In this document: piece by piece, positions 1 to 54,945 of the stretch
Numbering within the stretch: the stretch's first letter is position 1
Layout: each line of letters begins with the position of its first letter
Source of the DNA: Spartobacteria bacterium
GTDB lineage: Bacteria > Verrucomicrobiota > Verrucomicrobiia > Chthoniobacterales > UBA6821
NCBI GenBank assembly: GCA_947482345.1
Contig: CANKJN010000006.1
Span: 1-54,945, forward strand
Reading direction: 5' to 3'
Length of the DNA: 54,945 bases
The notes under the pieces: model-generated
Database searches by the model: none
Seen by the model: the letters and a program-made list of their open reading frames with translations, nothing else
What the model was told of the DNA's origin: nothing
Made by a program: the position numbers and the translations under genes

Positions 1-202
1 GGGAAAGGATGTAGCGGCCGGTGTTCATTGCCACAGATCGTCACCAAACGACTCTCCAAGTTCAAATCCCTCACATCCATTTTGGATCGCAACTCACTCA
101 TCTTGAAGAATAAACAAAAACCAATCACCCTCTCAACCGGACACTAGTGCCACCACATCAAAACTCTCAACATCCGTGAAGTCTTCGGAGCGAGGCTTGG
201 CA

Positions 203-604
203 ATGATTTCCAGGAAGTTCTTTGCCCGACATACCACGAGTTCGGGCGGGGTTCGGTTTCTCTCGCATGTAGGGAAGGCCAAAGAGGCAGTGGTGATCCC
301 GCCAGAAGCAGCACGCCTGATCAAGGTCATCCTTGCCGAAATGGAGGAGGGCAGGACGGTATCCGTCAACTCTTCCGCAGAGCGGGAAATCACGACCCAG
401 GAAGCAGCCGGGCTTTTGAACGTCTCGAGACCATTTTTGGTAAAACTACTCGAGACCGGACAGATTCCATTCCGCAAGGTGGGATCACGACGCCGAGTCC
501 TTGCCAAGGATGTGCTTTCCTACAAGAAGTCGACTGATTCGATGAGAGGCCGGGTTCTTGAAAAACTCGCCAAGCAGGCACAGGAACTGAACATGGGCTA
601 CTAG
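203..604 (+). CDS. Excisionase-type HTH DNA-binding protein, likely antitoxin of a PIN-type TA pair
   Basis: Translation contains EITTQEAAGLLNVSRPFLVKLLETGQIPFRKVGSRRRVLAKDVLSYK, typical of the excisionase/MerR-like HTH family. ATG at 203; a GTG at 176 is also possible. Confidence 0.75.
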   Translation: MISRKFFARHTTSSGGVRFLSHVGKAKEAVVIPPEAARLIKVILAEMEEGRTVSVNSSAEREITTQEAAGLLNVSRPFLVKLLETGQIPFRKVGSRRRVLAKDVLSYKKSTDSMRGRVLEKLAKQAQELNMGY

Positions 605-614
605 TTAACCGACG

Positions 615-905
615 ATGCAAATCGCCCTCCTCGATGCGTGTGTCTTGTACCCTGCACCGCTGAGGGATCTGCTGATGCAGTTGGCGCTTGGTGATCTTTA
701 TCGGGCTAAGTGGACTGAGCGAATCCACAATGAGTGGATGAGAAATGTCATGGCAAATCGCCCAGACCTGAGCAGGCAAAAGATCGAGAGGACGCGCACC
801 CTGATGGATTTGCACACGAGGATGGCCTTCCCACAAAGCTCGTCGCTAAAATCAAGAACACACAAAAGGCAACATTCTGCCACGTTCAACAACGATAACC
901 TCTAA
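615..905 (+). pseudogene. PIN-domain toxin fragment, C-terminally truncated
   Basis: MQIALLDACVLYPAPLRDLLMQLAL...RAKWTERIHNEWMRNVM...RTRTLMD resembles a PIN N-terminus; sequence after LMDLHTR is unrelated and the distal acidic residues are missing. Confidence 0.65.
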
Positions 906-949
906 AAATACGCTTGACGTACCTCATCTCTTTATATTTTCGTTGGCAG

Positions 950-1582
950 ATGAGTTTCTTCAAAAAACAACCAATTCTGATCCTAGTTCTTTCAGTCCTG
1001 CTTTCTGCCGCACCTTGCGTTAAGGCAGACCTCTACACCTTTACCTTATCCTACACTCCGTCATGGGGGGGTTCCGGAACAACTACTTGGTCCTTTACGT
1101 CCCAGTCCTTAGCCCTTGGACTGCAACCTGATAGCAATATTTTGAGCAACCCCGTCAATTTACAGTCCGGCGTGTCTCTCCTCTCTACTCCTAATGACTC
1201 CCTTCCAATCGGGTATAGCGCCCATTTCCTATCCCTGTATGATGCCTCCTACGGAACTTCGGGAGGGCTTCCGAATTATGGAGGTAATTCAATGGGAAAT
1301 GGATTGTTCGATGTCTTTGACTTTGGCTGGGGATTCCAAACACTGCATGCAAACTGGACAGGAGCTACTCCGACCATTGATCCAGTGCTTGGAACGGCAA
1401 CTTTCGCTCTAGGAGTTTACACGTTCCAAGGCACGAGCGTGGATGCCAATGGCGGTCCATGGACCTACCCGGACCGCAGCGGAACACTGACCGTGGTTCC
1501 CGAACCGGGATGCTTAGTCTTATCCATCTTGGGAATTGGATTCTTGATTGTGTCGCGTCGCAAACAGTGGCTGAAGGTCTAA
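950..1582 (+). CDS. PEP-CTERM sorting-domain secreted protein
   Basis: N-terminal signal peptide (MSFFKKQPILILVLSVLLSAAPCVKA); C-terminus VVPEPGCLVLSILGIGFLIVSRRKQW matches PEP motif, TM helix and basic tail. Confidence 0.8.
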   Translation: MSFFKKQPILILVLSVLLSAAPCVKADLYTFTLSYTPSWGGSGTTTWSFTSQSLALGLQPDSNILSNPVNLQSGVSLLSTPNDSLPIGYSAHFLSLYDASYGTSGGLPNYGGNSMGNGLFDVFDFGWGFQTLHANWTGATPTIDPVLGTATFALGVYTFQGTSVDANGGPWTYPDRSGTLTVVPEPGCLVLSILGIGFLIVSRRKQWLKV

Positions 1583-1901
1583 ACCGGGTTTTGCACCTAA
1601 GGGTTGCAAAATCCGCTCCCGCCTCCTTCACCCGCAATCTGTAGAGCGTCGTCGTCGTAGGTGAGACCCGATTCGTTGGGGTGCCCTCCGACCATCCCGC
1701 ATTACACCCTCCCAGAGTAACGTAGCCACCGCTCTAGGGCCTGTTAAATGTTTTTGTAGCCATTATTAGGGGCGTCATCGGGCACTCAGCATTGTTGGAT
1801 CGCTCAGTCAGTTGCACAACTCAAGATAACCGGAGGGATGACAACAACGCCACGCTCCAAAAGAACAGGCCGAAAAGGATGATTCCTATTGTTAGTTGGT
1901 A

Positions 1902-3515
1902 TTAATCGGAAGATGCCGATGGCAGGAGGGGGAGACCTAGCTCTGCCAAGAATTCGTTGTGCTTCGCCGTTGCCTTATGGATGGCTTCCTCGATTTTTAC
2001 CAACTCGCCGTGCGTTGCCTCTAGGTTGATCTCAGGTTGGGCCTCCGCTGTGCTGATGTAGCGGGAGATGTTGAGGTTGAAGTCATGCTTCTCGATCTCT
2101 GCCATCTCCACCCGACGGGAGTAGCGGGGCTCCTCAGTACGGCTCTGGTAGGTCTCGATAATCTTCGCGATATCCTCGTCACGCAGGCGGTTCTGGCGTT
2201 TGCCTTTCACGAAGTGCTCGGCGGCGTTGATGAAAAGCACGTCGTCGGGCTTCTTGCATTTCTTGAGCACGAGGATGCAGACGGGGATTCCGGTGGAGTA
2301 GAAGAGATTGGCTGGCAGGCCGATGACGGTATCGATGTGGCCGTCCTTGAGCAGTTTGGTGCGGATGCGTTCCTCGGCTCCGCCACGGAAGAGCACGCCG
2401 TGCGGCAGGATGATGGCCATCACGCCTTCGTCTTTGAGGTAGTGGAAGCCGTGCAACAGGAAGGCGAAGTCAGCGGCGGACTTGGGGGCGAGGCCGTGGC
2501 TTTTGAAGCGCACGTCGTCGGCCAGCGCGTCGGTGGGTTCCCAACGAAGGCTGAAGGGAGCATTGGCCACGATGGCGTCGAAACTCGGCTTCTTGGCCGG
2601 GTTCTGCTCCCGCATCATGTCCCATTCGTTGAGAAGGGTGTCGCCGTGGAAGATCTCAAACTCCGAGTCCTTCACCCCGTGCAGCAGCATGTTCATGCGG
2701 GCCAGGTTGTAGGTGGTGATGTTTTTCTCCTGGCCGAAGATCTTGCCGATGGTGCCGCCGGCCTTGTTCATCCTTTTGCGGACATTGAGAATCAGCGAGC
2801 CGGACCCGCAGGCGAAGTCCAGCACACTTTCCAGGCGTTTCTTGAGGCCGGTCTTCGGTTCCTGGCTGTCCAGCGTGACGATGGCGGAGAGGATATCGGA
2901 CATCTGTTGCGGGGTGTAAAACTCGCCAGCCTTCTTGCCGGACCCCGCGGCAAACTGACCGATCAGGTATTCATAGGCATCGCCCAGAGCGTCGATGTCC
3001 GTGGAGAAATCAGCCAATCCCTCGGCGATCTTCTGGATGATGGTGCAGAGCTTGGCATTCCGATCCGCATAGGTCTTGCCTAGCTTGGGGGAACTCAGGT
3101 CGATCTCCGAGAACAGGCCCTGGAAGGTGCTCTCAAAGGATTCTGTCTCGATGTATTTGAAGCCCGCTTGCAGCGTGTTCAGCAGCTCCGCATTCTGGGT
3201 GCGGGCCTGGTTGGCGATGCTGTTCCAGAGGTGTGCGGGCTGGATGACGTAATGCACCTTACGGCGCATCTGCTTTTCGAACTCCGGGATGTCGTCCACG
3301 TTGTTCGCATACCAGAGCGCCAGAGGCACCTTGCGGGTGTCGTCGCCCACTTCGGGGTAATCCCTCCCCAGTTCCTTCTTCGCTGCCGTCTCATAGTTGT
3401 CGGAGAGGTAGCGCAGGAAGAGGAAGGAGAGCATGTAGTCACGGAAGTCATCCGCATCCATCGCCCCGCGTAGTTGGTCGGCGATGCTCCAAAGGGTATT
3501 GCCCAGTTGAGTCAT
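1902..3515 (-). CDS. hsdM: Type I restriction-modification system, DNA methyltransferase subunit
   Basis: HsdM-type N-terminus (LGNTLWSIADQLRGAMDADDFRDYMLSFLFLRYLS), SAM motif DFACGSGSL, catalytic NAPF motif (VANAPFSLRW). Confidence 0.95.
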   Translation of the reverse strand: MTQLGNTLWSIADQLRGAMDADDFRDYMLSFLFLRYLSDNYETAAKKELGRDYPEVGDDTRKVPLALWYANNVDDIPEFEKQMRRKVHYVIQPAHLWNSIANQARTQNAELLNTLQAGFKYIETESFESTFQGLFSEIDLSSPKLGKTYADRNAKLCTIIQKIAEGLADFSTDIDALGDAYEYLIGQFAAGSGKKAGEFYTPQQMSDILSAIVTLDSQEPKTGLKKRLESVLDFACGSGSLILNVRKRMNKAGGTIGKIFGQEKNITTYNLARMNMLLHGVKDSEFEIFHGDTLLNEWDMMREQNPAKKPSFDAIVANAPFSLRWEPTDALADDVRFKSHGLAPKSAADFAFLLHGFHYLKDEGVMAIILPHGVLFRGGAEERIRTKLLKDGHIDTVIGLPANLFYSTGIPVCILVLKKCKKPDDVLFINAAEHFVKGKRQNRLRDEDIAKIIETYQSRTEEPRYSRRVEMAEIEKHDFNLNISRYISTAEAQPEINLEATHGELVKIEEAIHKATAKHNEFLAELGLPLLPSASSD

Positions 3516-3549
3516 AGAATTGAGAAGTGAGAATTTTGAAGTGAGAAAG

Positions 3550-3909
3550 TCATGGAGATTTCAGTTTTTTGACGATGGTTGTGAGGATGGCGACAAGTTG
3601 ATTCGCCTCGTCGAGGAGGGGTGTGAGTTGCCGTTCTGGGAGAATATCCGCAGCGAGGAGGAGGCGCAGCCAATAGTGGGTTTCGCGGGCTTCTTTGAGT
3701 GAAATAGAGACTTTGGAAAGAAAATCGGCGCGGCTTTGTCCACCCTTGGATTCTTCCAGATTGGCACCGACTGAAGTGCCGGAACGCAATAGCTGATTTG
3801 CCAAAGTCCGCGACACTCCCGGTTTCTCGTCCAACACTTGACACAGCTTTATTACCCGCACCGCAAAGGTAAAGGCACGTTCTGCAATTTCCTGTGGCTC
3901 CTCACTCAT
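3550..3909 (-). CDS. Four-helix-bundle protein (23S rRNA intervening-sequence protein family)
   Basis: AFTFAVRVIKLCQVL...LANQLLRSGTSVGANLEESKGGQSRADFLSKVSISLKEARETHYWLRLL is characteristic of the family. Confidence 0.85.
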   Translation of the reverse strand: MSEEPQEIAERAFTFAVRVIKLCQVLDEKPGVSRTLANQLLRSGTSVGANLEESKGGQSRADFLSKVSISLKEARETHYWLRLLLAADILPERQLTPLLDEANQLVAILTTIVKKLKSP

Positions 3910-3935
3910 TTTTCTAAATTCTCACTTCTCACCTC

Positions 3936-4937
3936 TCACTTCTTCCGTTTCTTGAGTTTGGTTTCCAGTGCTTTGAGGTCGGCCTCATCCTGTTGATCGG
4001 CTTCGATGGCCTCGCGATTTTTGCGGTCTAGGTCGAACTTGATATAGAGTTTTCCGGTGCGCTCTTCCATCTGCTCATTGCTGATGGAACCCGCGTGCGT
4101 GAGCAGAGGGAAGCCGTTGGAGGAGATGATCTGATCCACATTCTCCCTCCAGAAGGCCATGCGCGTCTCCCGCTTGCTCTTGGCCCTCAGTTCGGCGGTT
4201 TCCAGGAAGATGACCACCAATCGGTTCAGGTTGTCGATCTCGTCCTCCGTCAGGTAGTTCTTGGCCACGAGGATGTCTGCCTTGCGCACCTTGTCACCCT
4301 TCCAGGCGAACAGGCCGAAATGCGGATCGGCAGTATTGGCCCGGGAGGTGATGAGTTCGGCGGCGGTTTTCCGCGTCACGGCAAAAATGAGCAGGTTCTG
4401 CACCGTTGCGAAAAAGACCTGCGTGGTCTTGTCGCTCTTGTCGTAGTCGCTACTCAGGGCAAAGAGGTCACGCACCTTCTGGTAGAAACGCTTCTCCGAG
4501 GCCCGGATGTCCCGGATGCGCTCCAGCATCTCGTCGAAGTAATCCGGGCGGCCATCAGGGTTCTTCAGACGCTCATCATCCATCGCGAAGCCCTTGATCA
4601 GGAATTCCTTCAGGACCGTGGAGGCCCAGCGGCGGAACTGCACGCCACGAGGCGAGCGCACCCGGTAGCCCACGGCCAGAATGGCGTCCAGATTATAAAG
4701 GGTGACGGAACGCTGCACCTCGCGCTCCCCTTCGATTTGAACTACCGAGGAATCCTCGGTAGTTGCCTCCCGGCTCAGTTCCCCATCCTCGAAGATGTTC
4801 TTCAGATGCAGCCCCACATTGTCCGTGCTTACATCAAAGAGCTGGGCCATCTCTCGCCGCGAAAGCCAGACGGTTTGATCCTTGGGCCGCAGCTTGATCT
4901 GGCTGCGCCCGTCTTCGGTGGTGTAGAGAACAATCAT
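3936..4937 (-). CDS. rhuM: RhuM-family (virulence RhuM) protein
   Basis: IVLYTTEDGRSQIKLRPKDQTVWLSRREMAQLFDVSTDNVGLHLKNIFEDGEL...YNLDAILAVGYRVRSPRGVQFRRWA matches the RhuM signature; commonly linked to type I RM loci. Confidence 0.9.
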   Translation of the reverse strand: MIVLYTTEDGRSQIKLRPKDQTVWLSRREMAQLFDVSTDNVGLHLKNIFEDGELSREATTEDSSVVQIEGEREVQRSVTLYNLDAILAVGYRVRSPRGVQFRRWASTVLKEFLIKGFAMDDERLKNPDGRPDYFDEMLERIRDIRASEKRFYQKVRDLFALSSDYDKSDKTTQVFFATVQNLLIFAVTRKTAAELITSRANTADPHFGLFAWKGDKVRKADILVAKNYLTEDEIDNLNRLVVIFLETAELRAKSKRETRMAFWRENVDQIISSNGFPLLTHAGSISNEQMEERTGKLYIKFDLDRKNREAIEADQQDEADLKALETKLKKRKK

Positions 4938-5085
4938 TGAAGTGAGAATTCTGAAGTGAGAAGCGAGAAATGACTGAGGTGACTTTTCTACGATCTCACT
5001 TCTCTCTTCCTCGAAAGGTTTTACCCAGTTGTTTTTGGTTGGTGGAGGTCATGCAGATCGGTAGCTGAGCAGGTTAATAAGAAAA

Positions 5086-7311
5086 TTATGGAGCTACGCC
5101 TATCACAGTGCACATGGAGGTGTAGTGAGGGAGGTCTTTCGCCTTTAGGGCTTCAATGACTTTTTTGACGGTGTTCTGCGCATTGGAAATAAAGTTTGGT
5201 TGCTGGAGAGCACGACTCCATCCCTGCAAGTGTGAAGCATCGTTAGAAAACTTCTGGATTTCTGTCTGATCAACATCCGCATCAAATAGAAGGTCGAGTT
5301 TCTTGTACCACTCTGGGACACAGGGCTTTTTGAAACCAAGGTATGCTTCGAGGAACTTACGCAGCAGGTTGGGTGAGGTATAAGCCTCATGAAGCGTTGG
5401 CGCTTGTGATGAGGAGAACTGGTGCAACTGGTCAAACACAAACTGGTATTCAGATTTGTATTTCCGAAGGAGCTTTGGAGTGTCTTCCAGCGTAGAGTGC
5501 CATAGGTGGGTGGGCTCATCTCGGTATCGCCGAGTGTAGTAAGAGCACGCATCGCCGCGATTGGTATAGTTTGGCTTCAAAAACCAATCATCCTTTAACA
5601 GTGTGTAAAGCTCACTGTTGTGCGTGGAGACAAAAATCTGTAAACACGGCTCCAGCTTTTTTGTGATCAACGCATAAATGGCGTAGATGTGGTTCGAATC
5701 GAGACTGGAAATGGGGTCGTCGATGAAGACAATCGTTTGATTTAGTGACGCGCCGTTGTTCTCAAGTGTAGCAAGGAAATAGGCAAAGGTGATGGCGGTC
5801 TTTTCGCCTTCGCTAAGGTTGCTGGCTGGTGCCCCATCGCGCCGAAACTCAAATGAGCCTCCGGGGATTTCAGCAACTGAGATGTTGTTGTCCGGCAGAA
5901 GAAACTGAACCGTCTCGTTGATCTTTTGCGCTGCGATGGATTGCTGCTGAATCTTCGCCTCGATTGCCGCCTTCTTGCCTGCAATCCTATTTAGTGAATC
6001 TTGCGCTGCATTGACCTGATCCATGGCGGCTTCAATTGCCGATTCCCTGCCTAGGACATTGTTGTCCTTGTAAAAGCTCGCAGCATGATGCTTATCGACT
6101 GCCCCTTTAGCAGCTCTTTTCTCAACGTCGATCTGTGTGCGCTTTTGATTGTGGTCTGTGACAAGCGCGTTGATGTCCAACACGAGCTGCTCAATTTCAG
6201 AGGCGCGGCCGGTAGCGACAACGCAAGCGAGCGGAGTTTCCAGGCTTAACTGCTTCAGCTTAGCAAGCTGTGTGAGTTCACCGACCGCCGCCCTTGCCCA
6301 AGTGGCCCATTCTTCGATCCTAGTCTTCAACGCAACAAACTGCGCCCGTAGGTCTGGAACAAAGTCACGTTCATCGGGAAGCTTAATGACCAGCTCTGCT
6401 TCTTCAAGTGTGGCGACTTGAGAAGCCACTTCTGCGGTTAAATCTTCGTAAGCTTCGGAGAAGTGCTTTTGCAGGGCGGTGAGACGCTCCTCAGGAATTT
6501 CTGATCCACAGAATTCGCACTGCGACGAACCCACATGATGCGACAGGCCTGTTCGTATCCATGATTCTAGGTCACGATTTTCTTTCAGTTTGGTTATGGC
6601 CTCGTTCGATGCGGTCTTCTGCATTACCGCTTGCAAGGTTAACCGCAAAGCGTCTGGATTCTCTGCTGGAGCGTTCACAGTATTGATGTTAGCCCATTGT
6701 TCTGTGCTGTGGACTAGCGCCACCTTTGCTTGGAGGTCCTTCTCGGTGAGAATAAAAGCGTCTGGCGTCGCTTTGACTCGATCAATTTCAGCTACGAGTT
6801 TGGTGCGGTTATAGGTTCTGTCTCCTGTTAAGGTGCCAAAAGACCTGGCATGATTTGTCCCTAACGAATCAAGTTCGTTTTGTAGCCGCCGGTGGTTCTC
6901 GGAGAGCCGTTCTTTGATACCTACAATTTTCGTCTCGTGCTCATTCAAACGACCAATTCGATTGCGCAGGTGGATGGTATTGCCGCCGACAATGAATACT
7001 GAAGGGGCTTGATGTTCCTGTAGAAAGTTGCGCTGAATGAAGTCGCGGTTAAAGACCTTTATGCGCGGAGGATTCGCCAGATTGGCGTGCGTCATTGTAG
7101 CTCCGCCTTGAAGCTCAACCTCGAACTGGCTTCCCTGCCACTGTGCGATTTGGTTTGGTTCAGCAAGAATCTGAAACAGCCGAGACAGCGTGGTTTTTCC
7201 CGAGTAATTCCAGCCGTAGATAAGGTTGCGCTTGGCAAAGGGAGTTGTGCCGCCCCATTGAAATTGGCGGTAGTTCCCGAAGTTCGTGAGGCGGTTGATT
7301 CTGCAGATCAT
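5086..7311 (-). CDS. RloC-like AAA ATPase, candidate wobble-nucleotide-excising tRNase (anticodon nuclease)
   Basis: Walker A GWNYSGKTT, ABC-like signature NLSEGEKTAITF, Walker B TIVFIDDPISSLDSNH, CxxC zinc-hook-like CEFC between coiled-coil-like segments, C-terminal R-x3-E (RKFLE) with a downstream His; located inside an hsd locus. Confidence 0.65.
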   Translation of the reverse strand: MICRINRLTNFGNYRQFQWGGTTPFAKRNLIYGWNYSGKTTLSRLFQILAEPNQIAQWQGSQFEVELQGGATMTHANLANPPRIKVFNRDFIQRNFLQEHQAPSVFIVGGNTIHLRNRIGRLNEHETKIVGIKERLSENHRRLQNELDSLGTNHARSFGTLTGDRTYNRTKLVAEIDRVKATPDAFILTEKDLQAKVALVHSTEQWANINTVNAPAENPDALRLTLQAVMQKTASNEAITKLKENRDLESWIRTGLSHHVGSSQCEFCGSEIPEERLTALQKHFSEAYEDLTAEVASQVATLEEAELVIKLPDERDFVPDLRAQFVALKTRIEEWATWARAAVGELTQLAKLKQLSLETPLACVVATGRASEIEQLVLDINALVTDHNQKRTQIDVEKRAAKGAVDKHHAASFYKDNNVLGRESAIEAAMDQVNAAQDSLNRIAGKKAAIEAKIQQQSIAAQKINETVQFLLPDNNISVAEIPGGSFEFRRDGAPASNLSEGEKTAITFAYFLATLENNGASLNQTIVFIDDPISSLDSNHIYAIYALITKKLEPCLQIFVSTHNSELYTLLKDDWFLKPNYTNRGDACSYYTRRYRDEPTHLWHSTLEDTPKLLRKYKSEYQFVFDQLHQFSSSQAPTLHEAYTSPNLLRKFLEAYLGFKKPCVPEWYKKLDLLFDADVDQTEIQKFSNDASHLQGWSRALQQPNFISNAQNTVKKVIEALKAKDLPHYTSMCTVIGVAP

Positions 7312-7314
7312 GAT

Positions 7315-8637
7315 TCAATTATCCTCTGGGGATGGGAAAAGCTGCTGCATCAGGCCTTTCTTGTGGGTCTTGAGGGCTTCGTGCTTTTGGGTTTGCGCGG
7401 CGATGAGGTCGTCGAGGCTGGTGAGGCAGTCGGCGATGCGTTGTTGTTCGGCTATTCTGGGACAGTGGATCTCAAACTCCTTTATGCCCTGAGTCGTTAG
7501 GTTCGTGAAAACTCCTCCGTGTGTTGCTCCGCGTTCAAACTGGTTGCGAAGCGTACTCAATGTATGGAATAGAAAATCCTTATCCGCTTGCAACTCGTCT
7601 ATATCCACGAGTGCCAAGAAACCGTCGTGAATACAGGCGTCGACTGCCAGAAACGATACGATTCCAACCACCCCCGAGCAGACGATCGTTAGAGTTCCGG
7701 CTGGGCAAGGTCGGCTCATTGTTGCGCCTTCCTCGGTGAGTGAATCAATGCGAGGCGTAACCCATTTTCCATCTCGTGTGACATCCTGCACCATCAGTCG
7801 AGGAACAGGACCGCCAAAGAAACGAGGATCACCCTGTGGTCGAGGGCTAGAGCCTCTGATAACACGACTGATTTCATCCAATCGCACCCGCACCCACTCC
7901 CCGGCGTTTTGGAATTCGGGGAAGCGGAGGCGGGGTTGGGTTTCGCCTTCGCGGGGGAAAAGCTGCTGCATCAGCCCTTTTTTATGGGTCTTGAGCGCGT
8001 CCACTTTCCGCGCTTGCGCGGCCATCAGCTGGTCCACCGAACTCAGGCACTCGGCGATTTTTTGTTGTTCGGGTTCGTCTGGCCGAGGTGCGGCGGTGAA
8101 GAGGAATTGGGAGATAGAGATATTAAATCGCCCCGCTCTGGCACCTTCGTTTACTAAGCCACGCAGAGCCGCCTCATGGCTTCCAGATTCGAAATACCAT
8201 TCCCAAAAGACCGGGTTCTCGTCCGAGTGGAAGCGGAAGCACTTGTAGATCGGCGAAACGATTCCACCTTCATATTTGGACAGTCGTTTGATGGTGCCAA
8301 AGGTCGAGGCCTTTGTGGTTCTGTCGTTATAGACGAAGTCATTGCGGAGAAGTTTGAGGTATCTTTCCGCACTATCTCCCGCGATCTTTTTGCCGAAATA
8401 GTCGCTTTGAAGGACAAGGCCATGTTCGCCCGAGAGGCTCAATATATTATCTGCATCGCCCGTTACTGCCCTGTCAGATACGGGCCGGGCAATCTTCTGG
8501 AGTTGTGCCACCTTCCATCCTGCCAACTTCCGAAACTCCGGGAACCGCAGCTTCGGCACCAGCGCGGGCGTTGCCTCTTCCTTTTGGGTCTCACACGAAG
8601 ACACGAAGGCACGAAGGTTTTTGGATTTCTTAATCAT
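7315..8637 (-). CDS. hsdS: Type I restriction-modification specificity subunit
   Basis: Two TRD halves each ending in a conserved repeat (ALKTHKKGLMQQLFP...) and PRLRFPEF repeats. ATG at 8637 preferred over the ORF-track start at 8706. Confidence 0.9.
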   Translation of the reverse strand: MIKKSKNLRAFVSSCETQKEEATPALVPKLRFPEFRKLAGWKVAQLQKIARPVSDRAVTGDADNILSLSGEHGLVLQSDYFGKKIAGDSAERYLKLLRNDFVYNDRTTKASTFGTIKRLSKYEGGIVSPIYKCFRFHSDENPVFWEWYFESGSHEAALRGLVNEGARAGRFNISISQFLFTAAPRPDEPEQQKIAECLSSVDQLMAAQARKVDALKTHKKGLMQQLFPREGETQPRLRFPEFQNAGEWVRVRLDEISRVIRGSSPRPQGDPRFFGGPVPRLMVQDVTRDGKWVTPRIDSLTEEGATMSRPCPAGTLTIVCSGVVGIVSFLAVDACIHDGFLALVDIDELQADKDFLFHTLSTLRNQFERGATHGGVFTNLTTQGIKEFEIHCPRIAEQQRIADCLTSLDDLIAAQTQKHEALKTHKKGLMQQLFPSPEDN

Positions 8638-8795
8638 GACATTCCCTCTTCTTCTTCGCGGCTTCGTGGCTTCGCGTGCGATTTTCCCCGAAACTCGGGA
8701 AACCATAGCTTCGGCACCAGCGCGGGCGTTGCCTCTTCCTTTTGGGTCTCACACGAAGACACGAAGGCACGAAGGGGTTTTGTTCTGGAACTCAT
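8634..8795 (-). pseudogene. Truncated duplicate of the hsdS 5' end (53-aa ORF)
   Basis: Translates to MSSRTKPLRAFVSSCETQKEEATPALVPKLWFPEFRGKSHAKPRSREEEEGMS*, near-identical to the HsdS N-terminus; overlaps its neighbours by ATGA junctions. Confidence 0.7.
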
Positions 8796-9283
8796 TGCAA
8801 TCCTCCTTCTTCTTCGTGGCTTCGTGCCTTCGTGTGAGTTTCCTGATTCAGTCTGAGTCGCGAGTTTTCAAATGACTGCGGCCCATTGAGGATGCGTTTG
8901 CAGCCGTCTTTGAAGGTGGATGCCCCGAAATTGATGAGAAGTCCCAACGGGAGACCGAGCAGACGAAGGTAGGTGAGAACTTGTTTGGAATGGACTGGAA
9001 GCAGATTCTCAACCGACTTCAGTTCGATCAAAAGTCGGTCTTCGACGATGATGTCGGCACGAAACCCTTCTTCAAAAGTCATTCCCATGAGCCGAATCGG
9101 CACGGGCACCTGCCGTTTCACAGTCAGACCTTGATCGGCAAGCATCTTTGCCAGAACCACCTCATAAACCGTTTCCAGTAAACCCGGCCCAGCCTCAACA
9201 TGCAGCTTGTAGCCACAGTCCACCACAATAGCGGATAACTCTTCCACATCCCTTCGCGCCTTCGTGTCTTCGTGTGAGTTCAA
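8792..9283 (-). CDS. GxxExxY protein
   Basis: HVEAGPGLLETVYEVVLAKMLADQGLTVKRQVPVPI...ADIIVEDRLLIELKSVENLLPVHSKQVLTYLRLLGLPLGLLINFG. Confidence 0.9.
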   Translation of the reverse strand: MNSHEDTKARRDVEELSAIVVDCGYKLHVEAGPGLLETVYEVVLAKMLADQGLTVKRQVPVPIRLMGMTFEEGFRADIIVEDRLLIELKSVENLLPVHSKQVLTYLRLLGLPLGLLINFGASTFKDGCKRILNGPQSFENSRLRLNQETHTKARSHEEEGGLQ

Positions 9284-12200
9284 GATTCGTAAGCGCTGAG
9301 TCCGGAAATGTCGCGGCCACCGGCGCGTTTGGTGAGGAGGGGGTGGAGATCGGCCATGAGGGCGAGTTCGGCCTGGGTGCGGGCTTTCCAGGCGAGGTCG
9401 AGCGGCTCCAAAAGTTGGGTGAGCTGCTCTCCATCAAAGATCATGCGGTCAAGGATGCCCTCCACGAAGGCCTGCAAGGCGGCCGTGCCCAATCCGTGCT
9501 TACTGGCGATGGAGGCGAGTTCCTTAGCGTTCTTCTCTGCCTTGAAACGGGTGTAGCCGTCGCGGATGGCGGTTTCGCTGAGACCTTCGCCCGCCTGGAG
9601 CGTGCCGATGTATTCGGCGATGTCGTCGCGCTCGTTCATGAACTTGGCATCGGCGCTGATGAGGCCGATGAGTTCCTCGCGGGTCATCTTGGACTTGCCG
9701 GGCTTCTGCTCTGAGAAGCGGGCGATGAGGCCCATGATGTAGTCGTAGTCGATGACGGCGGAGGCAAAGAGGACGAACTCGAAGTCGATCTGATCCACGG
9801 GATCCTCTGAGTCTTGTTTCTCTCCAGTTTTACCCTGCTGCTCTTTGAGCTTCTTAGCGGTCTCCAGATACTGACCTTTGAAACCGCGCAGGTTTTCTTC
9901 CGGCAGTACCTGCGCGATGGCGGATTTGTTCTCCTCGGTGAGGTCGGTGTATTGGTCGAGCTGGGTCTTTAGCCGCTGGACTTCCTTGAAGCGCTCGATG
10001 AAGACGACCTTGGCGGCGTCACCCTTCAGGTTGGGAACGGAGGAAGGTGTGCAGTCGAGTCCCTGGGACTTCATGAAGGCGTCGAGCTTCTGCACCGCAG
10101 TCTCCAGCTTCTGGATAACGACGGGGGCCTTCTCCACGAGCCAGATTTCCCGTGCCTGCTCACTGGACTTCTCCCCGCTAAAGAGGGCAATGGCGGCATC
10201 CACGGAATCCTGCTGCTGGCGGAAGTCGAGGATGTTCCCGTAGGGCTTAGTGCCATTGAGCACGCGGTTGGTACGCGAGAACGCCTGAATCAAGCCGTGG
10301 TGCCGCAGGTTCTTGTCCACGTAGAGCGTGTTCAGGAACTTGGAATCAAAGCCGGTGAGCAACATGTCCACGACGATGGTGATGTCGATCTTGTGGGCGT
10401 GCGGGAAATCAGCGTTGGGCCACTGCTGGTCTTTGATGCGCTTCTGCACATCCTGATAGTAGAGGTCGAACTCGCCGATGCGGTGATTGGTGCCGTAGCG
10501 GACGTTGTAATCGGCAAGGATTACCTTGAGCGCGGCTTTCTTCCCCTCGGGGTCCACCTCATTGTCTGCCTGCTCCTGCGGCAGATCTTCCTGAATCTGC
10601 TTCACATCGGGATTCCCCTCGGCGGGCGGGGAGAAGACGCAGGCGATATTCAGCGGCTTGAACCCGGGATCAGCGGCCTGTTGCTCTTGTTCACGTTGGG
10701 CCTGCATGGTCTTGAACAGAGCATGGTATTCGATGGCGTCGTTGATGGATGAGGTGGCGAGGATGGCATTGAAGCGGCGTCCACCGGTGGCGGCGTCGTG
10801 CTTGGAGAGGATCGCCTCGATGACGGCTTTCTTCGCGATGGCCTCGCCGGGCTTGGGCGGGTTTTTTCCCTCGGGCTTGAAGTAATCGATATGGAAGCGC
10901 AGGACGTTTGCGTCTTCGATGGCGTGGGTGATGGTGTAGGCGTGGAGCTGCTTCTGGAAGAGGTCCGCCGTGGTGCGCATGGAGGCCTGCTCGTCCTCGA
11001 TCTTATGAAGGGAGGCATTGGCATCAAAGATGGGTGTGCCGGTGAAGCCGAAGAGCTGAGCCTTAGGGAAGAACTCTTTGATCGCCTTGTGGTTCTCCCC
11101 GAACTGCGAGCGGTGGCACTCATCGAAGATGAAGACGATGCGTTTGTCGCTGAGCGAAGCCAACATCTCCTTGTAGGTGGGCTGGTCGTTCTTCTTCCGC
11201 TGCTGGTTGCGCTTGCTGCTCTCATCCAGCGCGAGGCCGAGCTTCTGGATGGTGGTGACGATGACTTTGTCCGCGTAGTCCTCAGACAGGAGGCGACGGA
11301 CGAGGGCGGCGGTGTTGGTATTCTCCTCGACGCAGCCCTCCTGGAAGCGGTTGAACTCCTCGCGCGTCTGGCGGTCGAGGTCCTTGCGATCCACGACGAA
11401 GACGCATTTGTGGATGTGGTCGTTCTCCTTGAGCAGGGTGGAGGCCTTGAAGGAGGTGAGTGTTTTGCCGCTGCCGGTGGTGTGCCAGATGAAGCCGTTG
11501 CCGTTGTCCTCGTCGATGCACTTCACCAGGTGCTGTACGGCATAGACCTGATAGGGCCGCATGATCATGAGCTTCTGCTCTCCGGCGAGCAGCACCATGT
11601 AGCGGCTGATGGTCCTGCCGAGGTCGCACTTCTTCAGGAAGCACGCCGCGAACTCGTCGAGGTGGGTGATCTTGTGGTTGTCCTCGGCGGCGAACTCGTA
11701 GATGGGCAGGAAGCGCTCGTCGGCATTGAAGGCAAAGTGGCGGGCGTTGTTGTTAGCGAAGTAGTAGGTGCGGTCGCGGTTGCTGACGATGAAGAGCTGC
11801 ATGAAGCAGAGCAGCGTCTTCGCGTAGCCGTTGCCGGGGTCATTCTTGTAGTCGACGATCTGCTCCATGGCCCGGCGGGGATTCACCCCAAGGGTCTTGA
11901 GCTCGATCTGGACACAGGGTACGCCGTTGATGAGTAGGATCACATCATAACGATGGTGGCTGTAGTCGGTATTGATACGGAGCTGGTGGACGACCTCGAA
12001 GTGGTTTTTGCACCAGTCCTTGAGGTTCACCAGGGAGTAGTTCAGCGGCGTGCCATCGTCGCGAGTGAAGCTATTGATACTGCGCAGGGTCTTGGATGCA
12101 GTGAAGACATCCGATGCAACGATCTCATCGAGCAGGCGGGCAAACTCTGCATCGGTGAGAGTGACGCGATTCAGGGCCTCGAACTTCTCGCGGAAGTTAC

Positions 12201-12351
12201 GCTCCAGCGAGGCCCTGTCTTGAATATCGGACCGGTATTCATATTTCAGGCTCCGGAGTTTTTCGATGAAGGAGTCCTCAATATCTCCCTCGCGGACAAC
12301 AGCTCTTTGCGATGGAGCAGAGAGCCCGTCTGGATAGGTGGAGGAAGTCAT
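9280..12351 (-). CDS. hsdR: Type I restriction endonuclease subunit R
   Basis: HsdR N-terminal nuclease region (YDVILLINGVPCVQIELK), SF2 helicase motifs (TTGSGKT, DECHRSQFG, FTGTPI). Confidence 0.95.
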   Translation of the reverse strand: MTSSTYPDGLSAPSQRAVVREGDIEDSFIEKLRSLKYEYRSDIQDRASLERNFREKFEALNRVTLTDAEFARLLDEIVASDVFTASKTLRSINSFTRDDGTPLNYSLVNLKDWCKNHFEVVHQLRINTDYSHHRYDVILLINGVPCVQIELKTLGVNPRRAMEQIVDYKNDPGNGYAKTLLCFMQLFIVSNRDRTYYFANNNARHFAFNADERFLPIYEFAAEDNHKITHLDEFAACFLKKCDLGRTISRYMVLLAGEQKLMIMRPYQVYAVQHLVKCIDEDNGNGFIWHTTGSGKTLTSFKASTLLKENDHIHKCVFVVDRKDLDRQTREEFNRFQEGCVEENTNTAALVRRLLSEDYADKVIVTTIQKLGLALDESSKRNQQRKKNDQPTYKEMLASLSDKRIVFIFDECHRSQFGENHKAIKEFFPKAQLFGFTGTPIFDANASLHKIEDEQASMRTTADLFQKQLHAYTITHAIEDANVLRFHIDYFKPEGKNPPKPGEAIAKKAVIEAILSKHDAATGGRRFNAILATSSINDAIEYHALFKTMQAQREQEQQAADPGFKPLNIACVFSPPAEGNPDVKQIQEDLPQEQADNEVDPEGKKAALKVILADYNVRYGTNHRIGEFDLYYQDVQKRIKDQQWPNADFPHAHKIDITIVVDMLLTGFDSKFLNTLYVDKNLRHHGLIQAFSRTNRVLNGTKPYGNILDFRQQQDSVDAAIALFSGEKSSEQAREIWLVEKAPVVIQKLETAVQKLDAFMKSQGLDCTPSSVPNLKGDAAKVVFIERFKEVQRLKTQLDQYTDLTEENKSAIAQVLPEENLRGFKGQYLETAKKLKEQQGKTGEKQDSEDPVDQIDFEFVLFASAVIDYDYIMGLIARFSEQKPGKSKMTREELIGLISADAKFMNERDDIAEYIGTLQAGEGLSETAIRDGYTRFKAEKNAKELASIASKHGLGTAALQAFVEGILDRMIFDGEQLTQLLEPLDLAWKARTQAELALMADLHPLLTKRAGGRDISGLSAYES

Positions 12352-12631
12352 TGTGATATTGTTATGGGCTTTCCCGGAGGGCTCCCTATGCGAACGAAGA
12401 GCTTCGGAAAGAGATGGGCACCATAAAATATGATCACAGTTATCGTTTAGGAGACGTTTTGACGAGAAGGTTTACCTTGAGACTGATCTTTGAAAAGACG
12501 AATGACCACACCCAGCACGAAGCTCGCCACGTCGGTCGGCCTCTGGAGTTCGGCTTCTGGATTTTCATGATGGATTTTCTTCGGGCTAGCGGTGCAGGGT
12601 AGACATCAGCCATCCCAAGTCCCCTTGATCC

Positions 12632-13057
12632 ATGACAACCCAAGACATCCGCTGGATTCAACGTTTCCAGAATTACCGGAAGGCTCTTGCCCAGTTGAAT
12701 GAGGCGCTTGACCTCTCGAAAAAGAGGGAGCTTTCTCCCTTGGAAACGCAGGGGCTGATTCATTCCTTCGAATACACCCATGAACTGGCCTGGAACACGC
12801 TGAAGGATTTCCTTGAGTCGAAGGGTGTTTCCAATCTCTACGGCTCCCGTGACACGACTCGAGAGGCATTTGCTGCAGGTTTGTTGGCTGAGGGTGATGT
12901 CTGGATGCAAATGATCCAGAGCCGCAATCAGACGACCCACACCTACAACGAGGAAACGATGGAGCAGATCGCCGCCGCCATCACGGGAAATTATGCGAAG
13001 GAGTTTTCAAAGCTACAAGCACGGCTTGGGGAACTGGAGGCTGGGGAAAACCACTGA
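12632..13057 (+). CDS. HEPN-domain protein (HI0074 family), partner of MNT nucleotidyltransferase; likely TA toxin
   Basis: HI0074-like sequence with the HEPN R-x4-H motif in QSRNQTTHTYNE; ATGA overlap with the next gene. Confidence 0.88.
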   Translation: MTTQDIRWIQRFQNYRKALAQLNEALDLSKKRELSPLETQGLIHSFEYTHELAWNTLKDFLESKGVSNLYGSRDTTREAFAAGLLAEGDVWMQMIQSRNQTTHTYNEETMEQIAAAITGNYAKEFSKLQARLGELEAGENH

Positions 13058-13371
13058 TGAACTGGGGCCTCACCGATGCGGCCGTTGCGGCGATCCGCTC
13101 TGTCTTGGCCCGGCATCCGGAAGTGGAACGGGCCACCCTCTACGGGTCGCGAGCCAAGGGTACTTTCAAGCCCGGCTCTGACATTGATCTGACGCTCATC
13201 GGCCCAGGGTTGACGATGGAAATCCTTGGCCGGATCCAGGCGGAACTGGAGGAAGGATCGCTCCCCTATCATATAGACCTCTCCATCCTCTCCCAGATCT
13301 CACATGCCGAGCTCTTGGATCACATCAATCGGGTTGGTGTGGTTTTTTTTGATCGGCCCGACAGCACTTGA
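13057..13371 (+). CDS. MNT-type minimal nucleotidyltransferase (antitoxin)
   Basis: TLYGSRAKGTFKPGSDIDLTLIG matches GSxAxGxxxxxSDIDL of minimal nucleotidyltransferases. Confidence 0.88.
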   Translation: MNWGLTDAAVAAIRSVLARHPEVERATLYGSRAKGTFKPGSDIDLTLIGPGLTMEILGRIQAELEEGSLPYHIDLSILSQISHAELLDHINRVGVVFFDRPDST

Positions 13372-13396
13372 ATCAACACTCCATCCACATTTCTGA

Positions 13397-13867
13397 ATGA
13401 ACATCCCCAACAATGACGTCACCTCGACGATACAGCTGGCACTGGCCCCGGTCTTTCTCCTGATGGCGGTGGTCACGCTCTTCAACGCGATCAGCGGCCG
13501 GTTGGCCCGGGTGATCGATAGGATGCGCTTCCTGCACAGGGAGCTCTTTGAGCAGGGAAGCATTCCCGAGCCCCTGGAGGACCATTACCGGATGGAATAT
13601 CCGCAGACCAAGAGGCGCGGACGACTCTGTGCGATCGCCATCTTCTTCGATGTGCTGAGCGGCCTGCTGATTTCCCTGACGGTTCTGGAACTCTTTCTCT
13701 TCCAGACCGGGGCGCCGCCCCATCTGCAGGGGATCTACGTGGTCTCCACCTTTGTCGGGGGACTGATCTGCTTCGTGATCTCCCTCGTGATCGTGCTTTC
13801 GGAGGTTGTTTACGCCTACCTCTCGGCGGCATGGGATCCCCCGATCCACCCCCGGAAAGATTCCTAA
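13397..13867 (+). CDS. DUF2721 family membrane protein
   Basis: TSTIQLALAPVFLLMAVVTLFNAISGRLARVIDRMRFL and two hydrophobic helices. Confidence 0.75.
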   Translation: MNIPNNDVTSTIQLALAPVFLLMAVVTLFNAISGRLARVIDRMRFLHRELFEQGSIPEPLEDHYRMEYPQTKRRGRLCAIAIFFDVLSGLLISLTVLELFLFQTGAPPHLQGIYVVSTFVGGLICFVISLVIVLSEVVYAYLSAAWDPPIHPRKDS

Positions 13868-13923
13868 GCAACCCCAACATGCCCTTCGAGGAACTTGCCG
13901 TTAGAGCGTTTTTGATTTGGATG

Positions 13924-14050
13924 TAGACAAAGGATTTGCGGATGTCATGAGGTGGTGTGCAAGTAGCAAGCGAAGCGGCTGTAGTCTTTGCGCTACAGCC
14001 CAAGCGATGCGACACAGCACAACGCCTCATGCCGCCGCAAAGAATGTCTA
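13924..14050. repeat. Nested imperfect palindromic element (about 127 bp)
   Basis: Symmetric arms TAGACA/TGTCTA, TTTGCGG/CCGCAAA, CATGAGGTGGTGTGC/GCACAACGCCTCATG and central hairpin GGCTGTAG-tctttgcg-CTACAGCC. Confidence 0.8.
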
Positions 14051-14053
14051 GAG

Positions 14054-15391
14054 ATGAAGCAAAACCGCTCTAATAGGAACGGCATAGGATTGCCGACCTG
14101 TCTCTCGCTGGTGACGGCGACGATGGTCGGGACGGGTGTCTACACGACATTGGGTTTCCAGCTTCAGGACCTGAGCAGCGGATTCTCAATCCTCTGCCTC
14201 TGGGTTCTGGGCGGTGTGATCTCGCTCTGCGGGGCTTTATCGTATGCGGAACTGGCTGCCAGGATTCCCCGCTCGGGCGGGGAATACACCTACCTTTCCG
14301 AGATCTACCACCCGGCGCTCGGATTCATGGCGGCATTCGTCTCCCTGATCGCCGGGTTTGCTGCACCGATCGCCCTCTCCGCGATGGCCTTCGGAAGCTA
14401 CCTCCATGCGGCGTTCCCCTTCTGCCCGGTTCATCTCTCCTCATGGATCGTGGTGCTGCTCATCTCCCTCTTCCACCTGCGTTCCCTTCAGGTCAGCTCC
14501 CTGGTGCAGGTGGCGGCCACGGCCCTGAAATTCCTTCTGGTGGCTCTCTTCATTGCGGTGGGTTTCTGGAGCCTCTTCCGGAATGCCGGCGCATGGGCCG
14601 TCCTCACCCCGCACGCACGTTCCGCGGAGGAGCTCCTGCGCCCCTCCTCGGGAATCGCCCTCATCTTCGTGCTCTACGCCTACTCGGGATGGAATGCGGT
14701 GACCTATCTGGCCGGGGAAGTCAGGTCGGGAGGGCGGATCGTCGGCCTCTCGCTGGTCCTGGGAACACTCGCCGTGGCTCTCTTCTACGTCATGCTCAAC
14801 GCCATCTTCCTGACCTCCGCACCCCTATCCGAACTGCGCGGGGTTCTCAATGTCGGCAGCGTCGCGGCGCAACACCTGATCGGCCCATCCGGTGGCCGGA
14901 TTATGTCGGGGATCATTTCCTTCGGACTCCTGGCCTCCATCAGCGCGATGGTCTGGGCCGGGCCGCGGGTAATTCAGCGCGTCGGGGAGGATTACCCGAT
15001 CTTTGCGTGGCTTGCCAGGCGCACGGCCACCGGAATCCCGCGCAGGGCGATCCTGCTGCAACTGCTGCTCGTACTCGGGCTGATCACGGGCGCATCCTTC
15101 GAGACAATCCTTCTCTTTGCCCAGATTCCACTGCTGCTCTGCCTGATCCTCGGCGTCTCCGGCTTGCTCGTTCTGAGGAAGAAGGAAGGCGGGTTATCAC
15201 GGACTCTTGGGAGCCGACCGCAGTTCACATGCCCCCTCTATCCCCTGCCACCCGTTCTCTTCATCCTCTGTTCGGGCGCCGGGCTTCTCTACTCGGCGAT
15301 CAGCAAACCGATGATTGCCCTTTCAGGGATGGTCATCATGCTGCTCCCTCTCACACTTTACCGATGGATCTCCAGGCAAAAGAAATCGTGA
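14054..15391 (+). CDS. APC-family amino acid permease
   Basis: About 12 hydrophobic segments; GLPTCLSLVTATMVGTGVYTTLGF and ARIPRSGGEYTYLSEIYHPALGF are typical. Confidence 0.88.
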   Translation: MKQNRSNRNGIGLPTCLSLVTATMVGTGVYTTLGFQLQDLSSGFSILCLWVLGGVISLCGALSYAELAARIPRSGGEYTYLSEIYHPALGFMAAFVSLIAGFAAPIALSAMAFGSYLHAAFPFCPVHLSSWIVVLLISLFHLRSLQVSSLVQVAATALKFLLVALFIAVGFWSLFRNAGAWAVLTPHARSAEELLRPSSGIALIFVLYAYSGWNAVTYLAGEVRSGGRIVGLSLVLGTLAVALFYVMLNAIFLTSAPLSELRGVLNVGSVAAQHLIGPSGGRIMSGIISFGLLASISAMVWAGPRVIQRVGEDYPIFAWLARRTATGIPRRAILLQLLLVLGLITGASFETILLFAQIPLLLCLILGVSGLLVLRKKEGGLSRTLGSRPQFTCPLYPLPPVLFILCSGAGLLYSAISKPMIALSGMVIMLLPLTLYRWISRQKKS

Positions 15392-16851
15392 AACGCTCCT
15401 GCGCGATGGCATGTGTCATCGCCGCCGTCTTCTGCCAAGGAATTCAGGCCGCCGATCCGCGCCCTTCCTCGCTTCAGGAGCAGGCGGAATTCCTGGCAGG
15501 CATCCCGCTAGGGAAGGATAGCATCCTCAGCGCCCTCCAGAAATCCCCGGAGTATCGGCAGCACCAGAAAGAACTGCAGGAGCAGTGGGCATTCTGCCGG
15601 AAGGTTCGCTACGGCACCATGCAGCAATGGGCTAGGGATCACCTGGCAAACATCCCCTCCACGCGCGGAGTGCTCCGGTATCTCTTCGGTGGCCCCGACT
15701 TCCTCAACGCCTATGCCTTTTTCCCTGATGCCCACGTCATGGTGTTGGGCGGCCTGGAGCCGGTGGGTGAAGTTCCTCCGCCCGAGGCGCTCGACCCGGC
15801 CTCTCTCGGCGGTGCGCTGAAGGCGCTCGACGAGGCGCTCCACACCTCCCTCTTCTGCGGCTACTTCATCACCAGCGAGATGAAGCCGCAACTCGTGCAG
15901 GGCTCTTTCCGCGGGGTTCTTCCGGTTCTCTACACGGAACTCGCACTGACCGGAAACGTGATCGATTCGGTCACGATGGTGAGGCCCTTCGGATCACCCG
16001 GTGTGCAGATCGTCTACCACCGTCCGGGAGGCCCTCCCCAGATGCTCTATTATTTCCAGGCCGACCTCTCGAACGGCAGGGAGTGCAGGCGCTTTCTCGA
16101 CTGGCTCGCGGATCTCGGACAAGGGGCTTCCTATCTCAAGGCGGCTTCCTACCTGCTGCCGCTTGATTCCTTCTCGGAAACCCGAAATTTCCTGATGAGA
16201 ACCTCTACCCTGATCCTGCAGGATGACTCAGGCCTTCCCTTCAGGAGCTTCCTTCCCGGGGAATGGAAGATCCAGCTCTTCGGGATCTACACCGAGCCCC
16301 TGGAGATCTTCAAGAGGGGAAAAGAGCCGGCGCTGAAGGAAGCCTATGAATCGCCTCTGCGGGTCGGCCCCCTCCCTTTCGGCGCCGGATACCATGTGAG
16401 CGCCAACGATGCCAATCTCCTGCTCGCCCTGCGCTCGGACTCAGGATCGGGTTCGGGCCAACTCCCTTCCGGAGAAATCATTCCGCCCATTCCGCCTATT
16501 CCCCCGATTCAAGCTCCGGCGGCACTTCCCGCGTTCTCCTCACCAACCCCCAAACCCAAGTCCGTTCCGATCCGCAAAGCCCTCCCGGTTCCCGTGAAGA
16601 AGGCGATTGCGGTCCCGACTCCCAGTCCGCCTCGACCGGAACCCATTTCCTCACCGACTTCTCAAGCAGTACCTCCGCAGGAAAGCGCGCGGACCGAGCA
16701 GATACTCATGCCGCCGCAAGAAACGGCAATGCCGGAACCAAGCACCATCCCGGAAAGGGTTGCACCCGAAAGCGTCATGCCGGAGCCCGCTCTGCCATCC
16801 GAGCCGGAATCAACCGTCCCGCTGACGACAAGCGGCAAACCGATCGATTGA
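15388..16851 (+). CDS. Secreted hypothetical protein with Pro-rich C-terminal tail
   Basis: GTG start overlapping the permease stop; signal peptide VKRSCAMACVIAAVFCQGIQA; C-terminal about 120 aa rich in P/E/S/T. The ORF-track start at 14443 is an out-of-frame extension into the permease. Confidence 0.7.
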   Translation: MKRSCAMACVIAAVFCQGIQAADPRPSSLQEQAEFLAGIPLGKDSILSALQKSPEYRQHQKELQEQWAFCRKVRYGTMQQWARDHLANIPSTRGVLRYLFGGPDFLNAYAFFPDAHVMVLGGLEPVGEVPPPEALDPASLGGALKALDEALHTSLFCGYFITSEMKPQLVQGSFRGVLPVLYTELALTGNVIDSVTMVRPFGSPGVQIVYHRPGGPPQMLYYFQADLSNGRECRRFLDWLADLGQGASYLKAASYLLPLDSFSETRNFLMRTSTLILQDDSGLPFRSFLPGEWKIQLFGIYTEPLEIFKRGKEPALKEAYESPLRVGPLPFGAGYHVSANDANLLLALRSDSGSGSGQLPSGEIIPPIPPIPPIQAPAALPAFSSPTPKPKSVPIRKALPVPVKKAIAVPTPSPPRPEPISSPTSQAVPPQESARTEQILMPPQETAMPEPSTIPERVAPESVMPEPALPSEPESTVPLTTSGKPID

Positions 16852-16852
16852 T

Positions 16853-17695
16853 TCAGCGAAGCAGGCGATCAGCCGCCGTCACCGCGACAAAAATGGCGCC
16901 GATCAGTGCATTGGTCTCGAAGAAAGCCTTGTTGATTAGGGCCAGGTCGAGCGTGCGGGCGATCCGGTGTTCGTAGAGAAGCAGAAAGGGAACGGGCAGG
17001 AGGCCCGCGAAATAGATCTTCCCAAGATGGGCCGAGAGACCGAATGCGATCAGGCCAATCAGCATCAGCAGATGGAGGAGGCCCGCCAGACGCAGCGCTC
17101 CGGGAACGCCGAGCCAGACCACCATCGAGCGGAGGCCTTCGCGCCGGTCGGCCTCCTCATCCTGAGTGGCGTAGATCATGTCGAATCCCGCCACCCAGCA
17201 GAGAACTCCCGCTGCGAGAATGATCGGCGGCCAGGCAAACGAACCGGTGACGGCAAGCCACGCACCCACAGGCGCCGCCGAGAGGGCCAGTCCCAGGAAA
17301 AACTGCGCCGCATGCGTGAAGCGCTTCGTGAGCGAGTAGAAAAAAACGAGCGCCAGTGCGACCGGAGAGAGCAGGAAACAGATCGGGTTGATGAAGGCCG
17401 CCGAGGCGATGAAGAGCAGGGCGCTCACGAGACAGGTGGTGATGGCCACCGCCCTACCGATGAGTTGGTGACGGCCGGCGGTGCGCGGGTTGCGCTTGTC
17501 GATCTCCCAATCGGCGACACGGTTGAAGGTCATTGCCGCCGTCCGGGCAAAGACCATGCAGAGCAGGATCAACCCGAAGATCCGCCACCCGGGAAACCCG
17601 TCCGCCGCAACGACCATCGCCCCGAGCGCAAAGGGGAGGGCAAAGACCGTGTGCGAAAACCGGATGAAGGTTAGGAAACGGGCGAGGGGAATCAA
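16853..17695 (-). CDS. UbiA-family prenyltransferase (UbiA/MqnP-like)
   Basis: RFSHTVFALPFALGAMVVA...ARTAAMTFNRVADWEIDKRNPRTAGR contains the Nx3D motif; second motif in DMIYATQDEEADRREGLRSM. Confidence 0.92.
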   Translation of the reverse strand: MIPLARFLTFIRFSHTVFALPFALGAMVVAADGFPGWRIFGLILLCMVFARTAAMTFNRVADWEIDKRNPRTAGRHQLIGRAVAITTCLVSALLFIASAAFINPICFLLSPVALALVFFYSLTKRFTHAAQFFLGLALSAAPVGAWLAVTGSFAWPPIILAAGVLCWVAGFDMIYATQDEEADRREGLRSMVVWLGVPGALRLAGLLHLLMLIGLIAFGLSAHLGKIYFAGLLPVPFLLLYEHRIARTLDLALINKAFFETNALIGAIFVAVTAADRLLR

Positions 17696-17734
17696 AGGAT
17701 GAGAGCTGAATTATGAAGGATGAAAAAGAGAATG

Positions 17735-17780
17735 AATCTGAAATTGCTTGTCTGCTATCGCATCAGGAAATCAGGAAATG
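17735..17780. repeat. Dispersed intergenic repeat, copy 1 (partner 42067-42112)
   Basis: aatctgaaattgcttgtctgctatcgcatcaggaaatcaggaaatg nearly identical to 42067-42112. Confidence 0.85.
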
Positions 17781-17869
17781 AATGAGTCCATTAATGGATC
17801 AATTGAATCGGTGCGAAGGTCATGAATGCCTGTTCACTTTCACACTTTTCACTTTTTCACCTTTCACTC

Positions 17870-17888
17870 CCTCCGCTTCGCGGAGGGT
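17870..17888. terminator. Hairpin downstream of pyrE (possible terminator)
   Basis: CCCTCCGC-ttc-GCGGAGGG, 8-bp perfect stem next to the pyrE stop; no clear U-tract. Confidence 0.45.
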
Positions 17889-18469
17889 TACTTGCTTCCC
17901 GGTTTCACCGCGGGAATATCGACGAGGTCCTCAGGGAGTGCGTCCGCCGGGAAGGTCTCGGGCGTCATCTGGATGAGGCTGACAAAGGGGCATCCGAAGT
18001 CGGGGAGATTCCCGCCACTGCGGTCGACGATGGATCCTGCGGCGACAACAACGCCGCCGAGGTTTCTGATGATGTCGATGGTCTCCTGGACACGGCCGCC
18101 GCGGGTGACGACATCCTCGGCAACGATGAAGCGCTCGCCGGGAACCACCTCGAAGCGTCGCATGACCAGGCCGCCGCTTCCATCCTTCTCGACAAAGATG
18201 TGACGTGTGCCGAGGTGACGGGCGACTTCCTGTCCTACGATGATCCCGCCGACGGCCGGTGAAACCACCGTCGGCTTCTTGCCGTTAGCCTCTGTGTGGA
18301 ACGGACAGAGCTTCTCCGCCAACTCGCCGCAGACCTGCGCGGCCACGGGAGCGTCCTGCAGCAGGAGCGCGCACTGGAAGAACTCGCGGCTGTGCAGGCC
18401 GGAGCGGAGGATGAAGTGGCCGTGGAGCAGGGCACCGGTCTGTTTGAAGAGAGCGAGGACGTCGGTCAT
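17888..18469 (-). CDS. pyrE: Orotate phosphoribosyltransferase
   Basis: HFILRSGLHSREFFQCALLL and PRPP-binding motif RFIVAEDVVTRGGRVQETIDIIR. Confidence 0.93.
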   Translation of the reverse strand: MTDVLALFKQTGALLHGHFILRSGLHSREFFQCALLLQDAPVAAQVCGELAEKLCPFHTEANGKKPTVVSPAVGGIIVGQEVARHLGTRHIFVEKDGSGGLVMRRFEVVPGERFIVAEDVVTRGGRVQETIDIIRNLGGVVVAAGSIVDRSGGNLPDFGCPFVSLIQMTPETFPADALPEDLVDIPAVKPGSK

Positions 18470-18594
18470 GGAGAAAGGGGTTTAGGCTGAAGACGGAAGG
18501 TTATCGGGAGCAGAGGGAAAAACCTGGGTGAATTTGAGATTCAGGTTTGTTAGCCCGGCCGTTGCTTCGCAGCCGTTACGGCAGGTCTCAAGTT

Positions 18595-19413
18595 TCATCC
18601 CTCCGGATTCCTCTGTGGCGCGCCGACGAAGGAGATGCCCCTCTTCTGGCGGTCGAGGAATTCCTTGGCAAGGACGCGGTAGGCGGAGGCGCCGGGCCCC
18701 TTCGGGTCGTACTCGAGGATGGTCTTGCCGAAGCTCGGGGCTTCGCTGATGCGGACGGAGCGGGGAATCGCGGCATCGAAGACGACCTCCTCGAAGTGGG
18801 CGCGGACATCGCGCACGACAGCGGCGCTGATGTTGGTGCGGACATCGAGCATGGTCATCAGCAGTCCGCTCATGACAAGGCCCGGATTCGCACCGGATTC
18901 GCGGATCTGCTCCATGACGCCGACCAGTTTGCCGAGACCCTCGAGCGCGTAATACTCGCACTGGATGGGAATGAGGAGTTCGTCCGCGGCGCTGAGGGCG
19001 TTGGTCATGAGGATGCCGAGCGACGGAGGGCAGTCCATGATGACGTACTCGAAGCGGCCCGAAGCGCGCACCGGCTCCAGGACCGTGCGGAGCTGGGTGA
19101 GATGCCCCTCCATGCGGGCAACCTCAATCTCCGCGCCGGCCAGGTCGAGGTCGGCGGGGATGCCGCAGAGATTCGGAATCCGCGTTTCCTGGACGAGGTC
19201 CTGCATCGGGGTCTGCCCGATCATGGCGGCGTAGAGGCTGTTTCCCTCGCCCGTTTCGAGTCCGAGGGCGCTGGAGGCATTCCCCTGTGGGTCAAGGTCG
19301 AGAAGAAGGACGGTGTGACCCGCCTCGGCGATCGCGGCGGCGAGGTTGACCGAGGTGGTGGTCTTACCGACGCCCCCCTTCTGGTTGGCGATGGCGATGA
19401 CTTTGGTCTTCAT
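18595..19413 (-). CDS. ParA/Soj-family ATPase
   Basis: MKTKVIAIANQKGGVGKTTTSVNLAAAIAEAGHTVLLLDLDPQGNASSALG; ATG at 19413 fits the family start better than the ORF-track start. Confidence 0.93.
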   Translation of the reverse strand: MKTKVIAIANQKGGVGKTTTSVNLAAAIAEAGHTVLLLDLDPQGNASSALGLETGEGNSLYAAMIGQTPMQDLVQETRIPNLCGIPADLDLAGAEIEVARMEGHLTQLRTVLEPVRASGRFEYVIMDCPPSLGILMTNALSAADELLIPIQCEYYALEGLGKLVGVMEQIRESGANPGLVMSGLLMTMLDVRTNISAAVVRDVRAHFEEVVFDAAIPRSVRISEAPSFGKTILEYDPKGPGASAYRVLAKEFLDRQKRGISFVGAPQRNPEG

Positions 19414-19471
19414 GGGTTGGAAAATCGGATGATGGGAGGGTGGTGGATGCCGTTTCGGGAAAGTCCCATCA

Positions 19472-20698
19472 TCAGCGGCTCCCATAGTAATCGGCAAGCC
19501 CTTGCGCCACGGCATCGGCATATTCCCTGTAAATGCTTGGCAGTTGGGAGCCCCCCACGTTGCGTCGCCCCTGATAATCTCCCATTTGCACGCGGTTGAA
19601 GACCGCCCGGCTGTTCATGACATACGGCTCACAGTAGACGACCGGGCATTCGAACAGGCGGTTTGCCAGCAGGTTGCGGATCCAGAGATAAGGATTCGAG
19701 GAGGCGGGGATTCCCTTGGTGCCATGGTAGACAAAGGGTTCGAGTCCGGTGGCGGAGGCCAGGGAACGGGCGACGGCCTCGGAGGCTCCGAGTTCGGCGG
19801 CATGGGTCCCGCCGAGGAGTTTCACCAGCATGGTGTGGCGCTCATCCTCGTGCAGAAGTTCCTCGCGCGAGATGTTTCCGGAGAGCAGCAGGTGAAGGTG
19901 GTTTTTGTCCGTCAGGGAGGGGCGGGCCGGATCACCCCACTCCTCCGCATTGAAGTGGAGGCACACCACGAGGTCGGGACGGATGTGGCCGTTCACCATC
20001 CGGGCCCGGTTGCGGATCTCGCCGACCCGGTAAAAGAGCCTCTCGGTCTCATCCTGAAGTCGCTTGCCCGACGGAACCACACCCTCCTCCCTGAGCGATC
20101 CCGCCGCGACTTTCCTGAGACTTCCGGGGCGCAGCGGCGTAGTGGGGCCGTTCCTGGTCCTGGTCAGCCAGACCTCCGCACCCATCGACTCCAGTTGCTG
20201 TTTCAGGAGCTTCGCGACCATCAGGGTCATCTCCCCCTCCTGGACGGGGCGACTGTTACCGATCCGGAACCAACGGGCTTCCATCTTCGCATAGCTTCCC
20301 CCGAGGTGGCCCGGATCGATGGCGATGCGGAGACCGGCAAGCGGCCGACCGGGGACGGGGGAGCGCGCCGTGCGGTCCTTCCAGAACCGGGGCGGGGCCT
20401 TTGGAGTCGTGCCCGGAGAGGCGAGGGGGAGGGCGATTGGAGCGGCGCCCGGCCTCGGGGTAATCAGGGCCTCGGTCGGGGAGATGCTGATCCACTCCCT
20501 CCACGATCCGTCGGGCACGTAGACCTGTCTGAGAAGCCTCTCGAAATCGGCGGCCGTGATTGTTCCCACATACTGCCCGATGGTGCTCCAGTCGGGCTGG
20601 GGAGCCAGCGGGCTGAGGAGGGCGGCCGGCGCGGAAACGGACGAAGCCAGCAGGACAAAAGCCGCGACATAGCGAAATGCATAAGGGCGAATCTTCAA
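19472..20698 (-). CDS. N-acetylmuramoyl-L-alanine amidase (Amidase_3 type), signal peptide
   Basis: GLRIAIDPGHLGG, VQEGEMTLMVAKLLKQQLESMGAEVWLTR, DLVVCLHFNAEEWG carry the His-Glu-His zinc ligands. Confidence 0.85.
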   Translation of the reverse strand: MKIRPYAFRYVAAFVLLASSVSAPAALLSPLAPQPDWSTIGQYVGTITAADFERLLRQVYVPDGSWREWISISPTEALITPRPGAAPIALPLASPGTTPKAPPRFWKDRTARSPVPGRPLAGLRIAIDPGHLGGSYAKMEARWFRIGNSRPVQEGEMTLMVAKLLKQQLESMGAEVWLTRTRNGPTTPLRPGSLRKVAAGSLREEGVVPSGKRLQDETERLFYRVGEIRNRARMVNGHIRPDLVVCLHFNAEEWGDPARPSLTDKNHLHLLLSGNISREELLHEDERHTMLVKLLGGTHAAELGASEAVARSLASATGLEPFVYHGTKGIPASSNPYLWIRNLLANRLFECPVVYCEPYVMNSRAVFNRVQMGDYQGRRNVGGSQLPSIYREYADAVAQGLADYYGSR

Positions 20699-20750
20699 GA
20701 TGTCTCATTTTTACATCGTCCCGGCCGGTGCTTTCGATAAAAACCCACCC

Positions 20751-21542
20751 ATGGTGAAAATCCTTTTTCTGGGCGATGTGGTGGGTGAACCCGGCCGCAT
20801 GGCAGCCTGCCGCACGGCGGAACTCTATCTGGAGCGCGGCGATGCCGATTTCGTGATCGCCAACGGCGAGAATGCCGCCGCCGGCCGAGGCATTACCCCG
20901 AAGCTCGCCATCGACCTGATGCGTAGCGGCATCGCCGTCATCACCTCGGGGGATCATATCTGGGACCAGAAGGAGATCATTGCCTACATCGCCACCGAGC
21001 CGCGGCTGCTCCGCCCGCTCAACTATCCGGCAGGCACCCCGGGTAGCGGCAGCATCATCCTCGACACGGCCCACGGGCCGATCGGCGTCATGAACGTCCA
21101 GTGCCGGACCTTCATGAAGACCCCCCTCGACAACCCCTTCCTGGCGGCCTCCGCCGAGGTGGAAAAACTCAGGCAAGAAACCCCCGTGATCATCGTCGAT
21201 GTCCATGGCGAGACCACCAGCGAGAAGATCGCTATGGGACGCCACCTCGACGGCAAGGTCTCCCTCGTGGTGGGGACCCACACGCATGTGCAGACGGCCG
21301 ACGAGCGGATCTTCCCGAAAGGGACGGCCTTCCTCTGCGATGCGGGGATGTGCGGGCCGGAGGACTCCATCCTCGGCCGCGACTGCGACGCGGTGGTGGG
21401 GCAGTTCGTGAACTCCATGCCGGTCAAGTTTCCCGTGGCACGCGGTCCCGTCATTGCATCCGGCGTGCTCGTCGAGGTGGATCCGGAAACGGGCCGCGCC
21501 AAGTCGGTCAAACGCGTGGCGGAACGCTACGGGGCGCCTTAG
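20751..21542 (+). CDS. TIGR00282/YmdB-type metallophosphoesterase
   Basis: MVKILFLGDVVGEPGRMAACRTAELYLERGDADFVIANGENAAAGRGITPK...VVGTHTHVQTADERIFPKGTAFLCDAGMCGPEDSILGRD. Confidence 0.92.
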   Translation: MVKILFLGDVVGEPGRMAACRTAELYLERGDADFVIANGENAAAGRGITPKLAIDLMRSGIAVITSGDHIWDQKEIIAYIATEPRLLRPLNYPAGTPGSGSIILDTAHGPIGVMNVQCRTFMKTPLDNPFLAASAEVEKLRQETPVIIVDVHGETTSEKIAMGRHLDGKVSLVVGTHTHVQTADERIFPKGTAFLCDAGMCGPEDSILGRDCDAVVGQFVNSMPVKFPVARGPVIASGVLVEVDPETGRAKSVKRVAERYGAP

Positions 21543-21591
21543 GTTGGGAGTTGGGAGTTGGGAGTTAGGAACTAGGAACTAGGAACTGGAA
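21543..21591. repeat. Heptanucleotide tandem repeat tract
   Basis: GTTGGGA x3, GTTAGGA, ACTAGGA x2, ACTGGAA (7 consecutive 7-mers). Confidence 0.9.
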
Positions 21592-21771
21592 GCTGGGGTG
21601 GAATGAAAAGTGAAGAATGGGAGTGAAGTGGAGTTGAGGGCCTCGCGCTTCACTGTTCGCCCTTCGGCTGCGGTTCCTTATTTTAGCCTTCAGCATTTAG
21701 CCTTCAGCATTTCTTTCACGATTGAACAAATGACTCCATCTTTGCCGGGGAGCGGATTAGCCTGACCGGAG

Positions 21772-24700
21772 ATGGATCCCGCAGGACCAGCACCCGAAGA
21801 CCAATCAGGCCTTGGCCTGGTAAGCCAGGAGTCGCGCCGCAGCGTGCTGGTGATCGACAGCCTCCTGCGCGGCGCCTCGCGTCTCCAGCACTTGGCGGCC
21901 CGAAGGTGGCGACGTCTGCGCCGGAGGCCACAGACGATCGCGGAGAGCGCGAATCTCCTGCCGACCCTGATCCAGGTGCTTGCCGCCTTCACGCGCGTCG
22001 ACGGCGAGATGCTCGAGGAGGAAATCGATTCCAGCCTCGGATTCCTGCGCTACGACTATCCGGAGGCCGTCTATTCCGAGCTGCGGAGGCTCTTCCGGCA
22101 GGCGCTCGAGCAGCAGCAGGATCTGGGAGTCATGGCTTCCAAGCTCGCCCTCGAACTGAGCGACGACCGGAAGATCCTGCTCGGCGTCCAGCTCTTCGAC
22201 TTGATCACCCGCTCCGGGATGAAGCCGGAGCAGGTCGCCGCCTACCATGATTTCATGGGCAAGCTCGGCATGGCCGCCCAGGCGATCGACATCGTCTACC
22301 AGCTCAATGCGAACGAACAGGCCGACCCTGCGTTCTTCCACGACGGCGTCTCCCCGCTGGAGGCCCTTTCCTTCGGCGATCCCGACCGGTGCGATGTGGC
22401 CCTGCGCGAGTTCTCGCCCGACGAGCGGCTGCTCGCCTACCGCCACCACGACCTGATCATCCTGAAGAACCTCTCCTCGAAGAGCCTCATCGTCCAGGGG
22501 CGACTGCTCAAACCGGGCGAATTCTGCCGCATCTATCCCGGCCAGCGGGTGCTCGTCGGCGAACAGGTCATTACCAGCCAGGACCTGCTCTTCTACTTCA
22601 ACGCGAAGCGGAACGTGACGCTCCCCCACATCTTCGTGGCGATCAACAACGAGGAGGTCCGTCTCGAGAAGTCCCGCAGCCGCGACAGCGATCTTGAGAT
22701 CGCCTTCGGGCTCAAGGTGCGCGTCACCGCGCTCCAGGATCTGCGGGCGACCCTGCGGGGCACTCCCCTGCGCAAGGGAACGACCGTGGATGCCCAGCTC
22801 TCCGACAAGATCTTCTTCCGCGACGGAGGGGAGCTCGACCTCGAGGAGCTCAAGCGACGCGTCGGCGCCTTCGGCGGGCGCTTCGAACTCAAGGGATCGA
22901 AGACCGAGTATATCGCCTCCAACAACCCGAGCCGCCTCGACGACGATGACATCCTCATCTCCCCGGGCATCGGCGGCGAGGTGACCCTCCGGATCACCTG
23001 TGACTACCAGCTGAAGAAGGGACGGGTCGAGGTGCTGCAGGCCGACCGGCCGATCGTGGTGAGGGGCCTGCCCGTCCGGGGCGCCATGGAGCTGGAGGAC
23101 GGCGACACGATCCGCATCGATGCGGGCCAGGTGCTGCGCTGCAATTTCACCGAGCGCATCATCGAGGAGGAGCGCAACATCATCCGCAACCTCGATGTGC
23201 GCGATCTCGTCTGCCGCTTCCGGAGCGCCGACACCGCGCTCGACAACCTCAACTTCTCGATCGAGCGGGGCGAGATGGTCTGCGTCATGGGGGCGAGCGG
23301 CTGCGGGAAGAGCACCCTGCTGCGCGCGCTGGCCGGTCAGTTCCAGCCGATAGCGGGAGAGGTGCTGCTCAACCAGCGCTCTCTCTACGGGAATCTCGAC
23401 GCCCTCCTTCAGTACATCACCTACATCCCGCAGTACGACGCCTTCGACGAGCAGCTGACCATCGAGGAGAACCTGAAGTTCGCCGCCGCGATCCGGGCCC
23501 CCCATCTCTCACGCCGCGAGCGGCAGCGCCGGATCGACAGCAAGCTTGCGGAGCTGGGCCTCAACGAGCGCCGCAAGGAGGTCGTCGGGGGATCCCAGAG
23601 GAAGGTGCTCAGCGGGGGCGAGCGCAAGCGTCTCAACATCGGCCTGGACATGGTCAGCACGGCCGACATCTACCTCTTCGACGAGCCGACCAGCGGCCTC
23701 TCTTCCAAGGATTCCGAGCACGTCATCGAGATCATCCGCGGCATGGCCCACAACAAGATCGTCCTCGTGACGATCCACCAGCCCACCTCGAAGATCTTCC
23801 AGATGTTCCAGAAAGCCCTCCTCCTCGACAAGGGAGGGAAGCTGGTCTTCTTCGGAACGCCGACCGAGATGCTGGCCTACTTCGCGGAAGCCGAGCACGA
23901 ACAACTCTTCGGAACCGAACTCGGAGGCTGCCAGGCCTGCGGCACGACGAGGCCGGAGTTCGTCTTCGATGTGCTGGAGACCCCGCTGCGCGACCTGAGC
24001 GGCGACATCATCTACGAAGAGAACAACCGCGGCCAACTCGTCCCAGCGCGGCGCTTCTCCCCGGAATACTGGCGCGACAAGTTCGAGGCCTACCGCCTCA
24101 TGAAGGAGGTGAAGCAGCCGGCCTCCTCCCGTATCCCCGTACCCGCCGGGCCCGAGGCGAAGAGCACCCTCCTGCAGCGCCCCAAGGGGTGGGAGGGTCT
24201 CCGCTGGCGCGACGAACTCGGCCAGTTCCTGGTCCTGCTCCAGCGCTCCTTCATCAGCAAGCTCCGCAACAGGGCCAACCTGCTGACCACGCTGGTCGAG
24301 GCGCCGATGCTCGCCTTCCTGATCGGGGCGGTCCTGCGCTACTCGGAGGGGAAGAGCTACGACTTCGCCTCGGCCTTCCACATCCCGACCTACCTCTTCC
24401 TCTCGCTGGTGGTGGCGATGTTCCTGGGCCTGACCAACAGCGTCGACGACATCATCCGCGACCGTCCGGTGCTTCTGCGCGAGCGCAACCTGAACGTGCG
24501 CCTCGGCTACTACCTGCTGGCCAAGGCGATCACTCTCGGCCTCTTCGCCGTGGCGCAATGCGCCCTCTTCACACTGATCGGCGACTGGATGGTCTCGATC
24601 CGCGGATTCTACTGGGTGGAGTTCACCGCGATGTTCCTCACCGCCTTCAGCGGCATCGCCCTGGGACTCCTCATCTCCTCGCTGGCCCGCGAGGGGAAGA

Positions 24701-25419
24701 CCGCGGTCAATATCATCCCGGTCGTGCTCATCCCCCAGATCATACTCGGGGGCGCCCTCATCAAGTACGAGGAGATGAACCGCAACCTCGACTTCATCCA
24801 TTCGATTCACGAATGGTTCGCGCGGCATCCCGACACCGCGATGGAACCCCGGAGCGACCTGCAGGTGCCGGTGATCTGCGAGTTCATGCCGATGCGCTGG
24901 TCGTACGAGGGGATTGTCTACGCCCAGGCCAAGCTCAATCCCCTCGCCCTTCGGCAGGCCCGGATCCAGCGTCAGATCAACCAGTTGGCGGCGGTCAAGA
25001 AGCCGACCGAGGCCCAGGAGGAACGGCTCGATGACCTCAAGGACCTGCTCGCCATCCTGAGCGGCCTCGAGGCCAAGACCACCAAAGATCTCGACAGGAG
25101 AATGGAGCGGATCGACCGGGTGATCGCGGGCGGCCCCTTCAAGCGTGAGGAACTTCTCGGGCGAGAGGGAGGGGTCACCGCGGAACAGCTCTACACCAAC
25201 CAGAAGGTGCTCGACCTAGTCTCCAAGGCCGAGATGGAGCAGGCCGATTACCGTGAAAGCCGCCATCCCAACGTCTTCTTCGGCCCGGTGAAGCATTATT
25301 TCGGCATGAACATTCCCCTCCTCTGGTTCAATGCCGGGGTGATGATCCTCTCGAGCTGGATGATCTTCGTGATCCTCTACGTGATCCTGAGACGCCAGAT
25401 CCGCCTGACCAGGAACTAG
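21772..25419 (+). CDS. ABCG-type ABC transporter (ATPase plus ABC-2 permease) with N-terminal TerB-like and FHA-like regions
   Basis: Walker A GASGCGKST, signature LSGGERKRLNIG, Walker B IYLFDEPTSGLSS, C-terminal TM block; N-terminal about 450 aa extension. Confidence 0.85.
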   Translation: MDPAGPAPEDQSGLGLVSQESRRSVLVIDSLLRGASRLQHLAARRWRRLRRRPQTIAESANLLPTLIQVLAAFTRVDGEMLEEEIDSSLGFLRYDYPEAVYSELRRLFRQALEQQQDLGVMASKLALELSDDRKILLGVQLFDLITRSGMKPEQVAAYHDFMGKLGMAAQAIDIVYQLNANEQADPAFFHDGVSPLEALSFGDPDRCDVALREFSPDERLLAYRHHDLIILKNLSSKSLIVQGRLLKPGEFCRIYPGQRVLVGEQVITSQDLLFYFNAKRNVTLPHIFVAINNEEVRLEKSRSRDSDLEIAFGLKVRVTALQDLRATLRGTPLRKGTTVDAQLSDKIFFRDGGELDLEELKRRVGAFGGRFELKGSKTEYIASNNPSRLDDDDILISPGIGGEVTLRITCDYQLKKGRVEVLQADRPIVVRGLPVRGAMELEDGDTIRIDAGQVLRCNFTERIIEEERNIIRNLDVRDLVCRFRSADTALDNLNFSIERGEMVCVMGASGCGKSTLLRALAGQFQPIAGEVLLNQRSLYGNLDALLQYITYIPQYDAFDEQLTIEENLKFAAAIRAPHLSRRERQRRIDSKLAELGLNERRKEVVGGSQRKVLSGGERKRLNIGLDMVSTADIYLFDEPTSGLSSKDSEHVIEIIRGMAHNKIVLVTIHQPTSKIFQMFQKALLLDKGGKLVFFGTPTEMLAYFAEAEHEQLFGTELGGCQACGTTRPEFVFDVLETPLRDLSGDIIYEENNRGQLVPARRFSPEYWRDKFEAYRLMKEVKQPASSRIPVPAGPEAKSTLLQRPKGWEGLRWRDELGQFLVLLQRSFISKLRNRANLLTTLVEAPMLAFLIGAVLRYSEGKSYDFASAFHIPTYLFLSLVVAMFLGLTNSVDDIIRDRPVLLRERNLNVRLGYYLLAKAITLGLFAVAQCALFTLIGDWMVSIRGFYWVEFTAMFLTAFSGIALGLLISSLAREGKTAVNIIPVVLIPQIILGGALIKYEEMNRNLDFIHSIHEWFARHPDTAMEPRSDLQVPVICEFMPMRWSYEGIVYAQAKLNPLALRQARIQRQINQLAAVKKPTEAQEERLDDLKDLLAILSGLEAKTTKDLDRRMERIDRVIAGGPFKREELLGREGGVTAEQLYTNQKVLDLVSKAEMEQADYRESRHPNVFFGPVKHYFGMNIPLLWFNAGVMILSSWMIFVILYVILRRQIRLTRN

Positions 25420-25523
25420 CCCCACCCCAAGTGCCCCTTGTCGGGATCCCGAAAGCAAGGCTTGACCACCGACTGCTTCTGGGGGAACCTCCACACCCCA
25501 CAAAAGAAAGCAGGTGAATTAAC

Positions 25524-25721
25524 ATGCCGGAAGTTATTGTCCGTAAGGGCGAACCCATCGATCGCGCTCTCAAGCGCCTCAAGACGAAACTCGACACCGA
25601 GGGAATCCTCGAGGAGGTGCGTCGTCTTCGTGCCTTCGAGACCCCGACCCAGCGCACCAAGCGCAAGGCCAAGGCCAACGCCAAGCGCGCCAAGGCCAAG
25701 GTTCGTTTCGTCCTCAGCTAA
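25524..25721 (+). CDS. rpsU: 30S ribosomal protein bS21
   Basis: MPEVIVRKGEPIDRALKRLKTKLDTEGILEEVRRLRAFETPTQRTKRKAKANAKR. Confidence 0.95.
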   Translation: MPEVIVRKGEPIDRALKRLKTKLDTEGILEEVRRLRAFETPTQRTKRKAKANAKRAKAKVRFVLS

Positions 25722-25743
25722 CGTCTGCTTTCCACTCCGAGGA

Positions 25744-26613
25744 GTGAATCCGGAAGTTCTCATCATCGGCTGCGGTTTCCTAGGGGAGGCCGCAGCCGAA
25801 CTTTTTTCCGCCCGGGGCAAGCGCGTCCTCGGGCTCGTCCGCGGCGCCGATTCCATGGCGGCACTGGCGGGGCGATCTTTTGAAACCGCCACCTGCGATG
25901 TGACCGATCCCTCATCGGTCGAGGCCCTTTCCCCAAGGCTCCGGAACGTACCCCTCGCCGTCTATGCGGTCAGCTCGGGCAGGGGTGGCGCGGAAACCTA
26001 CGCGGCGGTCTACCGGGAGGGCCTGCGGCGGGTGATCAACGACTGGAATCCGGGCAGGGTGATTTTTGTTGGCAGCACCTCTGTCTACGGACAGACCGAC
26101 GGCTCATGGGTGACCGAAAAATCGCCGACCCTGCCCGACCGCGAGACCGGACGCATTCTACTGGAGGCGGAGCAGATCGCCCTCGACTCAGGGGGAAGCA
26201 TCGCCCGCCTCTCGGGTATCTACGGGCCGGGACGTTCCGTTCTGCTGAAGAAATTCCTCTCCGGCGAGGCGCTCCTCGAAGAGGGAGGCCACCGATGGAT
26301 CAACCAGATCCACCGCGATGACGCGGCTGCGGCGCTCGCGCGGCTTGCCGACCCGGATGTCGCCGCCGGGATTTACAATGTGACCGACGACACACCTGCC
26401 ACCCAGAGGCAGGTCTACGAATGGATGGCCGGCTTTCTTGGAAAACCGCTCCCTCCGGAGGGAAGCGCCGATCTCAACCGCAAGCGGGGATGGACCTCGA
26501 AGCGGATCTCCAATGCCCTGATGCGCACCACGGGCTGGTCCCCCGCCTACACCTCTTACCGGGACGCTTTGCCCCGATTGCTCTCTGCGATTCAACCAGA
26601 TTCTTCAGAGTAA
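25744..26613 (+). CDS. NAD-dependent epimerase/dehydratase (extended SDR)
   Basis: VLIIGCGFLGEAAAELFSARGKRVLGLVRG; GSTSVYGQTDGSWVTE; RLSGIYGPGRS. Start uncertain (GTG 25744 suggested). Confidence 0.8.
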   Translation: MNPEVLIIGCGFLGEAAAELFSARGKRVLGLVRGADSMAALAGRSFETATCDVTDPSSVEALSPRLRNVPLAVYAVSSGRGGAETYAAVYREGLRRVINDWNPGRVIFVGSTSVYGQTDGSWVTEKSPTLPDRETGRILLEAEQIALDSGGSIARLSGIYGPGRSVLLKKFLSGEALLEEGGHRWINQIHRDDAAAALARLADPDVAAGIYNVTDDTPATQRQVYEWMAGFLGKPLPPEGSADLNRKRGWTSKRISNALMRTTGWSPAYTSYRDALPRLLSAIQPDSSE

Positions 26614-26658
26614 GCATTGGCATTTTGTGGAATATTGGGTCAACTTGACCCATCTCCC

Positions 26659-28008
<1,350 letters not shown>

Positions 28009-28035
28009 CCCTTCCCACTCAACGATCTCCATCCC

Positions 28036-29745
28036 ATGGCTCTGCAGGAAACCGTCCGCGACATCGATTCGGGAACCATCGCCCGAATCCTCAAGATCGG
28101 GATGATTTCCGTCGTCCTGATAGGGCTCTGCATCCTCTATTTTCTGTTCCACTTCAAGGGCCTGGGGACAGAGGCGGCGATGGATCAGGCCCAGATCGCA
28201 CGCTCACTGATCTCGGGGGAGGGATTCAGCACCCGATACATCCGCCCGCTCGCCATCCGACAGCTAAGCGATTCGGGGAAGCCCGTTCCGCCGGGAAATT
28301 TTCCCGATTTCTACAATGCCCCCCTCTTCCCCATGCTTGAGGCGGTAGCCCTTTTGCCGGTGAAGAACCGGATCGAGATGGCACCCACCGACATCCTCTG
28401 CAAGGGAGACCAGGCCCTCGCACTGCTCGGCACCCTCCTGATGTTCGCCGGTGTCCTTGTCTGGTATTTCGCCGGACGACTGCTCTTCGATAAGACCCTG
28501 GCCACCATCGGGGCGGGCCTCCTCCTTGTGTGCGACCTGATGTGGCAGTATTCGCTGGCGGGGCTTCCCCAGCACCTGCTCATCGTTCTCTTCGGAGGCG
28601 TGACGATCTGCTCCCTGAAGGCGCTTCGGTCCGAGGAAAAGGAAGAGTCGATCACGGCACTACTCTGGCTCGCGGCGGCCGCCTTCCTGCTCGGCCTGAT
28701 GTCCCTCACGCACGGTGTGGCGGCGTTTCTACTCCCCGGCTTCATTGTCTTCTGCCTGCTCGGCTTCCATGCCCGCATCCCTTCCCTGATCCTTCCCCTG
28801 CTCGTCTATGTGGCGACAGTTCTGCCCTGGCTGATTCACAATTTCATCACCTGCGGCAACCCGCTCGGGATCTCCATCTACACCGCGCTTGCCGGCGCGG
28901 GGGTGACGGAGAGCGCCGTCATGCGCGGGGTCAACACGGGACTCACGATGGGTGGCGGGATGGCCACGAAACTGAGGACCGGCCTGGTTGATCAGGCATC
29001 CCATCTGTGGGAATACCTCGGCCTCCATATCATGGCGGTTGTTGCGCTCGTCTCGCTGATGCACCCCTTCCGGAAACCCTCGACCGCCCTCTGGCGCTGG
29101 ATTGTTGTTCTGATGTGGGTCGGGGCTGTCATCGGAATGACTCTCTTCGGGGTGAAGGATGCCGTCTCGGGGAACCAGCTCCACATCATCTTCCTGCCCG
29201 CGTTCGTCCTCTACGGCACCGCCTTCATCCTCGTCCTCTGGAACAGGCTCAATATCAGCCACAAGCCGCTCCGCATCGCGTTTCTCACGGCCATCTTCAT
29301 CGTGGCCGCCGGCCCGATGCTCTTGAGGCTCGTTGTGGGATCGCAGGCCCGAATCCAGTGGCCGCCGTATGTTCCGCCCTTCATTTCCGCACTCCACAAC
29401 TGGTACAAGCCCCAGGAAATCCTCTCCTCCGACATGCCTTGGGCGGTTGCCTGGTATGCCAAGCGGAAGTGCCTCCTCCTTCCTGAGACGATCCGTCAGT
29501 TCAACGAGATCTCCGACTTCGGAACCCTCGGATCACCGATCGTCGGCCTCTACCTCACCCCGATTTCCGGAGGGCAGGAATTCCTCTCGCTGATCAAGGG
29601 GCCTTACAAGGAATGGGCCCCCGTGATCATGAGGACGGTGAACCTGAACGACTTCCTGCTCAAGAGCTTCACCCCGCTCCCGATCGACGGCGAATGCATC
29701 CTCTATTCCGACACCGAGCGATGGGCTTCCAAGAACCGCCGCTGA
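28036..29745 (+). CDS. Polytopic membrane protein, ArnT/PMT-like glycosyltransferase candidate
   Basis: Multiple TM segments with an acidic N-terminal loop (TEAAMDQAQIARSLISGEGFSTRYIRP). Confidence 0.6.
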   Translation: MALQETVRDIDSGTIARILKIGMISVVLIGLCILYFLFHFKGLGTEAAMDQAQIARSLISGEGFSTRYIRPLAIRQLSDSGKPVPPGNFPDFYNAPLFPMLEAVALLPVKNRIEMAPTDILCKGDQALALLGTLLMFAGVLVWYFAGRLLFDKTLATIGAGLLLVCDLMWQYSLAGLPQHLLIVLFGGVTICSLKALRSEEKEESITALLWLAAAAFLLGLMSLTHGVAAFLLPGFIVFCLLGFHARIPSLILPLLVYVATVLPWLIHNFITCGNPLGISIYTALAGAGVTESAVMRGVNTGLTMGGGMATKLRTGLVDQASHLWEYLGLHIMAVVALVSLMHPFRKPSTALWRWIVVLMWVGAVIGMTLFGVKDAVSGNQLHIIFLPAFVLYGTAFILVLWNRLNISHKPLRIAFLTAIFIVAAGPMLLRLVVGSQARIQWPPYVPPFISALHNWYKPQEILSSDMPWAVAWYAKRKCLLLPETIRQFNEISDFGTLGSPIVGLYLTPISGGQEFLSLIKGPYKEWAPVIMRTVNLNDFLLKSFTPLPIDGECILYSDTERWASKNRR

Positions 29746-29752
29746 ACACCTC

Positions 29753-30004
29753 ATGAGCAAGACCTCCGCAAAAGGCCCCGACTCCGAAGGATCCATCGAG
29801 CACGCTCTGGGCCGGCTCGAGTCCATTGTCGAGGAGATCGAGAAAACCCCGCCGCCGCTCGAGACACTCATCGAACGCTATGAAGAGGGAATGAAGCTGC
29901 TGCAGGTCTGCCGCGAGAAGCTCGATGCCGCCGAGAAACGGATCGAGATCATCACCCATTCGGGGCGCGGGGAGCCGGCACTGGAACCCTTCGAGGAATC
30001 GTGA
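29753..30004 (+). CDS. xseB: Exodeoxyribonuclease VII small subunit
   Basis: IEHALGRLESIVEEIEKTPPPLETLIERYEEGMKLLQVCREKLDAAEKRIEII. Confidence 0.93.
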   Translation: MSKTSAKGPDSEGSIEHALGRLESIVEEIEKTPPPLETLIERYEEGMKLLQVCREKLDAAEKRIEIITHSGRGEPALEPFEES

Positions 30005-31899
30005 GTTCCCCACGCCTGCTCGACGGGATCGACTCTCCCGCGGATCTTAAGAAACTCCCCGAGAAGGATCTCCCGCTGCTCGCGCAGGAAATCCGCGACG
30101 AGCTGATCGGCACGCTTGCGGAAACCGGCGGCCACCTCGGGCCGAACCTCGGCGTGGTCGAACTGACGATCGCCCTCCACCGCGTCTTCGACACCCCGGC
30201 CGACAAGCTCCTCTTCGATGTCAGCCACCAGGGCTACATCCACAAGATCCTGACCGGACGCCGCAGGCAGCTGGGGACCATGCGCCAGCACGGGGGCCTC
30301 AACGGATTCCTGCTCCGCACCGAAAGCGAGCACGACTGCTACGGCGCGGGACATGCCGGCACGGCCCTCTCGGCGGCTCTCGGGATGGCCGCGGCGCGGG
30401 ACATGAACGGCGGAAGCGAGCACGTCGTCGCCGTTGCGGGCGATGCGGCCTTCACCTGCGGGGTCAGCTACGAGGCGCTCAACAACGTCGCGGAGACCAC
30501 CAGGAAATTCATCGTCGTCCTGAACGACAACGAGTGGTCGATTGCCAGGAACACGGGAGCGATCGCACAGCACCTCAACCGGATCGCCACCAGCCCCGCC
30601 TACGCCCACCTGCACGAGCAGGCCGCGAAGTTCGTCGAGTGGATCGGGGGCAAGTCCGCGCGGCAGCTGGCACACAAGATCGAGGCCGGGGTGAAACAGA
30701 TTCTGCTGCCGGGTGTGATCTTCGAGAATCTCGGCCTCCGTTACTTCGGGCCGATCGACGGCCATGACATCCCTCTGCTGATCCGCACCTTCGAGTTTCT
30801 CAAGGCCCAGAACGAGCCCGTCATCCTCCATATCCTGACCAAGAAGGGGAAGGGTTACGCCCCGGCGCTGGCCCAGCCCGACAAGTTCCACGGGCTTGGA
30901 AAATACCAGCCCGCCACCGGCGAGACCGTCGCCGCCGCGACGCCCACCTATTCCGAAATCTTCGGAAAGACACTGGCCGACTTCGCCGACCACAACCGCA
31001 AGATCGTCGCGATCACCGCAGCGATGCCGAACGGCACAGGCCTCACCCGGTTTGCCGAACGGCACGCCGACCGCTTCTACGATGTCGGGATCGCCGAGGA
31101 GCACGCCGCCCTCTTTGCGGCCGGGATGGCCACCCGTGGCATGAAGCCTTTCCTCACGATCTATTCGACCTTCATGCAGCGGGCCTTCGACATGATCGTC
31201 CATGACATCGCCCTGCAGAACCTCAACGTCGCGCTCTGCATGGATCGCGCCGGACTCTCCGGCGATGACGGACCGACTCACCACGGGCTCTTCGACATCG
31301 CCTACCTTCGGAGCATTCCGGGCGTGATTGCCATGCAGCCCAGGGACGAGGAGGAATTCGCCGACATGCTCTGGACGATGGCCAACCACCATGAGGGACC
31401 GATCGCGATCCGCTATCCCCGTGGCGCGGGAACAGGTGCCGTCCCGAGGACGGCACCACGGCTGCTTGAGATCGGCAAGGCGGAGGTACTGCGGCACGGC
31501 CCCGACGTGGCACTCTTCGGCCTCGGCAATTTCTGCGAGGTGGCCACCGAAACCGCAGAGATCCTTGCTCGGCACGGCATCAATGCCGCCGTGATCAATC
31601 CTCGCTGGATCAAGCCGCTCGACACGGGGACGCTCGAGTTCTTTGCCCGCAGCGTGCAGGTCCTTTGCACCCTGGAGGATCATGCCGTGACGGGCGGTTT
31701 CGGCGCGGCCGTGGCCGAGCACCTTTCGGAAGCAGGCATTACAACGCCGCTGATCCGCGTCGGTTGGCCCGACCAGTTCATCGAGCATGGCTCCGTCGCC
31801 ATCCTTAGGGAGAAATACGGCATGACAGCCAAGGCCGCTGCCGACCGGATCCTGAAAGCCTTCAGGAACTCGGCCACCAAAAAGGGCGCCAGTCTTTAG
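30001..31899 (+). CDS. dxs: 1-deoxy-D-xylulose-5-phosphate synthase
   Basis: FDVSHQGYIHKILTGRR, GHAGTALSAALGMAAARD, GDAAFTCGVSYEALNN; GTG start overlapping the xseB stop. Confidence 0.95.
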   Translation: MSSPRLLDGIDSPADLKKLPEKDLPLLAQEIRDELIGTLAETGGHLGPNLGVVELTIALHRVFDTPADKLLFDVSHQGYIHKILTGRRRQLGTMRQHGGLNGFLLRTESEHDCYGAGHAGTALSAALGMAAARDMNGGSEHVVAVAGDAAFTCGVSYEALNNVAETTRKFIVVLNDNEWSIARNTGAIAQHLNRIATSPAYAHLHEQAAKFVEWIGGKSARQLAHKIEAGVKQILLPGVIFENLGLRYFGPIDGHDIPLLIRTFEFLKAQNEPVILHILTKKGKGYAPALAQPDKFHGLGKYQPATGETVAAATPTYSEIFGKTLADFADHNRKIVAITAAMPNGTGLTRFAERHADRFYDVGIAEEHAALFAAGMATRGMKPFLTIYSTFMQRAFDMIVHDIALQNLNVALCMDRAGLSGDDGPTHHGLFDIAYLRSIPGVIAMQPRDEEEFADMLWTMANHHEGPIAIRYPRGAGTGAVPRTAPRLLEIGKAEVLRHGPDVALFGLGNFCEVATETAEILARHGINAAVINPRWIKPLDTGTLEFFARSVQVLCTLEDHAVTGGFGAAVAEHLSEAGITTPLIRVGWPDQFIEHGSVAILREKYGMTAKAAADRILKAFRNSATKKGASL

Positions 31900-31993
31900 A
31901 GCAAACTAAACTGATTCATAGCCACAAAAAGCACAGGATGCGCAGAAATGGAGAGTAAAACCATTGACGCGATTAGACTGGCAGAATTGGCGA

Positions 31994-32088
31994 AGGGATT
32001 TTGGATGAGGGGCTAGGCGACCAAGCGCCGCTGTATAAATTATACTGCAAGCGCGGGGCAACAACGCCCCGCGCCAAAAGAACAAGCC
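31994..32088. repeat. Structured intergenic element, copy 1
   Basis: Outer stem GAGGGGC(32007-32013)/GCCCCGC(32066-32072), inner palindrome GTATAAATTATAC(32033-32045); same architecture as 48602-48697 with compensatory changes. Confidence 0.75.
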
Positions 32089-32089
32089 T

Positions 32090-32230
32090 TTATACCTTCT
32101 TTCCGGAGGAGCATCCACAACCCCCTCCACATCCCGGTTTCTTCCTGGCCCTCATCCATCGGGCCACGAAGAATCCACATGCACCGGCCACCAGCGCGAG
32201 AGCGATTCCTGTCTGAAGTTCCTGCGTCAT
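32090..32230 (-). CDS. FeoB-associated Cys-rich membrane protein (46 aa, absent from the ORF track)
   Basis: Reverse-strand translation MTQELQTGIALALVAGACGFFVARWMRARKKPGCGGGCGCSSGKKV*: one TM helix plus Cys-rich tail, directly downstream of feoB. Confidence 0.85.
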   Translation of the reverse strand: MTQELQTGIALALVAGACGFFVARWMRARKKPGCGGGCGCSSGKKV

Positions 32231-32410
32231 GGCTACAGGTTAGCACCTGTAGGGTATGGGCGATAGGGGATAGGTCATGGGAAGAAAACCGATCCAAGCT
32301 ATTACCGATGCTGGCTCCTGACTTTTCCTTTCCTGTTCTCCTGCTTTCCAGATTCATCTGACGCCCCTCCTAATAGTCTTCAGCCTTCAGCCTATATTCC
32401 TGTTTTTTCC

Positions 32411-34876
32411 TCAGTGAAAGCCCAGCAATCTTCCTCCCTGATAGATGATTAGCGCCGCCAGGTAGGCGGTGCCGGTCATGTAGCAGAACTGGAAGAGGGG
32501 CCAGCGGAAGCTGTTGGTTTCTCGGCGGACAACCGCCAGCGTGCTGACGCACTGCATCGAGAGAACGAAAAAGACGAGGATGGAAAGGCAGGTGAGAGGC
32601 GTGAAGACCGGCGATCCGTCCGCGCGTTTCTGGTCGCGGAGCGTCTGAGCGAGGGCTCCATCCGCCTCATCTTCGCCTTCCTCGACATTGTAGACGATCG
32701 ACATCGTGCCGACGAAGACTTCGCGGGCCGCCTGCGCAGCCACAAGACCGATACCGATCTTCCAGTCCATGCCGAGCGGTGCGATGGCCGGCTCCATGAG
32801 GTGGCCGATCCGCCCGGCAAAGCTGTGCTGGAGCTGCTCCGTCTTGGTCGGCTCCGGCGCCCCTTCCTTGGTCTCCATCTTGGGGAAGGTGGCGAGGAAC
32901 CAGAGGATGATCGAGATGCCAAGGATGACCGTCCCGGCGCGTTTCAGGAAGAGCGCGGAACGCTGCCACATCTGCACGGCGATCTGGCGCAGCGAGGGTA
33001 TCCGGTAGGGAGGCAGCTCCATCAGGAAGAGCGGAGTCTCACCCCTGAGGATCGTCTTCTTGAATAGCCATGCGAAGAGGAGCGCCGCCACGGTACCGAG
33101 CAGGTAGAGACCCATCATGATCGCCCCTTTGCTCCAGACCGACTCGGATGGCAGAAGGGCCGCGATCATCAGGGCGTAAACGGGCAACCTCGCCGAGCAG
33201 CTCATCAGCGGGGCCACAAGGATCGTGACGAGTCGGTCCTTGGGGTTCTCGATCGTGCGCGTCGACATGATGCCGGGGATCGCGCACGCATAGGAACTGA
33301 GAAGCGGAATGAAGGACTTGCCGTGGAGACCGACCTTGCTCATCACGCGGTCCATCAGGAAGGCGGCTCGCGCCATGTAGCCGGTATCCTCGAGAAGGCC
33401 GATGAAGAAGAAGAGGATCAGGATCTGCGGGAGGAAAACGACCACGCCACCCACGCCGGCAATGACGCCGTCGGTGAGCAGATCCCGCAGATCCCCGGGG
33501 GGCATGGCTCCCTGCAGGCCCTCCGAAACCATCGAGAAGCCCTTCTCGATCCAGTCCATCGGGTAGGAGGCGATGGTGAAGATGGAGACGAACATCAGGA
33601 TCATCATCCCGAAGAAGACCATCCAGCCGAAGGCCTTGTGGGTGAGGAGATCGTCGAGATGCTGGGTGAACGTGTCCCCGAGCGCGGTCAGACCCCCCTG
33701 CGCCGCATGGCAGAGCCTGCCGATCCGTTCATAGCGGAGGGCCACCACCGTCTCGCGCCATTCAGGAAGTTCCCGATCAAGGAGCGCCCGCTGGGAGAGG
33801 GCGGCGCCGAGCGCGTTCCCCGCCCCCAATTCGGACCCGAGGGCCTCGCTTTCCGGCTCGGAAGCCGCGAGGAGGATCGCCGCTTTCACACGGATCTCCG
33901 GATCGCGCGGGCGGCGTGCATCGTCGGGCGGGTGATCACCGGGCCAGTGCGAGGCGACGTGATCGGCGGCACGCGTCCACGCGGCGGGCGGTTCACTGCT
34001 CCATGTGCTGTGCGGCACCTCGGCACGACTGAGTGCAAGTCGGAGCGGCAGGAGTGTCTCCTTTCGTGTGGCCTGAACCGGAATGACAGGCACCCCGAGT
34101 TCGGCGGAGAGACGTTCGGCATTCACCGGCGTTCCCTGCGCCCTGGCGACGTCGATCATGTTGAGCGCGATGATGGTCGGGAGTCCCAGCTCGAGGACCT
34201 GCGTGACGAAGTAGAGGTTTCGCTCGAGATGCGAGGCGTCGATCACGCAGAGGATGCGCTCGGGACGGGGCGTGTCCTGACGCAGGTCAAGAAGCACGTC
34301 GCGGGTGATCCGCTCGTCGGGTGCATGGGCCCCGATGCTGTAGCTGCCCGGCAGGTCGAGCAGCTCGATTTTCTCGCCATGCTGGCCGATGAACTGGCCC
34401 GACTTCTTTTCCACGGTGACGCCGGGATAGTTGGCAACCTTCTGGCGCAGCCCCGTCAGGACGTTGAAGAGAGTGGTCTTGCCGCTGTTGGGATTGCCGA
34501 CGACCGCATAGGATTTCGCGCGGACTTCGGTAGCGGTCGCGGTATCAGCCTCCGCGGTGCCGTGATGGGAAACGGCGACCGCCGTCTTGGTCACCGCAAC
34601 GACATGGGCGGGCGGAGGGGGTAGCTTGGCCGCACCCTCAGGCGCGTTCTCCGTCACCTCCGCCATCACCTGGGCGGCGTCGGCACGCCGGATGCTCAGC
34701 TCGAATCCCCTCAGGCGGAACTCCATCGGATCACCCAGAGGAGCGCTCCTCAGGAAGGTCACCGTGGTGCCCCGGAGCAGTCCCATCTCGCGAAGGCGCA
34801 TCGCCAGCGCCTCGTTGCCCGGAAGCCGGGAAACGACGGCACTCTGGCCTGCCTTGAGATGGGAGAGCGGAATCAT
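32411..34876 (-). CDS. feoB: Ferrous iron transporter, FeoA-FeoB fusion
   Basis: N-terminal FeoA/SH3-like domain (IPLSHLKAGQSAVVSRLPGNEALAMRLREMGLLRGTTV) fused to the FeoB G domain (GNPNSGKTTLFNVLTG...DLPGSYS) and Gate/TM domains. Confidence 0.95.
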   Translation of the reverse strand: MIPLSHLKAGQSAVVSRLPGNEALAMRLREMGLLRGTTVTFLRSAPLGDPMEFRLRGFELSIRRADAAQVMAEVTENAPEGAAKLPPPPAHVVAVTKTAVAVSHHGTAEADTATATEVRAKSYAVVGNPNSGKTTLFNVLTGLRQKVANYPGVTVEKKSGQFIGQHGEKIELLDLPGSYSIGAHAPDERITRDVLLDLRQDTPRPERILCVIDASHLERNLYFVTQVLELGLPTIIALNMIDVARAQGTPVNAERLSAELGVPVIPVQATRKETLLPLRLALSRAEVPHSTWSSEPPAAWTRAADHVASHWPGDHPPDDARRPRDPEIRVKAAILLAASEPESEALGSELGAGNALGAALSQRALLDRELPEWRETVVALRYERIGRLCHAAQGGLTALGDTFTQHLDDLLTHKAFGWMVFFGMMILMFVSIFTIASYPMDWIEKGFSMVSEGLQGAMPPGDLRDLLTDGVIAGVGGVVVFLPQILILFFFIGLLEDTGYMARAAFLMDRVMSKVGLHGKSFIPLLSSYACAIPGIMSTRTIENPKDRLVTILVAPLMSCSARLPVYALMIAALLPSESVWSKGAIMMGLYLLGTVAALLFAWLFKKTILRGETPLFLMELPPYRIPSLRQIAVQMWQRSALFLKRAGTVILGISIILWFLATFPKMETKEGAPEPTKTEQLQHSFAGRIGHLMEPAIAPLGMDWKIGIGLVAAQAAREVFVGTMSIVYNVEEGEDEADGALAQTLRDQKRADGSPVFTPLTCLSILVFFVLSMQCVSTLAVVRRETNSFRWPLFQFCYMTGTAYLAALIIYQGGRLLGFH

Positions 34877-34889
34877 GGGTATTCTGCGA

Positions 34890-34910
34890 GATTGAGACGC
34901 AATATCAATC
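34890..34910. promoter_or_regulatory. Candidate Fur box upstream of feoAB
   Basis: GATTGAGACGCAATATCAATC: dyad ends, same 19-mer frame as the two sites near 38.05 kb; 14 bp upstream of the feoB ATG. Confidence 0.6.
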
Positions 34911-34969
34911 GATGATCAAGGTCAAGCCGATCCCCTCTGTCTTTCGATCCCAAAAACCGTCCCTCCGTG

Positions 34970-35560
34970 TTACCGGGTTCTCCAGTCGTAGCGCGCAGCC
35001 GAGCGTTCCCGCCCGACGGCCGACGTGGATTTGCCACGTTCCTCCGCCTTGGGCTTGGGGGCCGCTTTCGACAAGCGCCCGCCCTTGCCTCCCTTGAAAT
35101 TCTTACAGGAGCCGAGCAGGCGAAGCCGGTCGCACGATCCCTCGATGCGGAGCGCCTTCTGCGTGGGGGAAAACCCGAGCCGTCGCGTGATGCAGTTCTG
35201 CATGACGTCGATGTTGGGATCCTCAAACTCGATGATCTCCCGGCAGTCGACGCAAATGAGGTGGTTGTGATGGGGACTGCGCAGGAAGTTCGGATCGTAG
35301 AGCCGCTCCCCGCCACCCAGCGAGATCTCGCGGAGCATGCCGCTCTCCACGAGCAGCAGGATCGTGCGGTAGATGGTGGCGCGGGAGACGGGTCCGTCGC
35401 TCTTGCGCAGCTTGGGGATCAGGTCTTCGGGCCGGAAGTGCTCGTGGTTGCGGAAGATAAGGGTGACGAGCGCCTCACGCTGCTTCGTGAAGCGGAGTCC
35501 CTTGGAGGCGAAGAAGGCCTGCGCCTGACCAAGGACGGCTTGGAGCGATTGCTGGTCCAT
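34970..35560 (-). CDS. fur: Fur-family transcriptional regulator
   Basis: LRFTKQREALVTLIFRNHEHFRPEDLIPKLRKSDGPVSRATIYRTILLLVESGMLREI...HHNHLICVDCREIIEFEDPNI. Confidence 0.93.
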   Translation of the reverse strand: MDQQSLQAVLGQAQAFFASKGLRFTKQREALVTLIFRNHEHFRPEDLIPKLRKSDGPVSRATIYRTILLLVESGMLREISLGGGERLYDPNFLRSPHHNHLICVDCREIIEFEDPNIDVMQNCITRRLGFSPTQKALRIEGSCDRLRLLGSCKNFKGGKGGRLSKAAPKPKAEERGKSTSAVGRERSAARYDWRTR

Positions 35561-35675
35561 GGGACATCACCTTGCTCCGCTTCGCGGTGATCGGAAAGCC
35601 AGAAGTCAAACAGGGTGGTGGGTTTTCTCTTCAACTGCCCCCGCCGCGGAGCATCACCCCCGGAGTTCACGCTGT

Positions 35676-35723
35676 GGAACCTCTGATGAAATCCCATAAT
35701 GCGATTTCATCAGCAGGTCCTAA
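35676..35723. repeat. Short MITE-family-like hairpin at the 3' end of the TonB receptor
   Basis: GGAACCTCTGATGAAATCccataatgcGATTTCATCAGCAGGTCCTAA; 11-bp perfect stem; ends resemble 46943-47224. Confidence 0.6.
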
Positions 35724-38026
35724 AACTGGACCTGGACACCGACATACCAGTTGCGCGGCATGGCAGGGTCGATACCGGTCTGGGTGATGCGGGTCGTGTA
35801 CTTGAGATCGAAGAGGTTGTTGATGCCTCCGATGACGCTGAGCCGGTCCTTCAGGAGATTCACCTCATAGGTGAAGTCCCAGACATTGTAGGCCGCCATG
35901 AGGTACTGCTGGGTGTTGTTGTCATTGGCGTAGGCCGAGGCGCTGAATGTCGTGAGCAGACCCAGCTTCAAACGGTCGCGCCAGTTGTAGAGGGCGCCGA
36001 GGCGCAGGAGGTAATCGGGGGTATACTGCGGGGTCTTCCCCTGATACTGGCCGCTGGTGTAGGTACCCTGCTGGAGGGTGTAACCCATCGTGAAGAGCAC
36101 TGAGCCGAAGGTGTCGACGAGACTGTGGATATTCGCCGTGCCCCCTTGCTTGATGTCACCGGGTCCGGTCTGCTTGAGGGTCGAGCGTGTACCGCGCAGG
36201 TCGTCGGCGAGACCCACCGCATCGAGCTGGAGCATGTTGTCCCATCCGATCGTCGAGGAGTTTCCGATCGTCTGGATGATGGTCGTGCTGGGCGTGGGGT
36301 TCACCGAGCCGATCTGGTTGTAGAAGTTCAGGACGAAGTAGCTGCTCTGCCATGCGAGCCAGGGACGGGGATTGCCCCGGAAGCCTCCCTCATAGTTCCA
36401 AGCGATGCTCGGCTGGAGGTTGTTCGGCACGAAGACGTTGGGTGCGTTGGGGATCGACTGACTGAAGGTGACCGGCTTGTAGGACTGGGAGGCGTTGCCG
36501 TAGGCGGTGATCCAGTCGTTGAACTTGTACTCGGCGCCGAATCCCGGGAGCGGTACGAAGGCGTAGTTGCTCTCGTTGGAGAGCGGTTGGCCGGCCTTGG
36601 TCTTGGAGACGTTCACACTCTCGTTGATCGTCTGCCAGATGTTCTCAAAGCGGACGGCGGGGATGAATTGGAACTTCCCGAAGACGAAGCGGTTCTCCGC
36701 GAAGAAGGAGGTATACCAGTTCTGCCGCCAACTCTGGTTGGAGAGCGTGCCGGTCGAGGCCCACGGTTGGGCGCCCGTCTGCTGTGTGAATGGGGACTGC
36801 GTGTTGTAGAGGATCGCTCCGCCGGTGATCGTGTGGGTGTTGCCGAGCCAGTCGTAGTCGTAGCGCAGCTGGGGAAGCAGGCCGAAGGTGTAGAACTGCT
36901 GGTTCTGGATCTGGTTACTCTGCGATTTGGGCCCCGTCGGGATCGTTCCGAAACCGCCGCCGTTCTGACGCTTGCTCCAGCGCCCGTAGTAGTTCCACCA
37001 TCCGCGGAAGCTGAAGAAGGCGCGGTCGCTCAGGTCGTTCTCGTGGATCAGTGAGGCGGCGTAGCGGGTGATGTTGAGATTGTCGTTGAAGCGGGAGGTG
37101 CCGTTCGGATTGGAGTTCCAGTTGACCGCGTTGGGGCCGGTCGCCTTGGTGAGTCCGCCCGGCTCCTGGTTGTAGTTCTGGTAGGCGTCGACAATCAGGT
37201 AGGTGCGCTTCGTCGTCTGCGCCCCCCAGGCGAGCGTGCCGCTCCAGTTGTTGACCGTCCAGGCGCTGTTGGCCTGGCGGAATCCGTCGGTCTGGCGGTG
37301 GTTGTAGTAGCCGTAGTAGCCGAGTTGGCCGACGGTTCCGCCCAACTCGGTGAAGTTGGCGAAGTAGTTGAAGCTTCCGACCGTATTGAGCGAGCGGAGA
37401 CGGAACGGGGTGTCGAGCGGAGGCTTCTCCATGATGTAGTTCACCGCGCCACCAGGTTGGGGCCCGTAGAGAAGGGCTGCCCCGCCCCTCACGATCTCAA
37501 GACGCTTCACCCCGTCGATCGGCGGCGTGTAGTAGGCTTCCGGGTAGCCGAACATGTCGGCGTGGATCGGGATCCCGTCTTTCATTACCTGCATGAACTT
37601 CATGCGGTCGGGAGGAAGGCCGCGCGTGCCGATGCTCACGAGCGGCGTCGACTCCTCCGAGAGGACGACGCCGGCGGTCGTCTGAAGGGCCTGGCGGTAG
37701 TTGTTGTTGTTGATCTGCGGTAGGAGGTTGGGATCGATGTTGTCGGTCCGCTTTCCGGCGAAAATCTCCGCCCCCTCGACATCGGGGAGAAATGGGCTGT
37801 CCTCGGGGGGCTGGAGTTTGTCGATCACTTGAACAGTCTCCATCCGTCGCACCGTCGCCTCCGATTCGCCCTGATCCACGGAAGCCGCGACCGATGCATT
37901 GGTCGGTTCGGCGGCCGCATGCAGCGGAAGATTGAGGGCGAGGCAAGCTGTCATCACGGTGACGGTGAGGACTGCAAGAGGGCGAGGGAGTGGTCCGGTG
38001 AAATGCATGGGGCGAGGTGAATACAT
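35720..38026 (-). CDS. TonB-dependent siderophore receptor
   Basis: Signal peptide (MYSPRPMHFTGPLPRPLAVLTVTVMTACLALNLPLHAAA), plug domain (QALQTTAGVVLSEESTPLVSIGTRGLPPDRMKFMQVMKDGIPI), C-terminal NWYVGVQVQF. Listed start at 38428 is over-extended. Confidence 0.92.
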   Translation of the reverse strand: MYSPRPMHFTGPLPRPLAVLTVTVMTACLALNLPLHAAAEPTNASVAASVDQGESEATVRRMETVQVIDKLQPPEDSPFLPDVEGAEIFAGKRTDNIDPNLLPQINNNNYRQALQTTAGVVLSEESTPLVSIGTRGLPPDRMKFMQVMKDGIPIHADMFGYPEAYYTPPIDGVKRLEIVRGGAALLYGPQPGGAVNYIMEKPPLDTPFRLRSLNTVGSFNYFANFTELGGTVGQLGYYGYYNHRQTDGFRQANSAWTVNNWSGTLAWGAQTTKRTYLIVDAYQNYNQEPGGLTKATGPNAVNWNSNPNGTSRFNDNLNITRYAASLIHENDLSDRAFFSFRGWWNYYGRWSKRQNGGGFGTIPTGPKSQSNQIQNQQFYTFGLLPQLRYDYDWLGNTHTITGGAILYNTQSPFTQQTGAQPWASTGTLSNQSWRQNWYTSFFAENRFVFGKFQFIPAVRFENIWQTINESVNVSKTKAGQPLSNESNYAFVPLPGFGAEYKFNDWITAYGNASQSYKPVTFSQSIPNAPNVFVPNNLQPSIAWNYEGGFRGNPRPWLAWQSSYFVLNFYNQIGSVNPTPSTTIIQTIGNSSTIGWDNMLQLDAVGLADDLRGTRSTLKQTGPGDIKQGGTANIHSLVDTFGSVLFTMGYTLQQGTYTSGQYQGKTPQYTPDYLLRLGALYNWRDRLKLGLLTTFSASAYANDNNTQQYLMAAYNVWDFTYEVNLLKDRLSVIGGINNLFDLKYTTRITQTGIDPAMPRNWYVGVQVQF

Positions 38027-38029
38027 GAG

Positions 38030-38048
38030 ATTGAGACCCAGTCGCAAT
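38030..38048. promoter_or_regulatory. Candidate Fur box 1 (receptor/tonB divergent region)
   Basis: ATTGAGAC-CCA-GTCGCAAT, inverted repeat with one mismatch. Confidence 0.65.
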
Positions 38049-38061
38049 AATATTTCTTGAG

Positions 38062-38080
38062 AATGAGACCCAGTCGCATT
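38062..38080. promoter_or_regulatory. Candidate Fur box 2 (receptor/tonB divergent region)
   Basis: AATGAGAC-CCA-GTCGCATT, inverted repeat with one mismatch, 32 bp from box 1. Confidence 0.65.
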
Positions 38081-38110
38081 ACACAATACTCCTCCGTTCC
38101 AAGGAATCCC

Positions 38111-38749
38111 ATGACAACCACCCTGGCCTGCGAGCTTCTGAGCACCCATTCTGGTCGACGCACATTCGACTGGTTTTGGGGCTTTGTTGCCCTCTCCACG
38201 GCACTCCATCTGGCGGTGGTCCTGCTGGCGGTCAGCTGGCATCCCACCCGTCCGCTTCCGGAGAAACCCGAGGATCCCGGCATCGAGGTCGACTTCGTCA
38301 TCGATGCGGCACCGGCAGCCACCGCACCTGCCAGCGCCGTGATGGCCGATGAAAAGGCCCCGATCACCCCCCTCGCCAAGCCCGAGGAGAAGATCGCGCC
38401 GAAAACCTCCCCCTCGCCGGCAGTCCAACCCTTCAAGGCAAGCCGCAACACAACCGCCGGATCATCGACGGCCCGCGGAGTCGCCGTTCCCGCGCCGCAC
38501 GGAAACCCTCGGCCCGAGTACCCCGAAATGGCCAAGCGGAAGGGATGGCAAGGCGAGTGCCTGCTGCGCGTCGCCGTGTCGCCGGAAGGGAAAGCCTCGG
38601 CAGTTTCGGTTCACCGAAGCTCGGGCTACGCCTCCCTGGATCAGGCAGCGCTTGCGGCGGTGCGGCGGTGGAGATTCCTTCCCCAATCCGCTGGCGGAAC
38701 ATGCGTGGCCTCCACGATCGAAGTGCCGGTCAACTTCAGCCTGCTCTGA
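38111..38749 (+). CDS. tonB: TonB energy transducer
   Basis: N-terminal TM anchor, PEKPEDPGIEVDF linker, C-terminal domain YPEMAKRKGWQGECLLRVAVSPEGKASAVSVHRSSGYASLDQAALAAVRRWRFLP. Confidence 0.92.
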   Translation: MTTTLACELLSTHSGRRTFDWFWGFVALSTALHLAVVLLAVSWHPTRPLPEKPEDPGIEVDFVIDAAPAATAPASAVMADEKAPITPLAKPEEKIAPKTSPSPAVQPFKASRNTTAGSSTARGVAVPAPHGNPRPEYPEMAKRKGWQGECLLRVAVSPEGKASAVSVHRSSGYASLDQAALAAVRRWRFLPQSAGGTCVASTIEVPVNFSLL

Positions 38750-38762
38750 TTCGAAACTAGAT

Positions 38763-40391
38763 CTAAGGCGTGTAGCGCTGAGCGAGCGGAAGGCGGCGCC
38801 CCATGCCGAAGGCGCGGCCGGTGACCTTGAGTCCGGGAGCGGCCTGTTCCCGCTTGTATTCGTTACGGTCGATCAGCGCGGTGATGCGCCTCACCAGCGC
38901 CTCGTCATGGCCCCGGGCCACGATAGCACTCACCGGAAGGTTCTCCTCCACATAGAGCGAGAGGATCGCGTCGAGCTCATCGTAGGGGGGCAGGGTGTCC
39001 TGATCCTTCTGATCGGGCCGCAGTTCGGCGCTCGGCGCCTTCTCGATCGTCGAGACGGGGATGATCTCGCGGTCGCGGTTGATCCAACGGGAGAGGGCGT
39101 AGACAAGGGTCTTGGGCAGGTCGGAAATCACGGCCAGACCGCCGCACATGTCGCCGTAAAGCGTGCAATAGCCGACGGCCAACTCGCTCTTGTTGCCCGT
39201 GGTCAGCAGGAGACTTCCGAACTTGTTGGAAAGGGCCATCATCGTGATTCCGCGGAGCCGGGCCTGCAGATTCTCCTCTGTGGCATCTTCGGGGCGCCCC
39301 TCGAAGGCTTTGGAGAGCCCCCTCTTCATCACTTCATAGGATTCTTTGATTGGCAGGTTAAGACACTTGATTCCAAGTGTTTCCGCGAGCAGGAATGCAT
39401 CTTTTACGCTTCCTTCCGAGGAATAGGGGCCGGGCATCGCCGCACCGGTGACATGCTCCCTCCCAAGTGCCTCAACGGCCAGAACGGCCGTGAGGGCTGA
39501 GTCAATCCCTCCGCTCAATCCTAGAACCGCACTCTTGAAGCCGCACTTGCGGAAATAATCCCGAAGGCCAAGGACAAGCGCATGGTAAAGTTCGCGGAGA
39601 TCATCCCGGTGATCGCGAAGCAACGGGGCGCTTGGCTCTTCCATCACGGCCAACTCTTCATTGAAGCCCGCCAACTCATGGCAACGGATGCCATCCCCGG
39701 AGATCGCCACAGAGTGACCGTCAAAGACCAACTGATCGTTCCCTCCGACTGAATTGCAATAGTAGATTGGTATCCCAAGTCTTTTTGCCTGAGCATCTAA
39801 CATCTGCAAGCGTCGGGCAGGTTTGCCGTATTGGAAGGGGGAGGCGCTCAGGTTCAGCAGGATCTCTGCACCGGCTGCAGCCAGCTCGGCGGGAGGATCG
39901 GCGCGGTAGAGGGGGCCAGGGAGATAATCAGGCGTCCAGAGATCCTCGCAGATGGTGATTCCGATCCGGCGTCCTCCGAAATTAATCGGCGTGCTTGAGG
40001 CGCCCGGCTCGAAGTAGCGGGCCTCGTCAAAGACGTCATAGGTGGGGAGCAGCCGCTTGTGGATGATCACGGGCGGCTTCCCTCTCTCAAGGAATGCAGC
40101 GGCGTTGTGAAAAGGCTTCCCGTGGCCGGTGGTGTTCCGGTCGATGAAGCCGACGACCAGCGGCACCTCCCCGACGAATGCATGGACCTCCCCAAGCGTG
40201 GCGAGATTCCGCTCCACGAATTCGCCCGCAAAGATCAGGTCAAGCGGCGGGTAGCCCGGGATCGAGAGCTCGGGCGTGATCACCAACTCCGCTCCCTCGG
40301 CCACCAGGGAATGGTAGGCGGAGAGGATCGCCGCGGAGTTCCCGGGGAAATCACCGACCGTCGTGTTGATCTGGGCAATGCCGATTTTCAT
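38763..40391 (-). CDS. nadE: NAD+ synthase (glutamine-hydrolysing)
   Basis: N-terminal nitrilase domain (MKIGIAQINTTVGDFPGN) and synthetase domain with GLSGGIDSALT and TTGNKSELAVGYCTLYGDM. Confidence 0.95.
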   Translation of the reverse strand: MKIGIAQINTTVGDFPGNSAAILSAYHSLVAEGAELVITPELSIPGYPPLDLIFAGEFVERNLATLGEVHAFVGEVPLVVGFIDRNTTGHGKPFHNAAAFLERGKPPVIIHKRLLPTYDVFDEARYFEPGASSTPINFGGRRIGITICEDLWTPDYLPGPLYRADPPAELAAAGAEILLNLSASPFQYGKPARRLQMLDAQAKRLGIPIYYCNSVGGNDQLVFDGHSVAISGDGIRCHELAGFNEELAVMEEPSAPLLRDHRDDLRELYHALVLGLRDYFRKCGFKSAVLGLSGGIDSALTAVLAVEALGREHVTGAAMPGPYSSEGSVKDAFLLAETLGIKCLNLPIKESYEVMKRGLSKAFEGRPEDATEENLQARLRGITMMALSNKFGSLLLTTGNKSELAVGYCTLYGDMCGGLAVISDLPKTLVYALSRWINRDREIIPVSTIEKAPSAELRPDQKDQDTLPPYDELDAILSLYVEENLPVSAIVARGHDEALVRRITALIDRNEYKREQAAPGLKVTGRAFGMGRRLPLAQRYTP

Positions 40392-40404
40392 GGGCGGTGG
40401 CATC

Positions 40405-41088
40405 CTACCAGAATCCCCACTGGCGCGTCGCACAAATGTAGCAGCCGAGGGCAAGATTTGCTGCGGCATGGGCGACAACGCAGGCCGCGAGACTCCGGGT
40501 GCGTGTCGCCACGATGTTGAAGAGAATGCCGGTCACGAACGCCGCGGGCCAATCCTCCTGTCCGTGCACCATGGTGAAGGCCACCACGACGGCCCAGAAA
40601 CTGAAGCGGTTGCTTGAACCGAAGGGAAGTGCCGTGAAGTCCTCCCTCACCAGATAGCGGAGCAGGAAGCCTCTCCAGAAGATCTCCTCGATAAGAGGGA
40701 CAATGATCACCAGACGCGTGAAGCGTGCAACCAACATCCAGGGAGTCAGGCCCGGCACCACTCCGGGATCGAATCCTTCCGTCCTCGCGGCCCTGTGCAG
40801 CACTTCCTGGGGCGAGACCCAGAGACTGAAGACAATCAGCCCGACCACGACACCGAGCAGCAGCTTTCCCGCTGAGCTTCCGCTGAAATCATAACTGTTC
40901 CGGAACCAGAGAAGCGCCGCGGCACAGACCGCCGTCTGGATCGGATAGACCCAGTACATGGGATCGAGCACCACCCCCGCGAAGGATGTGATGCCCATCG
41001 ACTTCGCGGCGGAAACCGCGACCAGCCCCGCCATGAAGAAGACAAAGGGCAATGTGTAGGCAAGCAGATCGCGACGCGGTGTGGCCAT
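40405..41088 (-). CDS. CPBP-family intramembrane protease (CAAX protease-related)
   Basis: Motifs EEIFWRGFLLRYL, FTMVHGQEDWPAAFVTGILFNIVATRTRSL, VVAHAAANL; ATG at 41088. Confidence 0.85.
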   Translation of the reverse strand: MATPRRDLLAYTLPFVFFMAGLVAVSAAKSMGITSFAGVVLDPMYWVYPIQTAVCAAALLWFRNSYDFSGSSAGKLLLGVVVGLIVFSLWVSPQEVLHRAARTEGFDPGVVPGLTPWMLVARFTRLVIIVPLIEEIFWRGFLLRYLVREDFTALPFGSSNRFSFWAVVVAFTMVHGQEDWPAAFVTGILFNIVATRTRSLAACVVAHAAANLALGCYICATRQWGFW

Positions 41089-41170
41089 CCATCTTGGATA
41101 ACCGATGTGATGGAGGGTTGGAAGATAGGAGTTGGAAGACGGGGGGGTGGGCCCGTTAGCATCCAACACG

Positions 41171-42052
41171 ATGCCGTCCAAAAAACCCTCCGATCTGTTT
41201 CCCCTGCTGGGCTCCCATGTGCCGACGGTCGGCGGCGTCTCCGCGGCCATCGACCGCGGTGTCGGGATCGGTTGCACGGCGATGCAGATCTTCGTGAAGA
41301 ACAACATGCAGTGGTTCGCCAAGCCGCTGCCCGAAGCCGAGGCGAAGGGCTTCAGGGAACACCCGCTGCGCGGTAAACTCGGCGCCGTCGTCGCGCATGC
41401 CGGGTACCTGATCAACCTCGGCGTCGAGGGGACCGACAACCACGAGAAATCCCTGCGCTCCCTATCCGACGAGATGCTCCGCTGCGAACAGCTGGGTATC
41501 CGTTCCCTGGTGCTCCACCCGGGGTCGCATCTCGGCGCCGGCATGGAGGCCGGCATCGGCTGCGTCGTGCGGAACCTGGATCGCCTGCATGCCGAGCATC
41601 CGGAGCTGAAGGTGCGCATCACCCTCGAGACCACGGCGGGACAGGGGGCCTGTATCGGGGCACGCTTCGAGGAGATCGCGGAGATCCTCTCCGCGGTGAA
41701 GGATCCGAGGCGTCTCGAAGTCTGCCTCGACACCGCGCACGCCTACGCCGCCGGCTACGACCTCGCGGCGCCCAAGGGCGCCGCCAAAACCTTCGCCGAG
41801 TTCGACAGGATCGTGGGCCTCAAGCGCCTCACTGTCCTGCATATCAATGACTCGAAGTCCGCGCTCGGCTCACGCGTCGACCGCCATGACAATCTCGGCA
41901 AGGGAAAGATCGGCCTCGACGCCTTCCGGTGGATCATGAACGCGCCCGAGTTGGCCGCTATCCCGAAAATCCTGGAAACCCCCAAGGGGAAAGACCTCGC
42001 CGAGGATGTGGAGGCAATGAAGCTGTTGCGCGGCTTTTTGAAGAAAGACTGA
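41171..42052 (+). CDS. nfo: Endonuclease IV (AP endonuclease)
   Basis: LLGSHVPTVGGVSAAIDRGVGIGCTAMQIFVKN...LVLHPGSHLGAG...LETTAGQG...VCLDTAHAYAAGYDL. Confidence 0.95.
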   Translation: MPSKKPSDLFPLLGSHVPTVGGVSAAIDRGVGIGCTAMQIFVKNNMQWFAKPLPEAEAKGFREHPLRGKLGAVVAHAGYLINLGVEGTDNHEKSLRSLSDEMLRCEQLGIRSLVLHPGSHLGAGMEAGIGCVVRNLDRLHAEHPELKVRITLETTAGQGACIGARFEEIAEILSAVKDPRRLEVCLDTAHAYAAGYDLAAPKGAAKTFAEFDRIVGLKRLTVLHINDSKSALGSRVDRHDNLGKGKIGLDAFRWIMNAPELAAIPKILETPKGKDLAEDVEAMKLLRGFLKKD

Positions 42053-42066
42053 AGGCATAAAAATAC

Positions 42067-42112
42067 AATCTGGAATTGCTTGCCTGCTATCGCATCAGGA
42101 AATCAGGAATGG
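42067..42112. repeat. Dispersed intergenic repeat, copy 2 (partner 17735-17780)
   Basis: aatctggaattgcttgcctgctatcgcatcaggaaatcaggaatgg. Confidence 0.85.
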
Positions 42113-42156
42113 CGGAAGAAAGGGCTAACCCGGCAGGGCGATACCCGCAACGGCTT

Positions 42157-42191
42157 CTAAGGAACCGCTGATTTAATCAGCGCTTCCCTAG
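42157..42191. repeat. 35-bp palindrome: two MITE ends joined head to head
   Basis: CTAAGGAACCGCTGATT-T-AATCAGCGCTTCCCTAG; arms identical to the two ends of 46943-47224. Confidence 0.85.
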
Positions 42192-42246
42192 ATGTTTATT
42201 TAAGCCGCTCTACGTGTTGAGCAACGGGTTCCCCGGGGCCAGATTG

Positions 42247-43539
42247 ATGTTGATGGTTAGGTTCGCATGCTTTCTTTGTGCCGCCCTTTTTGTCGGCATT
42301 CTTTCCACTACCCGTGCCGCGATCCAGCCGGGTGACCTTCTTAAGGATCCCTCAAGCGAAGAATGGGCGGCCCTCTCCAGATTCGACGGACGGATGAGCC
42401 GAGCCCGGTTTGAGGAGGGACTGCAGACCATCTTTGATCCCTTTGGCGGGCTGCGGTCCTTTCTCAAAATCACCGACTCCTCCGTGGAGGTCTTTTCCAC
42501 ACCCGTGCAAGAGACTCGGCTCGCCACGATCGGCTTTGCCACCACACAGCAGCCTCCCCCGGCGCGACCTTCACCGGGAGGCCCTACCTTCCAGTCAGGC
42601 TCATCGAATTCTCTCCAGGGTCTGACGCTGATGATCGACCCCGCCGATATCGGAGGGGCTTGGGGACCGATGGAGAATCGCTCCAGCTACTACAGGGGTT
42701 ATGGCCGCATCCAAGAGGGCGATCTGAATCTGCTGGTCTCCAAGCTGCTCGCCGAACGCTTGCGCCAACTTGGGGCGGCGGTTTACGTCACCCGCGACTC
42801 AAGCGAACCCGTCTGCAAGGCAAGCATTCCCGAGGTCGCCAAGATCGTCCCTTCCATGCTTTCGGAGCGCCCCTACATTCTCGCCGGCACCTTCCGTTCC
42901 AGAACCCGGAATATCCGTAAATCCTCGCCCATCTACGAGCGGATCGTGGCCGAAGTCCTGCTGACCAAGAACCTCGAGGCGCGCGCTCGCGCCGAGATGA
43001 GTGCGGGCACCATCAAGCCGGATCTCACGATCGTTCTTCAATTCGATGCATCCCCGGCCAGCCGTCACCTGAAGCTTGCCAAGATCAACCGGAACATCCT
43101 CTTTGTCGAAGGGGCCTACACCGCCCGCGAACTCACCAAGGATCCCCGTCAACGCTACCGATTGCTGACCAAACTCCTGCAGGACGTGACGCCGACAGAG
43201 ACACTGGCTGCGATTGCCATAGCCAATCGGCTAAGCGAGGCAACCGGATTCCCCCCCGTCGGCTACGGGGACTCGAAGACCACCCGCGCCATCGAGGGGA
43301 GCCCCTACGTCGTCGCCCGCAACCTTCTACTCCCCCGCGAACATGAAGGGCCGGTCGTCGTGACGGAACCCTATTTCATGAATGAGCCCGTCACCCTTCA
43401 GCGCCTACTCGCTGGTGACTTTGAAGGGGTCCGGGAGTTTGGCAGCCAACAGCTCCCCAGTATTTACCGTGAGTATGCCGACGCCGTGGCAAACGGCTTA
43501 CTGGACGCTTTTTCCGCAACGAAACCCGAGGAACACTAA
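42247..43539 (+). CDS. Amidase_3-like paralogue, predicted metal-ligand-deficient pseudoenzyme
   Basis: Collinear with 19472-20698 (GLTLMIDPADIGGAWGPMENR, shared C-terminus QLPSIYREYADAVANGL) but DPGH is DPAD and CLHFNA is LQFDA. Confidence 0.8.
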   Translation: MLMVRFACFLCAALFVGILSTTRAAIQPGDLLKDPSSEEWAALSRFDGRMSRARFEEGLQTIFDPFGGLRSFLKITDSSVEVFSTPVQETRLATIGFATTQQPPPARPSPGGPTFQSGSSNSLQGLTLMIDPADIGGAWGPMENRSSYYRGYGRIQEGDLNLLVSKLLAERLRQLGAAVYVTRDSSEPVCKASIPEVAKIVPSMLSERPYILAGTFRSRTRNIRKSSPIYERIVAEVLLTKNLEARARAEMSAGTIKPDLTIVLQFDASPASRHLKLAKINRNILFVEGAYTARELTKDPRQRYRLLTKLLQDVTPTETLAAIAIANRLSEATGFPPVGYGDSKTTRAIEGSPYVVARNLLLPREHEGPVVVTEPYFMNEPVTLQRLLAGDFEGVREFGSQQLPSIYREYADAVANGLLDAFSATKPEEH

Positions 43540-43603
43540 TCAGCGGTTACCTAATCTCAACCTTCTGCTTGGAGTCCGACAGCGTTCCGCATAGAACTTA
43601 CCC

Positions 43604-43810
43604 ATGACCAACGGCCAAGGCTCCGCAGGCAATGTCATCGCCTCACTGGCGAGTTTCTTCATCCCCGGACTCGGACAGCTGATCCAGGGAAGACTCCTTG
43701 CGGCGATTCTCTTCTTCGTCTTCACCGGCATCCTCTGGATCTTCCTGCTCGGATGGCTCATCCATCTCTGGGCCTGCCTCGATGCCGCCCTCTGGAAACC
43801 CCGCTCATGA
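43604..43810 (+). CDS. Small two-helix membrane protein
   Basis: SFFIPGLGQLIQGRLLAAILFFVFTGILWIFLLGWLIHLWACLDAALW; ATGA overlap with the next ORF. Confidence 0.7.
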   Translation: MTNGQGSAGNVIASLASFFIPGLGQLIQGRLLAAILFFVFTGILWIFLLGWLIHLWACLDAALWKPRS

Positions 43811-44202
43811 ACCGATATCTCCCACTCCTGGTTACCCTCCTGCTGCTGCCCGCCTGCACCAGCCACCTCCAGCAGAAGGAGAACTACCTTCGCCAGGCGG
43901 GATTCCGCCCGGTCACTCCCACGACCCCGGCCCAGATCGCCAGGGCCAAGGCCATGCCGCAGGGACACATCCAGAAGGTCACCCGCAACGGCAAGACCCT
44001 CTTCGTTCTCTCCGATGCGAAGAAGAATCTCCTTCTCATCGGCGGCAACCCCCAGCTTGAACGCTACCAGCAGATCCTCTACACCAAGCAGGTCGATCCC
44101 GCGATCGAGGATCGGGCCTTCGACAAGGCGCTGGAATACGACGGCTTCGGATGGGGCGGCATGATGGATCCCTTCTTCGGGATGCCGATGATGATGTATT
44201 GA
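43807..44202 (+). CDS. Lipoprotein A, paralogue of 46172-46564
   Basis: Lipobox LLLLPACTSHL; TPTTPAQIARAKAMPQGHIQKVTRNGKTLFVLSDAKKNLLLIGG. Confidence 0.75.
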   Translation: MNRYLPLLVTLLLLPACTSHLQQKENYLRQAGFRPVTPTTPAQIARAKAMPQGHIQKVTRNGKTLFVLSDAKKNLLLIGGNPQLERYQQILYTKQVDPAIEDRAFDKALEYDGFGWGGMMDPFFGMPMMMY

Positions 44203-44231
44203 TCGACAACCCGGAACCCCCTTCCCAACCG

Positions 44232-44981
44232 ATGAAAAAAACCCTTCTTCTCACCGTGGCGGCCGCATTGGCAATGGGCTCGCTCGGGGCGGCCACTCCG
44301 TCATCCATCGATCCCAACGCCCTCGCCCTGCTCAAGCGCATGAGCGATTCCCTCAAGGGGACGAAGGGGTTCTCCTACCGCTCCCGTATCGTGATGGAAG
44401 TTCCCTCCGTCACCGGACAGTTCGTCACGCTCGTCCCCGAGGGCAGAGTCGCCATGCGCCGTCCCGACAGACTGCGTGCCACGTATGCCGGGGATGCGCC
44501 GCCGTTGGATCTCTTTTATGACGGCACCTCCGTCTCGGTGTTCGCACCGCATGCCTCGGTCTACTCCACCGTCAAGGCGCCAACCAACCTCGACGAAATG
44601 CTCTCGGGGCTTCGCACGAACACCGGTGTGCGACTCCCCGCCGTGCCGCTCTTGAAGAACGATCCCTACGCCTCCCTCACCCGCGGCCTGCAGAGCGCCG
44701 TCGTCGTGGGAGAAACCCGGGTGGACGGGATTCCCTGCGACCATCTGGCATTCCGCCGTGCCGGCGTGAATTGGGAAATCTGGCTCGAGACCGGATCGCG
44801 CGCCCTGCCCCGTCGTCTGGCCGCGACCTTCACCGACCGCCCCAACTTCCCGCGCACCATCGTCGAGTTTTCCCGGTGGAATCTCCATCCGTGGCTTCCG
44901 GACGGCCTCTTCCGCTTTCACAAACCTCCGAATGCGAAGGAAATTCCCTTTGCGGACGTGATCAAGGACGCACGCCGATGA
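44232..44981 (+). CDS. DUF2092-like periplasmic protein
   Basis: Signal peptide; ALALLKRMSDSLKGTKGFSYRSRIVMEV...GVNWEIWLETGSRALPRRL. Confidence 0.8.
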   Translation: MKKTLLLTVAAALAMGSLGAATPSSIDPNALALLKRMSDSLKGTKGFSYRSRIVMEVPSVTGQFVTLVPEGRVAMRRPDRLRATYAGDAPPLDLFYDGTSVSVFAPHASVYSTVKAPTNLDEMLSGLRTNTGVRLPAVPLLKNDPYASLTRGLQSAVVVGETRVDGIPCDHLAFRRAGVNWEIWLETGSRALPRRLAATFTDRPNFPRTIVEFSRWNLHPWLPDGLFRFHKPPNAKEIPFADVIKDARR

Positions 44982-45496
44982 AAAAATTCCTCGCCCTCAT
45001 CCTTTGCCTTCCGGCCCTTCTTCTCGAAGGCTGCACGAGCGGCTACTACACCGGCCCGTCCACCTACGTCCCGCCCGCCGTCGTCCCCGGCTACGCATGG
45101 ATCGGCCCCGGCTACTACGGCGGCTACTATTACGGCACCAGCACCGACTACTACGGCAGTACCTACTATCGCGGCGCCACCGGCACCGCCTACCACGGCA
45201 CCTATGTGAACGGCGCGGAGTATCACGGCGCCTACAATAGCGGCGGTTACTACAACACCGCCTCCGGAGGACACGGTTCCTGGTATGACGGCACCGGCAG
45301 CGCCTATGGCTCGCGCGGGGGATCCGCTTCTTGGAGCGATGGATCAGGCAGCGCATCGGGCTATCGTGGCGGCTCGGCTTCATGGAGCGACGGCTCCGGC
45401 AGTGCGACCGGATACCGCGGCGGCACCGCTTCCTGGAGTGACGGATCGGGTTCCTGGCACGGAGCAGGGGGACGCTCCGGCTCTTTCCGCCGATAA
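44978..45496 (+). CDS. Small lipoprotein with Tyr/Gly/Ser-rich tandem repeats
   Basis: Lipobox LLLEGCTSG; 17-aa repeat GYRGGSASWSDGSGSAT about three times; ATGA overlap with the upstream gene. Confidence 0.75.
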   Translation: MKKFLALILCLPALLLEGCTSGYYTGPSTYVPPAVVPGYAWIGPGYYGGYYYGTSTDYYGSTYYRGATGTAYHGTYVNGAEYHGAYNSGGYYNTASGGHGSWYDGTGSAYGSRGGSASWSDGSGSASGYRGGSASWSDGSGSATGYRGGTASWSDGSGSWHGAGGRSGSFRR

Positions 45497-45498
45497 CC

Positions 45499-46080
45499 AT
45501 GAGCAAGCCCCGGATTCTTGCCTTCGGCGGCAGTCTCCGACGTGATTCCTTCAACCGGAAGCTCGCCGCCATTGCCGCCGAGGGGGCACGCGAGGCGGGT
45601 GCCGAGGTGACGCTGATCGAGTTGCGCGATTTCCCCATGCCGCTCTTTGATCAGGATCTCGAGGCGGAGATCGGTAAGCCCGCGGAAGCCAGGCGCCTCA
45701 AGGAACTCTTCCTCTCTCATCAGGGGCTCCTGATCGCCTCGCCGGAATACAACAGCGGTTATTCCGCCGCGCTGAAGAACGCCATCGACTGGGTCTCGCG
45801 CGGCGATAGCCCCGACGAGCCGCCCATCTCAGCCCTTTCGGGGAAGATCGCCGTCATCATGGCGACATCACCCGGTGGGCTCGGCGGACTGCGCGGGCTC
45901 ATTCCCCTGCGGATGCTCCTCGGCAACCTCGGCATCACCGTGCTCCCCGACCAGATCGCGATCCCCTCGGCTTACACTGCCTTCGGCCCTGACGGCCGAC
46001 TCGTCGATCCCAAGCAGGAAGCCAAGGTCAAGACCCTCGGTGCAGCACTCGCAACGCACCTCCGGAAACTAGCCACCTAA
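45499..46080 (+). CDS. NADPH-dependent FMN reductase family protein
   Basis: KPRILAFGGSLRRDSFNRKLAAIAAEGAREAGAEVTLIELRDFPMPLFDQD...LLIASPEYNSGYSAALKNAIDWVSR. Confidence 0.92.
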   Translation: MSKPRILAFGGSLRRDSFNRKLAAIAAEGAREAGAEVTLIELRDFPMPLFDQDLEAEIGKPAEARRLKELFLSHQGLLIASPEYNSGYSAALKNAIDWVSRGDSPDEPPISALSGKIAVIMATSPGGLGGLRGLIPLRMLLGNLGITVLPDQIAIPSAYTAFGPDGRLVDPKQEAKVKTLGAALATHLRKLAT

Positions 46081-46171
46081 CCAACTAGGGACGGTTGCCC
46101 CTGCTTGTGCCCGTTTTCCCTCCCCTTACTCATGGACTCATGGGGTCATTTGGATAACCATTCCCACACGC

Positions 46172-46564
46172 ATGAAACGCTTTCTTCCCATAGTTGCCCT
46201 CCTGCTCCTCACGCTGGTTCTTCCGGCCTGTGCCTCCCACCTGGATAAGAAAGAGGGCTACCTCAAGGAAGCCGGCTTCCGCACCGTGAAGCCGACGACG
46301 CCCGAGCAGATCGCCCACTTCCAATCACTCCGCAAGAACCACATCACCCAAGAGACCCGCAACGGCAGCACCCTCTTCATGCTCGCCGACGAGAACAAGA
46401 ATATCCTCCTCGTCGGTGGCGAATCCGAATTTCAGAGCTATCAGGAAATCCTCTATGCCCGCGAAGTGGAACCGGGTAAGAAGAGTGCCAAGTTCACCAA
46501 GGGAATCGAAAACATCTGGGATCAGGGATGGGGGTCGGTGCTGGGTTCGATGATTCCGCAGTAG
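46172..46564 (+). CDS. Lipoprotein B, paralogue of 43807-44202
   Basis: Lipobox LVLPACASHL; FRTVKPTTPEQIAHFQSLRKNHITQETRNGSTLFMLADENKNILLVGGE. Confidence 0.75.
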   Translation: MKRFLPIVALLLLTLVLPACASHLDKKEGYLKEAGFRTVKPTTPEQIAHFQSLRKNHITQETRNGSTLFMLADENKNILLVGGESEFQSYQEILYAREVEPGKKSAKFTKGIENIWDQGWGSVLGSMIPQ

Positions 46565-46703
46565 TTGATCCGTCTGCAGAAGACGGATCAGGGGTTTAGG
46601 CTCTAGCAATTTAGTCTGTTAGGGCAGTTGTGAAGGGTGCTGTGTTGCGGGGTATCCACTGCTTTGTTGATTTCGCTGACCTCCAGCCGTAGTGATTGCT
46701 TCC

Positions 46704-46946
46704 ATGACGCTTGCCGAGATTCAGAAAGAGTTGCCGAATCTTACCTTCTTGGAACGGCAGGAACTGATGGCGGCTTTGATCCATCTTGATCCGCCCCCCG
46801 TCTCCGAGGATGAGAGGGTCATTCTTGAGGCAAGGCTGAAGTATGCCGAGGAGAATCCGGGGCGCGAGATCCCCTTTGAAGAGCTTGAGGCCAGACTCCT
46901 GGAGCGATATCGCCGGCGATCAGATGCTGACATGGAGCCCCACTAG
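46704..46946 (+). CDS. Addiction-module antitoxin-like protein
   Basis: MTLAEIQKELPNLTFLERQELMAALIHLDPPPVSEDERVILEARLKYAEENPGREIPFEELEARL; no adjacent toxin; stop lies in the element end. Confidence 0.55.
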   Translation: MTLAEIQKELPNLTFLERQELMAALIHLDPPPVSEDERVILEARLKYAEENPGREIPFEELEARLLERYRRRSDADMEPH

Positions 46947-47224
46947 GGAAGCGCTGATTAAATCCCATGAAGGCCGCTGAAGAGCATTTGCTGATTTTTG
47001 AAGGCGCGAGTGCTGGGCGATACCCGCAGCGGTCTCGCCCGAGCGAGCAACGCGGCAAAAATCGACAAATGGCTTCAGCCCTTTGGGTTGCGGGGATAAC
47101 AGGCCGGGGGCTGCGTTGGCTTGGCACTTACAGCCCACTGAGGGGATGCTCGTGCCAAGCCGCCTTGCCCGCGGCCCATTCTTCCCGCAACGGCCTCTAT
47201 GCGATTTAATCAGCGGTTCCTTAG
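46943..47224. mobile_element. MITE-like element (282 bp) with terminal inverted repeats and YTAR-like flanks
   Basis: CTAGGGAAGCGCTGATT ... AATCAGCGGTTCCTTAG (15/17 matching); internal hairpin GGCTTGGCAC/GTGCCAAGCC; no transposase ORF. Confidence 0.75.
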
Positions 47225-47532
47225 GATTTCAGCGGCGGCATGCGCGGTAAGTTTGCACCTGACTCGGGATTACCAAAACCGCCTGGCTAGCCAAGCGGAT
47301 AAAAGGGATGTTCACCACCGAGCCCTTGTTCCTGAGGACGAGCCGAGACTGAGTTCAGGTTGTCTGCTCCAGAAGGCATGGGCTCTGGGATCATCTCTGC
47401 AAGCTCACTTGCAAGAGTGAGACCTCCACCAACTGCCTTTTCCCCTAACAGTCTAACAGTCTTCAGCCTAAACAACCTTTTCCGGGGCCTAGGACGCTCT
47501 ACGTCCCAGTGGGTGTGTGATGATGGGTGCCT

Positions 47533-47829
47533 ATGAAAACGTATCTACTCCTCGGATTCCTCGCGGTTGCCTCGTTGCATGCCGGTGATCGCACCACGGC
47601 GGTTGCCGTCCAGCAGGCGCTGAGCACACCGCGCGACGGGGTCTCCCGTCAGCAGGTGGTCAATAACTTCAACTCCGGCGGCTTCGCCACGGTGAACACC
47701 GACGGCAACGGCAATGCAACCATCTTCACCGCCCGTGAAGTGATCTTTGTTCAGCCCTCGCCGTTTCGCGGAGTGAGCTTCTTCTCCACCGCACCGGATA
47801 GGCCCGCGTGCCCCGTTGAGTGTCCGTGA
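47533..47829 (+). CDS. Small secreted hypothetical protein
   Basis: Signal-peptide-like N-terminus MKTYLLLGFLAVASLHAGD. Confidence 0.5.
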   Translation: MKTYLLLGFLAVASLHAGDRTTAVAVQQALSTPRDGVSRQQVVNNFNSGGFATVNTDGNGNATIFTAREVIFVQPSPFRGVSFFSTAPDRPACPVECP

Positions 47830-47863
47830 GGGGCGAAGAAGGTTTTTAGACTGAAGGCTGAAC

Positions 47864-47947
47864 CAAGCTTCTGGGAAGGAGCGCGGTAGATCCCGCGCAT
47901 GCGGGACCCAAAGGGCGACACGGCTTCCCGGGAGGAAAGTGGCGTCA
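47864..47947 (+). repeat. About 85-bp dispersed repeat, direct copy (inverted partner 49864-49948)
   Basis: GCGCGGTAGATCCCGCGCATGCGGGACCCAAAGGGCGACACGGCTTCCCGGGAGGAAAGTGGCGTCAA. Confidence 0.85.
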
Positions 47948-47981
47948 ATGCTGTTAGGAACTGCAGGGGACATAATTCACC

Positions 47982-48512
47982 ATGAAGAGCATGAAGTTAA
48001 TGGCGGAGAGATTGGGGAGGCCAGTTGTGTGGGTTGCCGGTGTGCAGAAGCGGTTTGGTCTGCCTGTGCTGGAGAGCTATCCCGAGGGATACGAATCCTT
48101 TTTGCGTAAGATCGTGCATCTTCGCGTGCTTGGCGTGAGTGAGGAGACGCTCCGGGAGTTCTGGGCCATCGAGCGGAAGCTGATCGATGTCCTCCATCTC
48201 GATCCCCAGAGTTCCCCGACCTGGATGGTCGATGCCTGTGCTTTTGAGTCCGATCCGGATCGCCGACTCCTGCTCTCCAACATCGATCTCGGCAGTCCTC
48301 TTCTTGCAACAGATCTCCAGATCGGCTTGAATTTCGCGGCCACCTCCACCGAACTCTTCGCCGTGAAAGAGATGGGCGAAGACGCCCTACGGTTGATCAG
48401 CGACTACCGCACCCGCCTCCCGGCGATCCGTTCATCCGTGGCCTCGGAATCACGCATCCTCCGCGCCGCCCTCAAGTGGGGAAAGGGATTGATCGTTTCT
48501 ACTGGCATGTAG
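47982..48512 (+). CDS. Hypothetical protein, possible MerR-like HTH N-terminus
   Basis: 176 aa ORF with coherent composition; followed by hairpin 48550-48571. Confidence 0.5.
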   Translation: MKSMKLMAERLGRPVVWVAGVQKRFGLPVLESYPEGYESFLRKIVHLRVLGVSEETLREFWAIERKLIDVLHLDPQSSPTWMVDACAFESDPDRRLLLSNIDLGSPLLATDLQIGLNFAATSTELFAVKEMGEDALRLISDYRTRLPAIRSSVASESRILRAALKWGKGLIVSTGM

Positions 48513-48549
48513 AAATATTTTTCAACGAGGGAAAATACTTACTGAACAA

Positions 48550-48571
48550 GTCCACGCCTGATGGCGTGGAC
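48550..48571. terminator. Strong hairpin, possible terminator of 47982-48512
   Basis: GTCCACGCC-tgat-GGCGTGGAC, 9-bp perfect stem; no U-tract. Confidence 0.45.
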
Positions 48572-48601
48572 ATCACCGCATTCAAACTTCCCTAGGGGCT
48601 G

Positions 48602-48697
48602 AGGGATTTTGGATGGATAGCTAGGCGGACAAGCGCCGCTGTAGGTGACCTACTGCAAGCGCAGGCCAACGACGCTATCCGCCAAAAGCACCAGCCA
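48602..48697. repeat. Structured intergenic element, copy 2
   Basis: Outer stem GGATAGC(48615-48621)/GCTATCC(48674-48680), inner palindrome GTAGGTGACCTAC(48641-48653). Confidence 0.75.
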
Positions 48698-48704
48698 GCA
48701 CCGC

Positions 48705-48838
48705 TTAAGCGGTGCGGCCGCAGCAGGACTTAAATTTCTTGCCAGAGCCACAGGGGCAGGGGTCGTTGCGGGCGGCGGTTTTCTGAACACGCTGGACAGG
48801 CTTCTGCTGCATCGCCTGTTCAAAGACGGATTGGGGCA
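48705..48838 (-). pseudogene. Duplicated 3' end of secA encoding an intact SEC-C zinc motif
   Basis: Reverse strand reads ...[42 protein letters not shown], near-identical to the SecA C-terminus. Confidence 0.85.
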
Positions 48839-48907
48839 CTATGGGTCGCTCTTATGCGCTCTCTTTTCAGGACTTGAGATCTTTGGGGCCTGCTTTAAGT
48901 TGGGTTC

Positions 48908-49156
48908 ATGAAGCTAGAGCTGGATGTTCCCGAAACGGCCTTTTCCGCCCTACGCCAGGGGCCGGAGGGTGCGGCTTCCTGCCTTCTCGTCATGGCTGCG
49001 GCGAAGCTCTATGAAATCGGGCAGTTGAGTCAGGAGAGGGCTGCCGAATTGGCTGGCCAGTCCCGGCAGGATTTTCTCGTGACCCTTTCCCGTCTCGGTG
49101 TCACCCCATTCCAAGGGATAGAGACTGACCTCGCCGCCGTCGGCCTCGGTGCATGA
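48908..49156 (+). CDS. UPF0175-family antitoxin
   Basis: MKLELDVPETAFSALRQ...AAAKLYEIGQLSQERAAELAGQSRQDFLVTLSRLGVTPF; overlaps the PIN gene (ATGA). Confidence 0.85.
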   Translation: MKLELDVPETAFSALRQGPEGAASCLLVMAAAKLYEIGQLSQERAAELAGQSRQDFLVTLSRLGVTPFQGIETDLAAVGLGA

Positions 49157-49638
49157 CGCTGGTCTTCAACGCCTCGCCCCTCATTGTTCTGGCGAAGTCC
49201 GGTCTCCTCGACCGGATCCTGCAGCTGGGGGACACTGTTATCATTCCGCGTCCCGTTGCCGATGAGATCGCCTCTGTGAGGGATCCACAAGACCCTGCAG
49301 CTGCATGGCTTCGACAGCCAAGCGCTCAACGGCTGCTCACCGATTCTCAGGAATGCTCGCCTTTCGTTGGTGCATGGGATCTGGGTGCCGGCGAATCTTC
49401 CGTCATCATGCTTGCTCTCGAGGGTGATGGCCGACAGGCTGTCCTTGATGATCTAGCGGCGAGGCGCTGCGCCTCAGCACTCGGGATAAAGGTGATCGGA
49501 ACCATCGGGCTCCTCCTGTTGGCCAAGCAACGAGGTCTCATTCCAGCGATCCGACCGGCTCTCCAATCGGTAGAGGACGCAGGACTTTTCCTTTCCCGTG
49601 CGCAGCGGGAGTTGATCCTCACTCGGGCAGGGGAATAG
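49153..49638 (+). CDS. PIN-domain (DUF3368-like) toxin
   Basis: LVFNASPLIVLAKSGLLDRILQLGD...LGAGESSVIMLALE...AVLDDLAARRCASALGIKVIGTIGLLLLAKQRGLI. Confidence 0.88.
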   Translation: MTLVFNASPLIVLAKSGLLDRILQLGDTVIIPRPVADEIASVRDPQDPAAAWLRQPSAQRLLTDSQECSPFVGAWDLGAGESSVIMLALEGDGRQAVLDDLAARRCASALGIKVIGTIGLLLLAKQRGLIPAIRPALQSVEDAGLFLSRAQRELILTRAGE

Positions 49639-49650
49639 CCGGGCCTTCTC

Positions 49651-49851
49651 TCAACCCTCCGCGAGGGCAAACTGCATTTCCCTGGTACGGTCGACGACAT
49701 GGGAGGCGTCGAGAACCTCAAAGCGCACAACGCCACCGTCCTCCGCGAAGTCGGCGATGACTCCAGGGCGGATCTCGTCACTCTCACGGATCTTCGCATC
49801 ACGGAGCGAGATCGTCAGGATGTCAGTCGTCTGGTTGTAAGTGATTTTCAT
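49651..49851 (-). CDS. DUF2283-family protein
   Basis: MKITYNQTTDILTISLRDAKIRESDEIRPGVIADFAEDGGVVRFEVLDASHVV. Confidence 0.85.
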   Translation of the reverse strand: MKITYNQTTDILTISLRDAKIRESDEIRPGVIADFAEDGGVVRFEVLDASHVVDRTREMQFALAEG

Positions 49852-49863
49852 TCTTTTCCTGAG

Positions 49864-49948
49864 TTGACGGCACTTTGCTCCCGGCGAGCGGTGCCGCCCT
49901 ACGGGTCCCGCATGCGAGGGATCTTACGCGCCGGGTTCCACCAGCTTG
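49864..49948 (-). repeat. About 85-bp dispersed repeat, inverted copy
   Basis: Reverse complement CAAGCTGGTGGAACCCGGCGCGTAAGATCCCTCGCATGCGGGACCCGTAGGGCGGCACCGCTCGCCGGGAGCAAAGTGCCGTCAA matches 47864-47947. Confidence 0.85.
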
Positions 49949-49977
49949 TTTCTTAAGTTCCTGATTAATCCTTTGGA

Positions 49978-52971
49978 TCAAGCAGTCCGCCCACAGCAGG
50001 ATTTGAATTTTTTCCCACTACCGCAGGGGCAGGGGTCGTTGCGGCCGGCGGTTTTCTGAACACGCTGGACGGGCTTCTGCTGCATCGCCTGTTCAAATCC
50101 CTGATCCGCCTCCGCAAGTCCTGCGGGAGGGAAGGATGCGGGGCTGGGCCGGCCGCCTTCCTGATTCGGCTCGAGCAGATCCCTCTGCATGAGGTGGCGC
50201 GGCATGGAGGCGAGGAGTTGCTCGAAGGCCTGGAGGTTGGTGGTGGAGCGGAAGAGGTTGTTCAGGACCTCGTTCTTGATGCTCTCCATGAGCTCGACGA
50301 ACATGGCGTAGGCCTCGGTCTTGTACTCGGTAAGCGGATCCTTCTGGCCGTAGGCGCGGAGGTAGACGGCCTCGCGGAGTCCGTCCATGGCGTAGAGGTG
50401 TTCCTGCCAGAGGCGGTCGACGGCGTTCAGGATGACATACTTCTCGAGGCCCGAGCGGGCGGCCTCGTCCTCGATGGCGGCCTTGCGGTCGTAGGCTTCG
50501 ACGAGGGTCTTCGCCAGCCACTCTCCGTTCGCCGCGATCTCGCGGGTCTCGAAGGCGCATTTCTCCCTGGTGAGTCCGACGGGGAAGGTGGAGTTCACCC
50601 ACTGGAGGAGTCCGGCGACGTCGGGCTCGGCTCCGCTCTCCTCGACGGTGAGGAAGGCCTCGACTTTCTTCGGCACGACTTCGTTGATCACCTCGTGGAT
50701 GAGGATGCGGGGGTTGCCGGAATCCATGACCTCGTTGCGGTAGCCATAGATGACTTCGCGCTGTTGGTTCATGACGTCGTCGAACTCGAGGGTCCTGCGG
50801 CGCATGAGGTAGTTCCTCTGCTCGACGCGCTTCTGGGCGGTCTCAACGGAGCGGTTCAACCACGGGTGCTCGAGCTCCTCGCCCTCCTTCATGCCGAAGG
50901 TCTCCATGATCTTGGTCATGCGGTCGGCGGCGCCGAAGTTCCTCATGAGGTCGTCCTCAAAGCTGATGTAGAAGCGGGAGCGGCCGGGGTCTCCCTGACG
51001 GGCGCAGCGACCGCGCAGCTGGCGGTCGATACGGCGCGACTCGTGGCGCTCGGTGCCGAGGACGAAGAGGCCGCCGAGGTCGGAGACGCCCTCGCCGAGT
51101 TTGATGTCGGTGCCGCGGCCGGCCATGTTCGTCGAGATGGTGACGGCTCCCCTCATGCCTGCGCGCGAGATGATCTCGGCCTCCTGCATGTGGAACTTGG
51201 CGTTCAGCACGGTGTGGGGAATGTGTTCCCGCTTGAGCATGCGGCTGAGCACCTCGGAGGCCTCGACGCTGGCGGTGCCGACGAGGATCGGCTGGCCGCG
51301 GCCGTGGGAGGCCTTGATCTCCTCGATGGCGGCGGCCATCTTCTCGCGGCGTGTCTTGTAGATGCGGTCGTTCTCGTCGAGGCGGGCGACGGGGCGGTTC
51401 GTCGGGATGACGGTGACGTCGAGTCCGTAGATGTCGTGGAACTCGTTGGCCTCGGTCTCGGCCGTGCCGGTCATGCCGCCGAGCTTCTCGTAGAGGCGGA
51501 AGTAGTTCTGGATGGTGATGGTGGCCATCGTCTGGGTCTCGCGATCGATCTGGACCCCTTCCTTGGCCTCGACGGCCTGGTGGAGTCCGTCGCTCCAGCG
51601 GCGCCCTGCCATCTTGCGGCCTGTGAAGGTATCGACGATGACGACCTTGTTCTCCTCGACGACATACTCGACGTCCTTCTCGTAGAGGCAGTAGGCCTTG
51701 AGCAGCTGGGCGATGTTGTGCATGCGCTCGGCGGAGTGGTCGCAGTGCTGCTGGCGGGCGGCCTTCTGCGCGGCCTTCTCGGAATCGGAGAGCGCGGCAT
51801 TGGTCTCGATGTCGGCGAACTCGGTGAGGAGGTCGGGGAGGACGAAGGCGTTCGGGTCGTCGGGGTTGAGGAAGCTCCGACCCATCTCGGTGAGGTCGGC
51901 CTCCTGCTGCTTCTCCTCGATGGTGAAGAAGAGCTCCTCCTTGAGGGCGACGAGGGCATCCTTGGAGGTGTCCTGGTAGAAGGAGAGCTCGGCCTTGTCG
52001 GTGAGGCGGCGGAGTTCGGGATCCTCCATGGCGCGGAGCAGTCCCTTGTTGCGGGGCTGGCCGAGCTTCACCTTGAAGAGGGCGAGTCCGGCGGCCTCCT
52101 TCTCCCCCTTGGCGAAGAGGTCGCGGGCGTCGGCGACGAGCTTATTGATGAGCGCGGTCTGCTTGCGGACGAGCTGTTCGACGAGCGGCTTGAAGCGGTC
52201 GTACTGGTGGGTGGAGACGGTGGCGGGGCCGCTGATGATGAGCGGGGTGCGGGCCTCATCGATGAGGATGGAGTCGACCTCGTCGACGATGGCGAAGTAG
52301 TGCCCGCGCTGGACCTGCTGGTCGCGGCTGGTGGCCATGCCGTTGTCGCGGAGGTAGTCGAAGCCAAACTCGCTATTGGTCCCGTAGGCGATGTCGCACT
52401 CGTACTGGGCGCGGCGCGACTCGGGGGACTGGTCATGCTGGATGATGCCGGTGGTCAGGCCGAGGAAGGCGTAGAGCTGTCCCATGCACTCGGCGTCGCG
52501 GCGGGCAAGGTAGTCGTTGACCGTGACGACATGGACGCCGCGTCCGGTGAGGGCGTTGAGATAGACGGGGAGCGTGGCGACGAGGGTCTTGCCCTCGCCG
52601 GTGGCCATCTCGGCGATGCGTCCCTTGTGAAGCACCATGCCGCCGACAAGCTGGACATCGAAGTGGACCATGTTCCAGGTGTACTCGTAGTCGCAGACCA
52701 TGAAGGTCTGGCCGACCATGCGGCGGGCGGCGCTCTTCACCACGGCGAAGGCCTCGGGGAGGATCTCGTTGAGCCTCTTCTGGAGAAGGTCGGGATCCTG
52801 GATCGCGGAGAGCTCGGCCTTCCAGGCGGCGGTCTTTTCCCTGAGGGCCTCGTCGGGGAGCGACTGGAGCGACTGCTCGATCGCGTTGATCTTGGCGACA
52901 AGGGGGAGCATCCGGCGCACCTCGCGCTGGTTCTTCGATCCGATGATTTTCTTGATGATCCAGTTGAACAT
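49978..52971 (-). CDS. secA: Preprotein translocase ATPase SecA
   Basis: RRMVGQTFMVCDYEY..HFDVQLVGGMVLHKGRIAEMATGEGKTLVATLP..., DEVDSILIDEARTPLIISGP, C-terminal SEC-C motif [16 protein letters not shown] at 52971 (MFNWIIKKIIGSKNQRE). Confidence 0.96.
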   Translation of the reverse strand: MFNWIIKKIIGSKNQREVRRMLPLVAKINAIEQSLQSLPDEALREKTAAWKAELSAIQDPDLLQKRLNEILPEAFAVVKSAARRMVGQTFMVCDYEYTWNMVHFDVQLVGGMVLHKGRIAEMATGEGKTLVATLPVYLNALTGRGVHVVTVNDYLARRDAECMGQLYAFLGLTTGIIQHDQSPESRRAQYECDIAYGTNSEFGFDYLRDNGMATSRDQQVQRGHYFAIVDEVDSILIDEARTPLIISGPATVSTHQYDRFKPLVEQLVRKQTALINKLVADARDLFAKGEKEAAGLALFKVKLGQPRNKGLLRAMEDPELRRLTDKAELSFYQDTSKDALVALKEELFFTIEEKQQEADLTEMGRSFLNPDDPNAFVLPDLLTEFADIETNAALSDSEKAAQKAARQQHCDHSAERMHNIAQLLKAYCLYEKDVEYVVEENKVVIVDTFTGRKMAGRRWSDGLHQAVEAKEGVQIDRETQTMATITIQNYFRLYEKLGGMTGTAETEANEFHDIYGLDVTVIPTNRPVARLDENDRIYKTRREKMAAAIEEIKASHGRGQPILVGTASVEASEVLSRMLKREHIPHTVLNAKFHMQEAEIISRAGMRGAVTISTNMAGRGTDIKLGEGVSDLGGLFVLGTERHESRRIDRQLRGRCARQGDPGRSRFYISFEDDLMRNFGAADRMTKIMETFGMKEGEELEHPWLNRSVETAQKRVEQRNYLMRRRTLEFDDVMNQQREVIYGYRNEVMDSGNPRILIHEVINEVVPKKVEAFLTVEESGAEPDVAGLLQWVNSTFPVGLTREKCAFETREIAANGEWLAKTLVEAYDRKAAIEDEAARSGLEKYVILNAVDRLWQEHLYAMDGLREAVYLRAYGQKDPLTEYKTEAYAMFVELMESIKNEVLNNLFRSTTNLQAFEQLLASMPRHLMQRDLLEPNQEGGRPSPASFPPAGLAEADQGFEQAMQQKPVQRVQKTAGRNDPCPCGSGKKFKSCCGRTA

Positions 52972-53270
52972 GAAAAGGGCCGGTTTGCGGCGAATGGTCA
53001 ATCAACGGCGAACCGCGCTAAAAGTAAAGATCAGGCCGTTGATCGGGGGATAGGAAATCGGTGATGGGGCATGGGGTATGAATAAGCCAGGCCCTCCAAG
53101 CAGAGGGAACCAGGAGGAAGATACCTCGCGCTGATCGGAGAGAAAACATCGGAAAAAGCAGGTTTTTAAGAACCCTCTGCATCAAAGGATTTGTAGCCGG
53201 CACCCCCCACTTTTCACCACCTTGGTGAACACGCTTTCTCTGTTTCTTGGATTCTACTGCAAAATCTGGG

Positions 53271-53816
53271 CTACAACGATTTCGCGGACTGCGGAACCTT
53301 CACGATGCGTTTGGTATCGTAGCCATGTTTGGCCACGTCGCTGAGGATCTTTTGATAGTCACTTTCGGGCATTGATGGCTTCCGTGCCATGATCCAGATC
53401 AGGTCGCGTGAGGGGTGGCCGATGACGGTGGTACTGTAATCGGGAGCCAGATCGATCACTAGGTAGGGGGCCTGGAAGGGCCAGAGAAACTGGACTCCCC
53501 ATCGTGCATTGGACTGCTTGTCGACCACGGTTCCGACCGCATGCATCTCCTCCCGCTTCGCCGAGAGTTCCTTCTTGTGGAAGACATAGGTGATATCGAT
53601 CTTCCCGTCGGGTCGCATCCTGTAGATGTCCATCGTCCCGACGTTATCGCGTTCCACAAACCACGGAATCGTGCCGATCACATACCACGCCCCCATGAAT
53701 CGTGGCAGGTCGACATGGGCCACGGTTTTCATCGGCGGTTGCTTTGACCCGGTGATGGAGCAACCGGTGAGAAATGCGATTGCCATGAGAATCAAGGAGC
53801 GGGCGAGAATCATCAT
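53271..53816 (-). CDS. Lipocalin-family lipoprotein (Blc-like)
   Basis: Lipobox FLTGCSITG; VDLPRFMGAWYVIGTIPWFVERD with G-x-W motif. Confidence 0.88.
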   Translation of the reverse strand: MMILARSLILMAIAFLTGCSITGSKQPPMKTVAHVDLPRFMGAWYVIGTIPWFVERDNVGTMDIYRMRPDGKIDITYVFHKKELSAKREEMHAVGTVVDKQSNARWGVQFLWPFQAPYLVIDLAPDYSTTVIGHPSRDLIWIMARKPSMPESDYQKILSDVAKHGYDTKRIVKVPQSAKSL

Positions 53817-53861
53817 CCCTTGGAAATGAAGGAGTTTGCCTCGTTCGTCAAGGCAGGGCGG

Positions 53862-54080
53862 TCACTCACCGCGCAGGAGCGGATGCTTGGCGGCCCTTGC
53901 TCCGGCGGCGATTTGAACCCGGGAAGATTTTTCACGCGCCTTGATGGCGGTTGACTCATGATGATGCTTGTCAAGTCCGTCGGCCGTCAGGCCTCGCTCC
54001 TTGCGGGAGGTGTGGAGACGGCTTTTCATGGCGGATTCGCTTTTGATCCGGGTGTTGGATTTGTGGGATGTGGTGCTCAT
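53862..54080 (-). CDS. Small basic hypothetical protein
   Basis: 72-aa Lys/Arg/His-rich ORF in a region without an alternative coding call. Confidence 0.35.
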   Translation of the reverse strand: MSTTSHKSNTRIKSESAMKSRLHTSRKERGLTADGLDKHHHESTAIKAREKSSRVQIAAGARAAKHPLLRGE

Positions 54081-54296
54081 GGGACATCTGTACCATCGGC
54101 CCCTCGGGCCGCCCCTTCAACAAGGGGAAACTAATCAAAGGGCTTATCCCGTGGCGTGAGGATCAACTTCTCTCACTCGCTTGAAGAACATCGAGCGGAG
54201 GGAACCTCGATGAAGCCCGATCGGAGATTGGCCCGAAGGGGGTGCCTGTTTGACCCTCCATTTCCCTAACAGCCTTCAGCCTTCAGCCTAGCTGGA

Positions 54297-54521
54297 TCAT
54301 TCTTCATCCGCATCAATGAAGAGGGCATGTTCCCCTCCCCATTCGGCAATCGTTGCGGACCAGCGGGCCTCGTCGTGATAGTTGCTGAGCAGGAATTCCG
54401 GCTCATGGCGTTCCTCGATCTCTCCGGAAATCGGCCCGGGAGGAGAGGTGATGGCGGTGCTGCATGCGTGGCCGGGTTGGAGTGCGAAGAGCCAATCCCG
54501 TTCGGTTGTCTTGTTGTTCAT
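54297..54521 (-). CDS. Hypothetical protein
   Basis: 74-aa ORF MNNKTTERDWLFALQPGHACSTAITSPPGPISGEIEERHEPEFLLSNYHDEARWSATIAEWGGEHALFIDADEE. Confidence 0.45.
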   Translation of the reverse strand: MNNKTTERDWLFALQPGHACSTAITSPPGPISGEIEERHEPEFLLSNYHDEARWSATIAEWGGEHALFIDADEE

Positions 54522-54945
54522 GGGGGAGGGAAGTTTGTGACTTCATCATGTTGGACTGCGGAACCCTCTCCGGCACTGAATGAAAAAGTCCTCCTCGATG
54601 TTTTGAGTGGGTGGGCATGAGATTTCTCCCGTGGCCGTATAACGCAGGCCGATTGGCCGAGGCAGGGCAAGTAATCGCCGAAACGCAGAGAAAGCAATAG
54701 GCACAGGGATGAAGGGGATTGTAAGTATGGCATGGCAGAAGTAGCTGCTGGGCAGAACTTCGGTGCGTTGCAGAGCCCCTGCCTTCTGGACCAGGACCTG
54801 TTAAGATAAAGGAGCGCATCGAAGATGAAGGCGATGTGGATGAAGGCGGTGAACATCACGTCGAGTTTTTCAAAGCGTGAGAAGATGCGGCGGAAGGCCT
54901 TGAGTCGACGGAACAGTCGCTCAACCTCATTACGCTTCTTGTAAA
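54518..54945 (-). mobile_element. IS5-family transposase, C-terminal end (partial at window edge)
   Basis: Reverse-strand YKKRNEVERLFRRLKAFRRIFSRFEKLDVMFTAFIHIAFIFDALLYLNRS... is the IS5-type C-terminus; the frame continues past the probable IS end. Confidence 0.85.

Follow-up and report, generated by a model that had tools for sequence, protein, structure and literature searches.

Our results indicate that a gene in the window (the whole stretch of 54,945 nt from a Spartobacteria bacterium that was analysed) very probably codes for an anticodon nuclease of the RloC family, in which an ATP-driven sensor is joined to a HEPN RNase and which would act as a second line of defence behind the restriction-modification (R-M) enzyme of the same operon. 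Judged by its genes and their order, this operon is a type I hsd operon of the lineage that carries PrrC, with rloC in PrrC's slot.

RloC has been described before, sometimes linked to hsd and RhuM genes (PMC2610378, PMC3710099). Defence genes embedded in R-M operons, and their discovery by guilt by embedding, have also been described (PMC12255303, PMC10855318). A limited search, in a literature collection with no preprints and few subscription papers, returned no description of RloC replacing PrrC on one hsd lineage. PrrC answers to its restriction enzyme, and RloC, via its Rad50-like part, to DNA breaks. A natural exchange of the two on one hsd scaffold offers a clean comparison of their triggers and bears on the open question of how such nucleases are switched on.

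An RloC-like protein with a PrrC-type nuclease domain

RloC was defined by ABC motifs, a CxxC hook in a coiled-coil insert, an R-x3-E-x36-52-H triad in which Ser often precedes the His, and a length of 658-897 aa (PMC2610378). As far as sequence can tell, the 741-aa protein of the window has every one of these features. Walker A, signature, Walker B/D-loop and switch histidine are all present and conserved (Table 1). The insert that splits the ATPase is predicted to be a coiled coil with a zinc hook, both from the CxxC motif and from the long helices of a structural model (residues 110-162, 319-355, 372-416 and 419-471). The triad reads R651-x3-E655-x38-H694, with 38 residues between Glu655 and His694, and Ser693 before the latter. 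The initial annotation had proposed an RloC-like protein from the GWNYSGKT, LSEGEK and Walker B motifs, all of which proved conserved in homologues, and from a CEFC pair, an RKFLE string and a downstream histidine, which lie exactly at the positions it gave.

Table 1. The type I R-M operon and the motifs of its rloC-like gene (window coordinates; invariance counted in a 28-protein alignment).
Feature	Positions	Strand	Details
hsdR, 1023 aa, restriction subunit	9280-12351	-	EcoR124-type C terminus PF12008; 63-68% identical to HsdR of PrrC operons
small PDDEXK_3 gene, 163 aa, TTG start	8792-9283	-	PF13366 E=3e-35; between hsdR and hsdS
hsdS, 463 aa	7315-8706	-	PADLOC Specificity_I over residues 43-458
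rloC-like gene, 741 aa, ATG start	5086-7311	-	ABC/Rad50-like ATPase, split by a coiled coil with zinc hook, and C-terminal HEPN-type predicted anticodon-nuclease domain
Walker A GWNYSGKT, residues 33-40	7192-7215	-	G33, N35, G38, K39 invariant
zinc-hook motif CEFC, residues 265-268	6508-6519	-	C265 27/27, C268 28/28
ABC signature LSEGEK, residues 499-504	5800-5817	-	S500, G502, E503 28/28
Walker B/D-loop TIVFIDDPISSLD, residues 526-538	5698-5736	-	D531, D532, P533, S536, D538 28/28
switch histidine H564 (STHN)	5620-5622	-	28/28
nuclease-triad R651-x3-E655 (RKFLE)	5347-5361	-	R 28/28, E 27/28; in register with PrrC R-x3-E
triad His694, Ser693 before it	5230-5232	-	H 27/28, S 26/28; in register with PrrC SH
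rhuM-family gene, 333 aa	3936-4937	-	PF13310 E=5e-108; PADLOC PDC-S05 1e-144; between rloC and hsdM
23S rRNA-intervening-sequence protein gene, 119 aa	3550-3909	-	PF05635 E=2e-21
hsdM, 537 aa, adenine methyltransferase subunit	1902-3515	-	TIGR00497 395 bits, over cut-off; 70-73% identical to HsdM of PrrC operons (see text)

The protein contains three R-x3-E strings (at 142, 595 and 651). Since it is R651 and E655 that are conserved across 28 homologues, together with S693 and H694, this match to the triad is more than chance. The near-invariant residues beyond the ATPase are E621, N648, R651, E655, S693 and H694, and the conservation of triad and hook repeats in an alignment of 36 rows, 35 of which are homologues from viral contigs. 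The residues that the initial annotation had named as catalytic are thus kept in near and far relatives, which come from GTDB genomes, plasmids, phages and viral contigs and are about 24-82% identical. The viral-contig relatives were recovered by a profile; scans of these contigs with single proteins as query found no relative. One prophage gene annotated as RloC (Streptococcus phage Javan105, 4543-6804 of locus L026) lacks the conserved triad His in the alignment.

Profile searches, which the initial annotation had suggested, agree with this assignment. Pfam AAA_13 covers residues 11-717 (E=4e-121), the protein belongs to the PADLOC profile PDC-S06 (PDLC04896; E=2e-223, 742 bits), and the PADLOC PrrC profile matches residues 485-724 (E=7e-16). 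In a comparison by hhalign with 16 PrrC proteins, from genomes of the phylum of an Ignavibacteria locus discussed below (L002), the probability was 98.7%, and R651, E655 and S693-H694 fell on the R-x3-E...SH of PrrC; the C-terminal part alone gave E=2e-5. The claim that the triad is shared with PrrC was therefore sound. An AlphaFold2 model built from 29 sequences (pLDDT 84, compared with 44 from 3 sequences) shows an SMC/Rad50-like head and long arms of coiled coil; its C-terminal domain is all helical, with R651 and E655 inside helix 640-661 and H694 as the last residue of helix 679-694. Alignment and model together leave no sign of a different effector fold at the C terminus, and predict there an all-helical domain homologous to the nuclease domain of PrrC. 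PMC3710099 assigns the nuclease domains of RloC and PrrC to the HEPN fold. Full-length Foldseek searches of the PDB and of viral models gave, among the matches listed, SMC/Rad50-type proteins, and are uninformative for the C-terminal domain. Sequence searches of the PDB, with the single protein and with a profile, returned AriA, Rad50-like heads and coiled coils matched by chance, but neither an RloC nor a PrrC structure.

PrrC itself is ruled out as the identity of 5086-7311 by length and zinc hook, as the PrrC of EcoprrI-type operons (E. coli; Klebsiella PrrC170, PMC11555353) is a protein of 341-416 aa without the hooked coiled coil. The likeness to PrrC lies in the operon and in the nuclease domain, which is homologous and has its triad in register. 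The likeness to the RloC of Geobacillus kaustophilus and Acinetobacter baylyi (PMC2610378, PMC3874168) lies in the Rad50-like ATPase, the CxxC hook, the R-x3-E-x36-52-(S)H triad and the length range; the assignment rests on this shared published definition and on the homology to PrrC. The embedded AAA_13 and RhuM genes also correspond to PDC-S06 and PDC-S05, candidates obtained through guilt by embedding (PMC10855318), for which PADLOC names no mechanism.

The gene is under purifying selection. Its dN/dS is 0.14 relative to the Ignavibacteria copy (67% identical) and 0.16 relative to a copy from Verrucomicrobiae (L001, 82% identical), and in the former comparison the nuclease part has diverged least (79% identity, against 60% for the coiled coil). 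One might suspect a degenerate or inactive relict, given that a mere remnant of hsdR accompanies the Verrucomicrobiae copy and shows that such operons decay. The low dN/dS, the full-length frame with complete motifs, the conservation of the nuclease part and the full-length hsdR, hsdM and hsdS make this highly improbable.

An hsd operon of the PrrC lineage

The gene lies, as the initial annotation had it, inside a type I R-M operon, whose hsdR, hsdM and hsdS are intact by full-length profile matches. All genes are on the minus strand and are transcribed in the order hsdR - PDDEXK_3 - hsdS - rloC - rhuM - 23S-IVP-like - hsdM. Close relatives of this operon carry PrrC, a more telling context that the initial annotation had not included. 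In seven such operons (L150-L153, L155, L157, L158), ordered hsdR-hsdS-prrC-hsdM, HsdR is 63-68% identical to that of the window and HsdM about 70-73% identical to the window lineage, the latter range combining one comparison with the nearer of the window and L002 proteins and another with the window protein. The linkage to a type Ic hsd locus that is typical of PrrC is hence found here as well, with an EcoR124_C domain in HsdR and the nuclease gene in the same hsdS-hsdM slot. In Klebsiella, an HsdR-HsdS-PrrC-HsdM operon has been shown by experiment to defend against phage (PMC11555353).

To avoid bias, operons were recruited by HsdM alone, not by the nuclease, and their neighbourhoods were then read. 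Among the 37 with hsdS and hsdM on one contig, prrC stood between these genes in 21 and rloC in none; plasmid members were picked from the top hits, so that the proportions are rough. Among all operons examined, rloC occupies the slot of this hsd lineage only in the window and in the Ignavibacteria operon. The hsd proteins of the other hsd-linked rloC loci examined are about 22-33% identical to those of the window. RloC had initially been said to be often linked to hsd genes, but published RloC genes are rarely in an R-M locus (8/73; PMC2610378). The present one differs in residing in a PrrC-type hsd operon, between hsdS and hsdM and with rhuM next after it. PrrC/RloC-type ABC-HEPN genes in R-M operons with RhuM-like genes or Doc were reported by Anantharaman et al. 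2013 (PMC3710099); the exchange of RloC for PrrC on one hsd lineage does not appear in the passages of that work considered here.

The slot has other occupants. Between hsdS and hsdM of the same lineage we found Gabija (GajA, GajB; L201), SIR2-HerA (L202, L214), RhuM (L175, L214), zeta-toxin-like genes, PDDEXK genes, or nothing. The HsdM tree joins the window and five other operons in a group with support of 100/98, inside a wider set in which PrrC operons predominate; its companions carry RloC and RhuM (L002), PrrC and RhuM (L154), Gabija (L201), SIR2-HerA (L202), or a slot that is not seen (L183). The HsdR tree makes the Gabija operon the sister of the window, in a group otherwise mostly of PrrC operons; the placement of L002 there is unsure because of its long branch. 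The trees and the varied slot contents imply a quicker turnover of the cargo than of the hsd scaffold. This suggests that the hsdS-hsdM spot works like a socket in which one back-up defence can take the place of another, and the presence of Gabija and SIR2-HerA in it supports such a view of restriction operons.

Some of the related loci have peculiarities of their own. The Ignavibacteria operon is ordered hsdR - KilA-N - (MBL-like) - hsdS - rloC - rhuM - hsdM, where MBL-like is a reading of the sequence by eye, Pfam having given no match. In the prrC-hsdM interval of L154 (1416-4894), a fragment of hsdM, repeating its first ~45 codons, precedes a shortened rhuM and then the full hsdM; this has the look of a scar left when rhuM was inserted and the start of hsdM was duplicated in the process. 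The Verrucomicrobiae copy (L001, 2-2752) is an intact rloC directly behind a fragment of hsdR; the 8.3-kb contig carries no further hsd gene. It may have outlived its R-M system, or reflect a contig artefact.

Proposed function and trigger

We propose that the zinc-hooked coiled coil and the Rad50-like ATPase head restrain the C-terminal HEPN RNase domain (R651/E655/H694), and that phage attack, or the DNA damage it causes, most likely releases it. The freed domain would cut host tRNA at the anticodon loop and stop translation, and phages that had got past DNA restriction would then be unable to multiply. RloC in PrrC's slot would most likely be a second line of defence behind the R-M enzyme, much as the initial annotation had supposed when it spoke of a suicide tRNase. 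Since HEPN domains elsewhere can cut other RNAs, we only infer the tRNA target. HEPN RNases vary in their targets (PMC3710099), and tRNA-contacting residues are not defined for the RloC group, which leaves some room for an active domain directed at an RNA other than the tRNA anticodon loop. We regard this as improbable, because both RloC and PrrC, the nearest families whose activity has been tested, cleave tRNA in the anticodon loop. RloC is further characterised by excision of the wobble nucleotide and by its response to zinc and DNA breaks.

The trigger might follow either of two precedents. PrrC responds to the neutralisation of its linked restriction enzyme (PMC2610378), and RloC elsewhere to DNA breaks (PMC3874168). 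Having replaced PrrC, the RloC of the window could be silenced in the HsdRMS complex and freed, like PrrC, by phage anti-restriction proteins. It shares the slot and the hsd lineage of PrrC, its start codon comes 3 nt after the hsdS stop, and a PrrC operon of like layout is active (PMC11555353). Such control by Hsd is plausible, if tentative. Gabija, SIR2-HerA and RhuM use the same slot without known Hsd control, so that occupying it does not have to imply regulation; elsewhere, most RloC genes lie away from R-M loci and RloC is break-responsive (PMC2610378, PMC3874168); and Hsd control is not obligatory, as the 82% identical copy persists beside a mere hsdR remnant.

We hold it somewhat likelier that RloC is an independent, self-regulated sensor of DNA breaks, a defence cassette that is embedded in the operon and simply carried along by it. 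If the slot argues for a trigger of the Hsd type, the zinc hook and the orphan copy argue for DNA breaks: hook and Rad50-like head are as in the break-responsive RloC (PMC3874168), and the orphan is intact. The cargo of the slot is diverse and unrelated, and the G+C content of rloC is 50.0%, compared with 58.4% for hsdM and hsdR, which fits a separate acquisition. Nevertheless, the strong preference of the slot for the sister nuclease PrrC (21/37 operons) suggests that nuclease and R-M enzyme fit each other in function, and speaks against full independence. A broader version of Hsd control, in which the hsdS-hsdM interval is a socket for interchangeable effectors (PrrC, RloC, Gabija, SIR2-HerA) that all use the restriction enzyme as their sensor, RloC of the window included, seems unlikely to us.

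Repeats around the accessory genes

Near-identical short repeats bracket the rhuM and 23S-IVP genes (3524-3547, 3910-3935, 4939-4962 and 4984-5009; 24 nt at 96% and 26 nt at 81%), as if these genes had been inserted as cassettes. A frame at 3512-3844 was rejected as a gene, as it has no profile match and overlaps the real gene at 3550-3909. Elsewhere in the operon, a tandem duplication (154 nt, 85%; 8530-8841) involves the 5' end of hsdS, and repeats of the CACGAAG type lie on both sides of the PDDEXK_3 gene and also inside the hsdS 5' end (8530-8841, 9252-9280).

Follow-up and report, generated by a model that had tools for sequence, protein, structure and literature searches.

The two hairpins found in the window (the whole stretch of DNA analysed, 54,945 nucleotides) are members of a multi-copy, genus-wide family of DNA palindromes of about 100 bases. 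A genome of the genus has some 40-60 of them, nearly all placed 0-16 bases past a stop codon. Its members share a bulged architecture, lie anchored to stop codons, persist at the same genes in different species and evolve in pairs without wobble bias. Their stop-anchored placement in one fixed orientation suggests a mobile-element hairpin turned gene-end element, and this is a real, uncatalogued family of the REP/MITE kind with a putative function. We put at about an even chance the reading that it works like large REP elements, namely as a MITE-derived gene-end hairpin, stop-anchored and of fixed orientation, which would tune expression of the gene upstream.

The original prediction placed a structured element at two intergenic sites, and both are present, with covariance model edges a few bases wider than first drawn (Table 1). 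The copies are 77% identical (BLAST E=4e-13), and when folded as the plus strand both beat all 200 shuffles (z of -3.6 for copy 1 and -3.9 for copy 2). The stems described earlier are real, GGATAGC/GCTATCC pairing perfectly and GAGGGGC/GCCCCGC with one A.G mismatch, and the proposed inner palindromes GTATAAATTATAC and GTAGGTGACCTAC are indeed both palindromic. The position just 3' of minus-strand coding sequence was also correctly seen: the edge of copy 1 lies 2 nt from the TAA (32090-32092) of the FeoB-associated Cys-rich ORF, and that of copy 2 lies 9 nt from the TAA (48705-48707) of the 35-aa SEC-C ORF. The other neighbour of copy 1, dxs, was rejected as its partner gene, no hairpin being found at the dxs 3' ends of 12 congeners. 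Joined to copy 1 is the arm of a group-2 MITE, which shows that recombination has occurred between hairpin element types.

Table 1. Hairpins and neighbouring features in the window.
Feature	Position	Strand	Evidence and remarks
dxs (DXP synthase)	30001-31899	+	Pfam; left neighbour of copy 1, convergent
Left outer arm of group-2 MITE (ACCATTGACGCGATTAGACTGGCAGAATT)	31960-31988	+	Fused to copy 1; by-eye alignment with ATACCATTGACACGATTAGTCTGGTGGAATT of L135 and others
Hairpin copy 1, 99 nt core	31989-32087	+	R1 match 101.9 bits; alignments A2, A4; stems TTTTGG/CCAAAA, AGGGGC/GCCCCG, GTATA/TATAC; conserved internal loops AT/G and TAGGC/CAAC
FeoB-associated Cys-rich membrane protein ORF, 46 aa	32090-32230	-	Pfam PF12669, E 4e-7; reads toward copy 1
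Two-hairpin MITE, IS5-like end GGAACCGCTGATTAAATCGC	47000-47191	-	AAGGC...CAAC core; near-identical copy G000:C10:7398 (L114)
Hairpin copy 2, 99 nt core	48597-48695	+	R1 match 105.7 bits; stems TTTTGG/CCAAAA, GGATAGC/GCTATCC, GTAG/CTAC
SEC-C ORF, 35 aa, duplicated remnant of secA 3' end	48705-48812	-	Pfam PF02810, E 3e-11; reads toward copy 2
Intact secA	49978-53001	-	Pfam SecA domains

The view of an element in two copies held in so far as a covariance model, run over the genome and its relatives, yields a family, and failed in that the element is not an isolated one. A BLAST search of the whole own genome (2.36 Mb, 125 contigs) gave about 21 convincing copies. The covariance model R1, built on 21 rows comprising 19 own copies and two from other Spartobacteria records, has at least 56 matches there at E below 1e-6, about 14 of them composite elements. 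In a scan of relatives all 16 genomes of the genus were matched, with 10-57 matches per genome, and outside the genus there were up to 60 in genomes of the sister genus and sporadic, weaker matches elsewhere in the order. A single-pattern scan of 85,462 genomes also struck a repeat in Gemmiger/Fournierella (L024-L029, L032-L034), which is treated as coincidence since about one chance match is expected, the repeat lacks the core loops and its copies lie mostly off stop codons; matches in Thermoflexales and Patescibacteria are likewise put down to chance. The Gemmiger/Fournierella element is a separate, dispersed 84-nt palindromic repeat with the ends GGATTTTGGATG...GCGCCAAAATCC.

The main-family unit measures 99-103 nt, its ends reading GGC...GCC or AGGCTTGG...CCAAGCCT, and comprises four helices with conserved unpaired letters between them. 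Inward from the outermost helix, TTTTGG/CCAAAA, come an AT/G bulge and then a variable stem of 7 bp. Next is the loop NAGGC/CAACNMN, in which a single G-C pair is invariant; beyond it a second variable stem, of 4 bp, leads through a short GC (or GG/CC) step to the GC.GTAG/CTAC.GC stem at the apex, the only place where GTAG is found. The 5' arm is T-rich and the 3' arm A-rich, the reverse of an intrinsic terminator. Compensatory pairing, which had been claimed from two copies and was unprovable from these alone, is borne out by the larger sets: in an alignment of 60 copies 89.4% of cells are paired, with the reservation that sets selected by R1 are biased toward well-paired copies, and double changes occur at 24 of 26 pairs (257 double-changed cells against 64.6 in shuffles, with 0/500 shuffles as high). 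An almost separate set of 65 congener copies gave very similar figures, with 89.9% paired and 267 double-changed cells against 67.9 in shuffles. In each of three alignments none of 500 shuffles reached the observed number, and the covariation signal is lost when partner columns are slid by 1-3. Further copies lacking conserved pairing would have spoken against the prediction; pairing is conserved across both the 60 and the 65 copies.

Proximity to a stop codon had been observed for the two window copies, where it was not recognised as a family-wide rule of placement in fixed orientation. About 85% of copies have their hairpin edge at -14 to +17 nt from a stop codon, and the orientation to the gene is constant. 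With neighbouring genes taken as open frames and not as annotated genes, 46/56 own copies have, no more than 20 nt from the 3' edge of the hairpin, the end of a frame of at least 60 codons that reads toward it; on the opposite side the count is 8/56, which is at chance level (14.6% for random window positions). Among the 65 congener copies 56 lie within 15 nt, the distance behind the stop that characterises translation-acting E. coli REPs, and 59 within 16 nt, as compared with 11 for the opposite side (Fisher p 7e-16); here the distribution of stop-to-hairpin distances ends at about 16-17 nt. At the hairpin genes TAG stops are over-represented (57/115, as compared with 87/285 in long frames). 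The element edges are sharp and the flanks outside them random. Some 10-15% of copies lie away from stop codons, and some copies stand in tandem groups. From their translations the host genes were named as glmM, gyrA, fumC, fabH, phoH, gcvP, sdhB, pdhC, yebC, lepA, sod, purL, acs, nrdB and uvrD, to which secA is added; Pfam confirmed glmM, sdhB and sod, and secA by its SecA domains. The hairpin-bearing genes thus named are largely housekeeping or central ones.

As the hairpins mark where transcription units end, and often separate two convergent genes, and as an inverted repeat that follows a stop codon is commonly a terminator (PMC6060812), a terminator without a U-tract, serving the upstream gene, has to be considered. 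We regard this as very unlikely, because the hairpin is 100 nt long with large conserved internal loops and a distinct, typical inverted repeat lies downstream of one copy. An intrinsic terminator, with its short GC stem and U-tract, was rejected: downstream of 61 hairpins, in the gene sense, there is no U-tract, T making up 52%, 39% and 28% at +1 to +3 and then falling to background.

Position is retained between species to a far greater degree than chance allows. An own hairpin gene is matched by 30 of 85 congener hairpin genes, or by about 21 of 76 when deliberately fetched loci are left aside, against about 1.4% expected by chance. At secA, a hairpin lies 3-11 nt past the stop codon of the intact gene in eight congeners. 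The own genome has the last ~118 bp of secA in duplicate (48705-48825 and 49978-50097, 88% DNA identity), and here the hairpin has stayed with the remnant of the secA end (48705-48812), the intact gene 1.2 kb away having none. The secA hairpin position is kept in at least nine species while the sequence turns over. Hairpins at orthologous sites are between 42% and 92% identical, in many cases no more alike than unrelated copies are (mean 62%), the hairpin types at one gene differ between species, and the sdhB and pdhC hairpins of one genome are 95% identical though behind different genes. The wide range at orthologous sites, together with near-identical copies at different genes, indicates that position and fold persist and that sequence is exchanged or rewritten. 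Several congeners have no hairpin at genes where others carry one; gain or loss is thus possible, and the hairpin is not essential there.

The original prediction took covariation as a sign of a folded RNA or DNA hairpin. The fold is conserved through paired changes; the functional RNA is unsupported, as judged from wobble pairs. A transcript tolerates G-U and not A-C, hence an RNA predicts many more G.T than A.C cells among the mismatches, and eight tRNAs in the same loci, used as a control, gave G.T:A.C of 11:0. The hairpins gave 7:11 in the BLAST-selected set, and 32:25 and 31:15 in a second and a third set, both drawn with a model whose own scoring favours G-U. The near equality of G.T and A.C, set against the tRNAs, implies that hairpin pairing is preserved in the DNA itself or through templated correction. 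A conserved trans- or cis-acting regulatory RNA, as the prediction implied, would account for the strong covariation and the conserved loop letters. The missing G.U preference on either strand, the want of any Rfam match and the turnover of sequence at orthologous genes all argue against it, however, and we consider it the least probable of the explanations, and highly improbable in itself.

The missing wobble bias on either strand and the arm composition noted above would also suit a device acting at the gene end as DNA, in which a cruciform or single-strand hairpin would absorb supercoiling or block polymerase run-through. A supercoiling role, however, needs neither a stop distance of 16 nt or less nor a fixed orientation, and the asymmetry of the conserved loops suggests that one strand is recognised; such a device seems improbable to us, if less so than a terminator.

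Mutation by template switching between arms is known to restore a stem in a single step (PMC8794818), and the DNA-level pairing seen in the wobble test fits the proposal that such switching maintains hairpins. The chimeric MITE L108 has a replaced left arm, and nearly all that sets its right arm apart from other copies is the matching stem block, which has changed from GCCCATC to GCCACAC. This block replacement in the right-arm stem fits the prediction of template switching.

The origin of the module may be sought among MITEs. The own genome holds about 15 copies of a group-2 MITE (TACCAT...ATGGTA, ~151 bp) which contain the same hairpin core and show a TTA/TAA (TNA) target duplication in about 15/17 cases, and there is a second kind of MITE in which two inverted hairpins lie between TAGGGCCTGTTAAGA ends. 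Across the phylum a further model, R2, has matches in 25/291 genomes; one of these genomes, G271 (L339-L347), carries some 37 copies of a 223-bp MITE with the TIR GAACCTGTTTGGATAAAA, a TNA duplication and, again, the same hairpin core. From this shared core we infer that the gene-end hairpins descend from IS5-type, TNA-duplicating MITEs. The main family differs in having no conserved terminal inverted repeat, its ends being variable, no visible target duplication, and a tie to stop codons.

Two further observations concern these elements. A weak match to the hairpin model (23 bits) was found at 13937-14038 (+), within a palindromic stretch whose outer repeats (AGAGCGTTTTTGATTTGGATG...) are imperfect. 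Longer group-2 MITEs, namely L152 (G000:C34:1872-2460), L145 and L139, hold in their apex a multi-hairpin cargo of 160-530 bp; blocks of it are repeated some 60 times across the own genome, are present in 14/16 genomes of the genus and have no Rfam match, and the cargo looks like an uncharacterised modular structured repeat.

The search for an encoded transposase found candidates, none of which tracks the family. A RAYT was rejected as mobiliser: Y1 (PF01797) occurs in 2/16 genomes of the genus and the hairpins in 16/16, with no hairpin near the two Y1 genes of the own genome (L117, L118). The IS1182-type DDE transposase (PF13751) was rejected likewise, being present in 5/16 genomes of the genus and none in the own genome. 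IS1272, of the IS1182 family, carries out a structure-dependent exchange of hairpin for hairpin, without target duplication and often behind genes (PMC5678879); the likeness to the present family is limited by the missing transposase.

The chief rival explanation is that the hairpins are passive MITE relics, in which a mobile palindrome settles close to the ends of genes, perhaps by entering terminator stem-loops in the manner of IS1272, and is tolerated without a host role, the covariation stemming from constraint on the source element and from template switching. The sharp edges and random flanks, the core common to TNA-type MITEs, the differing hairpin types at one gene and the near-identity of the sdhB and pdhC copies are all in keeping with it, as is the replacement of stem-loops without target duplication that is described for IS1272. 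A fixed orientation and a 16-nt limit would not be expected under tolerance alone, however, nor do the conservation of the hairpin-bearing gene set across the genus and the lack of a consistent transposase sit well with passive relics. We think this explanation unlikely, though it is the strongest of the alternatives.

No named motif had been recognised in the hairpin, and comparison with Rfam, at gathering and at relaxed thresholds, returned nothing relevant. A known IS or REP family was offered beforehand as something that might explain the element away. The core is found in IS5-type MITEs of the own genome and of other Verrucomicrobiota, and the main family falls outside REP/RAYT elements by tag, size and Y1. 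The E. coli REP/BIME elements (GTAG/CGTC palindromes) are similarly multi-copy extragenic palindromes found mainly 3' of genes. Many of them lie within 15 nt of a stop codon and stall ribosomes there, and this translational limit equals the 15-16 nt limit of the hairpin family (PMC12306157). However, a REP unit spans 20-40 nt and bears a GTAG/CGTC end tag, whereas the hairpins are ~100 nt long without an end tag and, in 14/16 genomes, without a RAYT gene; their stop anchoring and orientation are much stricter, their covariation pronounced and their internal loops conserved. The integron attC site is alike in outline, as a bulged, structure-conserved hairpin directly behind a stop codon, but attC sites stand in cassette arrays with RYYYAAC/GTTRRRY end boxes. 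The present hairpins are dispersed at core genes, with neither such ends nor arrays seen, a poor fit to attC. The ERIC/IRU elements of enterobacteria are imperfect palindromes in intergenic, transcribed positions. They are alike in this imperfect palindrome form, with no sequence relation known, and ERIC elements are not known to be orientation-fixed at stop codons. Their size is 100-170 bp (PMC2759123).

Returning to the reading of the family as large REP-like elements, the module would have come from MITEs of the IS5 kind, and transcription probably makes the hairpin the opening part of the 3' UTR. As a stable mRNA hairpin it would meet the leading edge of the terminating ribosome, block 3' exonucleases, or both, and either ribosome contact or protection of the mRNA 3' end may tune expression of the upstream gene, as is the case for E. 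coli REPs within 15 nt of the stop. An effect on ribosome, mRNA or expression is proposed by analogy. Pairing would be restored at the DNA level, through template switching between arms and exchange between copies, with selection for the folded form acting alongside. The main difficulty for a role in the mRNA is that G.U should exceed A.C in the gene sense and does not (40 against 63, pooled over alignments A4 and A6, a ratio below 1). Tolerance of G-U could be masked if stable stems are strongly required or templated correction is fast.

We also put forward a broader proposal, tentatively and at somewhat less than an even chance, that the whole genus has adopted a MITE hairpin as a standard part of the gene ends of dozens of largely housekeeping genes, at ribosome-footprint distance and in fixed orientation, with pairing maintained by template switching and not by slow compensatory mutation. 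If this is true, sequence turns over while structure and position stay. Strong covariation alone is no proof of a functional RNA, a warning which this hairpin family provides. The role of palindromes behind stop codons (REP, BIME, ERIC) has long been debated, and the family offers an unusually clean case, with a sharp distance limit, a fixed orientation, known host genes and the same site differently spelled yet equally folded across species. Through it two questions become testable: whether the distance between stop and hairpin sets expression, and whether the arms are corrected in blocks.
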